The position numbers and the translations under genes were made by a program. A DNA stretch of 64,000 nt, taken from contig CANNEK010000001.1 in NCBI GenBank assembly GCA_947503625.1, positions 62,001 to 126,000 of the forward strand, in the 5' to 3' direction. The notes beneath the pieces are model-generated. The model ran no database searches. It was not told the DNA's origin and saw only the letters and a list, made by a program, of their open reading frames with translations. The first letter of the stretch is position 1. Each line of letters opens with the position of its first letter. This document shows positions 1-64,000 of this stretch, piece by piece. The stretch is from an uncultured Kordiimonas sp. (lineage in GTDB: Bacteria; Pseudomonadota; Alphaproteobacteria; Sphingomonadales; Kordiimonadaceae).

Positions 1-555
<555 letters not shown>

Positions 556-661
556 GGGTCACAAGCACCTTGCTTCTGCTGCAGCGGTAAAGCGCTGAAA
601 AACCTGCAAAAAAACACAGGATTACTGCATTTAGTGCTTGCAATCGCGACTCGGGTTTGAG

Positions 662-985
662 ATGATTCGAATCATGGATCGATTCGGACATATCATGCAC
701 GGAATGGGGCGCAACTGGGCGGCAGGGTTTTGGCTGTTTCTCGTAGCCTATTTTGCCTATCATGCGTTCCATGGCGATAACAGCATTCATGCTCTTCGCA
801 ATCTTCAGGTTCAGGAAATCGAGTTAACTATGCTGGCAGCTGATGTGCGGCAGGAGCGTGTGTTTATGGAAACACAAACACGCTCTTTGGCGTTTCAGTC
901 GGTGGACCCGGACATGCTTGAAGAACAGGTTCGTGCACGGCTTGGTTTTACCCACCCGGATGAAGTCGTTATTCTTCTGAATTAG
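662..985 (+). CDS. ftsB: septum formation initiator, FtsB/DivIC family
   Basis: Small bitopic membrane protein of the divisome, 107 residues from the chosen ATG. A short basic cytoplasmic N-terminus is followed by one membrane segment (about residues 19-35, AAGFWLFLVAYFAYH), then a coiled-coil-forming stretch (about 40-75) and a C-terminal segment ending ARLGFTHPDEVVILLN, typical of this family in Alphaproteobacteria. In Escherichia coli, FtsB joins FtsL and FtsQ. The frame is also open from a TTG at 638 and has another ATG at 674; ATG 662 was preferred, but no ribosome binding site is strong. It lies between eno and pdhA, as in many alphaproteobacteria. Confidence 0.85.
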   Translation: MIRIMDRFGHIMHGMGRNWAAGFWLFLVAYFAYHAFHGDNSIHALRNLQVQEIELTMLAADVRQERVFMETQTRSLAFQSVDPDMLEEQVRARLGFTHPDEVVILLN

Positions 986-992
986 TTTTCCG

Positions 993-1015
993 GATTAACC
1001 TTTTGATGGTTAATC
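993..1015. promoter_or_regulatory. 8-bp inverted repeat between ftsB and pdhA
   Basis: Perfect arms GATTAACC (993-1000) and GGTTAATC (1008-1015) around a 7-nt centre, starting 7 nt after the ftsB stop and about 120 nt before pdhA. A T-rich stretch follows from 1020. It could be a weak terminator for eno-ftsB (the stem is AT-rich) or an operator for the pdh operon. The TTAA cores are 11 nt apart, so it does not fit the CtrA TTAA-N7-TTAA spacing. Confidence 0.4.
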
Positions 1016-1137
1016 GAGGTTTTTCATTTATTTTCAATAGTTTATATCGTGTTGCAAATGACGCGATTCCAAGGTATCCATAGGCCAGTTCTATAGTAGT
1101 CCGGGCGACGCCTCGCGACCTTTTCTGGAAGGCCGAC

Positions 1138-2169
1138 ATGACCACAAAAAAAACAACCAAAAAGGCGACAGCGTCGCCGCGAAAGCGCACGGCCAAGCCT
1201 GCGCTTTACAAAGCATCCAATGATGAGCTGATAGAGTTTTACCGCCAAATGCTGTTGATACGGCGTTTTGAGGAAAAAGCCGGCCAGATGTATGGCATGG
1301 GGCTTATCGGCGGTTTTTGCCATTTATATATTGGACAGGAAGCCGTTGCGGTTGGTGTTCAGTCGGCTTTGAAGGAAGGCGACAAGGTTATTTCTGGATA
1401 CCGCGAGCACGGCCAGATGGTAGCGCTTGGCAGTGATCCACGCGCAATCATGGCAGAACTTACCGGTCGGTCAGGCGGTGTGTCACAGGGCAAGGGCGGT
1501 TCAATGCATATGTTTGATCCCGCCAATGGTTTTTACGGCGGGCACGGCATTGTTGGTGCGCAGGTTTCCCTCGGGACCGGCCTTGCGTTCGCGAATAAAT
1601 ACCGGAAGACAGACAATGTCTCGGTTTCCTATTTTGGCGACGGTGCCGCCAATCAGGGCCAGGTTTACGAAAGCTTTAATATGGCCGAGATATGGAATCT
1701 GCCGGCCATTTATATCATCGAAAACAACCAGTATGCCATGGGCACATCCGTTAGTAGGGCGAGTTCACAACCGCAACTGTATCGTCGCGGTGAAAGTTTC
1801 AATATCCCCGGGCGTCACGTTGACGGCATGAATGTACTTGCTGTTCGCGCCGCGATGGAAGATGCGCTTGACCATTGTCGGTCTGGCAAAGGCCCGATGA
1901 TTCTGGAGATGGAAACATATCGTTACAGAGGTCACTCCATGTCCGACCCTGCCAAATACAGGTCAAAGGAAGAAGTGCAAAAGATGCGGGCAGACCATGA
2001 TGCCATTGACCGGATCAAGGATGTGATCCTGAAGGCCGGCGCGGCAAGCGAAGATGAATTGAAGCAGATCGATAAGGACGTGAAAGCAATTGTTGCAGAT
2101 GCTGCCAACTTTGCTCAGGAATGTCCTGAACCTGATCTTTCCGAACTTTATACAGATGTTTTGGCGTAA
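1138..2169 (+). CDS. pdhA: pyruvate dehydrogenase E1 component, alpha subunit
   Basis: Thiamine-diphosphate-dependent subunit that, with PdhB, decarboxylates pyruvate and passes the acetyl group to lipoyl domains. The 343-residue length is normal for the alphaproteobacterial heterotetrameric E1. The ThDP/Mg motif is visible as GDG (167-169) to ENN (195-197), and the phosphorylation-loop region as RYRGHSMSDPAKYR. The first 25 residues are a Lys/Thr-rich extension typical of these proteins. It heads the operon pdhA-pdhB-pdhC-cupin-lpd-lipA. The start at 1138 is preceded by TGGAAGG. Confidence 0.96.
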   Translation: MTTKKTTKKATASPRKRTAKPALYKASNDELIEFYRQMLLIRRFEEKAGQMYGMGLIGGFCHLYIGQEAVAVGVQSALKEGDKVISGYREHGQMVALGSDPRAIMAELTGRSGGVSQGKGGSMHMFDPANGFYGGHGIVGAQVSLGTGLAFANKYRKTDNVSVSYFGDGAANQGQVYESFNMAEIWNLPAIYIIENNQYAMGTSVSRASSQPQLYRRGESFNIPGRHVDGMNVLAVRAAMEDALDHCRSGKGPMILEMETYRYRGHSMSDPAKYRSKEEVQKMRADHDAIDRIKDVILKAGAASEDELKQIDKDVKAIVADAANFAQECPEPDLSELYTDVLA

Positions 2170-2181
2170 GGAGGCTGACTG

Positions 2182-2346
2182 ATGGCTATTGAAATTACCA
2201 TGCCTGCGCTTTCGCCGACAATGGAAGAGGGCACCCTTGCCGCCTGGCTCGTCAAGGAAGGCGATACCGTTACGTCCGGTGATGTTATCGCGGAAATTGA
2301 AACAGACAAAGCGACCATGGAAGTTGAAAGCATTGATGACGGAGTG
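2182..2346 (+). repeat. lipoyl-domain coding repeat, copy 1 (in pdhB)
   Basis: The first 55 codons of pdhB and pdhC (copy 2 at 3574-3738) encode nearly the same protein sequence around the lipoyl lysine: [23 protein letters not shown] and [15 protein letters not shown] are shared. Many third positions differ, so it is an old or domain-level duplication kept similar by selection or occasional conversion, not a recent DNA duplication. Confidence 0.8.
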
Positions 2347-3564
2347 GTGGCTCAAATACTGATTGAAGCCGGAACAGATAATGTTGCCGTAGGTACATTA
2401 ATCGCGTTGCTTGCCGAAGAAGGTGAAGACCCGGCCAGTCTGGACGTGTCAAACCCGGCACCCGAACCAGCAGCTGCCCCCGCTGATGCAGCGCCTGCGC
2501 CTGCCGAACAGGCCAGTGTTGCTGCGGTACCTGCCGCTGAAGCAGCACCGGTTGACATCAATGTTCCCGAGGGGACACCCATGCAAACGCTCACTGTCAG
2601 AGAAGCGCTGCGCGATGCCATGGCGGAAGAAATGCGCCTTGACGGCGACGTGTTCGTGATGGGCGAGGAGGTTGCGGAGTATCAGGGGGCTTATAAAGTC
2701 ACCCAGGGACTGCTTGATGAGTTTGGTGCCGAGCGGGTGATCGACACACCGATTACCGAGCATGGATTTGCCGGCCTGGGTGTTGGTGCGGCATTTGCCG
2801 GCCTGAAGCCCGTTATTGAGTTCATGACGTTCAATTTTGCCATGCAGGCAATTGACCACATTATCAACTCGGCCGCCAAAACCCGTTATATGTCCGGTGG
2901 GCTTGTGGAATGCTCCATCGTATTCCGGGGGCCAAACGGGGCAGCAAGCCGCGTTGGCGCACAGCACAGCCACAATTATGCGTCATGGTATTCAAGTGTG
3001 CCGGGGCTGAAAGTGATCGCGCCCTATGATGCTGCTGACAACAAAGGCCTGTTGAAAGCAGCAATCAGGGATCCGAACCCTGTCGTATTCCTCGAAAATG
3101 AGTTGATGTACGGCGAAACCTTCGATGTGCCCGAAATGGATGACTATGTCGTTCCCATCGGTAAGGCACGTACCTTCCGTGAAGGCAACGATGTAACAAT
3201 CGTGTCTTACTCAATTACGGTAGGCGAAGCGCTGAAGGCTGCCGACATGCTGGCAGAAGAAGGTATCAGTGCCGAAGTAATAGACCTCCGCACGATCCGC
3301 CCGCTTGATATCAATGCGGTGATTGAAAGCGTGAAGAAAACCAACCGCTGTGTTGTTGCGGAAGAAGGCTGGCCGCAATGTTCGGTCGCTTCAGACGTGT
3401 CAGCGCAACTGATGGAGCAGGCCTTCGACTGGCTTGATGCACCGGTCACGCGGGTCAACAGCGTTGACGTGCCGCTGCCGTATGCTGCCAATCTGGAAAA
3501 AGCGGCAGTTGTGAGCGCAGATGACGTCGTTAAAGCGGCAAAAGCCGTTTGTTACGTGGAGTAG
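2182..3564 (+). CDS. pdhB: pyruvate dehydrogenase E1 component, beta subunit, with N-terminal lipoyl domain
   Basis: Beta subunit of E1, 460 residues, longer than the usual ~330 because residues 1-80 are a biotinyl/lipoyl domain with the lipoylated Lys43 in ETDKATME. An Ala/Pro-rich linker (about 85-130) leads to the transketolase-like pyrimidine-binding domain ([14 protein letters not shown] carries the ThDP-activating Glu) and the transketolase C-terminal domain. Lipoyl-bearing E1 beta is a known alphaproteobacterial trait. It starts 12 nt after pdhA behind a strong AAGGAGG at 2169-2175. Confidence 0.96.
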
Positions 3565-3573
3565 GAGTACGAC

Positions 3574-3738
3574 ATGGCTATTGAGATTTTTATGCCCGCC
3601 CTCTCTCCCACAATGGAAGAAGGCACGCTTGCGACCTGGCTCGTGAAGGAAGGCGATACAGTCACATCCGGTGATATCATTGCCGAGATCGAAACCGACA
3701 AGGCCACCATGGAGGTTGAGAGCATCGATGACGGCACG
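3574..3738 (+). repeat. lipoyl-domain coding repeat, copy 2 (in pdhC)
   Basis: Partner of the repeat at 2182-2346: same start MAIEI, same [10 protein letters not shown] and [15 protein letters not shown] blocks, with many synonymous differences between the copies. Confidence 0.8.
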
Positions 3739-4935
3739 GTCGTCAAAATTCTGGTTGATGCCGGAACGGACGGCGTGCCCGTAGGTCAGATCATCGCTAT
3801 ACTGGCGGAAGAAGGCGAAGACATTGCCGATGTATCGGTACCTGCATCTTCACCAGCCCCGGCAAAAGCGCCGGAACCTGCTCCCGAGCCTTCAGCGACT
3901 GAACCTGAAAATACAGAAGCCCGGGCAAAAATCGCCCAAAGTGATACACCTGATACAATGCTCAGTCTTTTGACAGCTTTGAAGGCCGTTCAATCTGATG
4001 AGTCAGATGACGGCGGCAGAGTGAAAGCATCACCGCTGGCCAAACGCATCGCCGCCAATGAGGGCATTGATATCGCCAGTGTTGCTGGTAGCGGTCCGCA
4101 CGGTCGGATCGTAAAACGCGATGTTGAAGCCGCCCTCAAAGGTGGGACAGCGACACAGGCTGCGGCCGCAGCACCTGCCGCGCAAACGGCACCAGCGCCT
4201 GCACCGGTTTCTACTTCTGCGGTGGCTTATCCGCCTCATGATGACATCCCGTTCCGCGAAGAGCGCCTGTCGAACATGCGCAAAACCATTGCCAAGCGTT
4301 TGACGGAATCCAAAACAACTGTGCCGCATTTCTACCTGACAATCGAATGCGAGCTCGACAAGCTGCTGGCTCAGCGCAAGGAATTGAACAACAAGCTTGC
4401 CGACAGCGGTGTTAAAATCTCGGTCAATGATTTCATCGTCCGCGCTACAGCGCTCGCGTTGAAGAAAGTTCCTGCAGCCAACGTTCAATATGCAGTCGAC
4501 AAAATGTACTGGTATGAGCGCGTGGATATTTCAATGGCGGTTGCGATTGATGGTGGCCTTGTAACACCGGTGGTGCGCGGCGCAGACCTGATGGGCCTTG
4601 CCGACATCGCAAAAACCACCAAAGAGCTGGCAACCAAAGCCCGCGACGGCAAGCTGATGCCGGAAGATTATGCCGGTGGCACCTTCTCGATATCGAACCT
4701 TGGCATGATGGGTATCAAGGAATTTTCTGCGGTTATCAACCCGCCACAGGGAGCGATCCTAGCCATCGGGGCCGGAGAACAACGCCCGGTTGTCAAGGAC
4801 GGGGCGCTGGCTGTTGCCACAATGATGAACTGCACAATTTCATGTGATCACCGGGCGGTAGACGGTGCCGTGGGCGCCGAGTTCCTCGCAGCTTTCAAAG
4901 GGTATATTGAAGACCCGATCACCATGTTGCTTTAA
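3574..4935 (+). CDS. pdhC: dihydrolipoamide acetyltransferase (E2) of pyruvate dehydrogenase
   Basis: Core E2 of the complex, moving the acetyl group from lipoyl-lysine to CoA; 453 residues. Domains in order: one lipoyl domain (1-80, Lys43 in ETDKATME), an Ala/Pro-rich linker, the E3/E1-binding domain (about 148-187, KASPLAKRIAANEGID and GPHGRIVKRDVEAAL), a second linker and the catalytic acyltransferase domain (about 225-453) with the DHRAVDG motif (His426, Asp430). It starts 9 nt after pdhB with TAGGAG upstream. The lipoyl domain is nearly identical to that of PdhB. Confidence 0.96.
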   Translation: MAIEIFMPALSPTMEEGTLATWLVKEGDTVTSGDIIAEIETDKATMEVESIDDGTVVKILVDAGTDGVPVGQIIAILAEEGEDIADVSVPASSPAPAKAPEPAPEPSATEPENTEARAKIAQSDTPDTMLSLLTALKAVQSDESDDGGRVKASPLAKRIAANEGIDIASVAGSGPHGRIVKRDVEAALKGGTATQAAAAAPAAQTAPAPAPVSTSAVAYPPHDDIPFREERLSNMRKTIAKRLTESKTTVPHFYLTIECELDKLLAQRKELNNKLADSGVKISVNDFIVRATALALKKVPAANVQYAVDKMYWYERVDISMAVAIDGGLVTPVVRGADLMGLADIAKTTKELATKARDGKLMPEDYAGGTFSISNLGMMGIKEFSAVINPPQGAILAIGAGEQRPVVKDGALAVATMMNCTISCDHRAVDGAVGAEFLAAFKGYIEDPITMLL

Positions 4936-4946
4936 GGGGATTTCGC

Positions 4947-5306
4947 ATGGACGCGATCAACCTCAAAAACAAACTTGGCCTGTTCAACGAAACCTGGACA
5001 CCGAAAGTCGTCGCCAACATTGATGACTTTCAGGTTTATGTTGCCAAGCTTGAAGGCGACTTTATGTGGCATGCCCATGAGGATCAGGATGAATTTTTTC
5101 AGGTTCTGGAAGGCAGGTTGCGGATCGACTTTCGTGACAAAGAGGTCTGGCTCGAGCCGGGAGAAATTCTGGTCGTACCGAAAGGTGTGGAGCACAAGCC
5201 TTTTGCACCGGACGGCGCGAGCGTGATGATCATTGAAAGTGCCGCTACAGATCACACTGGTGGCATTGACGATCCGCGCCGCAAGGAAAACCACGACCGT
5301 ATTTAA
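4947..5306 (+). CDS. small cupin-domain protein in the PDH operon
   Basis: Single-domain cupin of 119 residues. The two cupin motifs are clear: WHAHEDQDEFFQVLEGRLRI with His42, His44 and Glu49, and PGEILVVPKGVEHKP with His83, together forming a probable metal site. Related proteins are annotated as cupin or mannose-6-phosphate-isomerase-like, but at this size an isomerase is unlikely and the substrate is unknown. It begins 11 nt after pdhC behind AGGGGA and is followed by lpd, so it is co-transcribed with the complex. A role in regulation or in metabolite binding for pyruvate oxidation is inference only. Confidence 0.88.
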   Translation: MDAINLKNKLGLFNETWTPKVVANIDDFQVYVAKLEGDFMWHAHEDQDEFFQVLEGRLRIDFRDKEVWLEPGEILVVPKGVEHKPFAPDGASVMIIESAATDHTGGIDDPRRKENHDRI

Positions 5307-5348
5307 CTGTTAACAACGGCCATGCACGGCTGAGCAGGAAAACAAACG

Positions 5349-6746
5349 ATGAGCAATTCTTTTGACCTGATTGTAATTGGCGGTGGCCCCGGTGGCTATG
5401 TGGCGGCCATTCGCGCCAGCCAGCTGGGTATGAACGTAGCATGCGTGGAACGCGAGAACCTTGGCGGCATTTGCCTCAATTGGGGCTGCATCCCGACCAA
5501 GGCACTGCTACGCTCTGCTGAGGTTTATCATCTGGCAAAAAACGGTGCCGACTTTGGCCTTAAAATTGGCGATGTGGATTTTGATTTCGATGCAATCGTC
5601 AAGCGCAGCCGCGGTGTGGCTGGCCAGCTTTCAGGTGGCATCAAAAGCCTGTTCAAGAAAAACAAGGTCACGCATATCGCGGGTGAAGCGTCATTCAAAT
5701 CTGCCAACAAGGTTGCGGTGAAAGATGCCAAGGGCAAATCAACCGAGTACACGGCAAAAAATGTTATCATTGCGACAGGCGCGCGGGCGAGAGAGCTACC
5801 GCATTTGCAAGCCGATGGTGAACTGGTCTGGAGTTATCGTCACGCCCTTAACCCAAATACCATGCCGAAGAAACTTCTGGTTATCGGTTCCGGCGCCATT
5901 GGTATCGAATTCGCCAGTTTCTTTAATGAACTGGGCAGCGACGTAACTGTTGTAGAGATGATGGACCGTGTTTTGCCTGTTGAAGACGAAGAGGTTTCTG
6001 CGTTTGCTGAAAAATCCTTCAAAAAACAGGGCATGACCATCAAAACATCAGCTTCAGTTACAGAACTGAAAAAGGGCAAAGACAGTGTTACCTGTGTCGT
6101 CGAAACCAAGGGCAAGAAAGAAGAGATCATTGTTGATCGCGTGATTCTCGCCATCGGCATCACAGGCAACATTGAAAACATCGGGCTTGAGGACATCGGG
6201 GTTAAAACGGACCGCGGGCACATCGTGATCGATGGATATGGCCAGACGGGTGTGCCGGGCGTCTGGGCGCTCGGCGACGTGGCAGGCCCGCCGTGGCTCG
6301 CTCACAAGGCATCGCATGAGGGCATAATTGCCGTTGAAAAAATGGCCGGACTGCCCAATGTGCACCCGATGGATACCGGCAATATCCCGGGATGTACTTA
6401 TTGCCGCCCGCAGGTTGCCAGTGTTGGCATGACCGAGGCCAAAGCCAGGGAAGCAGGCCACGAGGTTCGAGTTGGCAAATTCCCGTTTATTGGTAATGGT
6501 AAAGCAATTGCGCTTGGGGAAGCAGAAGGTTTTGTAAAAACGGTTTTTGACAAGAAGACCGGCGAGCTACTGGGAGCTCACATGATCGGTGCGGAAGTCA
6601 CCGAACTTATTCAGGGCTATACAATTGCCCGCACGCTCGAAAGCACGGAAGCGGAGTTGATGCACACCGTGTTCCCTCATCCGACCCTGTCAGAGATGAT
6701 GCATGAAAGTGTGCTCGACGCTTACGGCCGTGTTATTCACTTCTAA
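5349..6746 (+). CDS. lpdA: dihydrolipoyl dehydrogenase (E3)
   Basis: FAD flavoenzyme that re-oxidises dihydrolipoyl groups with NAD+, 465 residues. The N-terminal FAD motif is GGGPGG (11-16). The redox disulfide is Cys42/Cys47 in GGICLNWGCIPTKALL. The NAD-binding motif is GSGAIGIEFA, a second FAD segment is WALGDVAG, and the C-terminal catalytic dyad lies in HPTLSE (His444, Glu449). There is no fused lipoyl domain, unlike some bacterial E3 proteins. Its place in the pdh operon marks it as the E3 of this complex, although it may also serve other 2-oxoacid dehydrogenases. Confidence 0.96.
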   Translation: MSNSFDLIVIGGGPGGYVAAIRASQLGMNVACVERENLGGICLNWGCIPTKALLRSAEVYHLAKNGADFGLKIGDVDFDFDAIVKRSRGVAGQLSGGIKSLFKKNKVTHIAGEASFKSANKVAVKDAKGKSTEYTAKNVIIATGARARELPHLQADGELVWSYRHALNPNTMPKKLLVIGSGAIGIEFASFFNELGSDVTVVEMMDRVLPVEDEEVSAFAEKSFKKQGMTIKTSASVTELKKGKDSVTCVVETKGKKEEIIVDRVILAIGITGNIENIGLEDIGVKTDRGHIVIDGYGQTGVPGVWALGDVAGPPWLAHKASHEGIIAVEKMAGLPNVHPMDTGNIPGCTYCRPQVASVGMTEAKAREAGHEVRVGKFPFIGNGKAIALGEAEGFVKTVFDKKTGELLGAHMIGAEVTELIQGYTIARTLESTEAELMHTVFPHPTLSEMMHESVLDAYGRVIHF

Positions 6747-6806
6747 ATTCTGGTAGATAAAGCCAAGCTTTGTTATCGAAACGCCCAAACCGCCTGGACA
6801 CATGTT

Positions 6807-7721
6807 ATGAACAAGCCCGAGAACAGCGAACAGTTTCAACGTAAACCCAAATGGATTCGGGTTAAGGCTCCTGTAAGCAAAGGGTATCAGGAAACACGCA
6901 AGCTGATGCGTGATAAAAACCTGCATACCGTCTGTGAAGAAGCCGCGTGCCCCAACATCGGCGAATGTTGGTCCAAGAAACATGCGACTGTGATGATACT
7001 GGGCGACACTTGCACGCGGGCTTGTGCTTTCTGCAACATCAAAACCGGCCGCCCCATGGCTGTTGACCCGATGGAGCCATTCAACACGGCAGAGGCCTGT
7101 GCAGCAATGGGCCTTAATCACATCGTGATAACCTCAGTAGACCGCGATGACCTTGCCGACGGCGGAGCGGACCAGTTTGTTAAAGTGATTAAAGCGATCC
7201 GGGATATGAGCCCCAACACAACAATCGAAATTTTGACACCGGACTTTCGTAACAAACCGGGTTCGATTGAAAAGGTGGCCGAAGCCAAGCCTGATGTATT
7301 TAACCATAATCTGGAGACAGTGCCGCGCAATTATCCCAAAATTCGTCCCGGCGCGCGCTATTTCCACTCTCTGCGGTTGCTGGAAACGGTCAAAAAAGTG
7401 GATCCGTCCATTTTCACCAAGTCAGGCATCATGGTTGGCCTGGGTGAAGACCGGCTGGAAGTCAGTCAGGTGATGGACGACATGCGCATGGCTGATATCG
7501 ACTTCATGACCATCGGCCAATATCTGCAACCAACACCACGCCACGCCAAAGTCGAACGCTTCGTTACACCGGACGAGTTCAAGACCTATGAGCGCATGGG
7601 GCGCGGCAAAGGATTCTTGCTGATCTCTGCGACGCCGCTGACGCGCTCTAGTTATCATGCTGGCGATGATTTCGCCAAACTGCGGGCTGCGCGCGAAAAG
7701 CATCTGGCAGCCAGGCGTTGA
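6807..7721 (+). CDS. lipA: lipoyl synthase
   Basis: Radical SAM enzyme that inserts two sulfurs into octanoyl-lysine on lipoyl domains; 304 residues, normal length. The auxiliary 4Fe-4S cluster cysteines are 43, 48 and 54 ([12 protein letters not shown]), and the radical SAM CxxxCxxC is Cys69, 73 and 76 (CTRACAFC). The C-terminal RSSYHAG motif is present. It ends the pdh operon 60 nt after lpd, placing cofactor synthesis next to PdhB and PdhC, whose lipoyl domains it modifies. Confidence 0.97.
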
Positions 7722-7765
7722 TCTTTTAATTTGACCTGCAAGCGGTCAGATACTTAGATCAACTT

Positions 7766-8551
7766 ATGGGCCCACCATCCGATACCATCAAAAGAGAGCA
7801 AGTCTGCTGCAGAAACTGCGGCATCCGTCTTATGGGGTGTTTCTGCCACGAGTGTGGCCAGAAACATATTGAAGGCCGTTTGGATACAAAGGCCTTGTTT
7901 GCTCAATTTTTTGAAGCGCTGACAGAGTCAGACAGCACCTTTTGGCAGACATTAAAAAAACTGGTACGGAACCCGGGCGTCGTCGCCCTCGAGTACATAG
8001 AAGGAGGCAGGGCCCAATATCTGAATCCCGTACGTTTCCTGTTGGTCACCTTTACAATCTATATTGGTCTCATGGTTGTCACCGGGGCTCAACTTGATAT
8101 TGCAAGTCGTGTCTTCGTACCTGGTGGAGCTGGTCCTTCGAATTTGGATGCAACCAAATTTGCCGATTCCCTGACGTCCATCATTGCCTATCAGATGGAT
8201 GTGATCATATTGGTGGTAATCCCGGTACTGGCTTTTTTTGTGCGTTGGCAATATTGGCGATCAGGCCGCAATTATGCTGAAACGTTTACTTTCATATGTT
8301 TTGTTTTTGGGCTTGGTTATCTTTGCGGTTCACTTACCGTGCCGGTACAACTGATATTGGGTACATTCACAACCATTTTTAAAAACCTGATTACCGCTGT
8401 CCTTTTCATTGTTGGAGCACGTACTTTTTTCAAGATGGGTTGGGGCAAAGCGGTTTTGAGCGGTATTTTTTCTGCGTTTCTTTATTTGGCGACAATGACC
8501 CTCGTGCTGCGCGCTGTCGCACTGGCAACAGTTCTCATCGGCAATTTATAA
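7766..8551 (+). CDS. DUF3667-type membrane protein with N-terminal zinc ribbon
   Basis: 261 residues. Near the start is a short zinc-ribbon-like pattern, CRNCG (Cys15, Cys18) and CHECGQ (Cys27, Cys30), followed by the DUF3667-like block FWQTLKKLVRNPGVVALEYI and GGRAQYLNPVRFLL. About five hydrophobic segments follow (roughly 95-115, 145-163, 175-200, 203-220 and 232-258). No function is established for this family. The gene lies between lipA and the COQ10-like gene on the same strand, 44 nt after lipA, with only a weak ribosome binding site. Confidence 0.78.
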   Translation: MGPPSDTIKREQVCCRNCGIRLMGCFCHECGQKHIEGRLDTKALFAQFFEALTESDSTFWQTLKKLVRNPGVVALEYIEGGRAQYLNPVRFLLVTFTIYIGLMVVTGAQLDIASRVFVPGGAGPSNLDATKFADSLTSIIAYQMDVIILVVIPVLAFFVRWQYWRSGRNYAETFTFICFVFGLGYLCGSLTVPVQLILGTFTTIFKNLITAVLFIVGARTFFKMGWGKAVLSGIFSAFLYLATMTLVLRAVALATVLIGNL

Positions 8552-8612
8552 AAGCTTTACGTCTGGTTCATAGACGGCTAAACCCAAGCAATATCAAAAG
8601 AATGACGCATTA

Positions 8613-9047
8613 ATGGCCAAACATTCCGAGAAAAAAATACTTCCCTACAGTCGACAACAATTATTTGATCTGGTGTCTGATGTCGGACGTTATCCGGAGT
8701 TTTTGCCCTGGTGTGTGGGGGCACGTGTCTACAACAGGCGGGAAGAGAGTTTCGATGCTGATGTTGTTATCGGTTTCAAGATGTTCCGGGAAAAGTTCAC
8801 CTCCCGGGTTTTGATGCGGGAACCAGGCAGCGTTCACGTAGATTACATCACCGGCCCGATGAAGCGACTCTATAATCACTGGCATTTCACCGAGCTTGAG
8901 GCAGGTGGATGCCTGATCGATTTTGAAGTTGATTTCGAGTTCGCAAACAGAGTGATGGAACAGATGATTGGCCGGGTGTTTACCGAGGCAACAGAGCGCA
9001 TGATTGATGCATTTGAAAATCGCGCACACGCTCTTTACGGCGATTGA
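8613..9047 (+). CDS. COQ10/RatA START-domain protein
   Basis: 144-residue protein of the polyketide cyclase/START-like superfamily. Diagnostic stretches are LFDLVSDVGRYPEFLPWCVG and a C-terminal helix (FTEATERMIDAFENRAHALYG). Mitochondrial COQ10 and bacterial relatives bind ubiquinone and support respiration; the E. coli homologue RatA was also described as a ribosome association toxin. Proximity to lipA is common in Alphaproteobacteria and favours a respiratory quinone-chaperone role. No antitoxin-like partner (RatB family) is next to it. Confidence 0.88.
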   Translation: MAKHSEKKILPYSRQQLFDLVSDVGRYPEFLPWCVGARVYNRREESFDADVVIGFKMFREKFTSRVLMREPGSVHVDYITGPMKRLYNHWHFTELEAGGCLIDFEVDFEFANRVMEQMIGRVFTEATERMIDAFENRAHALYGD

Positions 9048-9118
9048 CGGCAGTCAAATAAAAGTCCCTTCAATTCCACTATGATCCAAGTGTTATTCGG
9101 TAAAACTGGAGAAGCACG

Positions 9119-9412
9119 ATGGGAAATTTTCTACACAATTTGATGGAAGGCCTGAGAGGCAGGGAACAGTTTCTGGAAAACAGGGTTAATGACCTGCCAT
9201 CAAACGCTAAAGATAACGATGCCTATATGAAGGAATACAAGGCACTACAAAGCGACCTGGACGACTTTAAAAAACGGGTCGCTGAGCTTCAGGACAAAGG
9301 CGAAGACTATGATGAACACTTTGAACGCAAGATTGAAGACGATCATCGCCAGCTCGAAGTGAAGATAGATACCTGGGCCCGGTCCTGGGAGGACTCAGGC
9401 GCTACGCATTAA
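9119..9412 (+). CDS. small charged hypothetical protein
   Basis: 97 residues, very rich in Asp, Glu, Lys and Arg, without membrane segment or signal peptide. The central part (about 35-80) looks like an amphipathic helix or coiled coil (ALQSDLDDFKKRVAEL). The family is not recognised. A good ribosome binding site (GGAGAAGC) precedes the ATG, which supports translation. The stop codon overlaps the 3' end of the convergent pncC-like gene by 11 nt. Confidence 0.6.
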   Translation: MGNFLHNLMEGLRGREQFLENRVNDLPSNAKDNDAYMKEYKALQSDLDDFKKRVAELQDKGEDYDEHFERKIEDDHRQLEVKIDTWARSWEDSGATH

Positions 9413-9893
9413 GCGCTGCCTGAAGCATGGACAGGGCGTGGAGCACGGTTTTTTCACGTACAGCTTCGCGCCCGATATCACCAAACAGCATGCTTTCTGC
9501 ATGGGGTGCTTGTCCTTGCTCGGCCAGACCAAACCAAACGAGGCCAACGGGTTTTTCAGCACTCCCGCCGCCAGGGCCGGCAACGCCGGTAACGGATATA
9601 GTGATATCGGCAAGGGAATGCGCTAGAGCGCCATAGGCCATTTCCTTTGCCGTGGTGTCAGAAACAGCGCCAAACCGGGTCAGGGTGTCTTCCCGCACGC
9701 CCAGCATTTGCTGCTTGGCTTCGTTCGAATAGGTCACAAAACCACGGTCAACCACATCGGAGGAGCCGGCAATATCGGTAAGCGCACCAGCGATCAGCCC
9801 GCCAGTACAGCTTTCTGCGGTTGCTATTTTGAAGCCTCGAGTGCGTGCCAAATGAAGCACTTGGGTCGCCAGAATTATTTTCTCTTTACTCAT
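9402..9893 (-). CDS. CinA-family nicotinamide-nucleotide amidohydrolase (PncC-like)
   Basis: 163-residue CinA C-terminal-domain protein. The hallmark AESCTGGLIAGALTDIAGSS appears near residue 26, followed by TYSNEAKQQMLGV and the glycine-rich VTGVAGPGGGSAEKPVG. Such stand-alone domains deamidate nicotinamide mononucleotide in pyridine nucleotide salvage. The frame is open further upstream to 9944, but that would overlap the preceding yeiH-like gene; the ATG at 9893 (MSKEK) lies 5 nt after that gene's stop and is the better start. Last gene of the minus-strand ispDF-pgpA-yeiH-pncC run. Confidence 0.92.
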   Translation of the reverse strand: MSKEKIILATQVLHLARTRGFKIATAESCTGGLIAGALTDIAGSSDVVDRGFVTYSNEAKQQMLGVREDTLTRFGAVSDTTAKEMAYGALAHSLADITISVTGVAGPGGGSAEKPVGLVWFGLAEQGQAPHAESMLFGDIGREAVREKTVLHALSMLQAALNA

Positions 9894-9898
9894 GGATG

Positions 9899-10915
9899 TC
9901 AGAGCACCATTTCCATACCAACCAGAATGATAACAGCGAGCCAAACCGTTTCCATAACCATAAGCAGAACAGGTTTGAGGCCAACATTCACCAATTCCTT
10001 CAGATTTGATTTCAAACCGATAGCGGCAATAGCCGTCACCAGCATAAAGCGTGAAGCCGAGACAAACACATCTTTAACTCCAGCTGGAATGTCGACGTAA
10101 CTGTTCAGGGCAACGCAAGCGGCAAAACCGACGAGAAACATCGGGAAAATTGTCGGTCGGGCACCCGCTGTCGTCTGGCTCCTGAAGGCAATGGCAAAAA
10201 CAAACACAACGGGCACCAGAAAGGCGACTCTGATCAGTTTGACCAGTGTTGCCGTGTCCCCAGCAGGTTCCGAAATAGAATATCCAGCGCCGACAACCTG
10301 AGCAACATCATGAATAGTTCCCCCCAGAAACAGGCCAGCCGCTTCTTCTGAATGCGCAAGAGAGCCGCTAATGATTGGATAAATAATCATTGCGATGGTA
10401 GAAAGTGATGTCACGCCGATAACCGCGAAAATCGTATTTTGTTCTTTGTTTTTCCCGTCTGGTAAAACAGCTGATAGTGCAAGTGCGGCGGAAGCACCAC
10501 AAATGGCAACCGCACCGCCCGTTAGGGCACCAAACCGGGACTTGAGCCCCATGAATTTTGACAGGGCCATACCAACAAAAATTGTACTGACGATGCCGAC
10601 AGCCAACAGTGCCAGTGTCTCGATGCCCACCGCCATTACATCCCCAATAGCAATACGCAGCCCCAAAAGCGCCACGCCCGTGCGCAAAACTTCGCATCCG
10701 GCGAAATTTATGCCTGCGACGGCCTGATCGTTTTCATAGAGAAACCTGAGGGCCATGCCCAGCAACAGAGCAAAAAGCATGGTAGGAGCACCGTAATGCT
10801 CCCCTAGGAAACTCGCTGCAAAACCAATGGTAATGGCAACCGCCAACCCGGGAAACAGATTGGCACCAGATGCCTTTAAGGAAGAAAACAATAGAAGGCC
10901 CTTACAAAAAACCAA
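9899..10915 (-). CDS. YeiH-family putative sulfate/anion exporter
   Basis: 338-residue integral membrane protein with about ten hydrophobic segments. Family features are GVALLGLRIAIGDV, TGGAVAICGASAALALSAVLP and GGTIHDVAQVVGAGYSIS, matching the conserved UPF0324/YeiH group. Members are proposed sulfate or sulfonate-related exporters, but substrates are poorly established. The start overlaps the 3' end of pgpA by 14 nt, so translation is probably coupled. An operon with isoprenoid and phospholipid genes says little about the transported substrate. Confidence 0.87.
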   Translation of the reverse strand: MVFCKGLLLFSSLKASGANLFPGLAVAITIGFAASFLGEHYGAPTMLFALLLGMALRFLYENDQAVAGINFAGCEVLRTGVALLGLRIAIGDVMAVGIETLALLAVGIVSTIFVGMALSKFMGLKSRFGALTGGAVAICGASAALALSAVLPDGKNKEQNTIFAVIGVTSLSTIAMIIYPIISGSLAHSEEAAGLFLGGTIHDVAQVVGAGYSISEPAGDTATLVKLIRVAFLVPVVFVFAIAFRSQTTAGARPTIFPMFLVGFAACVALNSYVDIPAGVKDVFVSASRFMLVTAIAAIGLKSNLKELVNVGLKPVLLMVMETVWLAVIILVGMEMVL

Positions 10916-11405
10916 ACATTGCGAGGATTTCTATCCCAAGAATAGCGAAAATGCCAGCAACTATATCATCAACCATTACGCCAAACCCTCCGCTGACTTT
11001 CCTGTCAAGCCAGCCGATAGGCCAGGGTTTGATGATATCAAAAACACGAAACAGAACAAAAGCGGCGATAAACAGGGCATAGCTTGTGTCCATATAATAA
11101 CAGGGCAGTAGCGCCAGCCACATGCCAGCAACTTCATCGATGACAATCTCCGGTGCATCATGCACACCTGTTTGTCGTTCGATTGCATCGATCGACAAGG
11201 TTCCAATAATCGTAACCACAAAAATTGCCGTCGCAAATACAAAGGCGGAGACCCCTGCCGCTATTAACAGATATCCGGTAATAAGGGCGGCAAACGAACC
11301 CCAAGTACCGGGAGCAGGGCGTATCAAGCCCGAACCAAAGAAAACAGCAATCCAGTATGCGGGTGATGCCTTGCGGTCTTGCCAGTTATCAAGCGACTGT
11401 TTCAC
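10902..11405 (-). CDS. pgpA: phosphatidylglycerophosphatase A
   Basis: 167-residue membrane enzyme that dephosphorylates phosphatidylglycerol phosphate. Motifs: FGSGLIRPAPGTWGS near the N-terminus, and APEIVIDEVAGMWLAL with conserved acidic residues, then hydrophobic segments and FRVFDIIKPWPIGWLDRK. The start is GTG at 11405, overlapping the ispDF stop in a GTGA arrangement (11402-11405), which implies translational coupling. Confidence 0.93.
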   Translation of the reverse strand: MKQSLDNWQDRKASPAYWIAVFFGSGLIRPAPGTWGSFAALITGYLLIAAGVSAFVFATAIFVVTIIGTLSIDAIERQTGVHDAPEIVIDEVAGMWLALLPCYYMDTSYALFIAAFVLFRVFDIIKPWPIGWLDRKVSGGFGVMVDDIVAGIFAILGIEILAMFGFL

Positions 11406-12610
11406 AGGCCCCCCTCAGCTTCTGGCAGGCGCACCGTGGCTGTCGCCTGCGCCGCGATGCCTTCACCGCGTCCGGTAAAACCAAGCTTTTCTGTTGTCGT
11501 TGCCTGCACGCTCACGCGGGAGATATCTATTCCGGCGATTTGTGCAATCGTCTCGCGCATGGCTGTGCTATGAGGCCCGATTTTTGGCGCTTCGCAAATG
11601 ATGATAACGGCAAGGTGCGCTATCAAACCGCCTTTTGCATTTACTCTTTCGCACGCATGAGAAAGGAATGCGTTACTGGCCGCGCCGCGCCATGTTTCAT
11701 CAGAAGGGGAAAAATGGGTGCCTATATCGCCGTCGGCAATCGCGGCCAGCACAGCATCCGTAAGAGCGTGCAGCGCAACATCTGCGTCAGAATGGCCTTT
11801 CAGCGACTGATTGTGCGGGATTTTGACGCCGCCCAGCCAAACATGATCACCCGGTTCGAACCTGTGGACATCGTAGCCCGCGCCCACGCGCACATCGGTC
11901 AAGTTCCCTGCAAGCATTCTGTTCGCCTTCATGAAATCATTCGCTGTGGTGATTTTGAAATTGTCGGGGTCACCATTGATGAACTTTATTTTTCCGCCAC
12001 TGGCTTCAAAAAGCGAAGCATCGTCTGTGTAACGATTGTGTGCCGCTGTGCGGTGCGCCTGAAGTATTTCGTTAAATACGAAAACCTGCGGTGTTTGAAC
12101 AGCAAATAGGCTGTCCCGGTCAACGGCCTCGGTATGACCTTCCGCAGATTTTCGCACGAGCGTGTCGACAATATTCAATGCAGGGGTCACTCCCTTGCAT
12201 TTGTCGTCGATTGCCATCGTGAGCTCTTTGATCATGTGCGGCGAGATAAAAGGCCGGGCGGCATCATGAATATGCACAATTAAAGGCGGGTTGTTGCCAA
12301 GCGCCTCAAGGCCGTTCCTCACACTGTCCTGCCTGGTCGCGCCACCAAACACAGGAGCATCAAGACCTTCAAGCCCTGCGACCGACTGCTCGTATACCCC
12401 GGCATCATCGGGATGAATAACCGGAACAATGCGCACACCGGCTTCATGGCCTGAAAAGGCATTCAGGAATGCTTCCACCGTACGACGGATGACCGTTTTG
12501 CCGAAAAGCAGGCGATATTGTTTTGGAATACCGTCACCTGCGCGGCTTCCGCGACCTGCAGCGACCAGAATTACAGCAATCTGACCCTTTTCCGGGGGGG
12601 CTTCAGCCAT
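11402..12610 (-). CDS. ispDF: bifunctional IspD/IspF isoprenoid enzyme
   Basis: Fusion of two MEP-pathway enzymes, 402 residues. Residues 1-235 are IspD (2-C-methyl-D-erythritol 4-phosphate cytidylyltransferase) with LVAAGRGSRAGDGIPKQY and HDAARPF. Residues 240-402 are IspF (MECDP synthase) with the zinc ligands in GYDVHRF (Asp247, His249), LKGHSDADV and the C-terminal TTTEKLGFTGRGEGIAAQA. The fusion is typical of Alphaproteobacteria. First gene of the minus-strand operon; divergent from dusB across 86 nt. Confidence 0.97.
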   Translation of the reverse strand: MAEAPPEKGQIAVILVAAGRGSRAGDGIPKQYRLLFGKTVIRRTVEAFLNAFSGHEAGVRIVPVIHPDDAGVYEQSVAGLEGLDAPVFGGATRQDSVRNGLEALGNNPPLIVHIHDAARPFISPHMIKELTMAIDDKCKGVTPALNIVDTLVRKSAEGHTEAVDRDSLFAVQTPQVFVFNEILQAHRTAAHNRYTDDASLFEASGGKIKFINGDPDNFKITTANDFMKANRMLAGNLTDVRVGAGYDVHRFEPGDHVWLGGVKIPHNQSLKGHSDADVALHALTDAVLAAIADGDIGTHFSPSDETWRGAASNAFLSHACERVNAKGGLIAHLAVIIICEAPKIGPHSTAMRETIAQIAGIDISRVSVQATTTEKLGFTGRGEGIAAQATATVRLPEAEGGL

Positions 12611-12656
12611 GGGAAATCTCTCTATAGATTTTTAGTTTTAGTTCTGGCATAAGCAG

Positions 12657-12673
12657 TGCCTAATTATTAGGCA
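12657..12673. promoter_or_regulatory. 17-bp dyad between ispDF and dusB
   Basis: Perfect inverted repeat TGCCTAA-TTA-TTAGGCA in the 86-nt divergent region, 24 nt before the dusB ATG and 47 nt from the ispDF start. Position and symmetry suggest a dimeric regulator site; the cognate protein is unknown. Confidence 0.4.
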
Positions 12674-12696
12674 GTATCAGTAACACAGGTTGTCCC

Positions 12697-13683
12697 ATGG
12701 CTATTAACATTGGTCCAATTGAAATTAAAGACCCGGTTATCCTGGCCCCCATGTCCGGGGTTACCGACATGCCGTTTCGCAGGTTGGTAAAACGGTTTGG
12801 TGCAGGTCTCGTTGTTTCGGAAATGATTGCATCCGAAGCCATGATCCGGGCAACGGCGCGTAGCCAGAAGATGTCCACCAACTGTGCTGAAGAGTTTCCG
12901 ATGTCTGTGCAGCTCGCAGGCTGCGAGGGTGCAAAGATGGCCGAAGCCGCGAAGCTCAATGAAGACCGCGGGGCTGCAATCATTGATATTAACATGGGCT
13001 GCCCTGTTAAAAAGGTGGTCAATGGCCACGCAGGTTCAAGCCTGATGAGAGACCTAGATCATGCCGGTGAACTCATTCACGCCACCGTCAACGCTGTATC
13101 ACTGCCTGTTACCCTGAAAATGCGCCTCGGCTGGGACGACAATAGTTTCAACGCGCCCGAGCTTGCCAGAATCGCCGAGCAGGCAGGTATCAAGCTGGTC
13201 ACTATTCATGGACGTACGCGTTGCCAGTTCTACAAGGGACATGCGAACTGGAAGAAGGTTGGCGTCGTCAAGCAGGCTGTAGATATACCTGTGATCGTAA
13301 ATGGCGATATCAACGATTTCCCCGATATTGACCAAGCCCTTGCTGACAGCGGTGCCGACGGCATCATGATCGGGCGCGGTACATACGGCAAGCCATGGTT
13401 CGTGGGGCAGGCCATTCATTATCTGCGTACCGGTGAAAAGCTGGCGGACCCTGCACTTGATGTACAGCTGGAAACGCTTTTGGAGCATTATGAAGATATG
13501 CTTCACCATTACGGTATTGAGGCTGCAGTGCGTATCGCCCGCAAACACATCGGCTGGTACACAAAAGGATTGCACGGCTCTGCTGATTTCCGAAACAGCG
13601 TGAACCGCGTTGATGACCCCGAAGTAGTGAAACAATCCATCACAGACTTTTACACGCCGCTGTGTGAACAGTTGGCGGCCTGA
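12697..13683 (+). CDS. dusB: tRNA-dihydrouridine synthase, DusB/NifR3 type
   Basis: 328-residue FMN enzyme that reduces uridines in the tRNA D-loop. Motifs: LAPMSGVTDMPFRRL at the N-terminus, the active-site Cys102 in INMGCPVKKV, VTIHGRTRCQFYKG and the FMN phosphate-binding GADGIMIGRG. It overlaps ntrB (TGATG at 13681), the classic nifR3-ntrB-ntrC arrangement of Alphaproteobacteria in which this gene heads the nitrogen-control operon. Confidence 0.95.
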   Translation: MAINIGPIEIKDPVILAPMSGVTDMPFRRLVKRFGAGLVVSEMIASEAMIRATARSQKMSTNCAEEFPMSVQLAGCEGAKMAEAAKLNEDRGAAIIDINMGCPVKKVVNGHAGSSLMRDLDHAGELIHATVNAVSLPVTLKMRLGWDDNSFNAPELARIAEQAGIKLVTIHGRTRCQFYKGHANWKKVGVVKQAVDIPVIVNGDINDFPDIDQALADSGADGIMIGRGTYGKPWFVGQAIHYLRTGEKLADPALDVQLETLLEHYEDMLHHYGIEAAVRIARKHIGWYTKGLHGSADFRNSVNRVDDPEVVKQSITDFYTPLCEQLAA

Positions 13684-14786
13684 TGTCAGCAACGACAACC
13701 TTGCCATTTGCCTCTGAAGAGGATCAAAAAGTCCTCAGCGGCCTCAGGCAAGGTGTTTTGGCTATTGATGCCGGCAATCATATAACTGCCGTATATGCCC
13801 ATTCGGAGGCTATTCTTGGCCGTAGCCGCGAAAGTCTTGTTGGTGGGCGCCTGGCGGCAATTTTGGGGGTAGGGCGCGCTGCAGAAGACCTTGTCGAGCG
13901 AGCACGAGCCGAAAACACACCCCTCAACAGTTATGATGTCCGTTGTTCTCCACCGCTAGGAGATATCGAACTGGTCGATCTGCATGCCAATCCATTCGAG
14001 GGCGACGGAACAATAATTCTCTCGATATTACCTCGCCGCATTACCGCTTTTCTTGAGAAAAAAGGAGAGATGGACGCCGCGGCTCGTTCTGTGAGCGGGT
14101 TGGCATCAATGTTGGCACACGAAGTTAAAAACCCGCTGTCAGGAATACGCGGTGCTGCGCAGCTGATGGGCAGGGCGCTGGACGACACGCATCTCAGACT
14201 AACAGACCTTATCTGCAAGGAAGTGGACAGGATCAAAGATCTGGTCGATGATCTCGAGAGCTTCAATGCACCGGTAGAAGCCCATATGGAAGCTGTCAAC
14301 ATTCATGAGGTGCTTGACCATGTTCTGAACGTGGCTCAGGCCGGGTTTGCAAGTGACGCTGTTCTGAGGCCAAAGTTTGACCCTTCGCTGCCTGCGGTTG
14401 CGGGGAATTATGACCGATTGGTCCAGGTATTTCTAAATCTGGTAAAAAACGCGGTAGAGGCGGCCGGGAACGAGGCGGATATTACGGTCACAACGGCCTA
14501 CAGGCACGGCATCTGGATAAAAGGGGCTGACGGGAAGCGCATTCGCCTCCCGATCGAAATTGCGGTTTCGGACAACGGCCCGGGTATCCCTGAAAACATC
14601 AAAGGCCATCTATTCGACCCCTTTGTCACCGGACGTTCCGGTGGTACTGGCCTTGGTCTTTCCATGGTTGCACGATATGTCAGCAACTTTGGTGGAACGG
14701 TTACTGCCGATAACCTGCCGCAAGGCGGCGCAATTATCAAAATTCAACTTGCATTGTTTGAGGACCAGAAACATGAGCAGCAGTAA
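13683..14786 (+). CDS. ntrB: nitrogen regulation sensor kinase NtrB
   Basis: Soluble histidine kinase of 367 residues that phosphorylates NtrC in response to nitrogen status relayed by PII. There is a PAS-like region at about 15-125, the phospho-acceptor His146 in MLAHEVKNPLSGIRGAAQL, the N box LNLVKNAVEAA, then DNGPGIP and GTGLGLSMV. No membrane segments. Its start overlaps the dusB stop and its end overlaps ntrC by 14 nt, so the three are translationally coupled. Confidence 0.95.
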   Translation: MSATTTLPFASEEDQKVLSGLRQGVLAIDAGNHITAVYAHSEAILGRSRESLVGGRLAAILGVGRAAEDLVERARAENTPLNSYDVRCSPPLGDIELVDLHANPFEGDGTIILSILPRRITAFLEKKGEMDAAARSVSGLASMLAHEVKNPLSGIRGAAQLMGRALDDTHLRLTDLICKEVDRIKDLVDDLESFNAPVEAHMEAVNIHEVLDHVLNVAQAGFASDAVLRPKFDPSLPAVAGNYDRLVQVFLNLVKNAVEAAGNEADITVTTAYRHGIWIKGADGKRIRLPIEIAVSDNGPGIPENIKGHLFDPFVTGRSGGTGLGLSMVARYVSNFGGTVTADNLPQGGAIIKIQLALFEDQKHEQQ

Positions 14787-16227
14787 AGCAACGATTGTTG
14801 TCGCTGACGATGATCTAGCCATCCGCCTCGTAGTCGGCGAGGCACTGAGGCAGGAAGGCTGGATGGTTATCGAGGCCGAAGATGTACCGGAACTCAGTCG
14901 CCTTGTACGATCCGGTCAGGGCGATGTGGTGATATCTGATGTTTTGATGCCCGGCGGCAGCGGCCTGGAAGCTATGCCCGAGTTGCTAACTGATCGTCCG
15001 GAACTGCCTTTTGTTATCATGAGCGCTCAGAATACCCTGTCTACCGCTATGGATGCGACAGCAAACGGCGCATTTGAATATCTACCAAAACCTTTTGATA
15101 TTGATGAGTTAGTGAGTGTTGTTAAGAAAGCACTCAAGAAAGCTTCCACCCCCAATGTAGAAAGAAAAGAACCAGATCAGAACTTGCTGATCGGGCGATC
15201 TTCGGCCATGCAGGAGATATACCGCGCTATGGCGCGTGTTGTTCAAACCGAACTGACGGTTCTGATCAATGGTGAAAGTGGTACCGGTAAGGAATTGGTT
15301 GCGCGTGCCTTGCACGAACATGGGCCACGCCGCGATAACCCCTTTGTTCCAGTCAATATGGCGGCGATCCCAAAGGAGTTGATAGAAAGTGAGCTTTTTG
15401 GTCACGAGCGCGGCGCCTTTACTGGCGCGGAAACCAGAACACTTGGCAGATTTGGCGAGGCAAAGGGCGGTACCCTGTTTCTCGACGAAATCGGCGACAT
15501 GCCGCTTGAAGCGCAAACACGGCTATTGCGAGTGCTGCAGGAAGGCGAATATCGTACTGTAGGCGGGCAGACCAGCATACGAACCAATGTGCGTATCATT
15601 GCTGCAACCAATAAAAACCTTAAGTCAATGGTAGCGTCAGGCGATTTTCGCGAAGATTTGTACTTCAGACTGAATGTTGTGCCGCTTGCAATCCCCCCTT
15701 TAAGGGAGCGCACCGAAGATATTCCTGACCTTGCGGAACATTTTCTGGAAAAGGTCACAGAGTCCGGCTTGCCTTTCAAAACACTGACGGCTGGCGCCAA
15801 GAAGGTTCTGCAGTCTTTTGACTGGCCGGGCAATGTCAGAGAGCTGGAAAACCTGATCCGCAGGTTGTGTGCGTTGCATCCAGGCAATCAGATTAATGGT
15901 GCGGCGATCAAGGCCGAATTTGACCGGTCCACATCAGATCTCGCAGGTGGTCCCATGAGCATTATGGCCAACGTAACCGGTGGCAATCTCTCGCAGACGG
16001 TCCGGATGCACCTGGATCAATATTTTGATTTTCATGAAGACGGCCTGCCACCACCTGGCTTGCATTCACGAATTCTCCGGGAAATTGAACGGCCGCTTAT
16101 TCAGAAGGTACTGACTGTAACCAAGGGTAATCAGGTGAAAGCCGCCGATTTACTGGGCCTGAATCGCAACACATTGCGCAAAAAGATAAAAGAACTGGAG
16201 ATCAATATGCCTCCAAAAACCTCATGA
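14773..16227 (+). CDS. ntrC: nitrogen regulation response regulator NtrC
   Basis: 484 residues from ATG 14773, the start that gives a receiver domain at the very N-terminus (the frame is open further upstream inside ntrB). Receiver with phospho-acceptor Asp56, sigma54 AAA+ domain with Walker A GESGTGKE (167-174) and an intact GAFTGA loop (214-219), and a C-terminal Fis-type helix-turn-helix (AADLLGLNRNTLRKKIKEL). It activates sigma54 promoters for nitrogen assimilation. Confidence 0.96.
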   Translation: MSSSKATIVVADDDLAIRLVVGEALRQEGWMVIEAEDVPELSRLVRSGQGDVVISDVLMPGGSGLEAMPELLTDRPELPFVIMSAQNTLSTAMDATANGAFEYLPKPFDIDELVSVVKKALKKASTPNVERKEPDQNLLIGRSSAMQEIYRAMARVVQTELTVLINGESGTGKELVARALHEHGPRRDNPFVPVNMAAIPKELIESELFGHERGAFTGAETRTLGRFGEAKGGTLFLDEIGDMPLEAQTRLLRVLQEGEYRTVGGQTSIRTNVRIIAATNKNLKSMVASGDFREDLYFRLNVVPLAIPPLRERTEDIPDLAEHFLEKVTESGLPFKTLTAGAKKVLQSFDWPGNVRELENLIRRLCALHPGNQINGAAIKAEFDRSTSDLAGGPMSIMANVTGGNLSQTVRMHLDQYFDFHEDGLPPPGLHSRILREIERPLIQKVLTVTKGNQVKAADLLGLNRNTLRKKIKELEINMPPKTS

Positions 16228-16349
16228 GACTGGTATGGCGTATTTTTAACGTTTGTTTTCCTTATTACTTTCAGCCTGTTACAAATTTCGCCACAATTTC
16301 CTTGTGATATATCTAGAACAAATGTGGCATTTATGCATCATGAGTTTCT

Positions 16350-18692
16350 ATGAGCACCATTAAGCGCAAAGAACGCCATAATGTAATGGCAGCATCTCCT
16401 AAATTGCCAAACCGGCGGTTGGCTAAATTTGCGCTTTGGGCCAGACGGCTAAACCTGATGGGCCGGCTTGAAGTTGTGCTGGCAGTTCTTGCGGTTGCCT
16501 CGGCGATTGCGACCTATATTACGATGTCGCAAAAATCGGCACCAACCGAGGTGACATCCGGCCAGACCATGCGGGTTTTACTTGCGTTAAACCTGGCTCT
16601 TCTTCTGGCACTTGGTGTGGTAATTGGCCGCTGGTTTGTGCGCATCTGGTCTGCGCGAAAAGGCATGAAAGCCGGATCACGACTGCAAGCCAGGGTAACA
16701 GGCTTTTTTATCGGCATTGCAATTGTTCCGCCTATTATCATGACGGTGTTTTCCGCCCTGTTTCTGGAGTTCGGAATTCAGTCCTGGTTCAGCGAGAAAA
16801 TTCGATTTGCCCTCAATAACTCGCTGGAAGTTGCAGAGACCTACATGATTGAGCATCGGGTCAACATCGAAAAAGACATGCTCAAAATCGCCTTTGCTTA
16901 CAATCAATTGAACTTTGCCCAGCAACGGGACCAGATCACGCTACAGCGCGTAGCCGAAACAGCCCTGAGTACAAGATTGTTGTCTGAAGTTGTGATTATC
17001 GAACAACCAAACGGCGAAGAAGGCTCTATTCTGGCCGGAGCGAACGATGGCTTGTCATTCAGTACGCCCCGGATAGAAACCACATTGTTGACGCGGGCAT
17101 CTACCGGCGAAACAGTGATTGCAACAAGCACTGACAGCAATAATGTTTCGGGTTTGATCAGGCTATCGTCATTTTTCAGACCTACTTACCTGTATGTATC
17201 ACGTGACTTGAGCCCTCAAGTGCTTGGTTATCTGTCAGCAACACGCTCTGCTGTTGCCGATTATGAGAACCTTGAAGGACAGCGCAGCGACATCCAGCTT
17301 CAGTTTAACGTGGTGTTCATTATCGTCGCCTTGTTGATCCTGTTGGCGGCGATATGGATCGGACTTTGGTTTTCCAGCAAACTTGTCAATCCCTTATCCA
17401 ACCTTGTGGATGCTGCTGAAAGAGTTGGACAGGGCGATTTACAGGCGCGGGTACCGACGGTGCCGTCCAGTGACGAAGTCGGAACCCTAAGTCGGGCTTT
17501 TAACCGGATGACAGATCAGTTGGCCAAGCATCAGGATGCGCTGATCGAGGCAAACAACGAGCTGGATGAACGCCGCCGGTTCCTCGAAGAGGTACTGGAA
17601 GGTGTGTCGGCCGGTGTGCTGGGACTGACGCTGGACCGCAGCGTGTTCCTGCCAAATCGCTCTGCTCTCAACCTGCTGGGACTTGCTCCTGAAGACCTTA
17701 TGGGCAGGGAACTCACTGAAGTAGTGCCTGACTTCAATGATATTATCGCGCAAAGCGAGCAGTCTGAAAAAGGCGAGGCCAAAGGTGAAGTCCAGATTGA
17801 AATGCAGGGCGATGTCAGAACCCTTATGGTTCGGGTGTTTGCCGAGAGGCAGGACACTGGTGAAATCGGTGGCTATGTGGTCACGTTTGACGACCTTACT
17901 GAACAATTGGCTGACCAGCGTACTGCAGCATGGGCTGATGTTGCGCGTCGGATCGCACACGAGATTAAAAACCCGCTGACACCCATTCAACTGTCTGCGG
18001 AACGTCTGAAACGGAAATACCTGAAAGAAATCCAGTCCGACAAAGAAATCTTTGCACAGTGCACCGACACGATCATCCGCCAGGTGGGTGACTTACGCCG
18101 AATGGTTGATGAATTTTCGTCTTTCTCGCGAATGCCTGCACCGATTTACCGAACGACAGATATCGCAGATGTTGCGCGACAAGCCATGTTTCTTAGGGAG
18201 GTGGCAACCCCTGACATTCAGTTCACGACCGATATCAGTGGGCAGCTCAGGTCCATCAAGTGTGATGATCGGTTGCTCGGTCAGGCACTTACAAACGTCT
18301 TGAAGAATGCATCTGAAGCGGTAGAGGCGCGTGTTGAAAAAGACCGGGCACAGGGTTTGGAGACTATTGAATCAGGCTTTGTGCGGCTGAACCTGTCTCA
18401 AACTGAAGATAGAACAATCATTACAATCGAAGATAATGGCCTTGGCCTGCCGGCAAACCAAAAAGACAGGCTGATGGAACCTTACGTTACAACCAGGTCA
18501 AAGGGAACCGGACTTGGCCTCGCGATTGTGCGCAGAATTATGGAAGAACACGGCGGGTCTGCCCGGCTTGTCGACAGAAACCCGACCGGCGCTAGAGCGA
18601 TTTTGACATTCTCTCATATGGCACTTGAAAAACGTGCGGAGCAATCCGAACATGAAAATGATACTGACGGCCATCCGGCTGCTGCTGAATAA
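16350..18692 (+). CDS. ntrY: nitrogen/redox sensor kinase NtrY
   Basis: 780-residue membrane histidine kinase, normal for NtrY. About three N-terminal membrane segments lie between residues 38 and 140, an extracytoplasmic stretch (about 140-310) and a further membrane helix (VVFIIVALLILLAAIWIGL) precede HAMP, then PAS (about 415-520), phospho-acceptor His537 in RIAHEIKNPLTPIQLSAERL, and an ATPase domain with GTGLGLAIV. The second Met at 16386 is an alternative start. Partner NtrX is 26 nt downstream. NtrYX affects nitrogen, redox or envelope control in Alphaproteobacteria. Confidence 0.95.
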   Translation: MSTIKRKERHNVMAASPKLPNRRLAKFALWARRLNLMGRLEVVLAVLAVASAIATYITMSQKSAPTEVTSGQTMRVLLALNLALLLALGVVIGRWFVRIWSARKGMKAGSRLQARVTGFFIGIAIVPPIIMTVFSALFLEFGIQSWFSEKIRFALNNSLEVAETYMIEHRVNIEKDMLKIAFAYNQLNFAQQRDQITLQRVAETALSTRLLSEVVIIEQPNGEEGSILAGANDGLSFSTPRIETTLLTRASTGETVIATSTDSNNVSGLIRLSSFFRPTYLYVSRDLSPQVLGYLSATRSAVADYENLEGQRSDIQLQFNVVFIIVALLILLAAIWIGLWFSSKLVNPLSNLVDAAERVGQGDLQARVPTVPSSDEVGTLSRAFNRMTDQLAKHQDALIEANNELDERRRFLEEVLEGVSAGVLGLTLDRSVFLPNRSALNLLGLAPEDLMGRELTEVVPDFNDIIAQSEQSEKGEAKGEVQIEMQGDVRTLMVRVFAERQDTGEIGGYVVTFDDLTEQLADQRTAAWADVARRIAHEIKNPLTPIQLSAERLKRKYLKEIQSDKEIFAQCTDTIIRQVGDLRRMVDEFSSFSRMPAPIYRTTDIADVARQAMFLREVATPDIQFTTDISGQLRSIKCDDRLLGQALTNVLKNASEAVEARVEKDRAQGLETIESGFVRLNLSQTEDRTIITIEDNGLGLPANQKDRLMEPYVTTRSKGTGLGLAIVRRIMEEHGGSARLVDRNPTGARAILTFSHMALEKRAEQSEHENDTDGHPAAAE

Positions 18693-18718
18693 CCAAATAT
18701 ATAAGGAAATTGCCACTT

Positions 18719-20107
18719 ATGGCTCTCGACATTCTAATTATTGACGATGAAGCAGATATCAGGGAACTGATAGCCGGCATTCTTGAAGACGAAGGTTACT
18801 CGGCGAGAACAGCCCATGACAGTGACAGTGGACTTGCTGAAATTGAGGCAAGGTTGCCAGCCTTGATGGTGCTGGATATCTGGTTACAGGGTAGCAAACT
18901 GGATGGACTGGAAATACTGGAGCTGGTGAAATCAAGGCACAAGGAATTGCCGGTCGTGGTTATTTCGGGGCACGGCAATATTGAAACCGCTGTTGCTGCA
19001 ATCAAGAAGGGCGCCTACGATTTTATCGAAAAGCCGTTTGAGGCTGATCAGCTTTTGCTGACCATTCAACGAGCGACAGAGGCCGAACACCTGCGTAGGG
19101 AGAATGAAGAGCTCAAGAAACGCTCTGCTTTTTCAGTTGATATTACGGGCAGGTCTGCCGCCATCAATACACTTCGTCAAAGTATCGAGAAGGTTGCGGC
19201 AACCAATAGCCGTATATTGATCCAGGGTGCGTCAGGTAGCGGCAAGGAAGTGGCTGCACGGCAAATTCATGTGCGGTCCAACAGATCAAACGGTTCCTTT
19301 GTTATCGTGAGTGCAGCCTCTATGGAGCCACACCGGATGGAGCAGGAACTGTTCGGTGTGGAACAAAATGGTGGTGTAGTAAAAACCGGCCTTTTCGAGC
19401 GCGCACATGGCGGTACGCTGTTTATTGATGAAGTGGCTGACATGCCACTCCCCACGCAAGGTAAAATACTGCGTGTTCTGACGGACCAGGCTTTTGAACG
19501 AGTTGGCGGCAACACAGGTGTTAAGGTTGATGTACGGGTGATTTCCGCGACCAGCAAAGACCTGGTGCAGGAAATATCGGAAGGCCGGTTTCGTGAAGAC
19601 CTGTACCACAGGCTAAATGTAGTTCCACTCGCAATGGCTTCTCTAAGCGAGAGACGGGAAGATATTCCAACACTTGCACAAGGGTTCCTGAATACGCTTG
19701 CAGAGGCCACCGGAAGATCTCAGTCAACACTGGGAGAAGACGCCATTGCGGCACTGCAGTCCTATGACTGGCCAGGCAACGTCCGGCAGCTCAAAAATAT
19801 TATGGAGCGTGTCGTCATCATGGGCCCTGAGGAACCCGGGGCCGAGATTACAGCAGACGACCTGCCTCAGGAAATCAAGATCGGCTCTGGAGATCTGATG
19901 CAATCAGGGGAGGGCAATACCATCATGACGACGCCTCTGAGAGAAGCAAGAGAAGCGTTTGAGCGTGAGTATCTGAAGGTTCAGATCAATCGTTTTAGTG
20001 GTAATATCTCCAGAACTGCGGCCTTTATAGGTATGGAACGCTCGGCGTTGCACCGCAAACTGAAGTCGCTGGGCTTGTCAGGAAACAAACCGGATACCGA
20101 GGCCTGA
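18719..20107 (+). CDS. ntrX: response regulator NtrX lacking the GAFTGA loop
   Basis: 462 residues from ATG 18719 (MALDILIIDDEAD); AAGGA lies about 11 nt before it. Receiver domain with Asp53 in VLDIWLQ, AAA+ domain with Walker A GASGSGKE (170-177), and a C-terminal Fis-like helix-turn-helix (SRTAAFIGMERSALHRKLK). Between ELFG and the HGGTLFIDE block, where NtrC has GAFTGA, this protein has VEQNGGVVKTGLFERA, four residues shorter. It therefore probably does not remodel sigma54 polymerase and acts as a conventional DNA-binding regulator; this is inferred from family knowledge. Follows ntrY. Confidence 0.95.
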   Translation: MALDILIIDDEADIRELIAGILEDEGYSARTAHDSDSGLAEIEARLPALMVLDIWLQGSKLDGLEILELVKSRHKELPVVVISGHGNIETAVAAIKKGAYDFIEKPFEADQLLLTIQRATEAEHLRRENEELKKRSAFSVDITGRSAAINTLRQSIEKVAATNSRILIQGASGSGKEVAARQIHVRSNRSNGSFVIVSAASMEPHRMEQELFGVEQNGGVVKTGLFERAHGGTLFIDEVADMPLPTQGKILRVLTDQAFERVGGNTGVKVDVRVISATSKDLVQEISEGRFREDLYHRLNVVPLAMASLSERREDIPTLAQGFLNTLAEATGRSQSTLGEDAIAALQSYDWPGNVRQLKNIMERVVIMGPEEPGAEITADDLPQEIKIGSGDLMQSGEGNTIMTTPLREAREAFEREYLKVQINRFSGNISRTAAFIGMERSALHRKLKSLGLSGNKPDTEA

Positions 20108-20185
20108 TGGCTTTCGGGGCAATGGCATCATGGTAACCAACGGTGTTAGTTTGCTGTTTTTTGAAAGAGATCGGATAGCACGCTT

Positions 20186-21562
20186 ATGAAAGTTATCGTG
20201 TGTGGGGCAGGGCAGGTCGGGTTTCACATCGCCAAGCATTTGGCGGACCAGCAGAATGATGTGGTTGTTATTGACCGATCGGTAAAACTGATCCGAAAAA
20301 TCAGCGAGAGCCTTGATGTGCAGGCGCTTGTGGGGCATGGCTCTGATCCGGACATGCTGGCGAAGGCGGGTGCCTCGGATGCAGACCTTCTCGTCGCGGT
20401 CACGCAGTCTGACGAGGTCAATATGATCGCCTGTCAGGTTGCTCATTCGCTGTTTAGTGTACCCACCAAAATTGCACGCATTCGAAATCAGGCTTACCTT
20501 AATTCAAACTGGCGCGATCTGTTTTCGAGAGACAATCTGCCGATAGATGTGATTATCTCGCCTGAACTGGAAGTTGCCGAGGCACTTGCGCGACGCCTTG
20601 AAGTACCCGGCGCCTTCAATATGGTCCCCTTTGCCGAAGGCAAGGTCCGGATGATTGGCCTCTTGCTTGAGGATGACTGTCCTGTCATCGACACGCCACT
20701 CAGACAATTATCGGAACTGTTTCCCAATCTCCAGACAACCGTCGTGGCTGTTGAACGCAACGGCAAACTTTTTGTGCCGCGCAGTGATGATCAGCTTCAG
20801 GCAGGCGATGCGATCATCATCGTAGTTGAAGCTTCCACGACCGAGCGCTCGATGGCCGTGTTTGGTCACGAAGAACAAAAAGCCCAGCGCATTGTCATTG
20901 TCGGCGGCGGCAATATCGGTCTTGCACTGGCGCAGTTGCTCGAGCAAAGCGAACGGCAGGCGAACCTCAAGATTATCGAAATCGACCCGGAACGCGCCAA
21001 GAAAATTGCAGAGAAACTTGAAACCACGGTTGTTATCAACGGGGATGCCCTGAACCGCGAGATTTTGCTTGAAGCCAACATTGCCCAGGTCGACACCATC
21101 GTTTCTGTCGCGGACGACGATGAAGTTAACATCCTGTCTGCGCTGCTGGCCAAACAACAAGGCGGAGCTTCAGCGATAACGCTGATGAACAATCCGATAT
21201 ACGGCAATCTTGTTGGTTCGCTGGGTATTGATGTTGCGCTTGACCCTCGGGAAACAACGGTATCTTCGATCGTTCGGCATGTGCGCCGCGGACGTATTCG
21301 CGACCTTTACAGCCTGTTTGACGGTCAGGCAGAGATCATCGAAGCCGAAGTTCTCGCGGGTTCGGAAGTAACACAGAAAACGATTGCGGAACTCAGACTA
21401 CACGGCGATGTCAAGTTTGGCATGATCATCCGGGAAGGAGAGACAATCGTTCCCGCTGCTGATACACAGCTGCAAAGTGGTGATCAGGTTGTTATTCTGG
21501 CCATGGCTCATGCGGTTAAAAAAATTGAACAATTGTTCTCGGCCCGCGCCGACCTGTTCTAG
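20186..21562 (+). CDS. trkA: Trk potassium uptake regulatory subunit TrkA
   Basis: Cytoplasmic NAD-binding gating subunit, 458 residues with two tandem RCK units. Nucleotide-binding glycine motifs are GAGQVGFHIAKHL near the N-terminus and GGGNIGLALAQLL in the second half; TrkA-C domains follow each (about 140-220 and 370-455). Downstream of ntrYX and 9 nt before trkH, a standard alphaproteobacterial order. Confidence 0.96.
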   Translation: MKVIVCGAGQVGFHIAKHLADQQNDVVVIDRSVKLIRKISESLDVQALVGHGSDPDMLAKAGASDADLLVAVTQSDEVNMIACQVAHSLFSVPTKIARIRNQAYLNSNWRDLFSRDNLPIDVIISPELEVAEALARRLEVPGAFNMVPFAEGKVRMIGLLLEDDCPVIDTPLRQLSELFPNLQTTVVAVERNGKLFVPRSDDQLQAGDAIIIVVEASTTERSMAVFGHEEQKAQRIVIVGGGNIGLALAQLLEQSERQANLKIIEIDPERAKKIAEKLETTVVINGDALNREILLEANIAQVDTIVSVADDDEVNILSALLAKQQGGASAITLMNNPIYGNLVGSLGIDVALDPRETTVSSIVRHVRRGRIRDLYSLFDGQAEIIEAEVLAGSEVTQKTIAELRLHGDVKFGMIIREGETIVPAADTQLQSGDQVVILAMAHAVKKIEQLFSARADLF

Positions 21563-21571
21563 GCAAACATT

Positions 21572-23014
21572 ATGTGGAAAAGCCGCTTATTCTATCTGAT
21601 CGGCTCCTGGATCCTGGTATTGTCAGGCTTGCAGCTCATTCCGCTTTTCTATGCCTTGGGAGTTGGCGAACTGAATGCAGCGAGCAGTTTTTTTGCTTCT
21701 ACATCGCTATCGCTTCTTCTAGGGGGAGCGCTGTTCCTGGGGTTTCGCTCAACAGAAAAGGTGCGAGTGCCCCGCCTTACAATTTTTCTGCCACTGGCTG
21801 GTGTTGTCAGTCTGGCGGTCATGGCGGGCCTGCCGCTTTTCTTTTTGTTCCCCGATGCTGGTTTCCTGCCCGCCCTTTATGACGGAATGTCGCAAATCAC
21901 CACCAATGGATCTTCCGCATACGAGGGGTCGATCGACGAGATAAGGTCTGTACTTTTATGGAGAGCACTCTCCAGCTGGACAGGCGGACTGATGGCGATT
22001 TCGTTCACCCTCTCGCTTCTGATGGCAATGAATAGCGGAGGACTACAGCTACATCGTTCTCCCTTACATTTTGGTGACAGGGAAAGCGGATATCAACGCT
22101 TGCGGGCCACAACGCGCGCTATTCTGCCAGTGTATGTTTTCGCCACACTTTTATGCTTTATTCTTCTGTGGTTGGCGGGCACACCGCGCTTCGATGCCTT
22201 TTTGCTCGCTTTGTCCGCCGTCAGCACAGCAGGTGTCGTTCCCGAAGCGATGGTTCAGGACCTGGGTGGGCTACCGCAATTTTTGCTGATGTTTTTCCTG
22301 CTTGTTGGCCTTTCGAACTGGGATTTTCACCACCTGCGAAGTCGCACCATGTCTTTTTGCTTCAGGCAAGATCGTGAGCTTCGGCTGAGCCTTGTGGTCA
22401 TTGCAGGTGCCTCATTACTGCTGTTCCTGTTAACCGAAACCAGTCTGGCAGATATCATGTCACTTATACTGGCTGCAACATCAGCTGTTGCCACATACGG
22501 GATCATGCCTTCCGAAGTTGCGGGTCTTGAAATCAGGGCGTATTTGCCGGTTGCCATTCTTCTGCTGATACTGACAGCGGTTGGCGGCGCTATTGCCAGC
22601 CCATCCGGCGGGTTGAAACAGATGCGGGCGATGCTTGTTTTCAGGCTTGGCCGCGCGGAAATTGACAGACTGGCGCATCCTCATGGTGTCCACACCGTTT
22701 TGTATGGTGACGCTGTGGCGGAAAAACGGGACGTTGACGCCATCTGGCTGTTGTTGGGATCGTTCGTTTTGATTACCGCACTTGGTGCCATTAGCCTCGC
22801 CATTCTGGGCATTCACTTTCAGGACGCCCTGACGCTTGCGGTCACAGCAATGACCCTTTCAGGTCCTCTCGCTGTCAGTGCCAGTCCCGGTTTTGCCGGC
22901 TATGGCAGCCTTGCTCAGGTCGACTATGCCATCCTCAGTTTTCTGATGCTGGTTGGCAGGGTGGAAGCACCTATCTTCATGGCAATCTTTGCAAAAGCGC
23001 TCTGGCGAGGCTAA
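21572..23014 (+). CDS. trkH: Trk potassium uptake channel subunit TrkH
   Basis: 480-residue integral membrane protein with about ten or more hydrophobic segments, including pore-loop-like stretches such as GMSQITTNGSSAYEGS and LSAVSTAGVVPEA. It forms the potassium-conducting pore gated by TrkA, encoded just upstream. Length agrees with the TrkH family. The stop is followed by 181 nt without a gene before hfq; no clear terminator was seen there. Confidence 0.94.
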   Translation: MWKSRLFYLIGSWILVLSGLQLIPLFYALGVGELNAASSFFASTSLSLLLGGALFLGFRSTEKVRVPRLTIFLPLAGVVSLAVMAGLPLFFLFPDAGFLPALYDGMSQITTNGSSAYEGSIDEIRSVLLWRALSSWTGGLMAISFTLSLLMAMNSGGLQLHRSPLHFGDRESGYQRLRATTRAILPVYVFATLLCFILLWLAGTPRFDAFLLALSAVSTAGVVPEAMVQDLGGLPQFLLMFFLLVGLSNWDFHHLRSRTMSFCFRQDRELRLSLVVIAGASLLLFLLTETSLADIMSLILAATSAVATYGIMPSEVAGLEIRAYLPVAILLLILTAVGGAIASPSGGLKQMRAMLVFRLGRAEIDRLAHPHGVHTVLYGDAVAEKRDVDAIWLLLGSFVLITALGAISLAILGIHFQDALTLAVTAMTLSGPLAVSASPGFAGYGSLAQVDYAILSFLMLVGRVEAPIFMAIFAKALWRG

Positions 23015-23195
23015 ACGCCTCATATTGCGGTTGATATTCACCAAAAGCCTGTTGACCGATCCCGACTTCGTCTGACATATAGGAAACACGAGTGGGTAAC
23101 GACAGCAGCGCCGGTAAGAAACGGCAAACGCTTCGGTGGACTTTCCCGTTCACTGGCGATTAAAGCGATAATAGCAAACAAGAAAAAAGCGGACC

Positions 23196-23444
23196 ATGTC
23201 AGATAAAAATCAGAACCTTCAAGACGTTTTCCTTAATGCCGTCAGAAAAACCAAAACCCCCGTCACCGTCTTTCTGGTGAATGGTGTCAAACTTCAGGGC
23301 GTTATCACCTGGTTTGATAACTTTTGCGTATTGTTGCGCCGCGACGGCCATTCGCAACTTGTATACAAGCATGCGATATCAACTGTTATGCCTTCAGGCC
23401 CCGTTCAACTGTTCGAGCCAGAGAAAGAAGGCTTAGAGGACTAA
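23196..23444 (+). CDS. hfq: RNA chaperone Hfq
   Basis: 82-residue Sm-like protein that pairs small RNAs with mRNAs. The Sm1 region [20 protein letters not shown] and the Sm2 signature [11 protein letters not shown] are intact, with [19 protein letters not shown] between them. The C-terminal tail is short, as usual in Alphaproteobacteria. The stop codon is one nucleotide from the hflX start, forming the conserved hfq-hflX pair. Confidence 0.97.
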
Positions 23445-23445
23445 G

Positions 23446-24852
23446 TTGACAAACAAATCCGATCGCGGCCAAACCGTCGAGAATAGCCGTTCTTCTGAAA
23501 AAGGAGGAGGCTGGTCGACTGACGGCCTCGCTTATCTACAGAAACAAACTGTTCGCCAGCGTGTTTATGCAGTGCACCCCTTTGTGCGCGATATGGCACA
23601 CGATCCGCTTGTACGGTCGCCCGAGGCGCGCCTTGAGGAAGCGATGGGCCTTGCTGCTGCCATTGATGTAGAGCTGGTAGGGGGCGAAACCATTGCTCTG
23701 AGAACGGTAAAGCCGGCCACATACCTCGGGCGGGGCAAACTGGATGATTTGAAGGCTTATGCCAAAGCTGAAGAAATTGAACTGATTATTTTTGATTGTG
23801 AACTCAGCCCCATCCAGCAACGAAACCTTGAACGCGAGCTGAAAGTTAAAATTATTGACCGCACCGCACTTATTCTTGAGATTTTCGGAGATCGCGCCAG
23901 TACCAAGGAAGGCGAGTTACAGGTAGAGCTTGCACATCTGGTCTATCAACGAAGCCGTCTGGTTCGGTCCTGGACCCACCTTGAGCGCCAGCGAGGTGGT
24001 TCTGGCTTCATGGGTGGCCCGGGCGAAACACAGATCGAGGCTGACCGCCGGATCATCGCTGACCGGATCACCCGCATTCGGCGCCAACTGGAATCTGTTA
24101 CCCGCACGCGAACACTACACCGTGCACGACGCCAGAAAGCGCCATACCCGGTCGTCGCGCTTGTTGGATATACCAATGCCGGAAAGTCGACACTGTTCAA
24201 TCGCCTGACTGAAGCTGAAGTGCTGGCGGAAGATATGCTCTTTGCCACTCTTGATCCTACCATGCGGGCGATCACACTACCAAGTGGTCGCAAGATCATT
24301 ATGTCGGATACTGTTGGTTTCATTTCCGATCTGCCAACCACACTCGTTGCGGCGTTTCGCGCCACGCTTGAAGAAGTTCTCGAAGCCGATCTGGTAGTCC
24401 ATGTACGCGATGCGTCGCATCCCGATACGGACATCCAAAAAGCCGACGTTGAAAATGTCCTGGCAGAGCTTGGGGTTGATTTGACCTATGACCTTGATGC
24501 TGCCGACAATGCAACACCGGTAATAGAGGCCATGAACAAAAGCGATCTCATCCCTGATGATGAGCTGGCCGCTTTGGAAACAATTGGAAACAGGGCTGAA
24601 ACGTTCGTGCCACTTTCCGGGCTGACTGGGTCTGGCTGTGACCGGTTTATCGATATCCTCGATACTGCACTCAGCAGCAAAAATCAGGAGATCAAGCTTG
24701 TTGTTCCTTTTAGCGACGGTCAAACACCTGCATGGCTTCACGCCAACAGTAAAATCCTGGAAACCGATACCCGCAGCGAAGGTACCTTTTACCGTTTCAG
24801 TGTAGATCCCATTGCCTGGGGGAAGTTCAGCAAGGGAAAAGACTACGCCTGA
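23446..24852 (+). CDS. hflX: ribosome-associated GTPase HflX
   Basis: 468-residue GTPase that binds and rescues or splits ribosomes under stress. The N-terminal HflX domain carries ATYLGRGKLDDLK and the linker GGSGFMGGPGETQIEADRR. The G domain has G1 GYTNAGKST (241-249), DTVGFISDLP and MNKSDL. The start is TTG at 23446, one nucleotide after the hfq stop, with AGAGGA just upstream in hfq; translation is probably coupled to hfq. Confidence 0.95.
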   Translation: MTNKSDRGQTVENSRSSEKGGGWSTDGLAYLQKQTVRQRVYAVHPFVRDMAHDPLVRSPEARLEEAMGLAAAIDVELVGGETIALRTVKPATYLGRGKLDDLKAYAKAEEIELIIFDCELSPIQQRNLERELKVKIIDRTALILEIFGDRASTKEGELQVELAHLVYQRSRLVRSWTHLERQRGGSGFMGGPGETQIEADRRIIADRITRIRRQLESVTRTRTLHRARRQKAPYPVVALVGYTNAGKSTLFNRLTEAEVLAEDMLFATLDPTMRAITLPSGRKIIMSDTVGFISDLPTTLVAAFRATLEEVLEADLVVHVRDASHPDTDIQKADVENVLAELGVDLTYDLDAADNATPVIEAMNKSDLIPDDELAALETIGNRAETFVPLSGLTGSGCDRFIDILDTALSSKNQEIKLVVPFSDGQTPAWLHANSKILETDTRSEGTFYRFSVDPIAWGKFSKGKDYA

Positions 24853-24897
24853 AAGCACTGTATTGTATCCAAGAAAGATGATGGCGGAGAGTGAACT

Positions 24898-25398
24898 ATG
24901 GCTGCAACAAACAAAATGGAGCTACAAGCCATTACACAAAAAGAATTTGGGAAGTTAATCAAACTCATCGACTCGATTGATGAAAGGCTTGCTTTGAAAA
25001 AAGACGCGGAAGACACGTCTATAAAAGACGTTGTTGCACACCGTGCCCACTGGATTGATCTGTTTATAGGTTGGTATGTCGATGGACAGGCCGGAAGAAC
25101 CGTTTACTTTCCTGCCAAAGGCTACAAATGGAATGACCTCAAGCGTTACAATGCCGGTCTAAGAGCAAAACAGGTCGGCTTGAGTTGGGACAACGCGAAA
25201 AAAGCACTCCGGGAAAGCTATACAATCCTGTCCGATTTCATCGAAAATCATACTGACAACGAGCTATACGCAGGACCGATGAAAGGGGCGAATAACCAGT
25301 GGACACCGGGCAGGTGGGCGGAAGCAGCCGGTCCCAGCCACTTCAGGTCAGCCTCCAAATACATCAGACAAACACAAAAAAAACACAACGCAGGTTGA
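24898..25398 (+). CDS. ClbS/DfsB-family (DUF1706) protein
   Basis: 166-residue probable four-helix-bundle protein of the DinB-like superfamily. Recognisable features are SIKDVVAHRAHWIDLFIGWY and the C-terminal AEAAGPSHFRSASKYIRQ. ClbS protects colibactin producers by opening the toxin's cyclopropane, but most relatives lie outside such clusters and have no known role. No biosynthetic genes are nearby. A good ribosome binding site (GCGGAGAG) precedes the ATG. Convergent with mazG. Confidence 0.85.
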   Translation: MAATNKMELQAITQKEFGKLIKLIDSIDERLALKKDAEDTSIKDVVAHRAHWIDLFIGWYVDGQAGRTVYFPAKGYKWNDLKRYNAGLRAKQVGLSWDNAKKALRESYTILSDFIENHTDNELYAGPMKGANNQWTPGRWAEAAGPSHFRSASKYIRQTQKKHNAG

Positions 25399-25434
25399 AG
25401 CAATCGAAAATACTGGTTCGGTGGTTCTCTACTT

Positions 25435-26265
25435 TCAGGGTTTAAGCTGGCTTCGTTCTTTCCGTTCTTCGGCTTTTACGGTGTTCCACAAAGCATCCAT
25501 TTCCTGAAGAGATGACTGTTTTGGTGTTTTATCCATAGCTTTCAATCTGGACTCCACTCTCTTGAAACGTCTCTCAAATTTGGCATTGGCATCACGCAAT
25601 GCTTCTTCCGGGTCTATCTTCAAATGACGTGCAAGATTGACCATAACAAACATCAAATCTCCAAACTCTTCCTTAAGTCGGTTTTGCCCCTCGCCGTTCT
25701 GGTAAGCTTCGACCAACTCAGCACTCTCTTCCTGCATCTTGTCCAATACCTGAAGCGTTTCAGGCCAGTCAAAACCAACCCTTGCAGCGCGTTTTTGCAG
25801 CTTTACAGCTCGTAAAAGAGCAGGGAGCCCCACGGTAACGCCATCCAGAACCGATGGTTGTTTACCTTGCTCCGCCGCCTTTTCTGCTCGTTCCTGCTCT
25901 TTTTGCTGTTCCCATGCGGTGGTTTGCGCATCGGCATCCTCGACGGTTGCGCCAGCGAACACATGGGGGTGACGACGAACCATCTTTTCGCATATAGATG
26001 CGATAACGTCATCGAACATGAACTCACCGATCTCACTAGCGATCTGTGAATGAAAAACGGTTTGCAACAATAAATCACCAAGTTCGTCCCTCAGGGCTGG
26101 CATGTCACCTGCCCGAATCGCTTCATCAACTTCATAAGCCTCCTCAATGGTATAAGGTGCAATCGTTTCGAAGGTCTGCTCGATATCCCACGGACAGCCT
26201 GTATCAGGCGCCCGAAGCGCCTTCATGATGTCGAGGAGGTCGTTGATTGAATATTCTTGTTGCAT
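25435..26265 (-). CDS. mazG: nucleoside triphosphate pyrophosphohydrolase MazG
   Basis: 276 residues with two MazG domains. The first has RAPDTGCPWDIEQTFETIAP and the metal-binding EEAYEVDEAIRAGD and DELGDLLLQTVFH; the second has EESAELVEAYQNGE and EEFGDLMFVMVNLARHL. The enzyme hydrolyses NTPs and dNTPs to monophosphates and limits ppGpp-linked or mutagenic nucleotides. Divergent from the GDPD gene. Confidence 0.95.
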   Translation of the reverse strand: MQQEYSINDLLDIMKALRAPDTGCPWDIEQTFETIAPYTIEEAYEVDEAIRAGDMPALRDELGDLLLQTVFHSQIASEIGEFMFDDVIASICEKMVRRHPHVFAGATVEDADAQTTAWEQQKEQERAEKAAEQGKQPSVLDGVTVGLPALLRAVKLQKRAARVGFDWPETLQVLDKMQEESAELVEAYQNGEGQNRLKEEFGDLMFVMVNLARHLKIDPEEALRDANAKFERRFKRVESRLKAMDKTPKQSSLQEMDALWNTVKAEERKERSQLKP

Positions 26266-26350
26266 ATGTCACAGGCTCATTCACAAGGTGGGGAAATGGG
26301 TGTAACGCAGGATCAACAACAAGTGCCATGCCGTCAAGGAGACAAACGCA

Positions 26351-27298
26351 ATGCTCAAGACCTTTCTGACATTCTTGATAACTCTCGCTGTCTCGTTACC
26401 AGTGTGGGCGGAAGATGTTCCTCCGCCAGTTGACCCAACTGTAAGGCACTATCTCTCAATCCCCGAGAATGGGTTGGCCGCCTTCATGCGTAGGCCAAAA
26501 ATGGCAATACCAATGGTCAGCCATCACCGAGGTGGCCCAATGCCGGGTTTTCCTGAGAATTCGCTCGAGGCCATGGGCAATGCACTCGCGTATGGCTACG
26601 GCCTGATGGAGGTGGATGTAGCTCAGCTAAAAGACGGTACGCTGATATTGATGCATGATGACACCCTGGGCCGTACCACAACCGGGCGAGGGGCGCTTCG
26701 GCAGGTAACCTGGGAACAGGTTAAGGACCTGAATCTAAAAGATGAAAACGGCGTCATAACAAGTTTTAAAATTCCCAGGCTTGAGGATGTCCTGCGTTGG
26801 GCGGTTCACAAAACCATCCTGACGCTAGACATCAAACGCGGGGTAGACTTTGCGAAGGTCGCCGCGATGGTGCAGGCAACTGGCGCACAGGATTACACTG
26901 CCGGTATCTCGTATACAATGGAGCAAGCTGTTGCCTTCAACAGGCTTGCTCCAAAGATGCCGCTTTCGATAGGCTTGTATTCAATTGCAGACGTCAAAGC
27001 CCTTGATGAAACGGGTATTCCTGATGATCTCGTTATCGCCTGGACCGGCACGCGACTCCTGGACAGCGACTTTTACCAACTTCTCCACCAAAGAGGCTGG
27101 CGAACAATTGTTGGTACACTGGGCCAACGCGATAGGTCCATTGACGCTGAGATTCGTGACGGCCGCAGCGAATTAACCTATGCAGATATCGTGGCAAGAG
27201 GAGCCGACATTGTTGCAACCGATCGCTTCTGGGCGGTTCAGCGCGAGATTGCCAATCCAAATTTGTTTATTTTTACTCAACTAAAGTTGGCCAAATGA
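26351..27298 (+). CDS. exported glycerophosphodiester phosphodiesterase
   Basis: 315 residues with a cleavable signal peptide (cleavage likely after PVWA, residue 20). The GDPD catalytic features are present: HHRGGPMPGFPENS (HRG and the Glu ligand), MEVDVAQLKDG and LMHDDTLGRTTTG, then LTLDIKRG. It hydrolyses glycerophosphodiesters to glycerol 3-phosphate and an alcohol, here in the periplasm. Strong ribosome binding site (AAGGAGA). Followed on the same strand by a PAP2 phosphatase and a nucleotidyltransferase, suggesting a lipid-headgroup theme. Confidence 0.9.
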   Translation: MLKTFLTFLITLAVSLPVWAEDVPPPVDPTVRHYLSIPENGLAAFMRRPKMAIPMVSHHRGGPMPGFPENSLEAMGNALAYGYGLMEVDVAQLKDGTLILMHDDTLGRTTTGRGALRQVTWEQVKDLNLKDENGVITSFKIPRLEDVLRWAVHKTILTLDIKRGVDFAKVAAMVQATGAQDYTAGISYTMEQAVAFNRLAPKMPLSIGLYSIADVKALDETGIPDDLVIAWTGTRLLDSDFYQLLHQRGWRTIVGTLGQRDRSIDAEIRDGRSELTYADIVARGADIVATDRFWAVQREIANPNLFIFTQLKLAK

Positions 27299-27348
27299 CG
27301 TACAACGAGTAAAGTGCTGCTTGGGGGGGTAGGGAGAGTTGCGTCAAT

Positions 27349-27990
27349 ATGGCTTTTATTCGCTACCATAAATTTCTGTTCATGCTTGGCTCCTTGTTTG
27401 TGGGGCTGGCTGTCTTGGTTATGGCTGGGGCCACTGTTTCTATTGATGAATTCGGTGTCGTTGCGGTACGCGGAAACAACAGCGCAGAAGATCTTATTTC
27501 AGGTCTCATTTCCCGAATTACTCATTTGGGGGATTCTGTAACGCTCGGCATACTGGCCGTTGCGACGGTGGGCATACTATACTGGAAAAAAGAACGCGTT
27601 GCAGCGCACTGGTTTTTGCTGGCTGCTTCAGGTTCTTTTATTATTACTGCAATTGCCAAAAAGGCATTTGGGCGAGACCGGCCAGAGGTGGTGGAACAGT
27701 TTGTCAGTGCATCAAGCGCAAGCTTTCCGAGCGGGCATACACTTCGTTCAGCCGTCATATACGCGCTTCTCGCCTACCTGATCGCCCAAACAAGGCCCAA
27801 TAAGAATAACGGAATTATCTACGTTGTGGCAGCAACCGTAATACTCGTGAATGGCGCCAGTAGAATTTATCTTGGGGTTCATTGGCCAACAGATGTTCTG
27901 GGCGCGTGGATTATTGCGAGTTTCTGGCTTTTGCTGTGCAAAAACGGCTATGAAAAAAGCTGCGAAAAACGCGACGCAGCATTGAACTGA
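27349..27990 (+). CDS. PAP2-family membrane phosphatase
   Basis: 213-residue membrane protein with about five to six hydrophobic segments. The three acid-phosphatase signature motifs are visible: KKAFGRDRP (104-112), PSGHT (127-131) and SRIYLGVHWPTD (171-182, catalytic His178). Such enzymes dephosphorylate phosphatidic acid, undecaprenyl pyrophosphate or similar lipids at the outer face of the inner membrane; the substrate cannot be read from sequence. It is 50 nt after the GDPD gene. Confidence 0.92.
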   Translation: MAFIRYHKFLFMLGSLFVGLAVLVMAGATVSIDEFGVVAVRGNNSAEDLISGLISRITHLGDSVTLGILAVATVGILYWKKERVAAHWFLLAASGSFIITAIAKKAFGRDRPEVVEQFVSASSASFPSGHTLRSAVIYALLAYLIAQTRPNKNNGIIYVVAATVILVNGASRIYLGVHWPTDVLGAWIIASFWLLLCKNGYEKSCEKRDAALN

Positions 27991-28111
27991 GTAACACTGC
28001 AAGCCGTCGGCGATGCATTAATTGCGTTTTCCCTACCGTCAGGCTATTGAAGGTAACGAACAACCTGCGCTTTGCAGGGGATCAGGTGTTACGCGTACCA
28101 GGGACCACAGG

Positions 28112-28978
28112 ATGACATCACAGCAGGGGGCAGCGGCGACAGCCAGCGATGCCGGGATTCAGCCGATCAACGGCTCTACTAAAAAGTTTACTGCTATCAT
28201 CCTTGCCGGAAAACGAAGTGGCAACGACCCTGTGGCGTCAATCTTCGGGCTGGAATACAAAGCTTTGGTTCCTCTGGTTGGGCGGCCCATGATCGCTTAC
28301 GCTGTTGATGCGCTGAGAGCATCAAAATCTATCGGTGACATTCACGTTGTATTTGACGGCGAAGATGCCCTGTTCGGTTCCTGTGGCAAACTCAAGGAAG
28401 AGCTTGACGCGGCAAATGTTAAGGTTGTTGCTACGGCGAAATCCATTTGCGAGAGCATAATCAAGGCGATAGACGAAACCGGCAGGCAATTTCCTTATCT
28501 GGTAACCACCGCAGACCACGCCTTGTTGCTGCCTGAGGTTGTTGACTATTTTTGTGAGCGGGCTGAACCGCTAAGCGGCTTGGGTGCAGGCTTTGTCGAG
28601 GAGCAATATATCAAGGCAATGCACCCCGAGTCCAAGCGAACCTACCTTCCGTTTCGCGACACAAAGCTGTCTGGTGCAAACCTGTTTGCCTTCATGTCGC
28701 CGGATAGTGTCAAGGTTCTTGAATTCTGGAAGAATGTGGAGAACGAGCGTAAACGGCCTTGGAAACTCTTTAAAGCTTTCGGGCTGATTAATATGGTTGG
28801 CCTCATGCTGCGGCAACTCTCTGTGAAGGGCGCGTTTCGGCGGGCATCCACAGTTCTGGGCGTTGAAACTGTGGCTCTTAGGCTGCCTTATGCCGAAGCT
28901 GCCATTGATGTAGATTCGCCGCGTGACTATATGCAGGTCACCAAAATTCTGGAAGACCGGGAAACCCATACGCTTTAA
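28112..28978 (+). CDS. MobA-like nucleotidyltransferase family protein
   Basis: 288 residues from ATG 28112 (ACAGG upstream); the frame is also open from a TTG at 28022. The N-terminal nucleotide-binding motif, IILAGKRSGNDP (29-40), and LVPLVGRPMIAYAVDAL mark an NTP_transf_3 fold; TTADHAL carries an acidic metal-binding residue. The product is unknown. Position after GDPD and PAP2 genes hints at activation of an alcohol phosphate or sugar phosphate for lipid or envelope synthesis, but a molybdenum cofactor role cannot be excluded. Confidence 0.75.
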   Translation: MTSQQGAAATASDAGIQPINGSTKKFTAIILAGKRSGNDPVASIFGLEYKALVPLVGRPMIAYAVDALRASKSIGDIHVVFDGEDALFGSCGKLKEELDAANVKVVATAKSICESIIKAIDETGRQFPYLVTTADHALLLPEVVDYFCERAEPLSGLGAGFVEEQYIKAMHPESKRTYLPFRDTKLSGANLFAFMSPDSVKVLEFWKNVENERKRPWKLFKAFGLINMVGLMLRQLSVKGAFRRASTVLGVETVALRLPYAEAAIDVDSPRDYMQVTKILEDRETHTL

Positions 28979-29072
28979 TAGATTTTGCCGTAAAAATTCT
29001 TTTTGATATTGATCTGGCGCATGCGTGCTGGCGTAGTAAGCCACTCACGACAGAAATCATTAAGAGATAATC

Positions 29073-29882
29073 ATGAAAAACAGTTTTCTTCTTGCTGCCG
29101 CTGCAAGCATGGTGCTTTTTACGTCCATACACAGCGCCGCTCAGGATGATCAACAGAACAGCCAAACCGGACGACCGGACGCACAGAATGGTCGCCCAGC
29201 CGGACCACCGGACTATTTCTCGCTTGGAGTTGCCGCCGGTGGTAGCAGGACAGAATTCATAGACAGCGAATTCATCATCAACCCGTTCCCCTTTGTTGGT
29301 TTCAAGCAGGGTCGTTTCTATTCTCAGCAGGCCGGTGTCGGTTACCAGTTGGCCGCAAACAAGAACTATCGCCTGTCAATTCTTGCAGAAGTCGGTGTGA
29401 ATGAAATCAACCGCAATCAGGTGGATGCCCTTGATGACCTGGAGAGCCTTGACCTGCCCATCTACGCAGGTTTATCGCTTGATGTCCCAGTGAACAACTT
29501 TGTATTTACAGGTACGGTGCAGCGGGAACTTGGTTTCGCAAGCGAGGGTTGGCGGGCAATTGCCTCGGTTTCCCGGCCATACAACTTCAACCGCAAAGTG
29601 ACACTCGTGCCATCCGTTTCCGTGCAGTGGTCTGACGACAACGTTACAGACTATATCTATGGAGTGTCTGCACGCGACGTAACCACAGGCCGCGAGTTTT
29701 ATGAAGCAGATGATAGCTTCAGGGCCACAGCGTCTCTAACGGGCATTTTTCGCTTGTCGAACAGATTTACCCTAATCGGTTCAAGTGGTGTGACCATGTT
29801 TGACGATGAAGTTTACGATAGCCCTATTGTTGATCAGCGCGCCGTGTTTTCAACGTTCTTCGCCCTTGGCTATAATTTCTAG
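29073..29882 (+). CDS. MipA/OmpV-family outer-membrane protein
   Basis: 269 residues with a signal peptide (MKNSFLLAAAASMVLFTSIH, cleavage near HSAAQ). The mature part has alternating hydrophobic beta strands, beginning FSLGVAAGGSRTEF and ending in the aromatic-terminated strand FSTFFALGYNF, as in beta-barrels. The family includes MltA-interacting protein and OmpV; roles are poorly defined. Transcribed alone, with 94 nt upstream. Confidence 0.85.
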   Translation: MKNSFLLAAAASMVLFTSIHSAAQDDQQNSQTGRPDAQNGRPAGPPDYFSLGVAAGGSRTEFIDSEFIINPFPFVGFKQGRFYSQQAGVGYQLAANKNYRLSILAEVGVNEINRNQVDALDDLESLDLPIYAGLSLDVPVNNFVFTGTVQRELGFASEGWRAIASVSRPYNFNRKVTLVPSVSVQWSDDNVTDYIYGVSARDVTTGREFYEADDSFRATASLTGIFRLSNRFTLIGSSGVTMFDDEVYDSPIVDQRAVFSTFFALGYNF

Positions 29883-30026
29883 GACTTTTCTCCGGAACAT
29901 GTGAGTTAAACTCCTTTTTTGGCGAATTTGTTTCCTTTTTTGACGAAAGGAATCTCCTTTATATGGTCGCAAACCGGGTTTTGCGCTCTATAATCAATGT
30001 GTGATCATTTCAAATGGAGCAGGGCA

Positions 30027-31202
30027 ATGGCATCTGACAAGACCTATGACATCGTTGTTTACGGCGCTAGCGGCTTTACGGGCCGTCTGGTCGCGGAATA
30101 TTTGGCCAAACAATATGGTCAATCTGAGGACCTCCGCTGGGCAATGGCGGGTCGTAGCGCCGAGAAGCTTGCGGCTGTACGCGAAGAGATTGGCGCACCA
30201 TCAGATACGCCGATTGTGATTGCTGATGCCAGCGACCCTGAATCCATTGAAATGATGGTTGCGTCCACCAAAGTTGTGCTTACCACCGTTGGTCCTTACC
30301 AGCTTTATGGCTCCGATCTGGTTGCTACATGCGCCAAGGCCGGAACTGACTATGTTGACCTCTGCGGCGAGCCCCCTTGGATGCGCCAAATGATTGATGC
30401 GCATGAAGAAACTGCGAAAAAATCAGGTGCACGCATTGTATTTTCCTGCGGTTTCGACAGCATTCCGTTTGACCTTGGGGTTCATTTCCTGCAGTCGGCG
30501 GCGATTGAAAAATTTGGCAAACCGATGTCTCGCGTACGTGGACGCGTACGCAAGATGCAAGGCACCTTCTCAGGAGGCACCGCAGCCAGCCTGAAAGCAA
30601 CGATGGCCGCGGCAGCAAAGGACCCGGCAATTCTGCAGCTATTGCGCGATCCATATTCGCTTGCACCCGGCTCTGAAGTTACAGAGCAACCGCGCGGTAC
30701 AAAACCGATCTATGACGATGTGATTGAAAGCTGGTGTGCGCCGTTCATTATGGCCCCGATCAACACGAGAAACGTGCTGCGGACCAATCTGCTATCCGGC
30801 TTCCCATATGGTAAAGACTTCGTCTATGACGAAATGTTTGTAACGGGTCCGGGCGAGAAGGGCGAAGCCATCGCAAATTCAATCGCAAATACCGATTCAA
30901 TGGGCAAGGATGGCGGACCAAAGCCCGGTGAAGGACCGAGCAAAGAAGAACGCGAAGCCGGTTTCTATGATGTTCTTTTTGTCGGCACAGATGACGACAA
31001 GAAAATACAGGCCGCGGTAACTGGTGATAAAGATCCGGGATATGGCTCGACGTCGAAAATGATCGCTGAAGCTGCAGTATGCCTTGTCAAGGACCCGCTC
31101 AATACGGGTGGCGGCATTTGGACAAGCGCGCCGGCAATGGGCGACCTTTTGATCAAGCGACTAGTTAAAAATGCCGGTCTAACCTTTGATATAGTTAATT
31201 AA
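30027..31202 (+). CDS. saccharopine-dehydrogenase-like reductase (trans-acting enoyl reductase type)
   Basis: 391 residues from ATG 30027, which has GGAGCAGGG upstream; the frame is open ten codons further. A Rossmann motif, VVYGASGFTGRLVAEYL, lies at 10-26, followed by VVLTTVGPYQLYG and the conserved CAKAGTDYVDLCGE. Proteins of this group include saccharopine-dehydrogenase-like oxidoreductases and mycobacterial trans-acting enoyl reductases; lysine metabolism is not implied. Substrate unknown. A GC-rich hairpin lies just after the stop. Confidence 0.85.
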   Translation: MASDKTYDIVVYGASGFTGRLVAEYLAKQYGQSEDLRWAMAGRSAEKLAAVREEIGAPSDTPIVIADASDPESIEMMVASTKVVLTTVGPYQLYGSDLVATCAKAGTDYVDLCGEPPWMRQMIDAHEETAKKSGARIVFSCGFDSIPFDLGVHFLQSAAIEKFGKPMSRVRGRVRKMQGTFSGGTAASLKATMAAAAKDPAILQLLRDPYSLAPGSEVTEQPRGTKPIYDDVIESWCAPFIMAPINTRNVLRTNLLSGFPYGKDFVYDEMFVTGPGEKGEAIANSIANTDSMGKDGGPKPGEGPSKEEREAGFYDVLFVGTDDDKKIQAAVTGDKDPGYGSTSKMIAEAAVCLVKDPLNTGGGIWTSAPAMGDLLIKRLVKNAGLTFDIVN

Positions 31203-31229
31203 TATCTATTAGCAGGCCTATCGGGTCAA

Positions 31230-31259
31230 AAGCCCGGATCACTGATGTGATCCGGGCTT
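31230..31259 (-). terminator. bidirectional-type terminator hairpin
   Basis: Perfect 13-bp arms AAGCCCGGATCAC and GTGATCCGGGCTT around a TGAT loop. On the minus strand the stem is followed by TTTT, so it best terminates the minus-strand gene ending at 31286; on the plus strand it is followed by CTCCT and may also stop the gene ending at 31202. Confidence 0.8.
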
Positions 31260-31285
31260 CTCCTGTCTGATGCCGGATGGAAGAG

Positions 31286-32392
31286 CTAGTCCATCTGAAC
31301 ACCAGGAACCGGCTCCATGGCGGCTTTAATGGCCCAGCCACCAAAGCCTTCGCTGACAGCGAAAATAAGGTCATTCTTTCCCGCCTTCAGGGGTAGAAAG
31401 ACACTGTCATACAGCCCAACTGTTCCGAGGTGGCGATAGTCTCTGGTTTGATATGTGTCGTTCCCATACGCCAGCGCTTTTCCGTTCAAAAATACGGTGA
31501 CGCGGTCGCTAAAGCCATACTTAAAACGAACCGTTTTCGGCTGGTCCGCTGTCAAAACCTTTTTCACAAACAGGGTATTCACTTCTCTCGTGCGCCCTGA
31601 AACTCTTGCAAGATTGGCTGCACCGGATTCGTCTACGTCCAGACGCTGCCAAACCTGGCCTTCAAGCAATGCATCCGGTAGTTCCGGGCTTGCTTCAACG
31701 TCTGCACTCGCAACAGCGGTACTTCCAACACTGAAACTTTCTATCAGATTGTCTGGCAGAGCTGCAGGGGCAGCAGCAGTACCCACGGTTTCAACGTCAT
31801 CGCTGGGTATGACCTGAATGTTGGAGAGATGAAAATTTTGCCTGCCACCACCAAAACGAACGGACCCGGCATCCCTGGGCCCCAAAAGGTTTTCAACATG
31901 TAATGTTGGCGTATCGCTATCAATGAAGACATCCATTTTATTGTCTTTAATGACCAGTTTTACCGGTATCCATTGGTCGAACTGATATGCGGTAGGCGCT
32001 GCAAACCGGGCGCTATGATAGAGCTGCCAACCTGCCAGGCCGTTGAACCTGGGCGTATACTGGTTTGCATCAGGTTGTCCGGACATATGCGGCCGCAGGT
32101 AAAAATATTCGGCGGAGTTGTCGTTCCAGCGAAAATACACTCCCGCAAATCCGCGCTTGTCCTCCATGGCTATGTCAAAACTGATTGTGCCGTTTTTAAA
32201 AGACAGGTCCCTGAGCTCTGCTCCACCATTGTTCAGCCGAAGGCTGTTGCGGCCCTGGTATTCAACAACTGAAGCACCGCTGTCCGAGAGGATCCAGCGA
32301 GCGCTGTCCACGTCCTGCGCGACGGCTCCGGCACTCAACAAGGGTAAAAAGAAGACAGTGATTTTCCGCAATTGGAGTTTAAATCGTTTCAT
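31286..32392 (-). CDS. secreted LamG-like (concanavalin-fold) protein, function unknown
   Basis: 368 residues with a signal peptide (about 1-25, ending GAVAQ). Residues about 30-190 resemble the family-16/DUF1080 concanavalin-like fold seen in carbohydrate-binding proteins: FKNGTISFDIAMEDKRGFAG, VYFRWNDNSAEYFYLRPH and QWIPVKLVIKDNKMDVFID. The C-terminal part (about 250-365) looks like a second beta-sandwich domain (VTVFLNGKALAYGN). No catalytic signature was recognised. Divergent from a membrane winged-helix regulator with CTTAA repeats between them. Confidence 0.7.
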   Translation of the reverse strand: MKRFKLQLRKITVFFLPLLSAGAVAQDVDSARWILSDSGASVVEYQGRNSLRLNNGGAELRDLSFKNGTISFDIAMEDKRGFAGVYFRWNDNSAEYFYLRPHMSGQPDANQYTPRFNGLAGWQLYHSARFAAPTAYQFDQWIPVKLVIKDNKMDVFIDSDTPTLHVENLLGPRDAGSVRFGGGRQNFHLSNIQVIPSDDVETVGTAAAPAALPDNLIESFSVGSTAVASADVEASPELPDALLEGQVWQRLDVDESGAANLARVSGRTREVNTLFVKKVLTADQPKTVRFKYGFSDRVTVFLNGKALAYGNDTYQTRDYRHLGTVGLYDSVFLPLKAGKNDLIFAVSEGFGGWAIKAAMEPVPGVQMD

Positions 32393-32440
32393 CGTTTTCC
32401 TCGCATATCGATTAAATGAGAAAGCTATGGAAAAATGCGG

Positions 32441-32465
32441 CTTAAGGGTCCTTAAGAAACCTTAA
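32441..32465. promoter_or_regulatory. three CTTAA repeats phased at 10 bp
   Basis: CTTAA begins at 32441, 32451 and 32461, with intervening 5-nt stretches; the first two are CTTAAG palindromes. The array is 49-73 nt upstream of the LamG-like gene start (32392, minus) and about 104 nt before the regulator start (32569). One-turn phasing is typical of tandem sites for OmpR-type winged helices. Confidence 0.5.
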
Positions 32466-32568
32466 ATGTTACACTATGACGGCTCCGGACCATGTTGTTG
32501 CTGGTAATCGGTGAGCTCGAGACTGTATGTTAGGCCTCAAAAAGCCTGTTATGTGAGGAAGACCAGAC

Positions 32569-33939
32569 TTGAACCAATCCAGCCAGATTCAGTTTTTCAA
32601 ACTCGGGCCATGGACCTTTTCGCCTGAAGACAATGAATTGATCCACAGAGACGGTCATCGAGTAAAACTCGAAGACAAGATATCAAACCTGTTGAAAACA
32701 CTTTTGGAACGGCGTGGTGTCATCGTTTCCAAGGAAGAACTGATAGAAGCAGTCTGGCAAGGAAGGGAGTTAAGCGACCAGACAATTCCTGTTGCCATTT
32801 CAAAGCTACGCAAGGCATTGGGTGACGACATTAATAACCCCACCATGCTGGCAACAGTGCCAAGACAGGGATACCAGCTATTGTCTCCGCCTGTTTCCGA
32901 TCCAAAACCTGGATCAACAAAGTCACCATTTCTGCCCACAGCACTTGTCTTGACCGCTTTACTCTTTGGAGTGATCTATCTTCTATGGTTTCCCGTCACC
33001 AACACCGTTGACCGAATTCAATATTCCAATGCCGAGAAACCGACAGTTATCGTCACAATAAATGATGTCCGCACAACTGATGCCACCGAAGATGAGATTC
33101 CGCTCGCGATAGCCATCAGTGAAATGTCGTCATTTTTTCTGTCGCAGGTGCCAGACCTCCTGGTGATCCGACATTGGTGGAATCTTGATGCACCTGACCC
33201 CACAGGCGGCATATACACGCGCCATGGCCAGGCAACGCCTGTCTACTCGTTGAAAGGGACGCTTCTAAATGATGACGCCGATGGAAAGGTTGTTACGTTC
33301 ATGCTTTCCGATCCGAAAACGGACGAGCTTATCTGGTCTGGCTTGCACAACATCAATAATGGTAGCGCTGGTTTGTTTCAGGTTTTTAGTTCGATGATGA
33401 CATCGCTGCCGGTCAACAACGCTGTATTGACCAACGCACCGGACGAGACGGTTGGGTACTGGCGCGCAAGATACTTCATGCAGCTTTCCAACCCGGGGGC
33501 AGTGCGCATCGCGGCGAACGAGCTCTCAGATATGATGGAAACCGGTGCCACAAGCAAGGCTGCAGAGTCTTCTGCAAGTGCACTTGCGGCAAGGTGGCAA
33601 AACAATACTGACATCGAGGCCGATATCGACAGGCTGCAAAAGCAACTCGGGGAGACGGGTAAAGAAGTCGAGCCGGGGCCCGATCATTTGTCACTGGTGG
33701 ATCGTGCTGCACTAGCGCTCTACTCCCAATCCGACGCTCAGGGAGCCCTTGACCTGCTCAATGCAGCGCTGGAGCGTGCCCCGGGGGACCACTACGCCCT
33801 GTCGCTCTTCGGTGAAGCTAAATTGCTGCTAGGAAAACGCAGTGAGGCAATTGAAGCGTATCGGTTAGCATTTCGTCTGGCGCCCTACGCACGCGCATAT
33901 GAGGCGCGGTTGCGTGAGCTGGAAACAATAGAAAATTGA
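32569..33939 (+). CDS. membrane-anchored winged-helix transcriptional regulator (CadC/ToxR-like)
   Basis: 456 residues, TTG start. Residues 8-108 form an OmpR/PhoB-type winged helix (LGPWTFSPEDNELI, LLKTLLERRGVIVSKEELIE, VAISKLRKALGDD, TVPRQGYQLL). One membrane segment follows at about 124-146 (FLPTALVLTALLFGVIYLLW), then a periplasmic domain ending in a TPR-like pair (GALDLLNAALERAPGDHYAL and EAIEAYRLAFRLAP). There is no receiver domain, so signal reception is likely direct, as in CadC and ToxR. Divergent from the LamG-like gene, its probable target. Confidence 0.85.
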   Translation: MNQSSQIQFFKLGPWTFSPEDNELIHRDGHRVKLEDKISNLLKTLLERRGVIVSKEELIEAVWQGRELSDQTIPVAISKLRKALGDDINNPTMLATVPRQGYQLLSPPVSDPKPGSTKSPFLPTALVLTALLFGVIYLLWFPVTNTVDRIQYSNAEKPTVIVTINDVRTTDATEDEIPLAIAISEMSSFFLSQVPDLLVIRHWWNLDAPDPTGGIYTRHGQATPVYSLKGTLLNDDADGKVVTFMLSDPKTDELIWSGLHNINNGSAGLFQVFSSMMTSLPVNNAVLTNAPDETVGYWRARYFMQLSNPGAVRIAANELSDMMETGATSKAAESSASALAARWQNNTDIEADIDRLQKQLGETGKEVEPGPDHLSLVDRAALALYSQSDAQGALDLLNAALERAPGDHYALSLFGEAKLLLGKRSEAIEAYRLAFRLAPYARAYEARLRELETIEN

Positions 33940-34023
33940 CGTAATTCCTTCCGGGTGACTGTCATTTGTTTGCTACCCTGGACGTCTGACTGTACTGTTC
34001 GACGCAAAGGGGAAGGGTTTTCA

Positions 34024-35289
34024 ATGACATGCGTTAAAGAACTGATGATCGCCGTGTTGTTCACTGCATTTTCCATCAAAGCCAATGCTGATACGTTATT
34101 GATCCCGGACGCGATATTTGACGGTGTCAGTGATCGTTTAGTTCGCGGCAAGGCAATTCTTGTGTCTGAAGGGCGAATTGTACGGATAGCGAACGCTGAT
34201 CAGTTTGCCGGGACAAGTGCAGAAGTCATTGAACTGCCTGGTCAAACTGTTTTACCGGGATTGATTGATTTGCATAGTCATGTGCTTCTTCACCCTTATG
34301 ATGAGACGCCGTGGAATGATCAGGTGCTCAAAGAGTCATGGGCTGAGCGAGCCCTCCGGGCGGGAAACCACCTCAAAGCAACCTTGAAAGCGGGCTACAC
34401 CACACTTCGTGACCTTGGAAGTGAAGGGGCCGGTTATGTTGATGTCGGCGTACAGCAAGCGCTGGAAAAGGGTGTGATACCAGGCCCGAGACTGATAGTT
34501 GCGGGTAAAGCGATTGTGGCCACTGGCTCATATGGTCCAAGCGGGTTCGCCGAGCATGTCATCGTACCGCTGGGGGCAGAGCCGGCAGACGGTGCGGACC
34601 TTGTTCGCGTAACACGGGACCAGATCGGTAAAGGTGCCGACTTTATAAAAGTATATGCCGACTATCGTTGGGGGCCTAATGGAGAGGCAATGGCAACATT
34701 TTCGGAACAGGAAATTCGAACCATTGTGGAAACAGCCCGGTCATCTGGTCGCTATACCGTGGCTCACGCCTCTACGCCCGAAGCCATGCGGCGTGCAACG
34801 TTGGCAGGTGTTGAAACTATTGAGCATGGAAGTAGCGGCACGCAGGAAATTTTTGAGCTGATGCGCGACAACAGGGTTGCATGGTGCCCAACACTAGCGG
34901 CTGGAGAAGCCATTGCTGAATATCAGGGTTGGAAGAAGGGTGAAGACCCTGACCCGGTCCGGGTTGCTGATCAGAAAGCCTCTTTTCAGGCGGCATTGGT
35001 GGCGGGCGTCACTATTTGCGCAGGATCTGACGTTGGTGTGTTCGATCATGGCGACAATGCATGGGAGCTTGAACTAATGGTGGACTATGGCCTATCTCCG
35101 GTTCAGGCCCTTCAAAGTGCAACTTCGGTCAATGCGAAACTACTGCATATGGAAGACCGGATTGGGCGCGTTGAAGAGGGCTTTTTGGCAGAATTGATCG
35201 CGGTTGAGGGAAACCCGCTAACCGACATAACGGTCCTGCGCCGCCCCAAATTCGTGCTTCAAGGCGAAAATATCATATATCCGGAGTAA
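34024..35289 (+). CDS. exported metal-dependent amidohydrolase
   Basis: 421 residues from ATG 34024 (GGGAAGGG upstream), chosen because it places a signal peptide (cleavage near KANA, residue 22) at the start. Amidohydrolase superfamily metal ligands are visible: LHSHV (His84, His86), the carbamylated-Lys candidate FIKVYAD (Lys209), VAHAS (His248), IEHG (His268) and GSDVG (Asp336). It resembles periplasmic imidazolonepropionase-like or Xaa-Pro/Xaa-Arg dipeptidases; the substrate cannot be fixed. Convergent with the FAD oxidoreductase. Confidence 0.88.
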   Translation: MTCVKELMIAVLFTAFSIKANADTLLIPDAIFDGVSDRLVRGKAILVSEGRIVRIANADQFAGTSAEVIELPGQTVLPGLIDLHSHVLLHPYDETPWNDQVLKESWAERALRAGNHLKATLKAGYTTLRDLGSEGAGYVDVGVQQALEKGVIPGPRLIVAGKAIVATGSYGPSGFAEHVIVPLGAEPADGADLVRVTRDQIGKGADFIKVYADYRWGPNGEAMATFSEQEIRTIVETARSSGRYTVAHASTPEAMRRATLAGVETIEHGSSGTQEIFELMRDNRVAWCPTLAAGEAIAEYQGWKKGEDPDPVRVADQKASFQAALVAGVTICAGSDVGVFDHGDNAWELELMVDYGLSPVQALQSATSVNAKLLHMEDRIGRVEEGFLAELIAVEGNPLTDITVLRRPKFVLQGENIIYPE

Positions 35290-35326
35290 CGTGTCATTCG
35301 TGGAACGGCAGTGTACCGGGCACTAG

Positions 35327-36436
35327 TCAGCCTGAATAATTCAGAAGATTTGCAGCGTGGTCGGCGATTGCAAAACAGGAAGTCAATCCTGGCGATTCGA
35401 TACCAAAAAGATTTACCAGCCCGAGGATGCCATGGTCCTGCGGCCCGGAGAAAATGAAATCGTGGTAGTTTTTACCTTGCGGCATAGCCTTCACGCGAAT
35501 ACCGGAATAACCGGCGTGCATTTTTTCGGGATCAACATTTGGCCAATAGTCCGACACCGCTTTTACGAACTGTGATTTGGCTTCTGCCCTGACAGACAAA
35601 TCGATCTCGTTCACCCACTCAACGTCGGGGCCAAATCGCGCTTGCCCGTTTTGGTCCAGCGTCAGATGAATTCCGAGGCCACCCGGGGCAGGGACCGGGT
35701 AAATCAACTGTTTAAATGGTGTTCGGCCGGAATAGGTGAAGTAGCTTCCTTTAGCGTATTCGATGTCCGGAACAAAACCGGCATCCAGACCATCAGTGTT
35801 CTTTGCAACCTCGGATGCCGACAAGCCTGCGCAATTAAATACTGAACGTGTTGCGATCGTCATCACGTCTTTCCGACCAACTGTCACATTCAGCTGATCG
35901 TTATCCAGAACAATGCGTTGAACTCTGGAATTCAGGGCGAGAGTACCGCCATGCGCTTCGAAGTCCCCTAGCAACGATAACATGAGTTGATGACTGTCAA
36001 CGATACCTGTGGAGGGAGACCAGATCGCTGCGAAAGCCCTGATATCCGGTATGTTGGCATCCAGAACGGAGCGAGGCACCATCTCAAGGTCGGTCACGCC
36101 ATTTTTATGGCCGTTGCTATAAATATCGTTGAGGGCAGAACACTGCGATTGATTGGTTGCCACAATGTATTTACCGCATTTTTTGTGCGCAATTCCCCTT
36201 TCCTGGCAATACCCATAGAGGGCCTCTTTTCCTGGTAGACATAGCGCTGCCTTAGCGCTCCCCGGCGGATAGTAAATACCCGCGTGCACAACTTCGCTGT
36301 TGCGAGAAGATGTTTGAGTGCCAATCGCGTCCTCAGCCTCCAGCAAAAGTACATCGCGGCCCAGAATGGCTTGTTTGCGGGCAATGGCTATCCCTACGAC
36401 ACCTGCACCTACAACAATGCAGTCAACCTGTTCCAT
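35327..36436 (-). CDS. FAD-dependent oxidoreductase, L-2-hydroxyglutarate dehydrogenase-like
   Basis: 369 residues, DAO superfamily. The N-terminal dinucleotide motif is VVGAGVVGIAIARKQAILGR (8-27), followed by the family block SSRNSEVVHAGIYYPPGSAK, typical of LhgO/L2HGDH-like enzymes that oxidise 2-hydroxy acids and feed electrons to the membrane quinone pool. The C-terminal part has AGYSGIRVK and IESPGLTSCFAIADHAA. Specificity is not proven. It starts 36 nt after the TIR gene on the same strand. Confidence 0.87.
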   Translation of the reverse strand: MEQVDCIVVGAGVVGIAIARKQAILGRDVLLLEAEDAIGTQTSSRNSEVVHAGIYYPPGSAKAALCLPGKEALYGYCQERGIAHKKCGKYIVATNQSQCSALNDIYSNGHKNGVTDLEMVPRSVLDANIPDIRAFAAIWSPSTGIVDSHQLMLSLLGDFEAHGGTLALNSRVQRIVLDNDQLNVTVGRKDVMTIATRSVFNCAGLSASEVAKNTDGLDAGFVPDIEYAKGSYFTYSGRTPFKQLIYPVPAPGGLGIHLTLDQNGQARFGPDVEWVNEIDLSVRAEAKSQFVKAVSDYWPNVDPEKMHAGYSGIRVKAMPQGKNYHDFIFSGPQDHGILGLVNLFGIESPGLTSCFAIADHAANLLNYSG

Positions 36437-36472
36437 TGCAAAAGGCCACCAATTTTATTATTGCAGTATGGA

Positions 36473-38521
36473 TCATCTTGCGAGATCAGGCCCATAGACA
36501 GGCATACCGGTAAGTTTCCGCGCGGTAACCAATGCGCGTGCCGTGGTGGGGAAGTTGGCGACAAATGAGGATTCCTGAGCCTTTACCACGGCGCGCAACT
36601 CTTCCCGCGCCAGGGGCATGGTTTTGATTTGATCATCAAGTTTTACGGCTTGCAAGGCCAAATGGAGTCTGATCCATTTACCTTTGGTGGAAGCCCGAAC
36701 AACTTCGGTCTCTTCGTTAAAGCGAACCGTCAGTCTTTCATATCGGTCCATCGCCGACGCAGCATACCCATTCCCAAGATCAAGCTGTACTTTCAGTAAT
36801 TCGTACCGGTAACCATAGAAGCGATTTCGAACCTTGAAGTGGCTGAGAGATAGCGCAGTTGGTCCATCTACACACTCATTCGACAATATTTGCTGTGCCA
36901 AATTGGTTTTGCCTCGGTACATGTATACTTCGGCCAGAAGTGTTGTACTGACACAAGCTTGATATTGAAGATCTAGGCTGTCTGGTTCAAACGCAAGCAG
37001 CCTGCGATGCATGCTGATTGATTCGAGCAGGCCTGTCTCGGCATCGTCATATTTTTCTTTAGCTATTTCGGCTTCTGCACGCCATCTCAGACTACGGGCA
37101 TAATTACCAAGCGCTCTTTGGTCAGTCGGGTCATCATCTGAAATGCGCTTGTACATTTGGTTCGATATAAGCGCATTTTCGTAAGCCTGATCCGGCATGG
37201 ACAGATAGAGTTGCGCCCACTGCAAATGATAGTATCCACCTGCGAGATTATTGAGCCAGGGTTCGTTTTCTTCATAACGGGCGTAGTTTGCCCTGCGAAC
37301 TTCAAGGCCTTTTTGAAACTGCGCATAGGCTTCTTCGTGACGCCCAAGTTCCATCAGTGCCCAGCCATGGTGGATGTGCAGATTTCCAAGTCTGCTCCAG
37401 ACGTCGTAAGAGTGGTCCTGATACCGAAGGAGGGGCTTCCCATATTCAAGTCGTTCGCGCCACGCCTTTTCCGCGGCAAGGTATCTTCCGCTATATATGT
37501 GGCTTGCTCCAATCCAGAAAAGACTGCTGGTATGCCTGAAAATAGCTTCAGGTGAACTGGAGTCTGCTGCCATCAACGCACTGGTTGTTCGGTACGCATA
37601 ATCGAACAACTCATCAGCGCGTTCACCCATATCACGCGCCATGTACAGGCGACCGAGTTGCATATAAGCTTCTGCTTTGCGACTGAGCGCCATTGGCGAT
37701 AACAATTCATCGTCCTGATCTGAATAGTGATCAACGACCTTGCTTACGACTGCATCCATCACCTCAACGCGACCAAGTTTACGCAGCCGGGTGCCCGCAA
37801 GATCGTTTAACATGAAACTCAGCAGGTCTTCTGCCCTGCCTTGCTGCAACAGGGCGTCAATTTTTGCTCTTTGCGCTTCATTTTCCGCCTTGTACGCCCG
37901 AAGCATAAGACCGGTCGTGAGCAGCATAAAGGCGAATGATGTTACCGCAATAGCCATCATCCGATGGTATTTTCGCCGGACATCTCTCTGCAGCAATTCA
38001 TCAAGGTCCACCTGCAGCAGACCGGCAATAACTTTCTGTAAAGCCTTGTGTTTTCCATCGCCCAATGGCCGCATGTCTGCCGCGAGAGGGATTTGACCCG
38101 ACATTAGATAGCGTTTTCTCAGTTCCGGTGGAATACAGCCGTTTTCATCCGCGAGTCCCACTGTTTCGAAATTCGGTTCCCCATCAACTATCAGGCACAG
38201 TATTTTCTGACTATCCCGGTGAGTTATAAACTGTTTAATTTCCTGATTAACACGACTGGACCTCGCAGAACTGGGTGAACAGACGACAATCAGATAATCT
38301 GATGCCTTGAGCGCCTCCAGCAGTTTGGCGTCAAGGTCGCCGGTTGCCGAGAGTTCTTCGCGGTCACGAAACATCTTTCCAAGAGAGGGCTGTCCCTTGG
38401 TGACACGTCGCCGCAGCAGGTGCGGAATCCTGTATGATTCCAGCTTCTTTAACACCCAGGCAGCCAGACGATCATCTTTATGGCTGTAGCTAATGAATGC
38501 CTTATATAAAAAGTCAGCCAC
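36473..38521 (-). CDS. TIR domain-transmembrane-TPR protein
   Basis: 682 residues. Residues 5-175 are a bacterial TIR domain: YKAFISYSHKDDRLAAWVL, FRDREELSATGDL and YLIVVCSPSSARSSRVNQEI, where Glu94 occupies the position of the catalytic NADase Glu of active TIRs. One membrane segment (about 188-207) follows, then a helical region of TPR-like repeats to the C-terminus (for example GWALMELGRHEEAYAQFQKG). Orientation is probably TIR inside and TPR outside, but not certain. A LytTR/LytS pair lies directly upstream and an FAD oxidoreductase downstream. Defence or signalling are both possible. Confidence 0.88.
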   Translation of the reverse strand: MADFLYKAFISYSHKDDRLAAWVLKKLESYRIPHLLRRRVTKGQPSLGKMFRDREELSATGDLDAKLLEALKASDYLIVVCSPSSARSSRVNQEIKQFITHRDSQKILCLIVDGEPNFETVGLADENGCIPPELRKRYLMSGQIPLAADMRPLGDGKHKALQKVIAGLLQVDLDELLQRDVRRKYHRMMAIAVTSFAFMLLTTGLMLRAYKAENEAQRAKIDALLQQGRAEDLLSFMLNDLAGTRLRKLGRVEVMDAVVSKVVDHYSDQDDELLSPMALSRKAEAYMQLGRLYMARDMGERADELFDYAYRTTSALMAADSSSPEAIFRHTSSLFWIGASHIYSGRYLAAEKAWRERLEYGKPLLRYQDHSYDVWSRLGNLHIHHGWALMELGRHEEAYAQFQKGLEVRRANYARYEENEPWLNNLAGGYYHLQWAQLYLSMPDQAYENALISNQMYKRISDDDPTDQRALGNYARSLRWRAEAEIAKEKYDDAETGLLESISMHRRLLAFEPDSLDLQYQACVSTTLLAEVYMYRGKTNLAQQILSNECVDGPTALSLSHFKVRNRFYGYRYELLKVQLDLGNGYAASAMDRYERLTVRFNEETEVVRASTKGKWIRLHLALQAVKLDDQIKTMPLAREELRAVVKAQESSFVANFPTTARALVTARKLTGMPVYGPDLAR

Positions 38522-38593
38522 CTCACACGCCCACTATGCAGCAAATTGTCCCATACAACCTGACGTAACCGTTATATCAATAGCACGCTGATT

Positions 38594-38613
38594 TTGTACA
38601 AGTTTTTGTACAA
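38594..38613. promoter_or_regulatory. tandem TTGTACAA palindromes upstream of the TIR gene
   Basis: Two copies of the 8-bp palindrome TTGTACAA (38594-38601 and 38606-38613), 12 bp start to start, in the 126-nt gap between the LytTR regulator stop and the TIR gene start (38521, minus). They lie 73-92 nt before the TIR start codon, where a regulator or promoter element is expected. Confidence 0.4.
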
Positions 38614-38647
38614 TTGTATCTTAAGTTACAGAAAGGGTTGAAGATCG

Positions 38648-39391
38648 CTATCGATCAAGCCAGCTACGAAAACCAGAGACCCTGTCTCGGCTGATCTTGA
38701 TTGGCGAAGGGTCTGCGGCCAATTTGACGAGATATCGACCTTCATCTACACGGATATCTTCAATGGCGTCAAACGCTACCAGGCGTTGCCTGTTTATTCT
38801 GAAAAACTTCGCAGAGTCCAGCTTGCTTTCAAGCTCATTGAGTGTGTTATCAATATAAAAGTCGCGGCCATCATACGTACGCAGGGCAATGTCTCGGCCA
38901 CGACTTTCAAACCATGCCGTTTCATTCACATTTATGCTGAAAAGCCGATTGCCAGCACGAATCAAAAACCGTTGTTTTGGCCCTGCGGCCATATCAATTT
39001 TTGTGACAGCTGATGTTGCCTGTTTGCCCGACAGTTGGAGTTTCAATGCATCATAGCGCTCGAAAGCGCGGTCAATGTCTTCACCTCGTACAGGTTTCAG
39101 CAAATATTCAATACCGTTCGCCTTAAATGCTTGAATGGCATAGTCGTCAAATGCGGTACAGAATATGATCGGACAGGGCGGCTCTACCGCCTCAAAAATA
39201 TCAAAGCATAATCCGTCAGATAGCTGTATATCCATGAAAATGAGGTCAAAATCCTCTTTCAGCAATCGATTGGCTGAGCGTTCAGCACTCGCCTCGATGG
39301 CCGAAACCTCGGCGCCATCGCGGTGCTCTTCAATAAGGTTTTTCAGCCGCGTGGCTGCAACCGGTTCATCTTCTACAATCAAAATTCTCAC
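38648..39391 (-). CDS. LytTR-type response regulator
   Basis: 247 residues. Receiver domain (1-120) with phospho-acceptor Asp54 in LIFMDIQLSDG, and acidic EDE at 7-9. The C-terminal LytTR DNA-binding domain (about 145-245) contains RFLIRAGNRLFSINVNE, FFRINRQRLVAFDAI and YLVKLAADPSPIKISRD. It overlaps its kinase gene by 4 nt. The target is unknown; the adjacent TIR gene downstream is the obvious candidate. Confidence 0.93.
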   Translation of the reverse strand: MRILIVEDEPVAATRLKNLIEEHRDGAEVSAIEASAERSANRLLKEDFDLIFMDIQLSDGLCFDIFEAVEPPCPIIFCTAFDDYAIQAFKANGIEYLLKPVRGEDIDRAFERYDALKLQLSGKQATSAVTKIDMAAGPKQRFLIRAGNRLFSINVNETAWFESRGRDIALRTYDGRDFYIDNTLNELESKLDSAKFFRINRQRLVAFDAIEDIRVDEGRYLVKLAADPSPIKISRDRVSGFRSWLDR

Positions 39392-40470
39392 GACGAGCCT
39401 AATATCAAGGGTGCACGAACAATGAATTTGCCGTCAGCCCGTTCCACATTCAGACCCTGATGTAAAACAAGTTGAAAACGCCGGTCCAGGTTTTTAAGTC
39501 CAGTACCCAGTGAATGACGGGTTCGCCGTGGTTGTAAGGTGTTTTCCACCACGAGCATTTTGTTCCTGTCCACACGGATATTGATGGTCAAAGGCTGTTC
39601 CGCTGAAATCACGTTATGTTTGAGCGCATTTTCAACGAGGGTGTAAAGGGCCATCGGTGGTATCTTTCCAGAAGCAGCATTGTCGTCAATCGTGATGGAA
39701 ACATGCAGGCCATTTGGAACCCTTGCCTGATGAACCTGCAAAAGTGCCCTGACAGCGTTCAGTTCATCTGACAAGGCGACACTGTCGCTATCCCTGTTTT
39801 GCAGCACGTAACGAAACACATCTGACAAGTCATCGACGAAACCGGATGCCCTGTCTGGCGCTTCCTGTATCATCTGTGAAAGCGTCGTAAAACTATTGAA
39901 CAGAAAGTGCGGACTAACCTGGTTTCGGAGAGCTTCAAATTCAGCAAGCAGGGCTTCCCTTGCAGCCGCTTCTTTCTCGTATCTCTCCGCCTGCCAGGCG
40001 CCCTGATAATGGAAAGTTTCAAGCAAACCGTTGATAAACAAAGGAAGCCCAATGGATAATACAGTCATATCAATCAGAAAGTCAGCAGATGTCGGAAACC
40101 CAAATAACAGCGTAAACCAGCCATAAGTTGCTGCCGTCACAGCGACAACGCCAAAGACCGCGCTCGCTACATATCTAAGTGCTGCCGTTTGCAATGGTGT
40201 AAAGCGGCTTGAGCCGAAACGGTCAGTCAGTCGCCCGACCAACTCTCCTCCCACCACCAGAATGGTAGCCACAAAGTACCCGAAAACCGCATCGAGCGTG
40301 AATATGGCAAACAGCCCAGTCCACGGAATGCGACCCGAGATAACATGAGCGGCTTTATAGTAAACAGTCATACCAATGACGACCAGCAGCCAAGCTGCGA
40401 TCAGCACTATCACGCGGGGCGTTACAAGTGATTTAATTTTGGTAGGTATGTCCAACGGTGTGGTCTCCAT
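39388..40470 (-). CDS. LytS-like membrane sensor histidine kinase
   Basis: 360 residues with about four membrane segments between residues 20 and 150 (for example IVLIAAWLLVVIGMTVYY). The His_kinase domain has phospho-acceptor His188 in RNQVSPHFLFNSFTTLSQMI, followed by the ATPase domain (ALYTLVENALKHN, GTGLKNLDRRF). No large extracytoplasmic sensor domain is present, so the signal is probably sensed in or near the membrane. Partner of the LytTR regulator; together they form a two-gene operon. Confidence 0.93.
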   Translation of the reverse strand: METTPLDIPTKIKSLVTPRVIVLIAAWLLVVIGMTVYYKAAHVISGRIPWTGLFAIFTLDAVFGYFVATILVVGGELVGRLTDRFGSSRFTPLQTAALRYVASAVFGVVAVTAATYGWFTLLFGFPTSADFLIDMTVLSIGLPLFINGLLETFHYQGAWQAERYEKEAAAREALLAEFEALRNQVSPHFLFNSFTTLSQMIQEAPDRASGFVDDLSDVFRYVLQNRDSDSVALSDELNAVRALLQVHQARVPNGLHVSITIDDNAASGKIPPMALYTLVENALKHNVISAEQPLTINIRVDRNKMLVVENTLQPRRTRHSLGTGLKNLDRRFQLVLHQGLNVERADGKFIVRAPLILGSS

Positions 40471-40689
40471 TCAGCCCTCAAGTCATCAAGCATAGGTGTC
40501 GGGGCCGGTGCATGCAAATGGACGAGGTACCAGTCGCACTTTCTGATTCATTGATTGGTTCCAGACGGATAGTAAAGGTTGAGCGTTAAACGGGTGTGAA
40601 AAAGGTATCAATTGCTCAATCCATGGGATGAGTTGTCCTGGAGCATTTTGGGTGGAAAAAATCGCGTCCAGAGATAGAGCCATGCCGGT

Positions 40690-40705
40690 TTAAGATAGTT
40701 TTAAC
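40690..40705 (+). promoter_or_regulatory. CtrA-like box TTAA-N7-TTAAC
   Basis: TTAAGATAGTTTTAAC matches the alphaproteobacterial CtrA full-site consensus TTAA-N7-TTAAC exactly. It lies 130 nt before the PAS/chemoreceptor operon start. A second perfect match precedes the other chemoreceptor gene at 47222-47237. Confidence 0.5.
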
Positions 40706-40712
40706 TTTTTTA

Positions 40713-40731
40713 CCCTAACTTAAAGTTGGGG
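40713..40731. promoter_or_regulatory. imperfect 19-bp palindrome
   Basis: CCCTAACTT-A-AAGTTGGGG: arms agree at 8 of 9 positions around a single central base. It is 7 nt after the CtrA-like box and about 105 nt before the PAS gene start; a second regulator site is possible. Confidence 0.3.
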
Positions 40732-40835
40732 CCGAGTTCCAAAGCTTGAAAGTCAATTGGGGAATTTTCTTTCAAAGCTGTAACATACTCGGTCTGGTTC
40801 ATATTATGCCCGGCCGACGTAAGGCAGGGGTAAAT

Positions 40836-41357
40836 ATGAATTTCCAGGGGCAAGAGGTCTATTTCGACCGAAACGACCTGATCGTCAGCAAGACTGACCT
40901 TGACGGTAAAATCACATACGCAAATCACACATTTCTTGAGGTATCCGATTATCGGGAAGATGAAGTGCTGGGAAAACAGCACAATGTCATTCGCAACAGT
41001 AATATGCCGAGAGCGGTATTTGACTTTCTGTGGTCCACAATCAAGGCAGGACAGGAAATATTCGCATATGTTGTGAATTCAACCAAACATGGTGGCCACT
41101 ATTGGGTTCAGGCGCATGTGACACCAAGTAGAGATGGCAACACCATTGTTGGGTATCATTCAACAAGGCGGGTTGCGAACCCAAACACGATCAAAAATAT
41201 TATAATGCCTCTCTATGCCCAGTTGTCTTCCATTGAGCAACGCAACTCCAGTAAAAAGGCTGGACTTCAGGAGTCCGTTACTGCGCTCAAGTCCATCCTG
41301 GCAGAGAAGAATGTCAGCTATGATGAATTTATTGCCGACTTGAAGAAGGATGACTGA
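40836..41357 (+). CDS. soluble Aer-like PAS-domain protein
   Basis: 173 residues from ATG 40836, which has AGGCAGGGG upstream. The PAS domain (about 10-115) closely resembles that of the aerotaxis receptor Aer: SKTDLDGKITYANHTFLEVS, HNVIRNSNMPRAVFDFLWST and HYWVQAHVTPSRDG. The tail is helical and has no membrane anchor or signalling hairpin. It ends one nucleotide before the next gene, a soluble chemoreceptor, so the pair may act as a split redox or oxygen sensor. FAD binding is inferred from family resemblance. Confidence 0.87.
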   Translation: MNFQGQEVYFDRNDLIVSKTDLDGKITYANHTFLEVSDYREDEVLGKQHNVIRNSNMPRAVFDFLWSTIKAGQEIFAYVVNSTKHGGHYWVQAHVTPSRDGNTIVGYHSTRRVANPNTIKNIIMPLYAQLSSIEQRNSSKKAGLQESVTALKSILAEKNVSYDEFIADLKKDD

Positions 41358-41358
41358 T

Positions 41359-42483
41359 ATGGATGATTTACACGGTTCTTTAATTTCGACCACGAACACT
41401 GTCCCGTCAGAAAAACTCACAGAAATTCTCTCGGTTGTTAGCGACGTATGCTTGGGTAACTTTGAGTCCAGAATACGAAATATCACAACCGAAGATGGTA
41501 TTGAGGCCGAATTGTGCCATCGTATCAATGAAATGATCGATCGTGCCGACGCCTATGTTCGTGAAAGCACCGCTTCGCTGGGTTTCATAGCCAAAAACCA
41601 ATACTTCAGAAGAATTTCCCCTCATGGTCTCCTCGGGGCATATGGTACCGCCGCAGGGGAAATTAACGCCGCTGCTGATGGTATCGAGCACAAAATGAAC
41701 CAGTTTCATTCAATCGTCACCTCAATTGCCGAAGCCGCTAGCGATCTTAATTCAAATGCCGAGGGGCTTAACCATTCGGTTGGGCAGGCAACGGAGAAAA
41801 CTACAGCGGTATCTGCATCTGCCGAACAAGCCGGCGCAAACGCGCAAACGGTTGCGTCAGCAGCTGAGGAACTCAATACCTCTATCCAGGAGATCAACCA
41901 TCAGGTGACAAGGTCGACTGACCTGGCTCAGGAAGCTGTTGAGGAAGCCCAAAAGACCAATGAAATGGTTCAGGGTCTCTCCGATGCATCCAGGCAGATT
42001 GAAACCGTGGTGGGCCTGATCAACGATATCGCGAGTCAAACCAACCTCCTGGCGTTAAATGCCACCATTGAAGCTGCTCGTGCTGGCGAAGCGGGCAGGG
42101 GGTTTTCGGTCGTGGCATCCGAGGTGAAAAGCCTCGCGGTTCAAACCTCCAGCGCAACCGATGACATCAAACGACAGGTAACAGAAATCCAAAATGCGAC
42201 AACAACAGCGGTCGGCTCCATCGCTGGCATTGGAAAAACCATCGGGTCGCTTAACGAATTTTCGTCTTCTATTGCCGCCGCGGTGGAAGAGCAAGGAGCA
42301 GCAACCCAGGAAATTGCAAGAAATGTAGAAGAGGTATCCGTTGGCGTGACAGAAGTTACCAACAACATCGTCGATGTGAATGGTAACGTCGAGCAGGTTA
42401 ACGGTGTCACTGGCAATCTACTCGCGCTCGCTGGTAGTCTGGCAGATCAGGCTCAGAAACTCGAAGAAGTTCTGAACAGCTAG
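41359..42483 (+). CDS. soluble methyl-accepting chemotaxis signalling protein
   Basis: 374 residues from ATG 41359; AAGGA at 41345-41349 is well spaced for this start, whereas the ATG at 41350 is too close to it. There are no membrane segments. Residues 1-110 are a helical region of unknown type (a HAMP-like segment is possible, VVSDVCLGNFESRI); the rest is the coiled-coil signalling domain, with the conserved tip [20 protein letters not shown]. Translationally linked to the upstream PAS protein. Confidence 0.92.
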   Translation: MDDLHGSLISTTNTVPSEKLTEILSVVSDVCLGNFESRIRNITTEDGIEAELCHRINEMIDRADAYVRESTASLGFIAKNQYFRRISPHGLLGAYGTAAGEINAAADGIEHKMNQFHSIVTSIAEAASDLNSNAEGLNHSVGQATEKTTAVSASAEQAGANAQTVASAAEELNTSIQEINHQVTRSTDLAQEAVEEAQKTNEMVQGLSDASRQIETVVGLINDIASQTNLLALNATIEAARAGEAGRGFSVVASEVKSLAVQTSSATDDIKRQVTEIQNATTTAVGSIAGIGKTIGSLNEFSSSIAAAVEEQGAATQEIARNVEEVSVGVTEVTNNIVDVNGNVEQVNGVTGNLLALAGSLADQAQKLEEVLNS

Positions 42484-42490
42484 GGATAGC

Positions 42491-42525
42491 GGGTGCCGAG
42501 GTAAAAAAACGTTGCGACGGCACCC
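42491..42525. terminator. possible weak terminator hairpin
   Basis: 8-bp arms GGGTGCCG (42491-42498) and CGGCACCC (42518-42525) with a 19-nt loop, 7 nt after the chemoreceptor stop. No T-tract follows, so termination may be inefficient or the hairpin may only protect the mRNA 3' end. Confidence 0.35.
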
Positions 42526-42709
42526 AATCATCCAAATTCCCTTTGCTCAATTAACCCGGGTTCTTCAGGTTTGTTAAAAAAGTAACCTTTGCCTGCTTTT
42601 GAACCACTTCCTACCGCATTGACGTGGTGGTTCGTCGCTTTTAGCGTTGGCTTTTTAAAAACCGCTTCTTACAGTCCAGCTTGCAACAGGGCATTTAGGG
42701 AGGGGTCTC

Positions 42710-44896
42710 ATGTACAGCATTCTGCTAAAGACAGTCAGTGTAACCGCACTTCTGGTCGTCATCGGATGTTCGGAACCGGATACAAATGACAAACCTGACA
42801 CGAACAATTCATTGGAAAATGGTGATTTGGAATCTGAGCAAACGAAACAACTCAATCCGTTACTTGTAGATTGGCAAGGGCCTTACGGAGGTGTTCCTGC
42901 GTTCGATGAGATGGATCTCGCCCATATTAAACCTGCACTCGAAACCGCTATGGCTGCAAACCTTGCAGAGATTGAAGCAGTTGCAGATAACCCGGCGCCG
43001 CCAACGTTTGAGAACACCATTCTGGAAATGGAGAAGGTTGGCGATGCGCTCAATCGCGTTTTTGTCTATTGGCGCATCTGGAGCGCTAACCGGTCTACGT
43101 CAGAGTTCAGAGCCATCCAGCGGGAAATGGCCCCGAAGCTCTCTGCCTTCAGCTCTAAGGTAACTCAAAATACAAAGCTATTTCAAAAAATTAAGTCCGT
43201 TTACGAAGGTGAAAACTTCAGCTCCTTGACCAGTCAACAGCAGCGATTGGTTTGGTTGGTGTATGATGGTTTTGCCAGTTTCGGCGCGACGCTGGATGGT
43301 GCAGCAAAAAAACGATACGCCGAGATAAACGAGGAACTGGCCGGTCTGCACACTCGTTTTGCCAACAACGTGCTGCATGATGAAGAAGAGTACGCAATCT
43401 ATTTCGACGAAGCCGAGGCAGGAGGGCTGCCTGACGACTTTCTTGCCGCAGCCAAAGCCGCAGCGGAAGCTAAGCCCGGACCTGGTGCTTTTGCTGTTCG
43501 CAATACTCGCTCTGCCATGGACCCGTTTCTGACCTATTCTGACAATCGGGAGCTAAGGTTCCATGTGTGGGATATGTACTACAGCCGTGGCGATCACGGC
43601 GATGAATACGATAACAACGCACTGATCGCTGAGATACTGAAGTTAAGAAACGAACGTGTGCAACTGCTGGGCTTTGACAATTATGCGCAGTGGCGACTTC
43701 AAAATCGAATGGCAAAAACACCGGAGCGCGCTATTGATTTAATGGAAGCCGTCTGGCCCGCAGCAACCGCACGCGCGCGGCAAGAGGTTGCAGATATGCA
43801 AGCCATCGCCGATGCCGAGGGCGCAGAGATCACGATTGAGCCATGGGATTACCGCTACTATGCCGAAAAAGTACGCAAGGCAAAGTATGATTTGGATTCA
43901 GATGAGGTAAAACAGTATCTTGAACTAACCAAACTGCGCGACGCGATGTTTTATGTTGCTGGTGAACTGTTTAATTTCAATTTTACACCGGTACCCGTTG
44001 GCACAGTGCCGGTTTTTCATGATGACGTAAATGTCTGGGAAGTGACAGACAAGCGCTCTGGCAATCAGATAGGCCTGTGGTATCTTGATCCCTTCGCCCG
44101 CGCTGGAAAAAGGTCTGGTGCGTGGGCATCAAGCTACCGCGTTCACGAAACATTCGATGGTCAGAAAACAGTTTTATCGTCGAATAATTCAAATTTTGTG
44201 AAACCAGCGACGGGTGAACCGGTTTTGATTTCCTGGTCGGATGCAGAGACTTTCTTTCATGAATTCGGTCATGCACTTCATGCTCTATCATCTACTGTCA
44301 CCTATCCTACATTGAACAGCGGTGTGAGGGACTATACCGAGTTCCAATCGCAGCTTCTGGAACGCTGGCTTTATACGGATGCAGTGATCAATAATTTCCT
44401 GCTGCATCATGAAAACGGGCAACCAATGCCCGCAGACCTTATTGCCAAAATCAAGGCAGCGGCAACCTTTAACCAGGGTTTCGCAACGACGGAGTATCTG
44501 GCGTCAGCACTCATGGATATGCGATTTCATACCGCGGATCCCGATGGAATAGACCCGGACGCCTTTGAGCGAGAAACTCTGGCAGAACTTGGTATGCCAA
44601 AAGAGATTGTAATGCGTCACCGAAGTCCGCATTTTAGCCACATCTTCTCTGGCGAAGGGTATTCTGCAGGTTATTACGGGTATATGTGGGCAGATGTTCT
44701 GACGTCTGATGCCGCAGAGGCCTTTGCAAATGCTCCTGGCGGATTTTACGACGAGGAGCTAGCCAGAAAACTTGTGGACAATCTGTTCGCTATCAGAAAT
44801 GCAATGGATCCTGCAGATGCTTTCCGCGCCTTCAGAGGTAGAGATGCCAACATTGATGCGCTTCTAAGAGACCGGGGTTTTCTCGTTGAAGACTAG
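42710..44896 (+). CDS. M3-family metallopeptidase lipoprotein (Dcp-like)
   Basis: 728 residues. The N-terminus is a lipoprotein signal (LLVVIGCSEPD), so the mature protein is probably anchored in the envelope. The zinc motif HEFGH (517-521) lies within FFHEFGHALHAL, with the third ligand Glu in DYTEFQSQLLERW. Overall layout fits peptidyl-dipeptidase Dcp / oligopeptidase A relatives, which cleave dipeptides or oligopeptides. A strong terminator follows. Confidence 0.93.
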   Translation: MYSILLKTVSVTALLVVIGCSEPDTNDKPDTNNSLENGDLESEQTKQLNPLLVDWQGPYGGVPAFDEMDLAHIKPALETAMAANLAEIEAVADNPAPPTFENTILEMEKVGDALNRVFVYWRIWSANRSTSEFRAIQREMAPKLSAFSSKVTQNTKLFQKIKSVYEGENFSSLTSQQQRLVWLVYDGFASFGATLDGAAKKRYAEINEELAGLHTRFANNVLHDEEEYAIYFDEAEAGGLPDDFLAAAKAAAEAKPGPGAFAVRNTRSAMDPFLTYSDNRELRFHVWDMYYSRGDHGDEYDNNALIAEILKLRNERVQLLGFDNYAQWRLQNRMAKTPERAIDLMEAVWPAATARARQEVADMQAIADAEGAEITIEPWDYRYYAEKVRKAKYDLDSDEVKQYLELTKLRDAMFYVAGELFNFNFTPVPVGTVPVFHDDVNVWEVTDKRSGNQIGLWYLDPFARAGKRSGAWASSYRVHETFDGQKTVLSSNNSNFVKPATGEPVLISWSDAETFFHEFGHALHALSSTVTYPTLNSGVRDYTEFQSQLLERWLYTDAVINNFLLHHENGQPMPADLIAKIKAAATFNQGFATTEYLASALMDMRFHTADPDGIDPDAFERETLAELGMPKEIVMRHRSPHFSHIFSGEGYSAGYYGYMWADVLTSDAAEAFANAPGGFYDEELARKLVDNLFAIRNAMDPADAFRAFRGRDANIDALLRDRGFLVED

Positions 44897-44918
44897 CGCA
44901 CGGCCATACATCTAACAG

Positions 44919-44954
44919 AAAAGGCGCGACGTTTGATGACGGCGCGCCTTTTTT
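44919..44954 (+). terminator. strong rho-independent terminator
   Basis: 10-bp arms AAAAGGCGCG (44919-44928) and CGCGCCTTTT (44943-44952), 14-nt loop, with six Ts running from 44949. It ends the M3 peptidase transcript. The A-rich left arm gives a T-run on the other strand too, so it may also serve the convergent chemoreceptor gene ending at 44997. Confidence 0.88.
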
Positions 44955-44996
44955 GCATTTGGTTTTCTTAATGACCACGCAAATTGTGTGGTTCAA

Positions 44997-47168
44997 CTAT
45001 GCGGCCTGTTCACCTGCATTCTTCAGGTTGAGTTCGGACAAGAAGCCCTGAACTGCTTTATCAAGGCCGTCACAATGCTCCAGAAGTTCTTCGGCCGAGC
45101 TACGGACGTCAGCAGAGGAGCCTTTGGTCTCTCCGGCAACCTGCTGCACCTTGGCCACGCTATCCATCACTTGTTCAGCGCCCTGACTGGCTTCCTGCAT
45201 ACTCCGGGAAATTTCGGATGTTGCTGCGCTTTGTTCCTCGACAGCCGCAGAGATCGACGTTGATATCTCGCTGGTTTTCTGCACCACATCCTTTATCGAT
45301 TGAACCGCGCCCGTTACATCATCGGAAACCGACTGCATCGTACGAATTTGCCCCGCAATTTCATCTGTAGCCCCGGCCGTCTGGTCAGCAAGTGCCTTTA
45401 CTTCATGCGCCACAACAGCAAAGCCCTTGCCAGCTTCTCCGGCTCTGGCCGCCTCAATGGTAGCATTAAGAGCAAGCAGATTCGTCTGTTCGGCGATATC
45501 GGTGATAAGCCCCAAAACGCCCTCAATTTTACGAGAAGAGTCCTCAAGTATTGCGACTGTAGACTCAGTCTCTTCAGACTGCTGGACAGCCTGCATGGAA
45601 ATTTGCTGCGATTCCGCAACCTGCCGACTGATTTCCTCAACCGAGGAACTTAGTTCGTCGGCAGCACTCGCCACCGTCTGAACATTTGCGGACGTCTGGC
45701 GAGAGGCTGACGCCGCTTCGGTCCCACAACGTTCGTTCTCCTGCGCCTGTCCAATCATTGAACTCGACGTTGCTTCAAGGTCCCTCGCAGATTTTTTCAA
45801 TTCTGTGATCACAGTTCCAACTTCACGGTCAAATTTCTCCGACAAGGCTTTCATCGCGGCATCAAGACGTTGCTGCTCGGCGGCTACAGCTTCCTGCTTG
45901 CGTTTCTCGTCAATTTCTGCCTGGCGCATTGCTTGCTCTCGCAGGTCTTCCTCTCGCCACAAAGCCTCAATCTCGTTCTTCTTGGTTGTAATTTCCAGTT
46001 GCAGTCGCTCGGTCGCTTTTTCGCGGAATTGAAGGACTGAACCTGCCATGCCACCAATTTCACTGCCATAGTCGAGGAATGGTACCTCAACATCCAGATC
46101 ACCGTCTGCAAGCTCGTGCATGCTAAACTCAATTTTCGTAAGAGGTGTTGTCACACTGCGGATTACCAGAATGATCATTGCAACAATTATCGATGCGCCC
46201 ACCAAAAAGGCCACCACCAACATCCAAAGAGTAGAATTTGCAGAATTGTATGCATTCTGTGCCAAGCTTAGAATTACCTGATTGGATTGGTCTTCCACTT
46301 GCTTGATGAGGTCGATCTTGGTTGTAATCTGTTCAAACCAATCAGAAGGTGCATTTTCTCTGCCGCCCAGAGCACCACGAGTAGATAAGGCTAGCTCCCG
46401 ATATCGCTCAACCTTGTCAACAGCCACACCTGTTAGAGTACGATCATACATTGAAACAAGGTCCGAAGATGAGAAATTCCGAAAAACGGATATGAATGCT
46501 TCCTGTTCACTAATCAGGCCAACAAACCGGTTGTAAATGCCCGCAGGAAATTCACCGGCATTAAAGCCAGCGTTGCCCATCGCGCGTTCTTGTCCCGCTC
46601 TTTCTTTGGCCTCCAAAATACCGACATAACCGGTGAGAGCCTGCATAACACTCGGGTCATTCGCGCTGATCGTCATGTATTTAACGATATCCAGAAGTCT
46701 CGCGATAGTGCTGGTATAGTAGCGAGCCATCTGCGGAACTGTGAACTGTCCTGCATCGACTGATTGTCGGCTGCGGCCGAGTTCAGACAGGCTGGAACGG
46801 GCTCGCTGTAATATCGCTTCAAAATCACCACCAAGCGCAGAACCGTCGAATCCGACGTCGGCCGAGCGAAACTGGTTCAGTATAGTGTCTGTATCGCGTC
46901 GCTGGCTATCAACTGCTGTTTTCAGATCTGCCCGCAAGCCTGTGCCAATGTAGCCCGCGCTGCGGCCGCGTTCTTTCTGTAATTCATGAACAAGGTCACT
47001 GATTTTGGGGGAAAATCTGGCAATTTTTTCAATTGCCTGGGCTTTTTCGGCTGAAGTTCTTGCTTCCATTGCCGATGAAAAAGCAAACCCGAGAGCAATC
47101 ATAAAAGGTATCAAGCCAACAATAATTACTCGCGTTGCGATACCAAACCGATTTAGTAACCGTTCCAT
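44997..47168 (-). CDS. membrane chemoreceptor with NIT sensor domain
   Basis: 723 residues from ATG 47168 (GGAG seven nt upstream; the frame is open 15 codons further). Membrane segment 1 at about 12-30, a periplasmic all-helical nitrate/nitrite-sensing (NIT) domain at about 45-300 ([30 protein letters not shown]), membrane segment 2 at about 316-340, HAMP, then the signalling coiled coil with the tip [21 protein letters not shown] nitrate or nitrite ligand is a family-based inference. A CtrA-like box precedes it. Confidence 0.93.
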
Positions 47169-47221
47169 GTGCACTCCAGGAAAAAAATGGGCCCCAAGGC
47201 AGCTATAAAGCAACTGGATCG

Positions 47222-47237
47222 GTTAAAATTCATTTAA
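47222..47237 (-). promoter_or_regulatory. CtrA-like box TTAA-N7-TTAAC
   Basis: On the minus strand TTAAATGAATTTTAAC, an exact TTAA-N7-TTAAC match, 53 nt upstream of the NIT chemoreceptor start codon. Together with 40690-40705 it suggests cell-cycle or motility control of both receptor units. Confidence 0.5.
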
Positions 47238-47279
47238 AGGTAGAACTTTTTTTGAGAGTTTGACTGATATAGGGAATAG

Positions 47280-48077
47280 CTAAATGCCGGTGTCATCGCA
47301 GACGTTTATCAGGGCACTCAGCACAATGTCCCACACCTCGGCGTTGTACCCCAATCCCATATGTGAAATATTGACCTCAACATGCCGGATATTCTTGCTA
47401 TGGTTATCAATGGATGCCCGCCAGCCAACAATCCCATCGCTTTTGCTGTAAATGGCCGTAATCGGTTGCTGTATCGGTCTGTCAAAGCGTTTAAGCGTCT
47501 CCTGAGCAATCCAGTCAATGTCCATATTTCTCGCCTTATAGCGCCCGGCAACGGCGGTGTATTTGGGGCCCCCGAAAGCCGGTGACCCCATCGTCACAAC
47601 TTTAGCCACTTCATCAGGCAAGTCTCTTGCAACCTCGCGCGCAACGTATCCGCCAAGGCTCCAGCCAACCAGGGCTACTGGCGACCCGAGCTTGTCGACA
47701 CGGTCCAGAACCCTTTCCACCATCTTGTCGCAAAGGGCAGGGACCTCTCCTTCTCCAAAGTGAGGGCGGGTACGGTCAACATCCCAGCCGTCAGAGAGTT
47801 GATCTAGACTGTCAATCAGCCCGCGACCGCCTGTATTGAAGCCCAGCCCCCAACCTTCAGATGAAAAACCATTTCGGTTAAGAAAGTAGCGCAGCGGTGC
47901 CGTTGAAAAATCATTTGCGCCAAGGCCCGGTAAAATGATTACCGGCAGCGTTGATTTCGGTTTCTTATCAGGACCAGCTGCTTGCAATAGCTTCATTGGC
48001 ATACCCACCATGTCGATTGGGGCGATCATTTCACGCAGCAAATTGAACCGGGATGGCGGACGAATATCTGAGCTCAC
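47280..48077 (-). CDS. alpha/beta-hydrolase (lipase/esterase-like)
   Basis: 265 residues with a canonical alpha/beta-hydrolase core. Oxyanion-region PVIILPGLGANDFST is followed by the nucleophile elbow GWSLGG (Ser in ALVGWSLGGYVAREVA); acidic and His candidates are in IYSKSDGIVGW and HVEVNISHMGLGYN. No signal peptide was seen. Substrate unknown; lipases of class 2/PGAP1-like type show similar blocks. Divergent from the cNMP-TrxR gene. Confidence 0.85.
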   Translation of the reverse strand: MSSDIRPPSRFNLLREMIAPIDMVGMPMKLLQAAGPDKKPKSTLPVIILPGLGANDFSTAPLRYFLNRNGFSSEGWGLGFNTGGRGLIDSLDQLSDGWDVDRTRPHFGEGEVPALCDKMVERVLDRVDKLGSPVALVGWSLGGYVAREVARDLPDEVAKVVTMGSPAFGGPKYTAVAGRYKARNMDIDWIAQETLKRFDRPIQQPITAIYSKSDGIVGWRASIDNHSKNIRHVEVNISHMGLGYNAEVWDIVLSALINVCDDTGI

Positions 48078-48257
48078 ATCAAATTCCAGTGTATAGTTAT
48101 CGAAGTTGTACGCAGTTATCCGGATGGTAGTTTTTCGTTAGCGCAACCTACCGTGGAAGTTAGATGATCCGGCAATGTCATTTTCGCGTAATAAGAGTTA
48201 ATTATTGTTGACGGTTAAAGCAATAAAACCGACTTCGTCCGGTCTAGGGGGTTGCCT

Positions 48258-49877
48258 GTGGAAGGTGCTGACGACGTTCTTGAAGAGACTATTTCAAAGT
48301 CTCTTCCACCAAATTTACTTGCTCAGATAACGCCTTATGGCGAGATCCGGGATATACACAAAGGCCAATGCCTGTTTGACGTTGGCGAATATATGCTTGA
48401 ATTCTATTTCGTCATGAGCGGTGAAGTGGAAATCCTGGATCGTTCAAACCAAAATGCCGTTAACTTCACCTTAGGTTCCAATCAATTCCTTGGCGAACTG
48501 GGTTTCTTGCAGCGGCAGGCGGCGTTTTTGGCATGCGAGGTAAAATCGGCAGGGCAAATTCTTGTGCTTCCTATTACAAAGCTTCAGGATCTTATGGCCG
48601 CCATTCCCGAACTTAGTGATATCATCGTTTCTGTTTTTTCCGCCCGTCGTAGAAATCTGGTACGTCAAAAACTTGGCGGAGTTAACATTATATGTAGCGA
48701 TGACAACCCAAAGGCATTGAGAATCCTGGAATTTTTAAGCCGCAATAAAATACCTCATCAACTCCATGAGCCCGGAAGCCCCACGGCAAAACGCCTGGCG
48801 AAAACCTGTGCAATCAGTGACATCGAGTTTTCCGTGATCTTTGGCGAGCATACAGTTCTTGAAAACCCGTCTACCCAAAGCCTTGCCAAAACTCTTGGCA
48901 TGAGCCTGGAGATAAACGAAGGCTGTATTGCCGACCTGATTGTTGTAGGTGCAGGGCCGGGCGGCGTCGCCGCTGCTGTTTATGGCGCTTCAGAGGGCTT
49001 ATCAACAATTGTCGTGGAAGACTCGTCAATAGGGGGGCAAGCTGGAACATCTTCGCGAATAGAAAACTACATGGGTTTCCCGACCGGCATCTCGGGAGGT
49101 GACCTGATATGGCGCGGTGAAGTGCAGGCGATAAAATTCGGTGCACAGTTTACCATGCCGCTCCGCGCGGTTGACCTGGAGCGGAAAGATGGAAACCTTG
49201 TCGTCACATGCAACGATGGAACGACCCTGACGGGTCGAAGCCTGGTTGTAGCAACGGGTGTTCAGTACCGCCGTCTTCCTCTTGACCGCCTTGAGGAATT
49301 TGAAGGTGCTGGCGTCTATTATGCTGCGACCGAACTTGAAGCGCGTTTTTGTAAAAACTCTCACGTTGTTGTCATTGGTGGCGGCAACTCAGCAGGTCAG
49401 GCCGCAATGTTCCTGTCGCGCCATGCTTGTCACGTTCACATCATGATCAGAGGCGAAACAATGGCGGCCAGCATGTCACATTATTTACTGAACCGCTTGA
49501 AACAGGACCCCAACGTCACCATTCATACAACCACACAGATCAAAACACTTGAAGGAACAGATCGTCTCGAAGGCCTGATTGCGCATAATGCGACCACGGA
49601 TGAAGATATCAAAATCAGAACGAAGGCTCTGTTCATTATGGCAGGTGCGGTACCTAACACCGACTGGTTGAAAAAACTGGTTTCACTTGATGAAAAAGGT
49701 TTTGTCATCACAGGACCTGAACAGGGTTCAGGGAAGAGCGTTTTTGGCACTTCCTGTCCGGGAGTTTTCGCGATTGGAGACGTGCGTTCGGGCTCGGTAA
49801 AGCGGGTGGCCTCTGCTGTCGGTGAAGGTTCGGTCGTTGTTTCGTCAGTACATGAATATCTCGCGACTATAGCGTGA
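48258..49877 (+). CDS. cNMP-binding thioredoxin-reductase-like flavoprotein without CxxC
   Basis: 539 residues from GTG 48258, chosen over TTG 48252 because AGGGGG (48246-48251) is then 6 nt away. Order: cyclic-nucleotide-binding domain (about 20-135, LFDVGEYMLEFYFVMSGEVE), a small thioredoxin/glutaredoxin-like segment (about 145-220), then a thioredoxin-reductase fold with FAD motif VVGAGPGG and NADPH motif VIGGGNSAGQAA. Where thioredoxin reductases carry CATC, this reads YYAATELEARFC, so the redox disulfide is missing. It probably passes electrons by another route or acts as a sensor. Precedes the RND pump by 46 nt. Confidence 0.9.
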   Translation: MEGADDVLEETISKSLPPNLLAQITPYGEIRDIHKGQCLFDVGEYMLEFYFVMSGEVEILDRSNQNAVNFTLGSNQFLGELGFLQRQAAFLACEVKSAGQILVLPITKLQDLMAAIPELSDIIVSVFSARRRNLVRQKLGGVNIICSDDNPKALRILEFLSRNKIPHQLHEPGSPTAKRLAKTCAISDIEFSVIFGEHTVLENPSTQSLAKTLGMSLEINEGCIADLIVVGAGPGGVAAAVYGASEGLSTIVVEDSSIGGQAGTSSRIENYMGFPTGISGGDLIWRGEVQAIKFGAQFTMPLRAVDLERKDGNLVVTCNDGTTLTGRSLVVATGVQYRRLPLDRLEEFEGAGVYYAATELEARFCKNSHVVVIGGGNSAGQAAMFLSRHACHVHIMIRGETMAASMSHYLLNRLKQDPNVTIHTTTQIKTLEGTDRLEGLIAHNATTDEDIKIRTKALFIMAGAVPNTDWLKKLVSLDEKGFVITGPEQGSGKSVFGTSCPGVFAIGDVRSGSVKRVASAVGEGSVVVSSVHEYLATIA

Positions 49878-49923
49878 CGACGCCGTTGGCTTAAAACGTC
49901 AGACAAAGAATAAAGGAATTACC

Positions 49924-51054
49924 ATGTTCAGGTCACTGAAGTCAGTATCAGTTATCACAGCGGCAGTATTTTTTGCTTCCGGGACATTAGCTGCCCAGGA
50001 AGCTGCGCCCATACCTGTAGCCAACCCTATTGTAAAATCAATTGTCGATTGGGATTTGTACACTGGTCGATTCCAGGCTGTGGAACGTGTCGAGATTAGA
50101 TCACGGGTTAGTGGTTATCTCAAAGAAACCCTGTTTGACGACGGACAGTTGGTCCGGATTGGAACGCCGCTTTTTGTCATTGACCAGCGACCATTCAGTA
50201 TCGCCCTGGACGCCGCCAAAGCAGAACTGGACGGTGCTAAAGCCAGAGCGGAACTCGCCGTTCGGGAAGCGGAACGTGGCAGGGAACTGGTCAACACTCG
50301 CGCGATAAGTCAGGAAGTCTATGAAGAACGACAGTCCCTGGTCGCGCAGACCGCCGCTGACGTACGGGCTGCAGAAGCACGCGTCGCTCAAGCCGAATTG
50401 AATCTTGAGTTCACAACAGTAAAGTCGCCCATTAACGGTCGTGTAGGAACAGATATTGTCACTCGGGGAAACCTTGTTAACGGCAGTGACTCTGGTGGCA
50501 CATTGCTTACCATCGTTGTGAGTGAAGATCCCATCTACTTTTCGTTCGAAGTCAGCGAAAGTGACTTCCTTAAATATACGCGCCTGTATTTTGAAGGCGA
50601 TCGACCGAGTTCCCGCAATGACCCGAATCCTGTTCAGGTAAGGTTACTTGATGAAGAGCAGTTTGTTCATGAAGGCACAATGGACTTTGTTGACAATGAA
50701 CTGGACCCGACGTCTGGCACCCTGAGTGGGCGCGCCATCATTTCCAACCCCGGCGGTTTTCTTCAACCCGGGCAATTTGGGAGGTTACGATTACTCGGCA
50801 GTGGTGAGTATGACGCCATTCTTGTTCCAGACAGAATTGTGCAGTCTGAACAGGCGCAAAAATTTATCTACACTCTGGACAGCTCTGACCAGATAACGCG
50901 AAAGTTCGTCGAGCTTGGCCCAATGCATGAGGGATTGCGCGTCATTCGGCAGGGCTTGTCCGGCAACGATAGAGTTATCCTGAATGGTTTTCACCGCATT
51001 CGTCCCGGGATGTCCGTTCAGCCTCAGATGCAAACCATTCAAACAGCAGAGTAG
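49924..51054 (+). CDS. RND efflux membrane fusion protein
   Basis: 376 residues with a signal peptide (cleavage near SGTLAAQ). Typical periplasmic adaptor features: RVSGYLKETLFDDGQLV (lipoyl-like half), an alpha-helical hairpin (about 90-150), INGRVGTDIVTRGNLV and LQPGQFGRLRL (beta-barrel). No lipid-attachment Cys is seen, unlike AcrA. Nine nt upstream of the transporter gene. The motif pattern is closest to the MexE-type adaptor group. Confidence 0.93.
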   Translation: MFRSLKSVSVITAAVFFASGTLAAQEAAPIPVANPIVKSIVDWDLYTGRFQAVERVEIRSRVSGYLKETLFDDGQLVRIGTPLFVIDQRPFSIALDAAKAELDGAKARAELAVREAERGRELVNTRAISQEVYEERQSLVAQTAADVRAAEARVAQAELNLEFTTVKSPINGRVGTDIVTRGNLVNGSDSGGTLLTIVVSEDPIYFSFEVSESDFLKYTRLYFEGDRPSSRNDPNPVQVRLLDEEQFVHEGTMDFVDNELDPTSGTLSGRAIISNPGGFLQPGQFGRLRLLGSGEYDAILVPDRIVQSEQAQKFIYTLDSSDQITRKFVELGPMHEGLRVIRQGLSGNDRVILNGFHRIRPGMSVQPQMQTIQTAE

Positions 51055-51063
51055 GCAGTCGCT

Positions 51064-54000
51064 ATGCGGTTCAGCCATTTTTTCATTGAACGCCCAATAT
51101 TTGCCGGTGTCCTATCGATCCTGATAATGCTGATGGGCGCGATTGCTTACGGCAGTTTGCCTGTCGCACAGTATCCGGAAATTGCACCGCCAACTGTCGT
51201 TGTGCAGGCCAGTTATCCCGGAGCAAGTGCCGAAGTTGTTGCCGACACGGTCGCCACACCGATTGAACAGGAAATCAACGGTGTTGAAGGCATGCTCTAC
51301 ATGTTGTCCCAGTCTACTGGTGACGGCGTAATGCAGCTTACCATCACCTTCAAGCTTGGCACCGACCTGGACCAAGCCCAGGTACTGGTACAGAACCGGG
51401 TCGCGATTGCAGAGCCGCGTCTTCCGGAAGCTGTCAGGAGGCTCGGTGTCACGACGCAAAAGAACAGCCCTGACCTTATGATGGTTATAAATCTGTTTTC
51501 ACCCGACGATTCCTACGACCAGATATTCATTGCCAACTACGCTGTTTTACAGATCCGTGATCGGTTGCGCCGCCTTGACGGAGTTGGTCAGGTTCAGCTT
51601 TTTGGTGCCAGCGAATACGCCATGCGAATATGGCTGGACCCGGATCTTATTTCGTCGCTTGGGATGACTTCCCAGCAGGTTGTCAGTGCCCTTCGTGGTC
51701 AAAACATCCAGGTCGCATCGGGCGTAATGAACCAGCCGCCAGCATCCGGCCCTTCGGACTTTCAGATTAATGTCCAGACCCAGGGCCGGTTGGAAACGGT
51801 TGAAGACTTTGAAGGTGTCGTTGTTAAAGCACAGTCTGATGGTCGAATAGTAAGGGTAAAAGATATTGGCCGCGTGGAACTCGGCGCACAAAGCTATACT
51901 ACGCGAGGCTATCTGGGCGACAAGCCTGCAATTGCTTTGCCTATCAACCAGCGCCCCGGTTCCAATGCCCTGGAAACGGCGGCTGAAATTCAGGCCCTGA
52001 TGGAAGAGGCCGCTCAGGATTTCCCTCCGGGGCTGGACTATGAAATCGCCTATAATCCGACGGAATTTATATCGGAGTCTGTTGACGCGGTTGTCATAAC
52101 CATATTTGAGGCCGTGGCGCTCGTGGTATTGGTGGTCATGCTATTCCTCCAAAGCTGGAGAGCTTCCATTATTCCGATCATTGCCATCCCCATATCGCTG
52201 ATCGGGACATTTGCGGTGATGGCTGCCTTTGGGTTTTCCATAAACAATCTTTCTTTGTTTGGCCTCGTATTGGCGATAGGCATCGTGGTTGATGATGCGA
52301 TTGTGGTTGTCGAGAACATCGAAAGGAACCTTTCTGAAGGGTTGAGTGTCAAGGAAGCGGCACATCAAACCATGGATGAAGTAGGCGGGGCCCTGGTTTC
52401 GATTGCACTTGTCCTGAGTGCCGTCTTTATTCCAACAGCATTCATTGAAGGCATCTCGGGTCAGTTTTTCCGACAGTTTGCATTGACGATTGCGACTGCG
52501 ACATTGATCTCGGCTTTTGTTTCCCTAACGCTCAGCCCCGCTTTGTCAGCGATATTGTTGAAGCCGCACCATAACGACGCGCCTAAAAGCCCCGCTGCGA
52601 AGCTTGTGGCCAGGTTCTTTGCTGCATTCAACTTCGGCATGAACCGTCTTTCAGGTGGTTATGGGTATTTGGTGTCCAAGCTGGTGCGTATGACAGCAAT
52701 AGTCCTTGTTGTTTATGCTGCGTTGATAGGTTTAACAGGGTTTCAGTTCAACAGTGTGCCTGCAGGCTTTATACCTGCGCAGGATAAAGGGTATCTGATT
52801 GTGGCATTTCAATTGCCACCCGGAGCCAAGCTCGACAGAACAGATGCTGTGATCAAACAAGCAACAGAAAAGCTGCTGGCAATTGATGGTATACAGCAAA
52901 CTGTTGGGTTTGCGGGTTTTGATGGCGCGACATTCACACAGGCACCCAATGCAGGAGCCATTTTCCCCGTTCTCGAACCTTTTGATGAGAGACAGGATAA
53001 AGGCATCAGCTACAATGACCTGCTGAACGAGACCAGAGCAGCCATGGCCTCTATCGATGATGCGTTTATTCTGGTCATTCCACCACCACCTGTTGAGGGC
53101 ATCGGCACTGGTGGTGGTTTTAAAATGTACGTCCAGGATCGCTCTGGCCGCGGATTGGATGCGCTTGCAGGCACGACTTATGGTCTTTTAGGGCCTGCCA
53201 ATAGCGCCGACGGCCTGACAAGTGTCTTCACACTGTTCAATACAGCAACACCGGAGATATACCTTGATATTGATAGAGTTCGGGCACAGCAACTAAGCGT
53301 GCCAATCCAGAATGTTTTTGACACTCTAGAGGTCTATTTTGGGTCCGCATTCATTAATGATTTCAATTTATTAGGGCGTACATTTCGTGTAACAGCTCAA
53401 GCAGATGCACCGTATCGACAAACACCGGATGACCTGCTGCGGCTACGAACTCAAAATACACTGGGCGAAACCGTGCCGCTGGGTTCCGTTGCACAGATTA
53501 GGGACAGAACCGGTCCTTATCGTGTGGCTCGCTACAATCTGTATCCGGCTGCCAGCATTCAGGGCGATACATTGCCAGGCACAAGTACGGGTGAAGCCCT
53601 GAATGTAATGGAAACACTGGTGGAGCAGGGACTTCCTCAAGGGTTCGGTTACGAGTGGACTGAGTTAGCATACCAACAAAAGGCCGCGGGAAACACCGCG
53701 GGTCTCGTATTTGCGCTGGCTGTCGTTTTCGTATTTCTGCTGTTATCTGCACAATATGAGAGTTGGCTTCTACCGTTGTCAGTCATCCTTATTGTTCCGA
53801 TGGTTTTACTGTCAGCAATTACCGGCGTGGCCATGGCAGGCCTTGCGAACGATATACTGGTTCAGATCGGGTTTGTTGTCCTTGTCGGCCTTGCCTGTAA
53901 AAATGCAATTCTCATCGTCGAGTTTGCCAAACAACGCGAGGACGAGGGACTGGACCGGCTTGCCGCAGCAAAAGAAGCCTCAAGCCAGCGCTTGCGACCC

Positions 54001-54213
54001 ATCTTGATGACAAGTTTTGCCTTTATTTTGGGCGTTGTTCCGCTGGCAATAGCCACTGGTGCCGGAGCGGAGATGCGTCAGGCACTTGGGATTTCAGTGT
54101 TTTCCGGAATGCTTGGGGTTACGGTGTTTGGCTTATTGTTTACGCCGGTGTTCTACGTTGTGTGCCGGAAACTCGCCCGGTCTTCGGGTCAGAAAGCCGA
54201 GGGTGATAATTGA
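51064..54213 (+). CDS. RND multidrug efflux transporter (HAE1 family)
   Basis: 1049 residues, the normal size for AcrB/MexF-type pumps. Twelve membrane segments are expected; the proton-relay pair is visible in VVDDAIVVVENIE (membrane segment 4). Other HAE1 features are RPIFAGVLSILIMLMGAIAY at the start and IGFVVLVGLACKNAILIVEF. It pairs with the adaptor upstream; no TolC-like outer-membrane gene is adjacent, so the channel is likely encoded elsewhere. Drug specificity is unknown. Confidence 0.95.
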   Translation: MRFSHFFIERPIFAGVLSILIMLMGAIAYGSLPVAQYPEIAPPTVVVQASYPGASAEVVADTVATPIEQEINGVEGMLYMLSQSTGDGVMQLTITFKLGTDLDQAQVLVQNRVAIAEPRLPEAVRRLGVTTQKNSPDLMMVINLFSPDDSYDQIFIANYAVLQIRDRLRRLDGVGQVQLFGASEYAMRIWLDPDLISSLGMTSQQVVSALRGQNIQVASGVMNQPPASGPSDFQINVQTQGRLETVEDFEGVVVKAQSDGRIVRVKDIGRVELGAQSYTTRGYLGDKPAIALPINQRPGSNALETAAEIQALMEEAAQDFPPGLDYEIAYNPTEFISESVDAVVITIFEAVALVVLVVMLFLQSWRASIIPIIAIPISLIGTFAVMAAFGFSINNLSLFGLVLAIGIVVDDAIVVVENIERNLSEGLSVKEAAHQTMDEVGGALVSIALVLSAVFIPTAFIEGISGQFFRQFALTIATATLISAFVSLTLSPALSAILLKPHHNDAPKSPAAKLVARFFAAFNFGMNRLSGGYGYLVSKLVRMTAIVLVVYAALIGLTGFQFNSVPAGFIPAQDKGYLIVAFQLPPGAKLDRTDAVIKQATEKLLAIDGIQQTVGFAGFDGATFTQAPNAGAIFPVLEPFDERQDKGISYNDLLNETRAAMASIDDAFILVIPPPPVEGIGTGGGFKMYVQDRSGRGLDALAGTTYGLLGPANSADGLTSVFTLFNTATPEIYLDIDRVRAQQLSVPIQNVFDTLEVYFGSAFINDFNLLGRTFRVTAQADAPYRQTPDDLLRLRTQNTLGETVPLGSVAQIRDRTGPYRVARYNLYPAASIQGDTLPGTSTGEALNVMETLVEQGLPQGFGYEWTELAYQQKAAGNTAGLVFALAVVFVFLLLSAQYESWLLPLSVILIVPMVLLSAITGVAMAGLANDILVQIGFVVLVGLACKNAILIVEFAKQREDEGLDRLAAAKEASSQRLRPILMTSFAFILGVVPLAIATGAGAEMRQALGISVFSGMLGVTVFGLLFTPVFYVVCRKLARSSGQKAEGDN

Positions 54214-54892
54214 TGAAATGTACATAGGTATCACTAGCCTGGACATGATTCAGAGCAACATGTTTCTGTCTCGGCTATTGAGGTGTTTTCGCGACAAGAA
54301 AACAGTCATTATATTGTACAAACCACTTGCCTGTTTAGCTGTTTGCGTCTCTCGATTCCAAAGCTGGTCAGTTCAAAAAATCGTCGCCCGACACTGTATT
54401 TCCGCTAGTCTACGCAGCACCTATTTACAAAATTGTCAATTAATGTTGATTAACCTGATTTTTGCTTATATGAAATGGCTCAGGCTTTTCAAGGCTGTAG
54501 AGTAGATTGGTAAAAATAAGCGATTTGGGGAAATCAATGGATATCATAGAGCTTGGAGTGCTGTCCTACGAGGGCGTGCGCGACCTTCTTATTATAGATT
54601 AAACTTTGGAAAAAAGAGATGCGCCACCAATGGGTGTTGGCGTGAGCAAAGGTATTTTATTAGCTGAACCTGAAGACATTGTCCTCAGGAACGTTGATCG
54701 TATCCTGTTGGCGCACTTCATATTTAAAAACAGAGTGAGCCCGGTATTTTTAGCTGGCTGACCAAATTTAACCGCAGACTATATCACATTAAAGCACCAT
54801 TTTGGGCTGACACGTTGGATGGTCCAGTATGGCTGGCAAAATCCAACATTGTCACAGGTTGTTGGTAATTTGCAGACTTAGGGGGATAAAAC
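54214..54892. other. 679-nt gene-poor gap before the RTX gene
   Basis: Lower GC than its flanks and no convincing gene. Two very short frames are open: 54537-54602 (21 codons, GGGG eight nt upstream) and 54630-54761 (43 codons); neither has a recognisable product. A TTAA-N6-TTAACC pair sits at 54440-54455. The right end (TTAGGGGGATAA) supplies the RTX ribosome binding site. It may be remnant sequence or a long leader. Confidence 0.5.
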
Positions 54893-57388
54893 ATGGCAAA
54901 TATTAATGGTACCGCAGGCGACGACACTATCTTCGGCGATGATCCGGGGGCCGATCTACTGCAAGGACTTGACGGCAATGACCGGCTTTTTGGCTTCGGC
55001 GGCAACGATCAGCTTAATGGCAACAATGATAACGATCTGTTGGAAGGCGGCGACGGCAACGATACGCTCGACGGTGGAAACGGTAGTGACACACTCCAGG
55101 GCGATGCTGACAACGACCGGTTGATAGGCGGTACAGGCGACGATGTGCTAACGGGCGGCGCCGGCGGGGACGTGTTTGTCATCGAATCCGGCTCGTCCGA
55201 TGTGATCACCGATTATGATGCTGGCGAAGGCGACAGCCTTGATCTCACCGGCGCCGGAGTTACGCTTTCAAGCGCAGTTTTGAGCGAAGTGGGTGGCAGC
55301 ACGGTTATCGACATTGGTAGCGGCGAAACGCTGACACTTCAGGGGGTTACGCTTGCCGAATTCAACGCTGAACCAACCGTATCGGGCCTCACCAACCGTG
55401 GTGCTGCCGAAGATACGACAGGCGCACTCGACTTCTCGGCTGTCGCCATCGCCGACAGCGATACGCCCGGCAACATCACTGTGACCATTACAGCCACCGA
55501 TACTGGTGCAGTGCTCGGAGCTGTCGATGGTTCTGGTGTCGGGGCAGGGGTAAGTGAAACCGCTGCGGGCAACAATGTGGTGACGCTGGTGGGAACAGCC
55601 GCAGATATTACAACATATCTCGGCAACGCATCCGCCATAACCTACACCTCCAGTCAGGACCGGGAGACAGACGACACAATCTCCATTCAGGCGGATGATG
55701 GTATCAGCACACCGAATGCGGCTAGCACAGCAACAATTGTGATGACACCTCTCAATGATCTTCCAACAGCAAGCAACAGATCGATCATCATGGACAGCAA
55801 TACTGCACGTGTTCTGACCGCTGCTGATTTTAGTTTCTCTGACGTTGACAGTGCCGATAGTCTGACAAGTGTGCGTATTGATACACTGGCGGTGACCAGC
55901 GGCACATTCCAGCTGTCGGGTCTGGATGTGAATGCCTCGGACGTGATTCTGGTGGCCGACATCAATGCTGGCAATCTGGTGTACACACCAGCCGCAGACA
56001 CAGACGGCGATGACCTTTTAACGTTAACCTTCAGCGTCAATGACGGTACTGTCTTTGCAGCCAGTACAAGTGCGCTCGCTATTGATGTTGTAATTCCGGA
56101 ACCACCTGAGCCGGTTAATCAGGCCCCGACTAACTTCGCGATCAGTAACGACACGGTTGATGAAGACACGCCGGGCGCTGTGGTGGGCACACTGTCCGCC
56201 AGCGACAGTGGCAGCCTGACGTTTAAAACAACGGCCGTGACCGATGACCGGTTCGAGGTTGTGGGTAATTTGCTGAAGCTGAAGGACGGTGTCTCTATCA
56301 ACTTTGAAACCGAGACCAGTGTGCAGGTGATTTTGCAGGTTGACGACGAGGACGGGGCAACCACCACCAAAGCCTTCACGATCACGGTTGTTGATATTGA
56401 GGAAAACTCGGCCCCCACCAGCATCAGTCTGAGTGGCAGCACGGTAGCGGAAAACGACGGAGGGGCCAGCATTGGAACCCTGTCTGCAGTTGATGCCGAA
56501 GGCGGTGACATTACCTTCACTGTTTCAGACGACCGGTTTGAAGTGATTGATGGTGTCCTGCAACTGGCGAACGGGGTTACGCTCGACTTCGAAGAGGACC
56601 CGGGCATCGAGCTGACCATTACGGCCACTGATAGCGGCGGGCTCAGCCTGTCGTCCGGGTTTACCATTACCGTGACCGATGTGGACGAGAACGACGCGAG
56701 CGGTGGCTCCGACGATGCTGATACGCTTGATGGCGGGCAGGGCAATGATACGCTGACCGGCGGCGCTGGTGACGATACGGTTGACGGTGGTGAGGGTGAT
56801 GACTTCCTGCGCGGCGACGCAGGCGATGACGCGGTCTCTGGTGGTGAAGGCAATGACACTGTCTTTGCAGGCCCTGGTGATGACGGGGATGATACCATTC
56901 AGGGCAACAGCGGTGATGATGTGCTTGGCGGCGGCGCGGGCGCTGACCTGATTGTTGGCGACGCCAATGATGAATTTCCAGGTAATGACACGATATTTGG
57001 CGGTGCAGGCGAAGACACACTAAACAGTGGTGCTGGCGACGATTTGGTTTTCAATGGTGGCGGCGATGATGTGGTTATCGCCGGCAGCGGGGACGATACT
57101 CTGTGGGCTGGTTCTGGCGATGACCAGCTGTCAGGCGGCGAGGGGAACGATGTATTTGTCTTCGGAGTTTCCAGTGGCAACGATACGATCAGCGACTTCG
57201 CCACCTCTGCTGATATACTTGACTTCAGTTATTCAGTGTTCCGCACGTTCGCAGAAGTGCAGGCCGCTGCGTCTGAAACGACCCGGGGTGATCAGGCAGG
57301 GCTACTCATTGATCTTGGTGATGACCAGAGCGTTTTCCTTGTTGGAATAGGGCTGGATGACCTTTCGACCGATAACCTTGAATTTTGA
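54893..57388 (+). CDS. large RTX calcium-binding protein with cadherin-like repeats
   Basis: 831 residues, acidic. Residues about 3-100 are hemolysin-type calcium nonapeptides (GGDGNDTLDGG, GGTGDDVLTGG). The middle has VCBS/cadherin-like repeats, with two related units at about 405-605 (NDTVDEDTPGAVVGTLSASD and GSTVAENDGGASIGTLSAVD). A second RTX block covers about 610-765 and a typical C-terminal segment ends SVFLVGIGLDDLSTDNLEF. There is no N-terminal signal peptide, fitting type I secretion, but no ABC exporter is nearby. Role: surface adhesin or matrix protein, inferred. Confidence 0.88.
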   Translation: MANINGTAGDDTIFGDDPGADLLQGLDGNDRLFGFGGNDQLNGNNDNDLLEGGDGNDTLDGGNGSDTLQGDADNDRLIGGTGDDVLTGGAGGDVFVIESGSSDVITDYDAGEGDSLDLTGAGVTLSSAVLSEVGGSTVIDIGSGETLTLQGVTLAEFNAEPTVSGLTNRGAAEDTTGALDFSAVAIADSDTPGNITVTITATDTGAVLGAVDGSGVGAGVSETAAGNNVVTLVGTAADITTYLGNASAITYTSSQDRETDDTISIQADDGISTPNAASTATIVMTPLNDLPTASNRSIIMDSNTARVLTAADFSFSDVDSADSLTSVRIDTLAVTSGTFQLSGLDVNASDVILVADINAGNLVYTPAADTDGDDLLTLTFSVNDGTVFAASTSALAIDVVIPEPPEPVNQAPTNFAISNDTVDEDTPGAVVGTLSASDSGSLTFKTTAVTDDRFEVVGNLLKLKDGVSINFETETSVQVILQVDDEDGATTTKAFTITVVDIEENSAPTSISLSGSTVAENDGGASIGTLSAVDAEGGDITFTVSDDRFEVIDGVLQLANGVTLDFEEDPGIELTITATDSGGLSLSSGFTITVTDVDENDASGGSDDADTLDGGQGNDTLTGGAGDDTVDGGEGDDFLRGDAGDDAVSGGEGNDTVFAGPGDDGDDTIQGNSGDDVLGGGAGADLIVGDANDEFPGNDTIFGGAGEDTLNSGAGDDLVFNGGGDDVVIAGSGDDTLWAGSGDDQLSGGEGNDVFVFGVSSGNDTISDFATSADILDFSYSVFRTFAEVQAAASETTRGDQAGLLIDLGDDQSVFLVGIGLDDLSTDNLEF

Positions 57389-57426
57389 CGGAAATCAAAC
57401 TCAGGAATTTGCAATCAATAATGAAA

Positions 57427-57459
57427 ACCCTTCAGGCTGTAAAACAAAGCCTGAAGGGT
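57427..57459 (-). terminator. convergent terminator hairpin
   Basis: 12-bp perfect arms ACCCTTCAGGCT and AGCCTGAAGGGT with a 9-nt loop. On the minus strand TTTTC follows the stem, so it mainly ends the oxidoreductase transcript; it also lies 38 nt after the RTX stop and may act on that strand. Confidence 0.75.
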
Positions 57460-57539
57460 AAAGAGAGCTGAATATCGGATCATGATATGAACTGGCGCGA
57501 AAAATCCAAGTCAGACCGGCTCTAAGTTCCCCAACACAT

Positions 57540-58532
57540 CTATTCTGTCGAAACAACAATTTTGCCGACCTGGTTCCCTTTCAGCATGTAACGGTATGCT
57601 TCTATGGCCTCGTCGAAACTGAATACACGATCGACTTTTGGCACCAATAGGCCTTTTTCCTGGCGTTCCAGAACGTAGTTAACGCCTCGCATTCGCTGGT
57701 CTTCATGACGAATATGGTTGAACAAGGAATAAGGAAACACGGTTGCGGCTTTACGGACCATTTTTACGATATCAACCTGAGCATGCAGGCCGCGCAAAAC
57801 ACCATAAATGAACACAAGCGCATTTTCTCCAAGAGCTTCAGCATAGTCATCGACGAAATCGCCACCGATGGGATCATACACAACCCGAACACCCGCCCCT
57901 GATGTTGCTTCCATGATACGAGCCGTAAGGTCTTCTTCATCCGTAGCGACCACATAGTCCGCGCCACTGGCAAAGATATCAGCGGTCTTTTTACTCGTTC
58001 GTGTTGTGGCGATGACAGTTGCACCAATATCTTTTGCAAGCGCAATCGCGCCCAGTCCGGCACTGGAGCTTGCCGCCGGTATCAATATGTAATCCTCAGG
58101 TTTCAGCTTCGCCGTCTCGATCAGTGGGTAATAGGCGGTAAGCATTTCCATCCAGGTAGACGTCGCTTCTTCCTTGGATAGCCGGTCTGACCAGGGGGCA
58201 ATGTAGTCCGCGTTGAAAACCGCATGTTGAGCATGAACACCATATGTTGTGTTGGCGTGTGGAATTGTCGCGACACGGTCTCCGACCTTGAAGCCCTGCA
58301 CACCTGCACCAATCGCTTCAATAATGCCCGCTGCTTCCGAACCCAAACCTGATGGAAGGGATGCAACCGAATAGTGGTTGTCTTCCAAATACAGAATGTC
58401 GGCGCGGTTTAAAGCGAACGCTTTCACGTCAATCAGTACCTCGCCCGGACTGGGTTTAGGCCGTTCAATTTCCTCAATGCGCAGTGCGTCGACCCCGCCA
58501 GCTTCGTGAAATTGCAATGCTGTTGTTTTCAT
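57540..58532 (-). CDS. quinone-oxidoreductase-like MDR dehydrogenase
   Basis: 330 residues from ATG 58532, which has GGGGGAC upstream; the frame is open nine codons further. Medium-chain dehydrogenase fold: FALNRADILYLEDN, GLGSEAAGIIEAIGAGVQGFK and a nucleotide-binding part AASSSAGLGAIALAKDIGAT. The catalytic zinc Cys of alcohol dehydrogenases is replaced by Asn (LNRAD), so it belongs with zinc-free quinone oxidoreductases/enoyl reductases and likely uses NADPH. Divergent from the LAL regulator and sharing its motif array. Confidence 0.9.
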   Translation of the reverse strand: MKTTALQFHEAGGVDALRIEEIERPKPSPGEVLIDVKAFALNRADILYLEDNHYSVASLPSGLGSEAAGIIEAIGAGVQGFKVGDRVATIPHANTTYGVHAQHAVFNADYIAPWSDRLSKEEATSTWMEMLTAYYPLIETAKLKPEDYILIPAASSSAGLGAIALAKDIGATVIATTRTSKKTADIFASGADYVVATDEEDLTARIMEATSGAGVRVVYDPIGGDFVDDYAEALGENALVFIYGVLRGLHAQVDIVKMVRKAATVFPYSLFNHIRHEDQRMRGVNYVLERQEKGLLVPKVDRVFSFDEAIEAYRYMLKGNQVGKIVVSTE

Positions 58533-58650
58533 TTCAAGTCCCCCGTAATTCTGTTGCAAGAACGCTGTTTTTCAAAAGAAAGGTCTAAACTTGCTTTCAA
58601 AATCATCATGGATTTAGGCACTGCAAATCATCGAGGGCAACAGATATTAA

Positions 58651-58690
58651 GGGTAGGCATTTTGACCATCTGCCCACCCAAAAGGGTGGG
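58651..58690. promoter_or_regulatory. three-half-site operator array, oxidoreductase/LAL regulator
   Basis: GGGTAGG (58651-58657), 15 nt, CCCACCC (58673-58679), AAAA, GGGTGGG (58684-58690). The last two form the dyad CCACCC-N4-GGGTGG. Seen from the oxidoreductase strand, this has the same order and spacing as the array before the TonB receptor gene. It is 118 nt from the oxidoreductase ATG and 139 nt from the regulator ATG. Confidence 0.65.
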
Positions 58691-58829
58691 TTTAAGCCAT
58701 TTTTCTTCTGTTCCCGTGATATCCGCTTTAAACAGGCAATAGCCAAAGCGAAGAAGGTGTTTCCCAGCGTGTGTCTGGCTAATAAATACTGGAATCCGCA
58801 AATTAGCTGGTATTGATGTGCCCTGATGC

Positions 58830-61541
58830 ATGAAGATACTGTCGGGTCACCGAGTGAGAAAGCTGAGATTTATGCAAGATACGAGCTACTTCGGAAACTG
58901 GTTTATCCCGTCCAAAATAGAGCCCGAGCGGCCCAGTATCAGCCTTGTGGAGCGTCAACGGCTCACCCAAACGCTTTCAGGTTGGCTGGAGAAGAAGCTT
59001 ATTCTTGTTATTGCCCCGGCAGGGTTTGGAAAATCCACGCTGGTCTCTCAGTGGCGGGACTTGCTGCTCGAAGATCAGGTTTTGTGTCCCTGGCTTTCTC
59101 TTGATGAAAACGACTTTGAAGGCCGTCAGTTTCTGTCCTATTTCACGTTGTCTCTGGCGGCGGCGGGCTTTGAACTTGATGAACTTGTTGTAGGCGCGAA
59201 AAACGGTTTTGCCGATTCATCCGAACGCGTCATCCTTCGCCGCCTGATTTCAGAGATCGAGCTGACAGACACGCCGTGCGTTATGGTGCTGGATGACTAT
59301 CACCGGGTTTGCTCGCCAAAAATCGATGCATTGCTAACACAGTTAATCAAGGAAACTCCGCCGTCCTTCACCATTCTGGTAAACAGCCGGGTAATTCCTG
59401 ATATTGATTGTGCAACTTTGATTGCGTCAGGTGCTGCTGTGGAGCTTGGAACGGATGGCCTGCGGCTCACGAAAGAAGAAGCGATGAAAGCCGTTGGAAC
59501 GGCAATCGTCGACAATGATTTTTCAGCCATCTACGAAAAAACGGAAGGATGGCCTGTCGCGGTTCAGCTCGCGCGCTTGGGTAGCGGAAGCTTAAACACT
59601 TTCCCGGTTTCTGCTCCAGGTCATTCCAGCAGTTTTATTGCTTCCTATCTTACTGAACAGGTCGTTAACTCCCTTGAAGAAGAGGCGAAACAGTTTCTGT
59701 TGTCGACGTCAGTCTTCAGTCGCTTCAGTGCAGATCTGCTTAATCATGTATTTGATAGACACGACGCATGGGCGAATATGGCGAAACTCAATCAATTGAG
59801 CGCCTTTATCATTCCGATGGATAAAGAAGGTATTTGGTTCAGGTACCACCATCTTTTTTCAGAATATCTTTTTGAAACTCTCCGCAAAAGCAATTGGGAG
59901 CTTGTTCGCAACCTGTGTTCCCGCGCCAGTGACTGGCATTGGGAAAATGGTCAGCCTGTGGAAGCTGCAAATTACGCAACAAAGATAAAAGACTACCAAC
60001 GATGTGCCGATATTATTCTCGACCTGGGGGGATGGCAGGTCATTGTGACGCGCGGCATCGGGTTTATGAGGAAACTGCTTCGTTTCATACCCGAAGGCGA
60101 ATTGAAAAATTTCCCGCGGGTGGCTCTGGCGAGAACATATTTGCACTGTAAGGACGGTGAACTTCAGCAGGCCAGGTTTCTGTTCGATAGCACCAGTTGG
60201 TCGAACCGTGATTGTCAGGACCCCGAATGGTTGCAGGATCAGCTGTTGGTTGGTCAACTCCTTGCTGTCTATCAGGATATCACGATCGACCAGGAAGAGC
60301 TGGACGGCTACATTGATCGGGCAAAAAGCGGGCTGCCCGGTCTTGATTCGCTGTCCATCGGGACGTTACGATGCATGGAAGTGAACGGTCTGTTTGCCAA
60401 TGCACACATGGAACCGGTTGAGAGCTGCCTTGAGAACGCCTCTCAGTTAATGCGTCAGGGAGGATCGGTACTCGGCCTCAATTATTGCTATGTTCATGCC
60501 TGTGTCGCAGCTCTTTACAGGTGCGATTTCGAGTCAGCAATAACCCATGCAAAAGTCACTTTTGAGGAAGCAGAGAAAAACTTTGGCGCAGATAGCGGCT
60601 TAAAATATATTGCCAATACTCTTCGGTTCGCCATCGCCGTTTGGTCGGGACGAGCGAACGCCAGTGACCTGCAAACATTTGTAGCTTCCTTGACCGACCT
60701 TGAGGAACACGACGGCTGGACAGAAATATATCTGGTTGGACTAGATGCCGGTTATCACTTGGCTGCGAGCTATTCTGATTGGGCAACGGCCTTTTCGATA
60801 GTTGAGCGCTACCAGAGCGTTGCCACCATCAGGGACCTGGCAAGACTGAAGCTCTTTTGTGCCGTCTTGCAATTGGAAGCGGCTCGTCATGTCGGGTATG
60901 AGCATGAGTTGGTCTCCCTTACCAGCAAGGTCGTAAAACTGACCTCTGGCGCCGAGGATTCCGGTAACTGGTTCAGCCGTGCAATCGCCTCTACCAAACT
61001 GCTTAGACTGGGATTGATATCAGGCGAAAAAACCGAGGAATCTCTTTTCGAAAACGTAACCTGGACCAGGCACAGAGGCCTCAATTTTTATCACATTCGA
61101 CTTGTAGCGGCTCAGGCCGAATTTTACCTCACTCAAAGAGACGAGGAAAAACTGGTCGAAAAATTGTCCGCTCTGGTAGAGCTCTGCGCCAGATATGATT
61201 TCTTTTGGCCATTCAAGGCGAATGCTGATTTGAAGATGGCGTTATACAGCCACCGCGACCATCTCGGCAGTTCCAGTGAAGGCGTTAACCGAGCATTTGT
61301 TGACAAGTTTCTTTCGGGCCAATTTGAGAATGACCAGCCAAAAGGACCCGGTATATTAAGCCTGAGAGAGCGGCAGGTTCTGACTTGCCTGTCTGAAGGG
61401 CAGTCTAACAAACTAATTGCGCGGGAACTCGACCTCACTGATAACACGGTTAAATTTCACCTTAAAAATATCTATATGAAACTCTCGGTCAGCCGTCGCG
61501 GCGAAGCGGTATTCGAAGCACGGAGAAGGGGGTTGATCTAA
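58830..61541 (+). CDS. MalT-like LuxR-family ATP-dependent regulator (LAL)
   Basis: 903 residues; ATG 58830 and ATG 58872 are both plausible starts. The NTPase has Walker A APAGFGKST (62-70) and Walker B VMVLDDYH (151-158). A long helical repeat region (about 330-830), as in MalT, would bind the inducer, and a LuxR helix-turn-helix lies at 839-903 (SLRERQVLTCLSEGQSNKLI, DNTVKFHLKNIYMKL). MalT-type proteins activate genes when bound to ATP and a small ligand. Its neighbours all carry the same inverted motif, so it probably controls them and itself. Confidence 0.92.
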   Translation: MKILSGHRVRKLRFMQDTSYFGNWFIPSKIEPERPSISLVERQRLTQTLSGWLEKKLILVIAPAGFGKSTLVSQWRDLLLEDQVLCPWLSLDENDFEGRQFLSYFTLSLAAAGFELDELVVGAKNGFADSSERVILRRLISEIELTDTPCVMVLDDYHRVCSPKIDALLTQLIKETPPSFTILVNSRVIPDIDCATLIASGAAVELGTDGLRLTKEEAMKAVGTAIVDNDFSAIYEKTEGWPVAVQLARLGSGSLNTFPVSAPGHSSSFIASYLTEQVVNSLEEEAKQFLLSTSVFSRFSADLLNHVFDRHDAWANMAKLNQLSAFIIPMDKEGIWFRYHHLFSEYLFETLRKSNWELVRNLCSRASDWHWENGQPVEAANYATKIKDYQRCADIILDLGGWQVIVTRGIGFMRKLLRFIPEGELKNFPRVALARTYLHCKDGELQQARFLFDSTSWSNRDCQDPEWLQDQLLVGQLLAVYQDITIDQEELDGYIDRAKSGLPGLDSLSIGTLRCMEVNGLFANAHMEPVESCLENASQLMRQGGSVLGLNYCYVHACVAALYRCDFESAITHAKVTFEEAEKNFGADSGLKYIANTLRFAIAVWSGRANASDLQTFVASLTDLEEHDGWTEIYLVGLDAGYHLAASYSDWATAFSIVERYQSVATIRDLARLKLFCAVLQLEAARHVGYEHELVSLTSKVVKLTSGAEDSGNWFSRAIASTKLLRLGLISGEKTEESLFENVTWTRHRGLNFYHIRLVAAQAEFYLTQRDEEKLVEKLSALVELCARYDFFWPFKANADLKMALYSHRDHLGSSSEGVNRAFVDKFLSGQFENDQPKGPGILSLRERQVLTCLSEGQSNKLIARELDLTDNTVKFHLKNIYMKLSVSRRGEAVFEARRRGLI

Positions 61542-61559
61542 CTTCCTGCGATCCTCAAC

Positions 61560-61575
61560 CTACCCATGTGGGCAG
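61560..61575. promoter_or_regulatory. LAL-type dyad upstream of cyclophilin gene
   Basis: CTACCC-ATGT-GGGCAG, the same half-sites and 4-nt spacer as at 58674-58689 and 62153-62168. It lies 52 nt before the cyclophilin ATG, in the 86-nt gap after the regulator gene. Confidence 0.6.
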
Positions 61576-61627
61576 CTTACCAACTGAACAAAACCAAGTA
61601 TCTTCAGCGTAACGTAAGGAGATACAT

Positions 61628-62152
61628 ATGCATCCCGCCAATCATACAATTACGGTTACAACGCCTCTCGGGCAGTTCCAGATCATGCTTGACGTAGAAC
61701 GTGCGCCAGCAACCGCTGAATATTTCACACAATTGGCGGACAAGGGTTTACTTGACAACACATCAATCTTCAGGATCGTCAATAGCGAAAACAATAGTTA
61801 CAACCCGGCATGCCCAATCCACGTTATTCAGGGTGGCTTGCCAGAGGGTGGTCGGGTTCTGCTACCAAACATCGTCCACGAGTCCACTCGAATGACAGGG
61901 ATAACCCACAAGAAATGGACTGTTTCCGCGGCCCGGCTGGGGGTAGGGGAAACTTACGGCAGTTTCTTCATCGCGATGCGGGATGAACCGTCCTTGGACT
62001 ATGGCGGCAAGCGCCACCCCGATGGTCAGGGCTTCGCAGCATTCGGCGAGGTGTTGTCGGGGCACAGCGTTTTGGAAAGGATACTTCAGCGCGCTGAACC
62101 CCAAGAGTATCTTCGCGACATAGTGCGCATAATTAAAGTAAAAGTAGAGTAA
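61628..62152 (+). CDS. cyclophilin-type peptidyl-prolyl isomerase
   Basis: 174 residues, one cyclophilin domain: VTTPLGQFQIMLDVERAPAT, TSIFRIVNSE, HVIQGG, YGSFFIAMRDEP and the C-terminal GQGFAAFGEVLSGHSVLERI. There is no signal peptide, so it appears cytoplasmic. The active-site block diverges from the common FHRVI-GFMIQGG pattern, so activity is not assured. Ribosome binding site AAGGAG. It lies between the LAL regulator and a TonB receptor, both linked by the shared dyad. Confidence 0.88.
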   Translation: MHPANHTITVTTPLGQFQIMLDVERAPATAEYFTQLADKGLLDNTSIFRIVNSENNSYNPACPIHVIQGGLPEGGRVLLPNIVHESTRMTGITHKKWTVSAARLGVGETYGSFFIAMRDEPSLDYGGKRHPDGQGFAAFGEVLSGHSVLERILQRAEPQEYLRDIVRIIKVKVE

Positions 62153-62191
62153 CTACCCATTCGGGTAGGGCGAGCCTGCCCCATCCCACCC
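62153..62191. promoter_or_regulatory. three-half-site operator array upstream of TonB receptor gene
   Basis: CTACCC (62153-62158), ATTC, GGGTAGG (62163-62169), 15 nt, CCCACCC (62185-62191), then AAA. This is the mirror of the 58651-58690 array with the same two spacers, 88 nt before the receptor ATG. The dyad touches the cyclophilin stop, but no T-tract follows, so it is unlikely to be a terminator. Confidence 0.65.
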
Positions 62192-62279
62192 AAATTAGAT
62201 TCAAAACTACCCCGATGCGCTGTTGCGACAAACCCATCGCGCACTCAATATTGCAGGAACAAAATCCTTGGAGGGAATA

Positions 62280-64000
62280 ATGAAAAATTACCTGAAAACG
62301 AGTGTAGCGACATGCGCCTTGATTATTGCCGGAGTTAACAACCAGGCTTTTGCGCAAGACGACCAACTAGGCGATGATGAATTCGCGCTTGAAGAGATTG
62401 TGGTCACCGCGCGCGGCCGCGAAGAGACACTGCAGTCAGCGCCGCTGTCGGTTTCAGTCCTTAGCAAACAAACGATTGAAGATGCCAGGGTCAACCGCGT
62501 GGACGACTTTATTGCATTAACCTCGGGTATCACGATCGCGAACTCACAGGACGCCGGGACAAACTTCATAACCATTCGTGGCATGTCGCAAACCAGAAAT
62601 GGAGAACCACCTGTCGCTGTGGTTGTCGACGGCGTATTACAGGTAAATTCGAGAACCTTTGATCAGACCTTGTTTGACGTTGAAAACATTCAGGTTCTCA
62701 GGGGCCCACAAGGCGCAAGATATGGCCGGAACGCCACAGGTGGTGCCATTATCATCAACACAGTTGGGCCATCCGAGGATTTTGAAGGGTACGTGCGGGC
62801 CGGTATTGGTCGCGGTGAAGAATATAGCTTCGAAGGCTCTATTTCAGGCCCTATTGCTGAAGATACCTTGTCCTATCGCCTGTCGGCAAGCTACACCAAC
62901 CGCGACGGTGTTTTCGAAAACTTCGTGCTTGACGAAAATGTCGACTATTTTGAAGACGTCACCGTACGCGGGCACTTGCGCTGGACACCGACCTCCAACT
63001 TTTCTGCCGATGCAAGGGTGAATATTATCAGGACCGATGCCGGCTCGCTGAATTTCTCCTACCAGGCAGCCATTGTTGACCCTGTAACCGGCCTCCCCAG
63101 TTTTGATTTTACCATTGCCGACGCAGACCTCGTTGAGCGTAATTTTTCCGCCAATAACCTTGGACTTGACGGCAGGGATGTCACTCAATTCTCGCTTCGG
63201 ATGAATTATCAGGCTGGTTGGGGTGAGTTTTCATCGGTGACGAGTTATGACAACATTACGCAAAGTACCGGAAGTGATCAGTTCCCATACACAGCCGCCA
63301 CCAGTGTTACCTTTGGTGCGTTCCCGTTTTTCGACGGAACCCAGTCGCAATTCTTCGATATTGAGGCCTTCAGTCAGGAGTTTAGGTTCACCTCCAATAG
63401 CGACCAGCGCCTTCGCTGGATGGCAGGTGGCTACCTGCTGCTGACGGATCGTTTCGTATCGTCGTCTATTGCAAATGATCTGGGGCAGGGGCTGACAAGA
63501 GTAAGGCGTGACCCCATATCTCCGGCATCCAGCCCACTGACCTCTTTCATTGCTGATGACAATGACAACACGGCCTATGCATTTTTCTTCGCTTTGGATT
63601 ATGACATAGTTGAAAATCTGGAGCTTTCTTTTGCCGGTAGATATGACCGCGATGAACGCAAGCAGACTGTGTCACCGGACCAGGGATTGTATGCTGATGG
63701 CGCTGTGATTGCACCGGTAGGATCCGCAGGTGCCGTCAATCGTGCGAACTTTGACAAGTTTCAGCCTAAAGTGAGCTTGCGATACCTCGCCAGCGATGAC
63801 TTCTCACTATACGCCTCTTGGGGTCAGGGCTTCAGAAGCGGTCAGTTCAACCAAAATGGTGTTGGTGCAATCGCTGCCGGTGCCGGCGTTAACGGTGTAA
63901 CGGATCTGCTAGGAAAAGAAACAACCGAGACCTTTGAAGCAGGCTGGAAATCCTCTTTTCTGGATAATCGCATATCACTGAATGGTGCCCTCTATCATAC
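62280..64000 (+). CDS. TonB-dependent outer-membrane receptor (cut by window end)
   Basis: The frame is open from ATG 62280 (TTGGAGGG upstream) to the end of the window, 573 codons with no stop. Signal peptide of about 26 residues ending NQAFAQ. A TonB-box-like segment (EEIVVTARGREE) and plug domain follow: PLSVSVLSKQTIEDA, ITIRGMSQTRNGEPP, VDGVLQV, NIQVLRGPQGARYGRNATGG, then barrel strands. Such receptors import siderophores, vitamins, sugars or hydrophobic compounds; the plug sequence resembles the sphingomonad-type catabolic TonB receptors. Substrate unknown. The C-terminus lies outside. Confidence 0.93.
   Translation, partial: MKNYLKTSVATCALIIAGVNNQAFAQDDQLGDDEFALEEIVVTARGREETLQSAPLSVSVLSKQTIEDARVNRVDDFIALTSGITIANSQDAGTNFITIRGMSQTRNGEPPVAVVVDGVLQVNSRTFDQTLFDVENIQVLRGPQGARYGRNATGGAIIINTVGPSEDFEGYVRAGIGRGEEYSFEGSISGPIAEDTLSYRLSASYTNRDGVFENFVLDENVDYFEDVTVRGHLRWTPTSNFSADARVNIIRTDAGSLNFSYQAAIVDPVTGLPSFDFTIADADLVERNFSANNLGLDGRDVTQFSLRMNYQAGWGEFSSVTSYDNITQSTGSDQFPYTAATSVTFGAFPFFDGTQSQFFDIEAFSQEFRFTSNSDQRLRWMAGGYLLLTDRFVSSSIANDLGQGLTRVRRDPISPASSPLTSFIADDNDNTAYAFFFALDYDIVENLELSFAGRYDRDERKQTVSPDQGLYADGAVIAPVGSAGAVNRANFDKFQPKVSLRYLASDDFSLYASWGQGFRSGQFNQNGVGAIAAGAGVNGVTDLLGKETTETFEAGWKSSFLDNRISLNGALYH

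Follow-up and report, generated by a model that had tools for sequence, protein, structure and literature searches.

Candidate operator dyads around a MalT-like LAL regulator gene in an uncultured Kordiimonas sp. and related dyads at other LAL loci

Among the closest described systems, MalT of Escherichia coli is an activator of uptake and catabolism genes with several boxes per promoter, the box being reported as GGA[TG]GA (PMC9628970), and NarL and NarP bind inverted repeats as dimers, with the NarL heptamer consensus given as TACYYMT (PMC4886647). PAS-LuxR regulators of the PimM type have an operator, CTVGGGAWWTCCCBAG, in the -35 region, and the Streptomyces LAL SCO6993 is reported to bind short palindromes near promoters, for which a consensus is said not to be predictable. 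Titles and abstract openings of the open-access PubMed Central literature yielded no description of the regulator-site pair reported below.

The DNA studied, referred to as the window, is a 64,000-nt stretch (positions 62,001-126,000) of contig CANNEK010000001.1 in assembly GCA_947503625.1 from an uncultured Kordiimonas sp. It contains a LAL gene and three consecutive intergenic regions, between the oxidoreductase and LAL (IG1), LAL and cyclophilin (IG2), and cyclophilin and TonB receptor (IG3). A first-pass annotation had placed one dyad of the form CYACCC-N4-GGGYRG in each region, and all three positions are confirmed exactly:

57540..58532, minus strand: zinc-type/quinone oxidoreductase (MDR family), an ORF with ADH_N/ADH_zinc_N matches; divergent putative target gene
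58674..58689, no strand: candidate operator dyad 1, CCACCC-AAAA-GGGTGG, in IG1; exact pattern match
58872..61541, plus strand: LAL, putative MalT-type STAND activator; conserved start MQD, GerE HTH, 8bob match
61560..61575, no strand: candidate operator dyad 2, CTACCC-ATGT-GGGCAG, in IG2; exact pattern match
61628..62152, plus strand: cyclophilin-type peptidyl-prolyl isomerase; Pro_isomerase match
62153..62168, no strand: candidate operator dyad 3, CTACCC-ATTC-GGGTAG, in IG3; exact pattern match
62280..64000, running past the window end, plus strand: TonB-dependent receptor; Plug and beta-barrel domains

The oxidoreductase also matches quinone oxidoreductase PIG3, below the cut-off, and the LAL reading frame can open as early as 58830. 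In locus L007, HyuA, HyuB and an amidohydrolase lie downstream of the TonB receptor.

The LAL product resembles MalT in its STAND architecture of NOD, sensor repeats and DNA-binding domain. In the N-terminal NOD-type ATPase part, residues 25-435 match the MalT NOD structure 8bob (E 6.9e-40) and a Walker A motif, GFGKST, is present; Pfam AAA_16 stays below its cut-off. A TPR/SUPR-type sensor is recognized by the family profile A2, which matches the MalT sensor 1hz4 (E 1.2e-9); the single LAL protein gives no Pfam TPR family and no 1hz4 match at 1e-5. The C-terminal LuxR/GerE HTH (PF00196, E 1.7e-17) matches NarL and has a recognition helix, TVKxHxK, like that of NarL and NarP. LAL does not reach the NCBIfam MalT equivalog cut-off (289.1 bits against 537).

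The first-pass annotation had likened the dyads to the short G-rich boxes of MalT, and this analogy holds only loosely. Several boxes per promoter are a likeness, but the published box, at its length of little information for these promoters, differs from the inverted 6-4-6 dyad, and the half-site is nearer to the NarL heptamer: TACCCAT, found on the left side of dyads 2 and 3, fits TACYYMT. The 7-2-7 layout given for NarL is not reproduced, since the half-sites here are 2 bp closer (TACCC-N4-GGGTA vs TACYY-N6-RRGTA), the inverted TACCC halves being 4 bp apart rather than 6, and NarL is a phosphorylated response regulator, unlike LAL. The PimM-type operator is likewise a 16-bp 6-4-6 palindrome read by a LuxR-type regulator, although its half-site sequence is different and the regulator carries a PAS sensor instead of a STAND core. 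SCO6993 shares the short palindromes near promoters but is described as a negative regulator, unlike the activation proposed here.

In the whole genome of 4,074,174 bases the pattern occurs at seven places (10 strand-hits, against 6 for the reversed-pattern control): the three intergenic dyads and four sites within ORFs 80 aa or longer, two of these four assignments being soft (the site in L004 is 29 bases from the start of its longest ORF, while the L006 ORF has only 156 aa). Exact intergenic sites are thus confined to the LAL locus, and the random scatter that the first-pass annotation would have counted against its proposal is not what the scan found. There are 49 TonB plug domains in the genome, and only the receptor at 62280..64000 has an exact intergenic dyad. 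A chance origin of the dyads is rejected from the whole-genome counts and the intergenic versus ORF placement. Sites with one mismatch show no genome-wide surplus (118 strand-hits vs 109), so that a wide regulon is rejected and the regulon looks local.

Conservation was followed in six orthologous loci, those of five relatives and the window, with five available for IG1, the sixth (L064) having no oxidoreductase at that place. Dyad 3 is exact in all six and dyad 2 in five, with one mismatch in the sixth; dyad 1 is exact in two of five loci with one mismatch in each of the other three. The dyads therefore recur upstream of these genes in relatives, the other point on which the first-pass proposal could have failed. 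They are also kept in part at L141, which belongs to another family but has its genes in the same order. Across 13 genomes of relatives the pattern has no overall surplus (81 strand-hits vs 92 in the control), and clustering at the LAL locus alone stands out. Look-alike dyads outside ORFs and with no LAL nearby are present in relatives G011 (L093, L080), G012 (L189) and G010 (L188, at an ORF edge). A LAL-only search against 385 genomes from the class returned no orthologous locus, only matches of 27-28% identity at the threshold.

The intergenic regions also contain further half-sites and promoter-like elements, as follows:

58651..58656, minus strand: promoter-proximal half-site CTACCC (AAGGGTAG on the plus strand, and so in 5/5 loci)
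58635..58640, minus strand: putative -35 of the oxidoreductase promoter, TTGCCC; TTGC 16 bp after the CTAC start in 5/5 loci
58612..58617, minus strand: putative weak -10 of the oxidoreductase promoter, CTAAAT, 17 bp from the -35
61576..61581, plus strand: putative weak -35 position of the cyclophilin promoter, CTTACC, abutting dyad 2 and 16 bp from the CTAC start; aligned by eye
61599..61604, plus strand: putative -10 of the cyclophilin promoter, TATCTT, 17 bp from the -35 position; TA-starting hexamers in six loci, by eye
62186..62191, plus strand: third half-site at the TonB promoter, CCACCC in 5/6 loci and CCATCC in L064
62207..62212, plus strand: promoter-proximal half-site CTACCC, TonB promoter; CTAC here in 6/6 loci
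62223..62228, plus strand: putative -35 of the TonB receptor promoter, TTGCGA; TTGC in 6/6 loci
62246..62251, plus strand: putative -10 of the TonB receptor promoter, CAATAT, 17 bp from the -35

The half-sites at 58651-58656 (IG1) and at 62186-62191 and 62207-62212 (IG3) are absent from the first-pass annotation; the last of them belongs to a degenerate dyad at 62207-62222 with two mismatches.

The start of CTAC lies 16 bp before TTGC in all 11 of the oxidoreductase and TonB promoters compared, a fixed place beside the -35 of the kind seen with activators, and this geometry points to activation. The TonB -10 hexamers in the six loci are CAATAT, CAATAT, CACTAT, CACTAT, CACAAT and CATAAT. At the oxidoreductase -10 position the five loci have CTAAAT, GTAAAT, GAAAAT, GTAAGT and GTAAGT, only one of which fits NAnnnT, and a spacing of 18 bp would give TAAATC or TAAGTC in four loci. 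IG2 has no proper -35: TTG is absent from that position in five of six loci, and L064 has CTTGTT. Among 95 LAL loci an offset of 16 with NAnnnT 17 bp further on is the main peak (21 vs 0.3 in shuffles; 10 vs 0.6 outside a 17-member clade), with a smaller one at 36 (7 vs 0.3). In the hold-out set the spacing scarcely recurs (1 vs 0.05), the one case, L201, resembling earlier loci. CTACCC-N10-TTGC occurs seven times in the genome, the five occurrences outside the LAL locus all being in ORFs, and a generic promoter scan of the region gave no surplus (4 vs 3.4).

Dyads of this class are also found at other LAL genes. The 6-4-6 form is enriched between genes at 89 non-orthologous LAL loci (13 vs 0.6 and 8 vs 0.3), in shuffle controls that count related loci, several of them near-identical, as independent, and again in 21 hold-out loci (7 vs 0.5). 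N4 is the enriched spacer, with small surpluses at N7 and N8, and only 33 of the 95 LAL loci have such a dyad. A TonB receptor is present in the fetched stretch of 67 of the 95, hydantoinase A or DUF917 in 50, and a cyclophilin-like gene in seven (and two of the 21 hold-out loci). LAL is the gene common to the dyad-carrying loci, which include some (L164-L166, L169) where 13 kb of sequence contain no TonB match. Although exact intergenic sites in this genome are private to the LAL locus, the suggestion that the site is specific to this one LAL is not supported: the same 16-bp dyad, with a changed sixth base, is present next to many further LAL genes, so that sister regulators seem to work through modified forms of it.

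The behavior of the dyads as operators is supported, and because the palindromes are conserved in relatives and keep a constant spacing to promoter-like elements, they probably serve, as judged from sequence, as the switches through which the MalT-like regulator activates a small gene cluster for nutrient uptake. The best reading is an inducer-activated MalT-type LAL whose LuxR-type domains are predicted to read NarL-like TACCC half-sites. The dyads would be bound by dimers of the LuxR/GerE-type domain of the adjacent LAL. An inducer, perhaps derived from the substrate of the TonB receptor, would bind the sensor domain, upon which LAL would open, take its ATP-bound form and, by homology, multimerise as MalT does. 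The multimer would occupy each dyad together with the extra half-sites, one CTACCC next to the -35, and recruit RNA polymerase to the divergent oxidoreductase, cyclophilin and TonB receptor promoters; the hydantoinase A/B genes, which with the amidohydrolase follow the receptor, may be co-transcribed with it. We consider it likely that LAL dimers on the dyads activate these three promoters.

That LAL is a mere neighbor, and that the dyads are the sites of another regulator, such as a NarL/FixJ-type response regulator with its gene elsewhere, seems unlikely. The fit of the half-site to the NarL heptamer and the other LuxR-type HTH proteins coded in the genome (HTH-only matches) are what one would expect from it, but the spacing is not that of NarL, exact intergenic sites are restricted to the LAL locus, dyads of this class accompany LAL genes in several families whose partner genes differ, and base 6 tracks the recognition helix of LAL itself. 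Similarly improbable is that LAL represses the three promoters through the dyads when substrate is absent. Inverted repeats close to a promoter are a usual form of repressor operator, and SCO6993, reported as a negative regulator, offers a LAL-type precedent, but the boxes lie upstream of the putative -35, leaving -35 to +1 uncovered, the 16-bp phasing suits polymerase contact, and MalT itself is described as an activator; we infer activation rather than repression by LAL.

Less probable still is that the dyads act in the RNA, as hairpins for termination, processing or stability. A 6-bp stem closed by a tetraloop can be drawn for every one of them, in dyad 2 with a single mispair, dyads 2 and 3 are closely downstream of stop codons, and the L093 look-alike in G011 is a real terminator; that one, however, ends an ndk gene with a T-run, whereas the three dyads have no T-run and terminator prediction is negative at all of them. 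Dyad 1 moreover lies between divergent genes, unpaired extra half-sites are conserved, and the dyads are upstream of the putative promoters. Terminators are rejected, as is a known RNA family, there being no Rfam match.

The sixth base of the half-site varies with one residue of the recognition helix (Lys875 in this LAL, numbered from 58830), aligned with the base-contacting Lys188 of NarL: of the 29 dyads at Lys loci (10 of them from the six orthologous loci) 25 have CC, and of the 11 at Arg loci none does. The Fisher p of 5.9e-7 for this contrast overstates the code because the dyad-bearing Arg-type LALs form one clade, and an independent Lys/Arg code is on that account not established. The count leaves out L068, which has two LALs, and L148, where no HTH-bearing LAL was recovered. 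Exceptions are L069 (GC), L070 (whose CC is accompanied by one AA and one CG) and L130 (CT) among Lys loci, and L074 (CG) and two TA among Arg loci; VAWH loci fit neither class (AA 2, CC 1, AC 1). Some Arg-clade members have no 6-4-6 dyad, e.g. L111, L112, L114, L116, L125, L071 and L110, and the same is true of the hold-out single-LAL Arg loci L199 and L200.

We propose tentatively, at slightly less than an even chance, a broad alphaproteobacterial family of LAL activators, many of them encoded next to TonB receptor and hydantoinase or DUF917 genes, sharing one operator grammar of inverted YYACYN half-sites in 6-4-6 form, to which some members add a CTACY box at 16 bp from the -35, and in which a single helix position (Lys or Arg, in line with the recognition helix of NarL) sets base 6 as C with Lys and mostly A with Arg. 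If so, sequence alone could show what uncharacterised LALs regulate. With a dyad that can be located in this way, a promoter phasing and a candidate residue for specificity, direct tests would come within reach for the targets, and in time for the inducers, of many TonB/hydantoinase uptake loci. At the hold-out single-LAL Lys loci, counted without L202 (two LALs), five of six dyads have CC, the exception being L210 (TG).

The three dyads of the form CYACCC-N4-GGGYRG that the first-pass annotation had placed around the LAL regulator gene were all found exactly where it put them:

58674-58689: dyad 1, before the oxidoreductase and LAL genes
58872-61541, + strand: LAL, a MalT-like STAND regulator gene
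61560-61575: dyad 2, before the cyclophilin gene
61628-62152: cyclophilin gene; the product is divergent with no obvious signal peptide, as judged by eye
62153-62168: dyad 3, before the TonB receptor gene

A scan of the whole genome (4,074,174 bases, 11 contigs) found the pattern at seven places, of which four lie inside ORFs and only the three sites of the LAL locus lie outside them. The genome has a single full-length LAL match and 49 TonB plug domains; an exact intergenic dyad precedes just one TonB receptor gene, that of the LAL locus. Dyads with one mismatch show no genome-wide excess (118 strand-hits versus 109 in a reversed-pattern control), and across 13 relatives the dyad pattern itself is at background (81 strand-hits versus 92 in the control).

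An orthologous LAL is present in five of the 28 other genomes searched within the family, and the named loci come from Kordiimonas and one Sphingomonadales MAG.

Orthologous LAL genes (genome/locus, identity to the window LAL)
G025/L024: 87%
G009/L025: 84%
G016/L065: 69 and 59%, in two pieces
G022/L063: 64%
G013/L064: 63%

The G016 gene (L026/L065) lies in two overlapping frames of 469 and 442 aa, reflecting either a sequencing error or a broken gene. The proposed shared operator recurs upstream of the orthologous genes: counting the window, dyad 3 is exact in all six loci and dyad 2 in five, with one mismatch in the sixth; dyad 1 is exact in two of five loci and has one mismatch in the other three, and L064 has no oxidoreductase at this place. 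Additional half-sites are also kept, with AAGGGTAG adjoining dyad 1 in 5/5 loci, and CCACCC (5/6) and CTAC (6/6) downstream of dyad 3, ahead of the TonB gene. In a locus from another family of the same order (L141), the gene order is oxidoreductase, LAL, cyclophilin, TonB receptor and hydantoinase A, with the LAL and cyclophilin genes almost abutting. Here CCACCC-N4-GGGTAG precedes the TonB gene, and TTACCC-N4-GGGTAG lies near the oxidoreductase start. The longest ORF for the oxidoreductase includes this second dyad, and translation probably begins further downstream.

The sites have a fixed relationship to putative promoters. TTGC follows exactly 16 bp from the start of CTAC in all 11 oxidoreductase and TonB promoter sequences, and this equal spacing is informative because the two sets of promoters share no homology. 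A CANNAT hexamer is at 17 bp in 6/6 TonB promoters; the oxidoreductase promoters have poorer hexamers at that distance (CTAAAT, GTAAAT, GAAAAT, and GTAAGT twice), and their real spacing may be 18 bp. At the cyclophilin promoter, read by eye from the alignment, dyad 2 itself fills the half-site place, with a poor -35. CTACCC-N10-TTGC occurs seven times in the genome, twice in the locus and five times in ORFs, and a generic sigma-70 promoter scan of the region gave no surplus.

LAL genes were gathered with a 17-row alignment, and 78 further stretches brought the total to 95 loci, which encode 94 HTH proteins of LAL size; this set is part of the LAL matches found. An unrestricted search of their intergenic DNA for 6-base palindromes with spacers of 0 to 12 recovered, at spacer 4, CCACCC (7 loci), CTACCC (4), CTACTA (3) and CATAAT (3); no related set emerged at other spacers (≤4 loci per half-site), and palindromes are generally in excess at spacers ≥3, as expected of hairpins. 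With the six orthologous loci left out, intergenic YACCC-N4-GGGTR occurs 13 times versus 0.6 in shuffles and TACYA-N4-TRGTA 8 versus 0.3, compared with one and none in 984 kb of coding DNA. The general form of the 6-4-6 dyad occurs 46 times, ten of them in the six orthologous loci, versus 4.0 (maximum 7 in 20 shuffles), and is present in 33/95 loci; the other 62, about two thirds, have no dyad of this form, and coding DNA contains 26 in 1.07 Mb. A hold-out of 21 fresh loci has seven dyads versus 0.5 (maximum 3 in 50 shuffles), with spacer 4 highest and every other spacer ≤2. In G013, another LAL with hydantoinase genes (L070) has a dyad upstream, and a TonB receptor (L186:6359) ~10 kb from that LAL gene and 13 kb from its dyad has CCACCC-N4-GGGTGG, of the same class, 97 bp upstream, as expected if the regulatory logic repeats. 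Among the 89 non-orthologous loci we also observed YACCC-N8-GGGTR (5 versus 0.2) and TACYA-N7-TRGTA (5 versus 0.0), which could serve other LAL subgroups as operators.

The promoter spacing is more restricted. CTACY starting 16 bp before TTG, followed after 17 bp by NAnnnT, occurs 21 times versus 0.3 in the 95 loci, 15 versus 0.6 without the orthologs and 10 versus 0.6 among loci that do not belong to the 17-member clade; a smaller CTACY-to-TTG peak is at offset 36 (7 versus 0.3). Because several of the loci counted are near-identical (L108-L110, L119-L121, L133-L134) and the hold-out has the arrangement only once, the spacing is firm within the Kordiimonas-type clade and certain sister groups, but not across LALs as a whole.

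Half-site sequence varies with the regulator. Where the recognition helix has Lys (TVK-x-H), base 6 is C in both halves in 25/29 dyads; where it has Arg this is so in 0/11. The residue aligns with the Lys of TVKVHVK in NarL, which we take to be Lys 188, a base-contacting residue. All Arg-type LALs with dyads belong to a single clade and the correlation thus represents at best one event, so that a Lys/Arg code for base 6 is offered as a hypothesis, not a proven code.

Look-alike dyads with no LAL nearby occur in relatives outside ORFs (L093, L080, L189) and at an ORF edge (L188). Only L093 (G011:C22:419753) has an explanation: its perfect CTACCC-N4-GGGTAG forms an intrinsic terminator stem behind an ndk gene, and G011 has no LAL match at the search threshold used. 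These look-alikes, and the 62 LAL loci with no dyad, count against the link between dyad and LAL.

The regulator matches the MalT structure 8bob in its NOD and 1hz4 in its sensor, the latter through the family profile only, has a C-terminal LuxR-type HTH, and falls below the MalT family cut-off. Its neighbours encode the oxidoreductase, cyclophilin, TonB receptor, hydantoinases A and B and an amidohydrolase. A TonB receptor is present in 67/95 LAL loci and 15/21 hold-out loci, and hydantoinase A or DUF917 in 50/95. Cyclophilin recurs in 7/95 and in two hold-out loci of another family (L203, L204), where it lies between the TonB receptor and hydantoinase A genes. A reasonable guess is that the locus takes up a cyclic amide-like substrate and opens its ring.

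The sequences directly support the sites, their rarity, conservation and geometry, and their recurrence at other LALs. We infer that LAL binds the dyads; it would activate by multimerising on several boxes, by analogy with MalT (PMC4381067, PMC10427625), with an inducer presumably derived from the substrate. PMC9628970 gives the MalT box as GGA[TG]GA, unlike the putative operator here, which is for this reason likened to NarL half-sites (TACYYMT, PMC4886647) in a tighter 6-4-6 layout, one shared with PAS-LuxR sites (PMC9774167). Searches of open-access papers turned up no title or abstract describing this regulator-site pair, which has comparative support. Adjoining the oxidoreductase gene is an 831-aa ORF (54893-57388) that is rich, as judged by eye, in glycine-aspartate repeats of the calcium-binding RTX kind.
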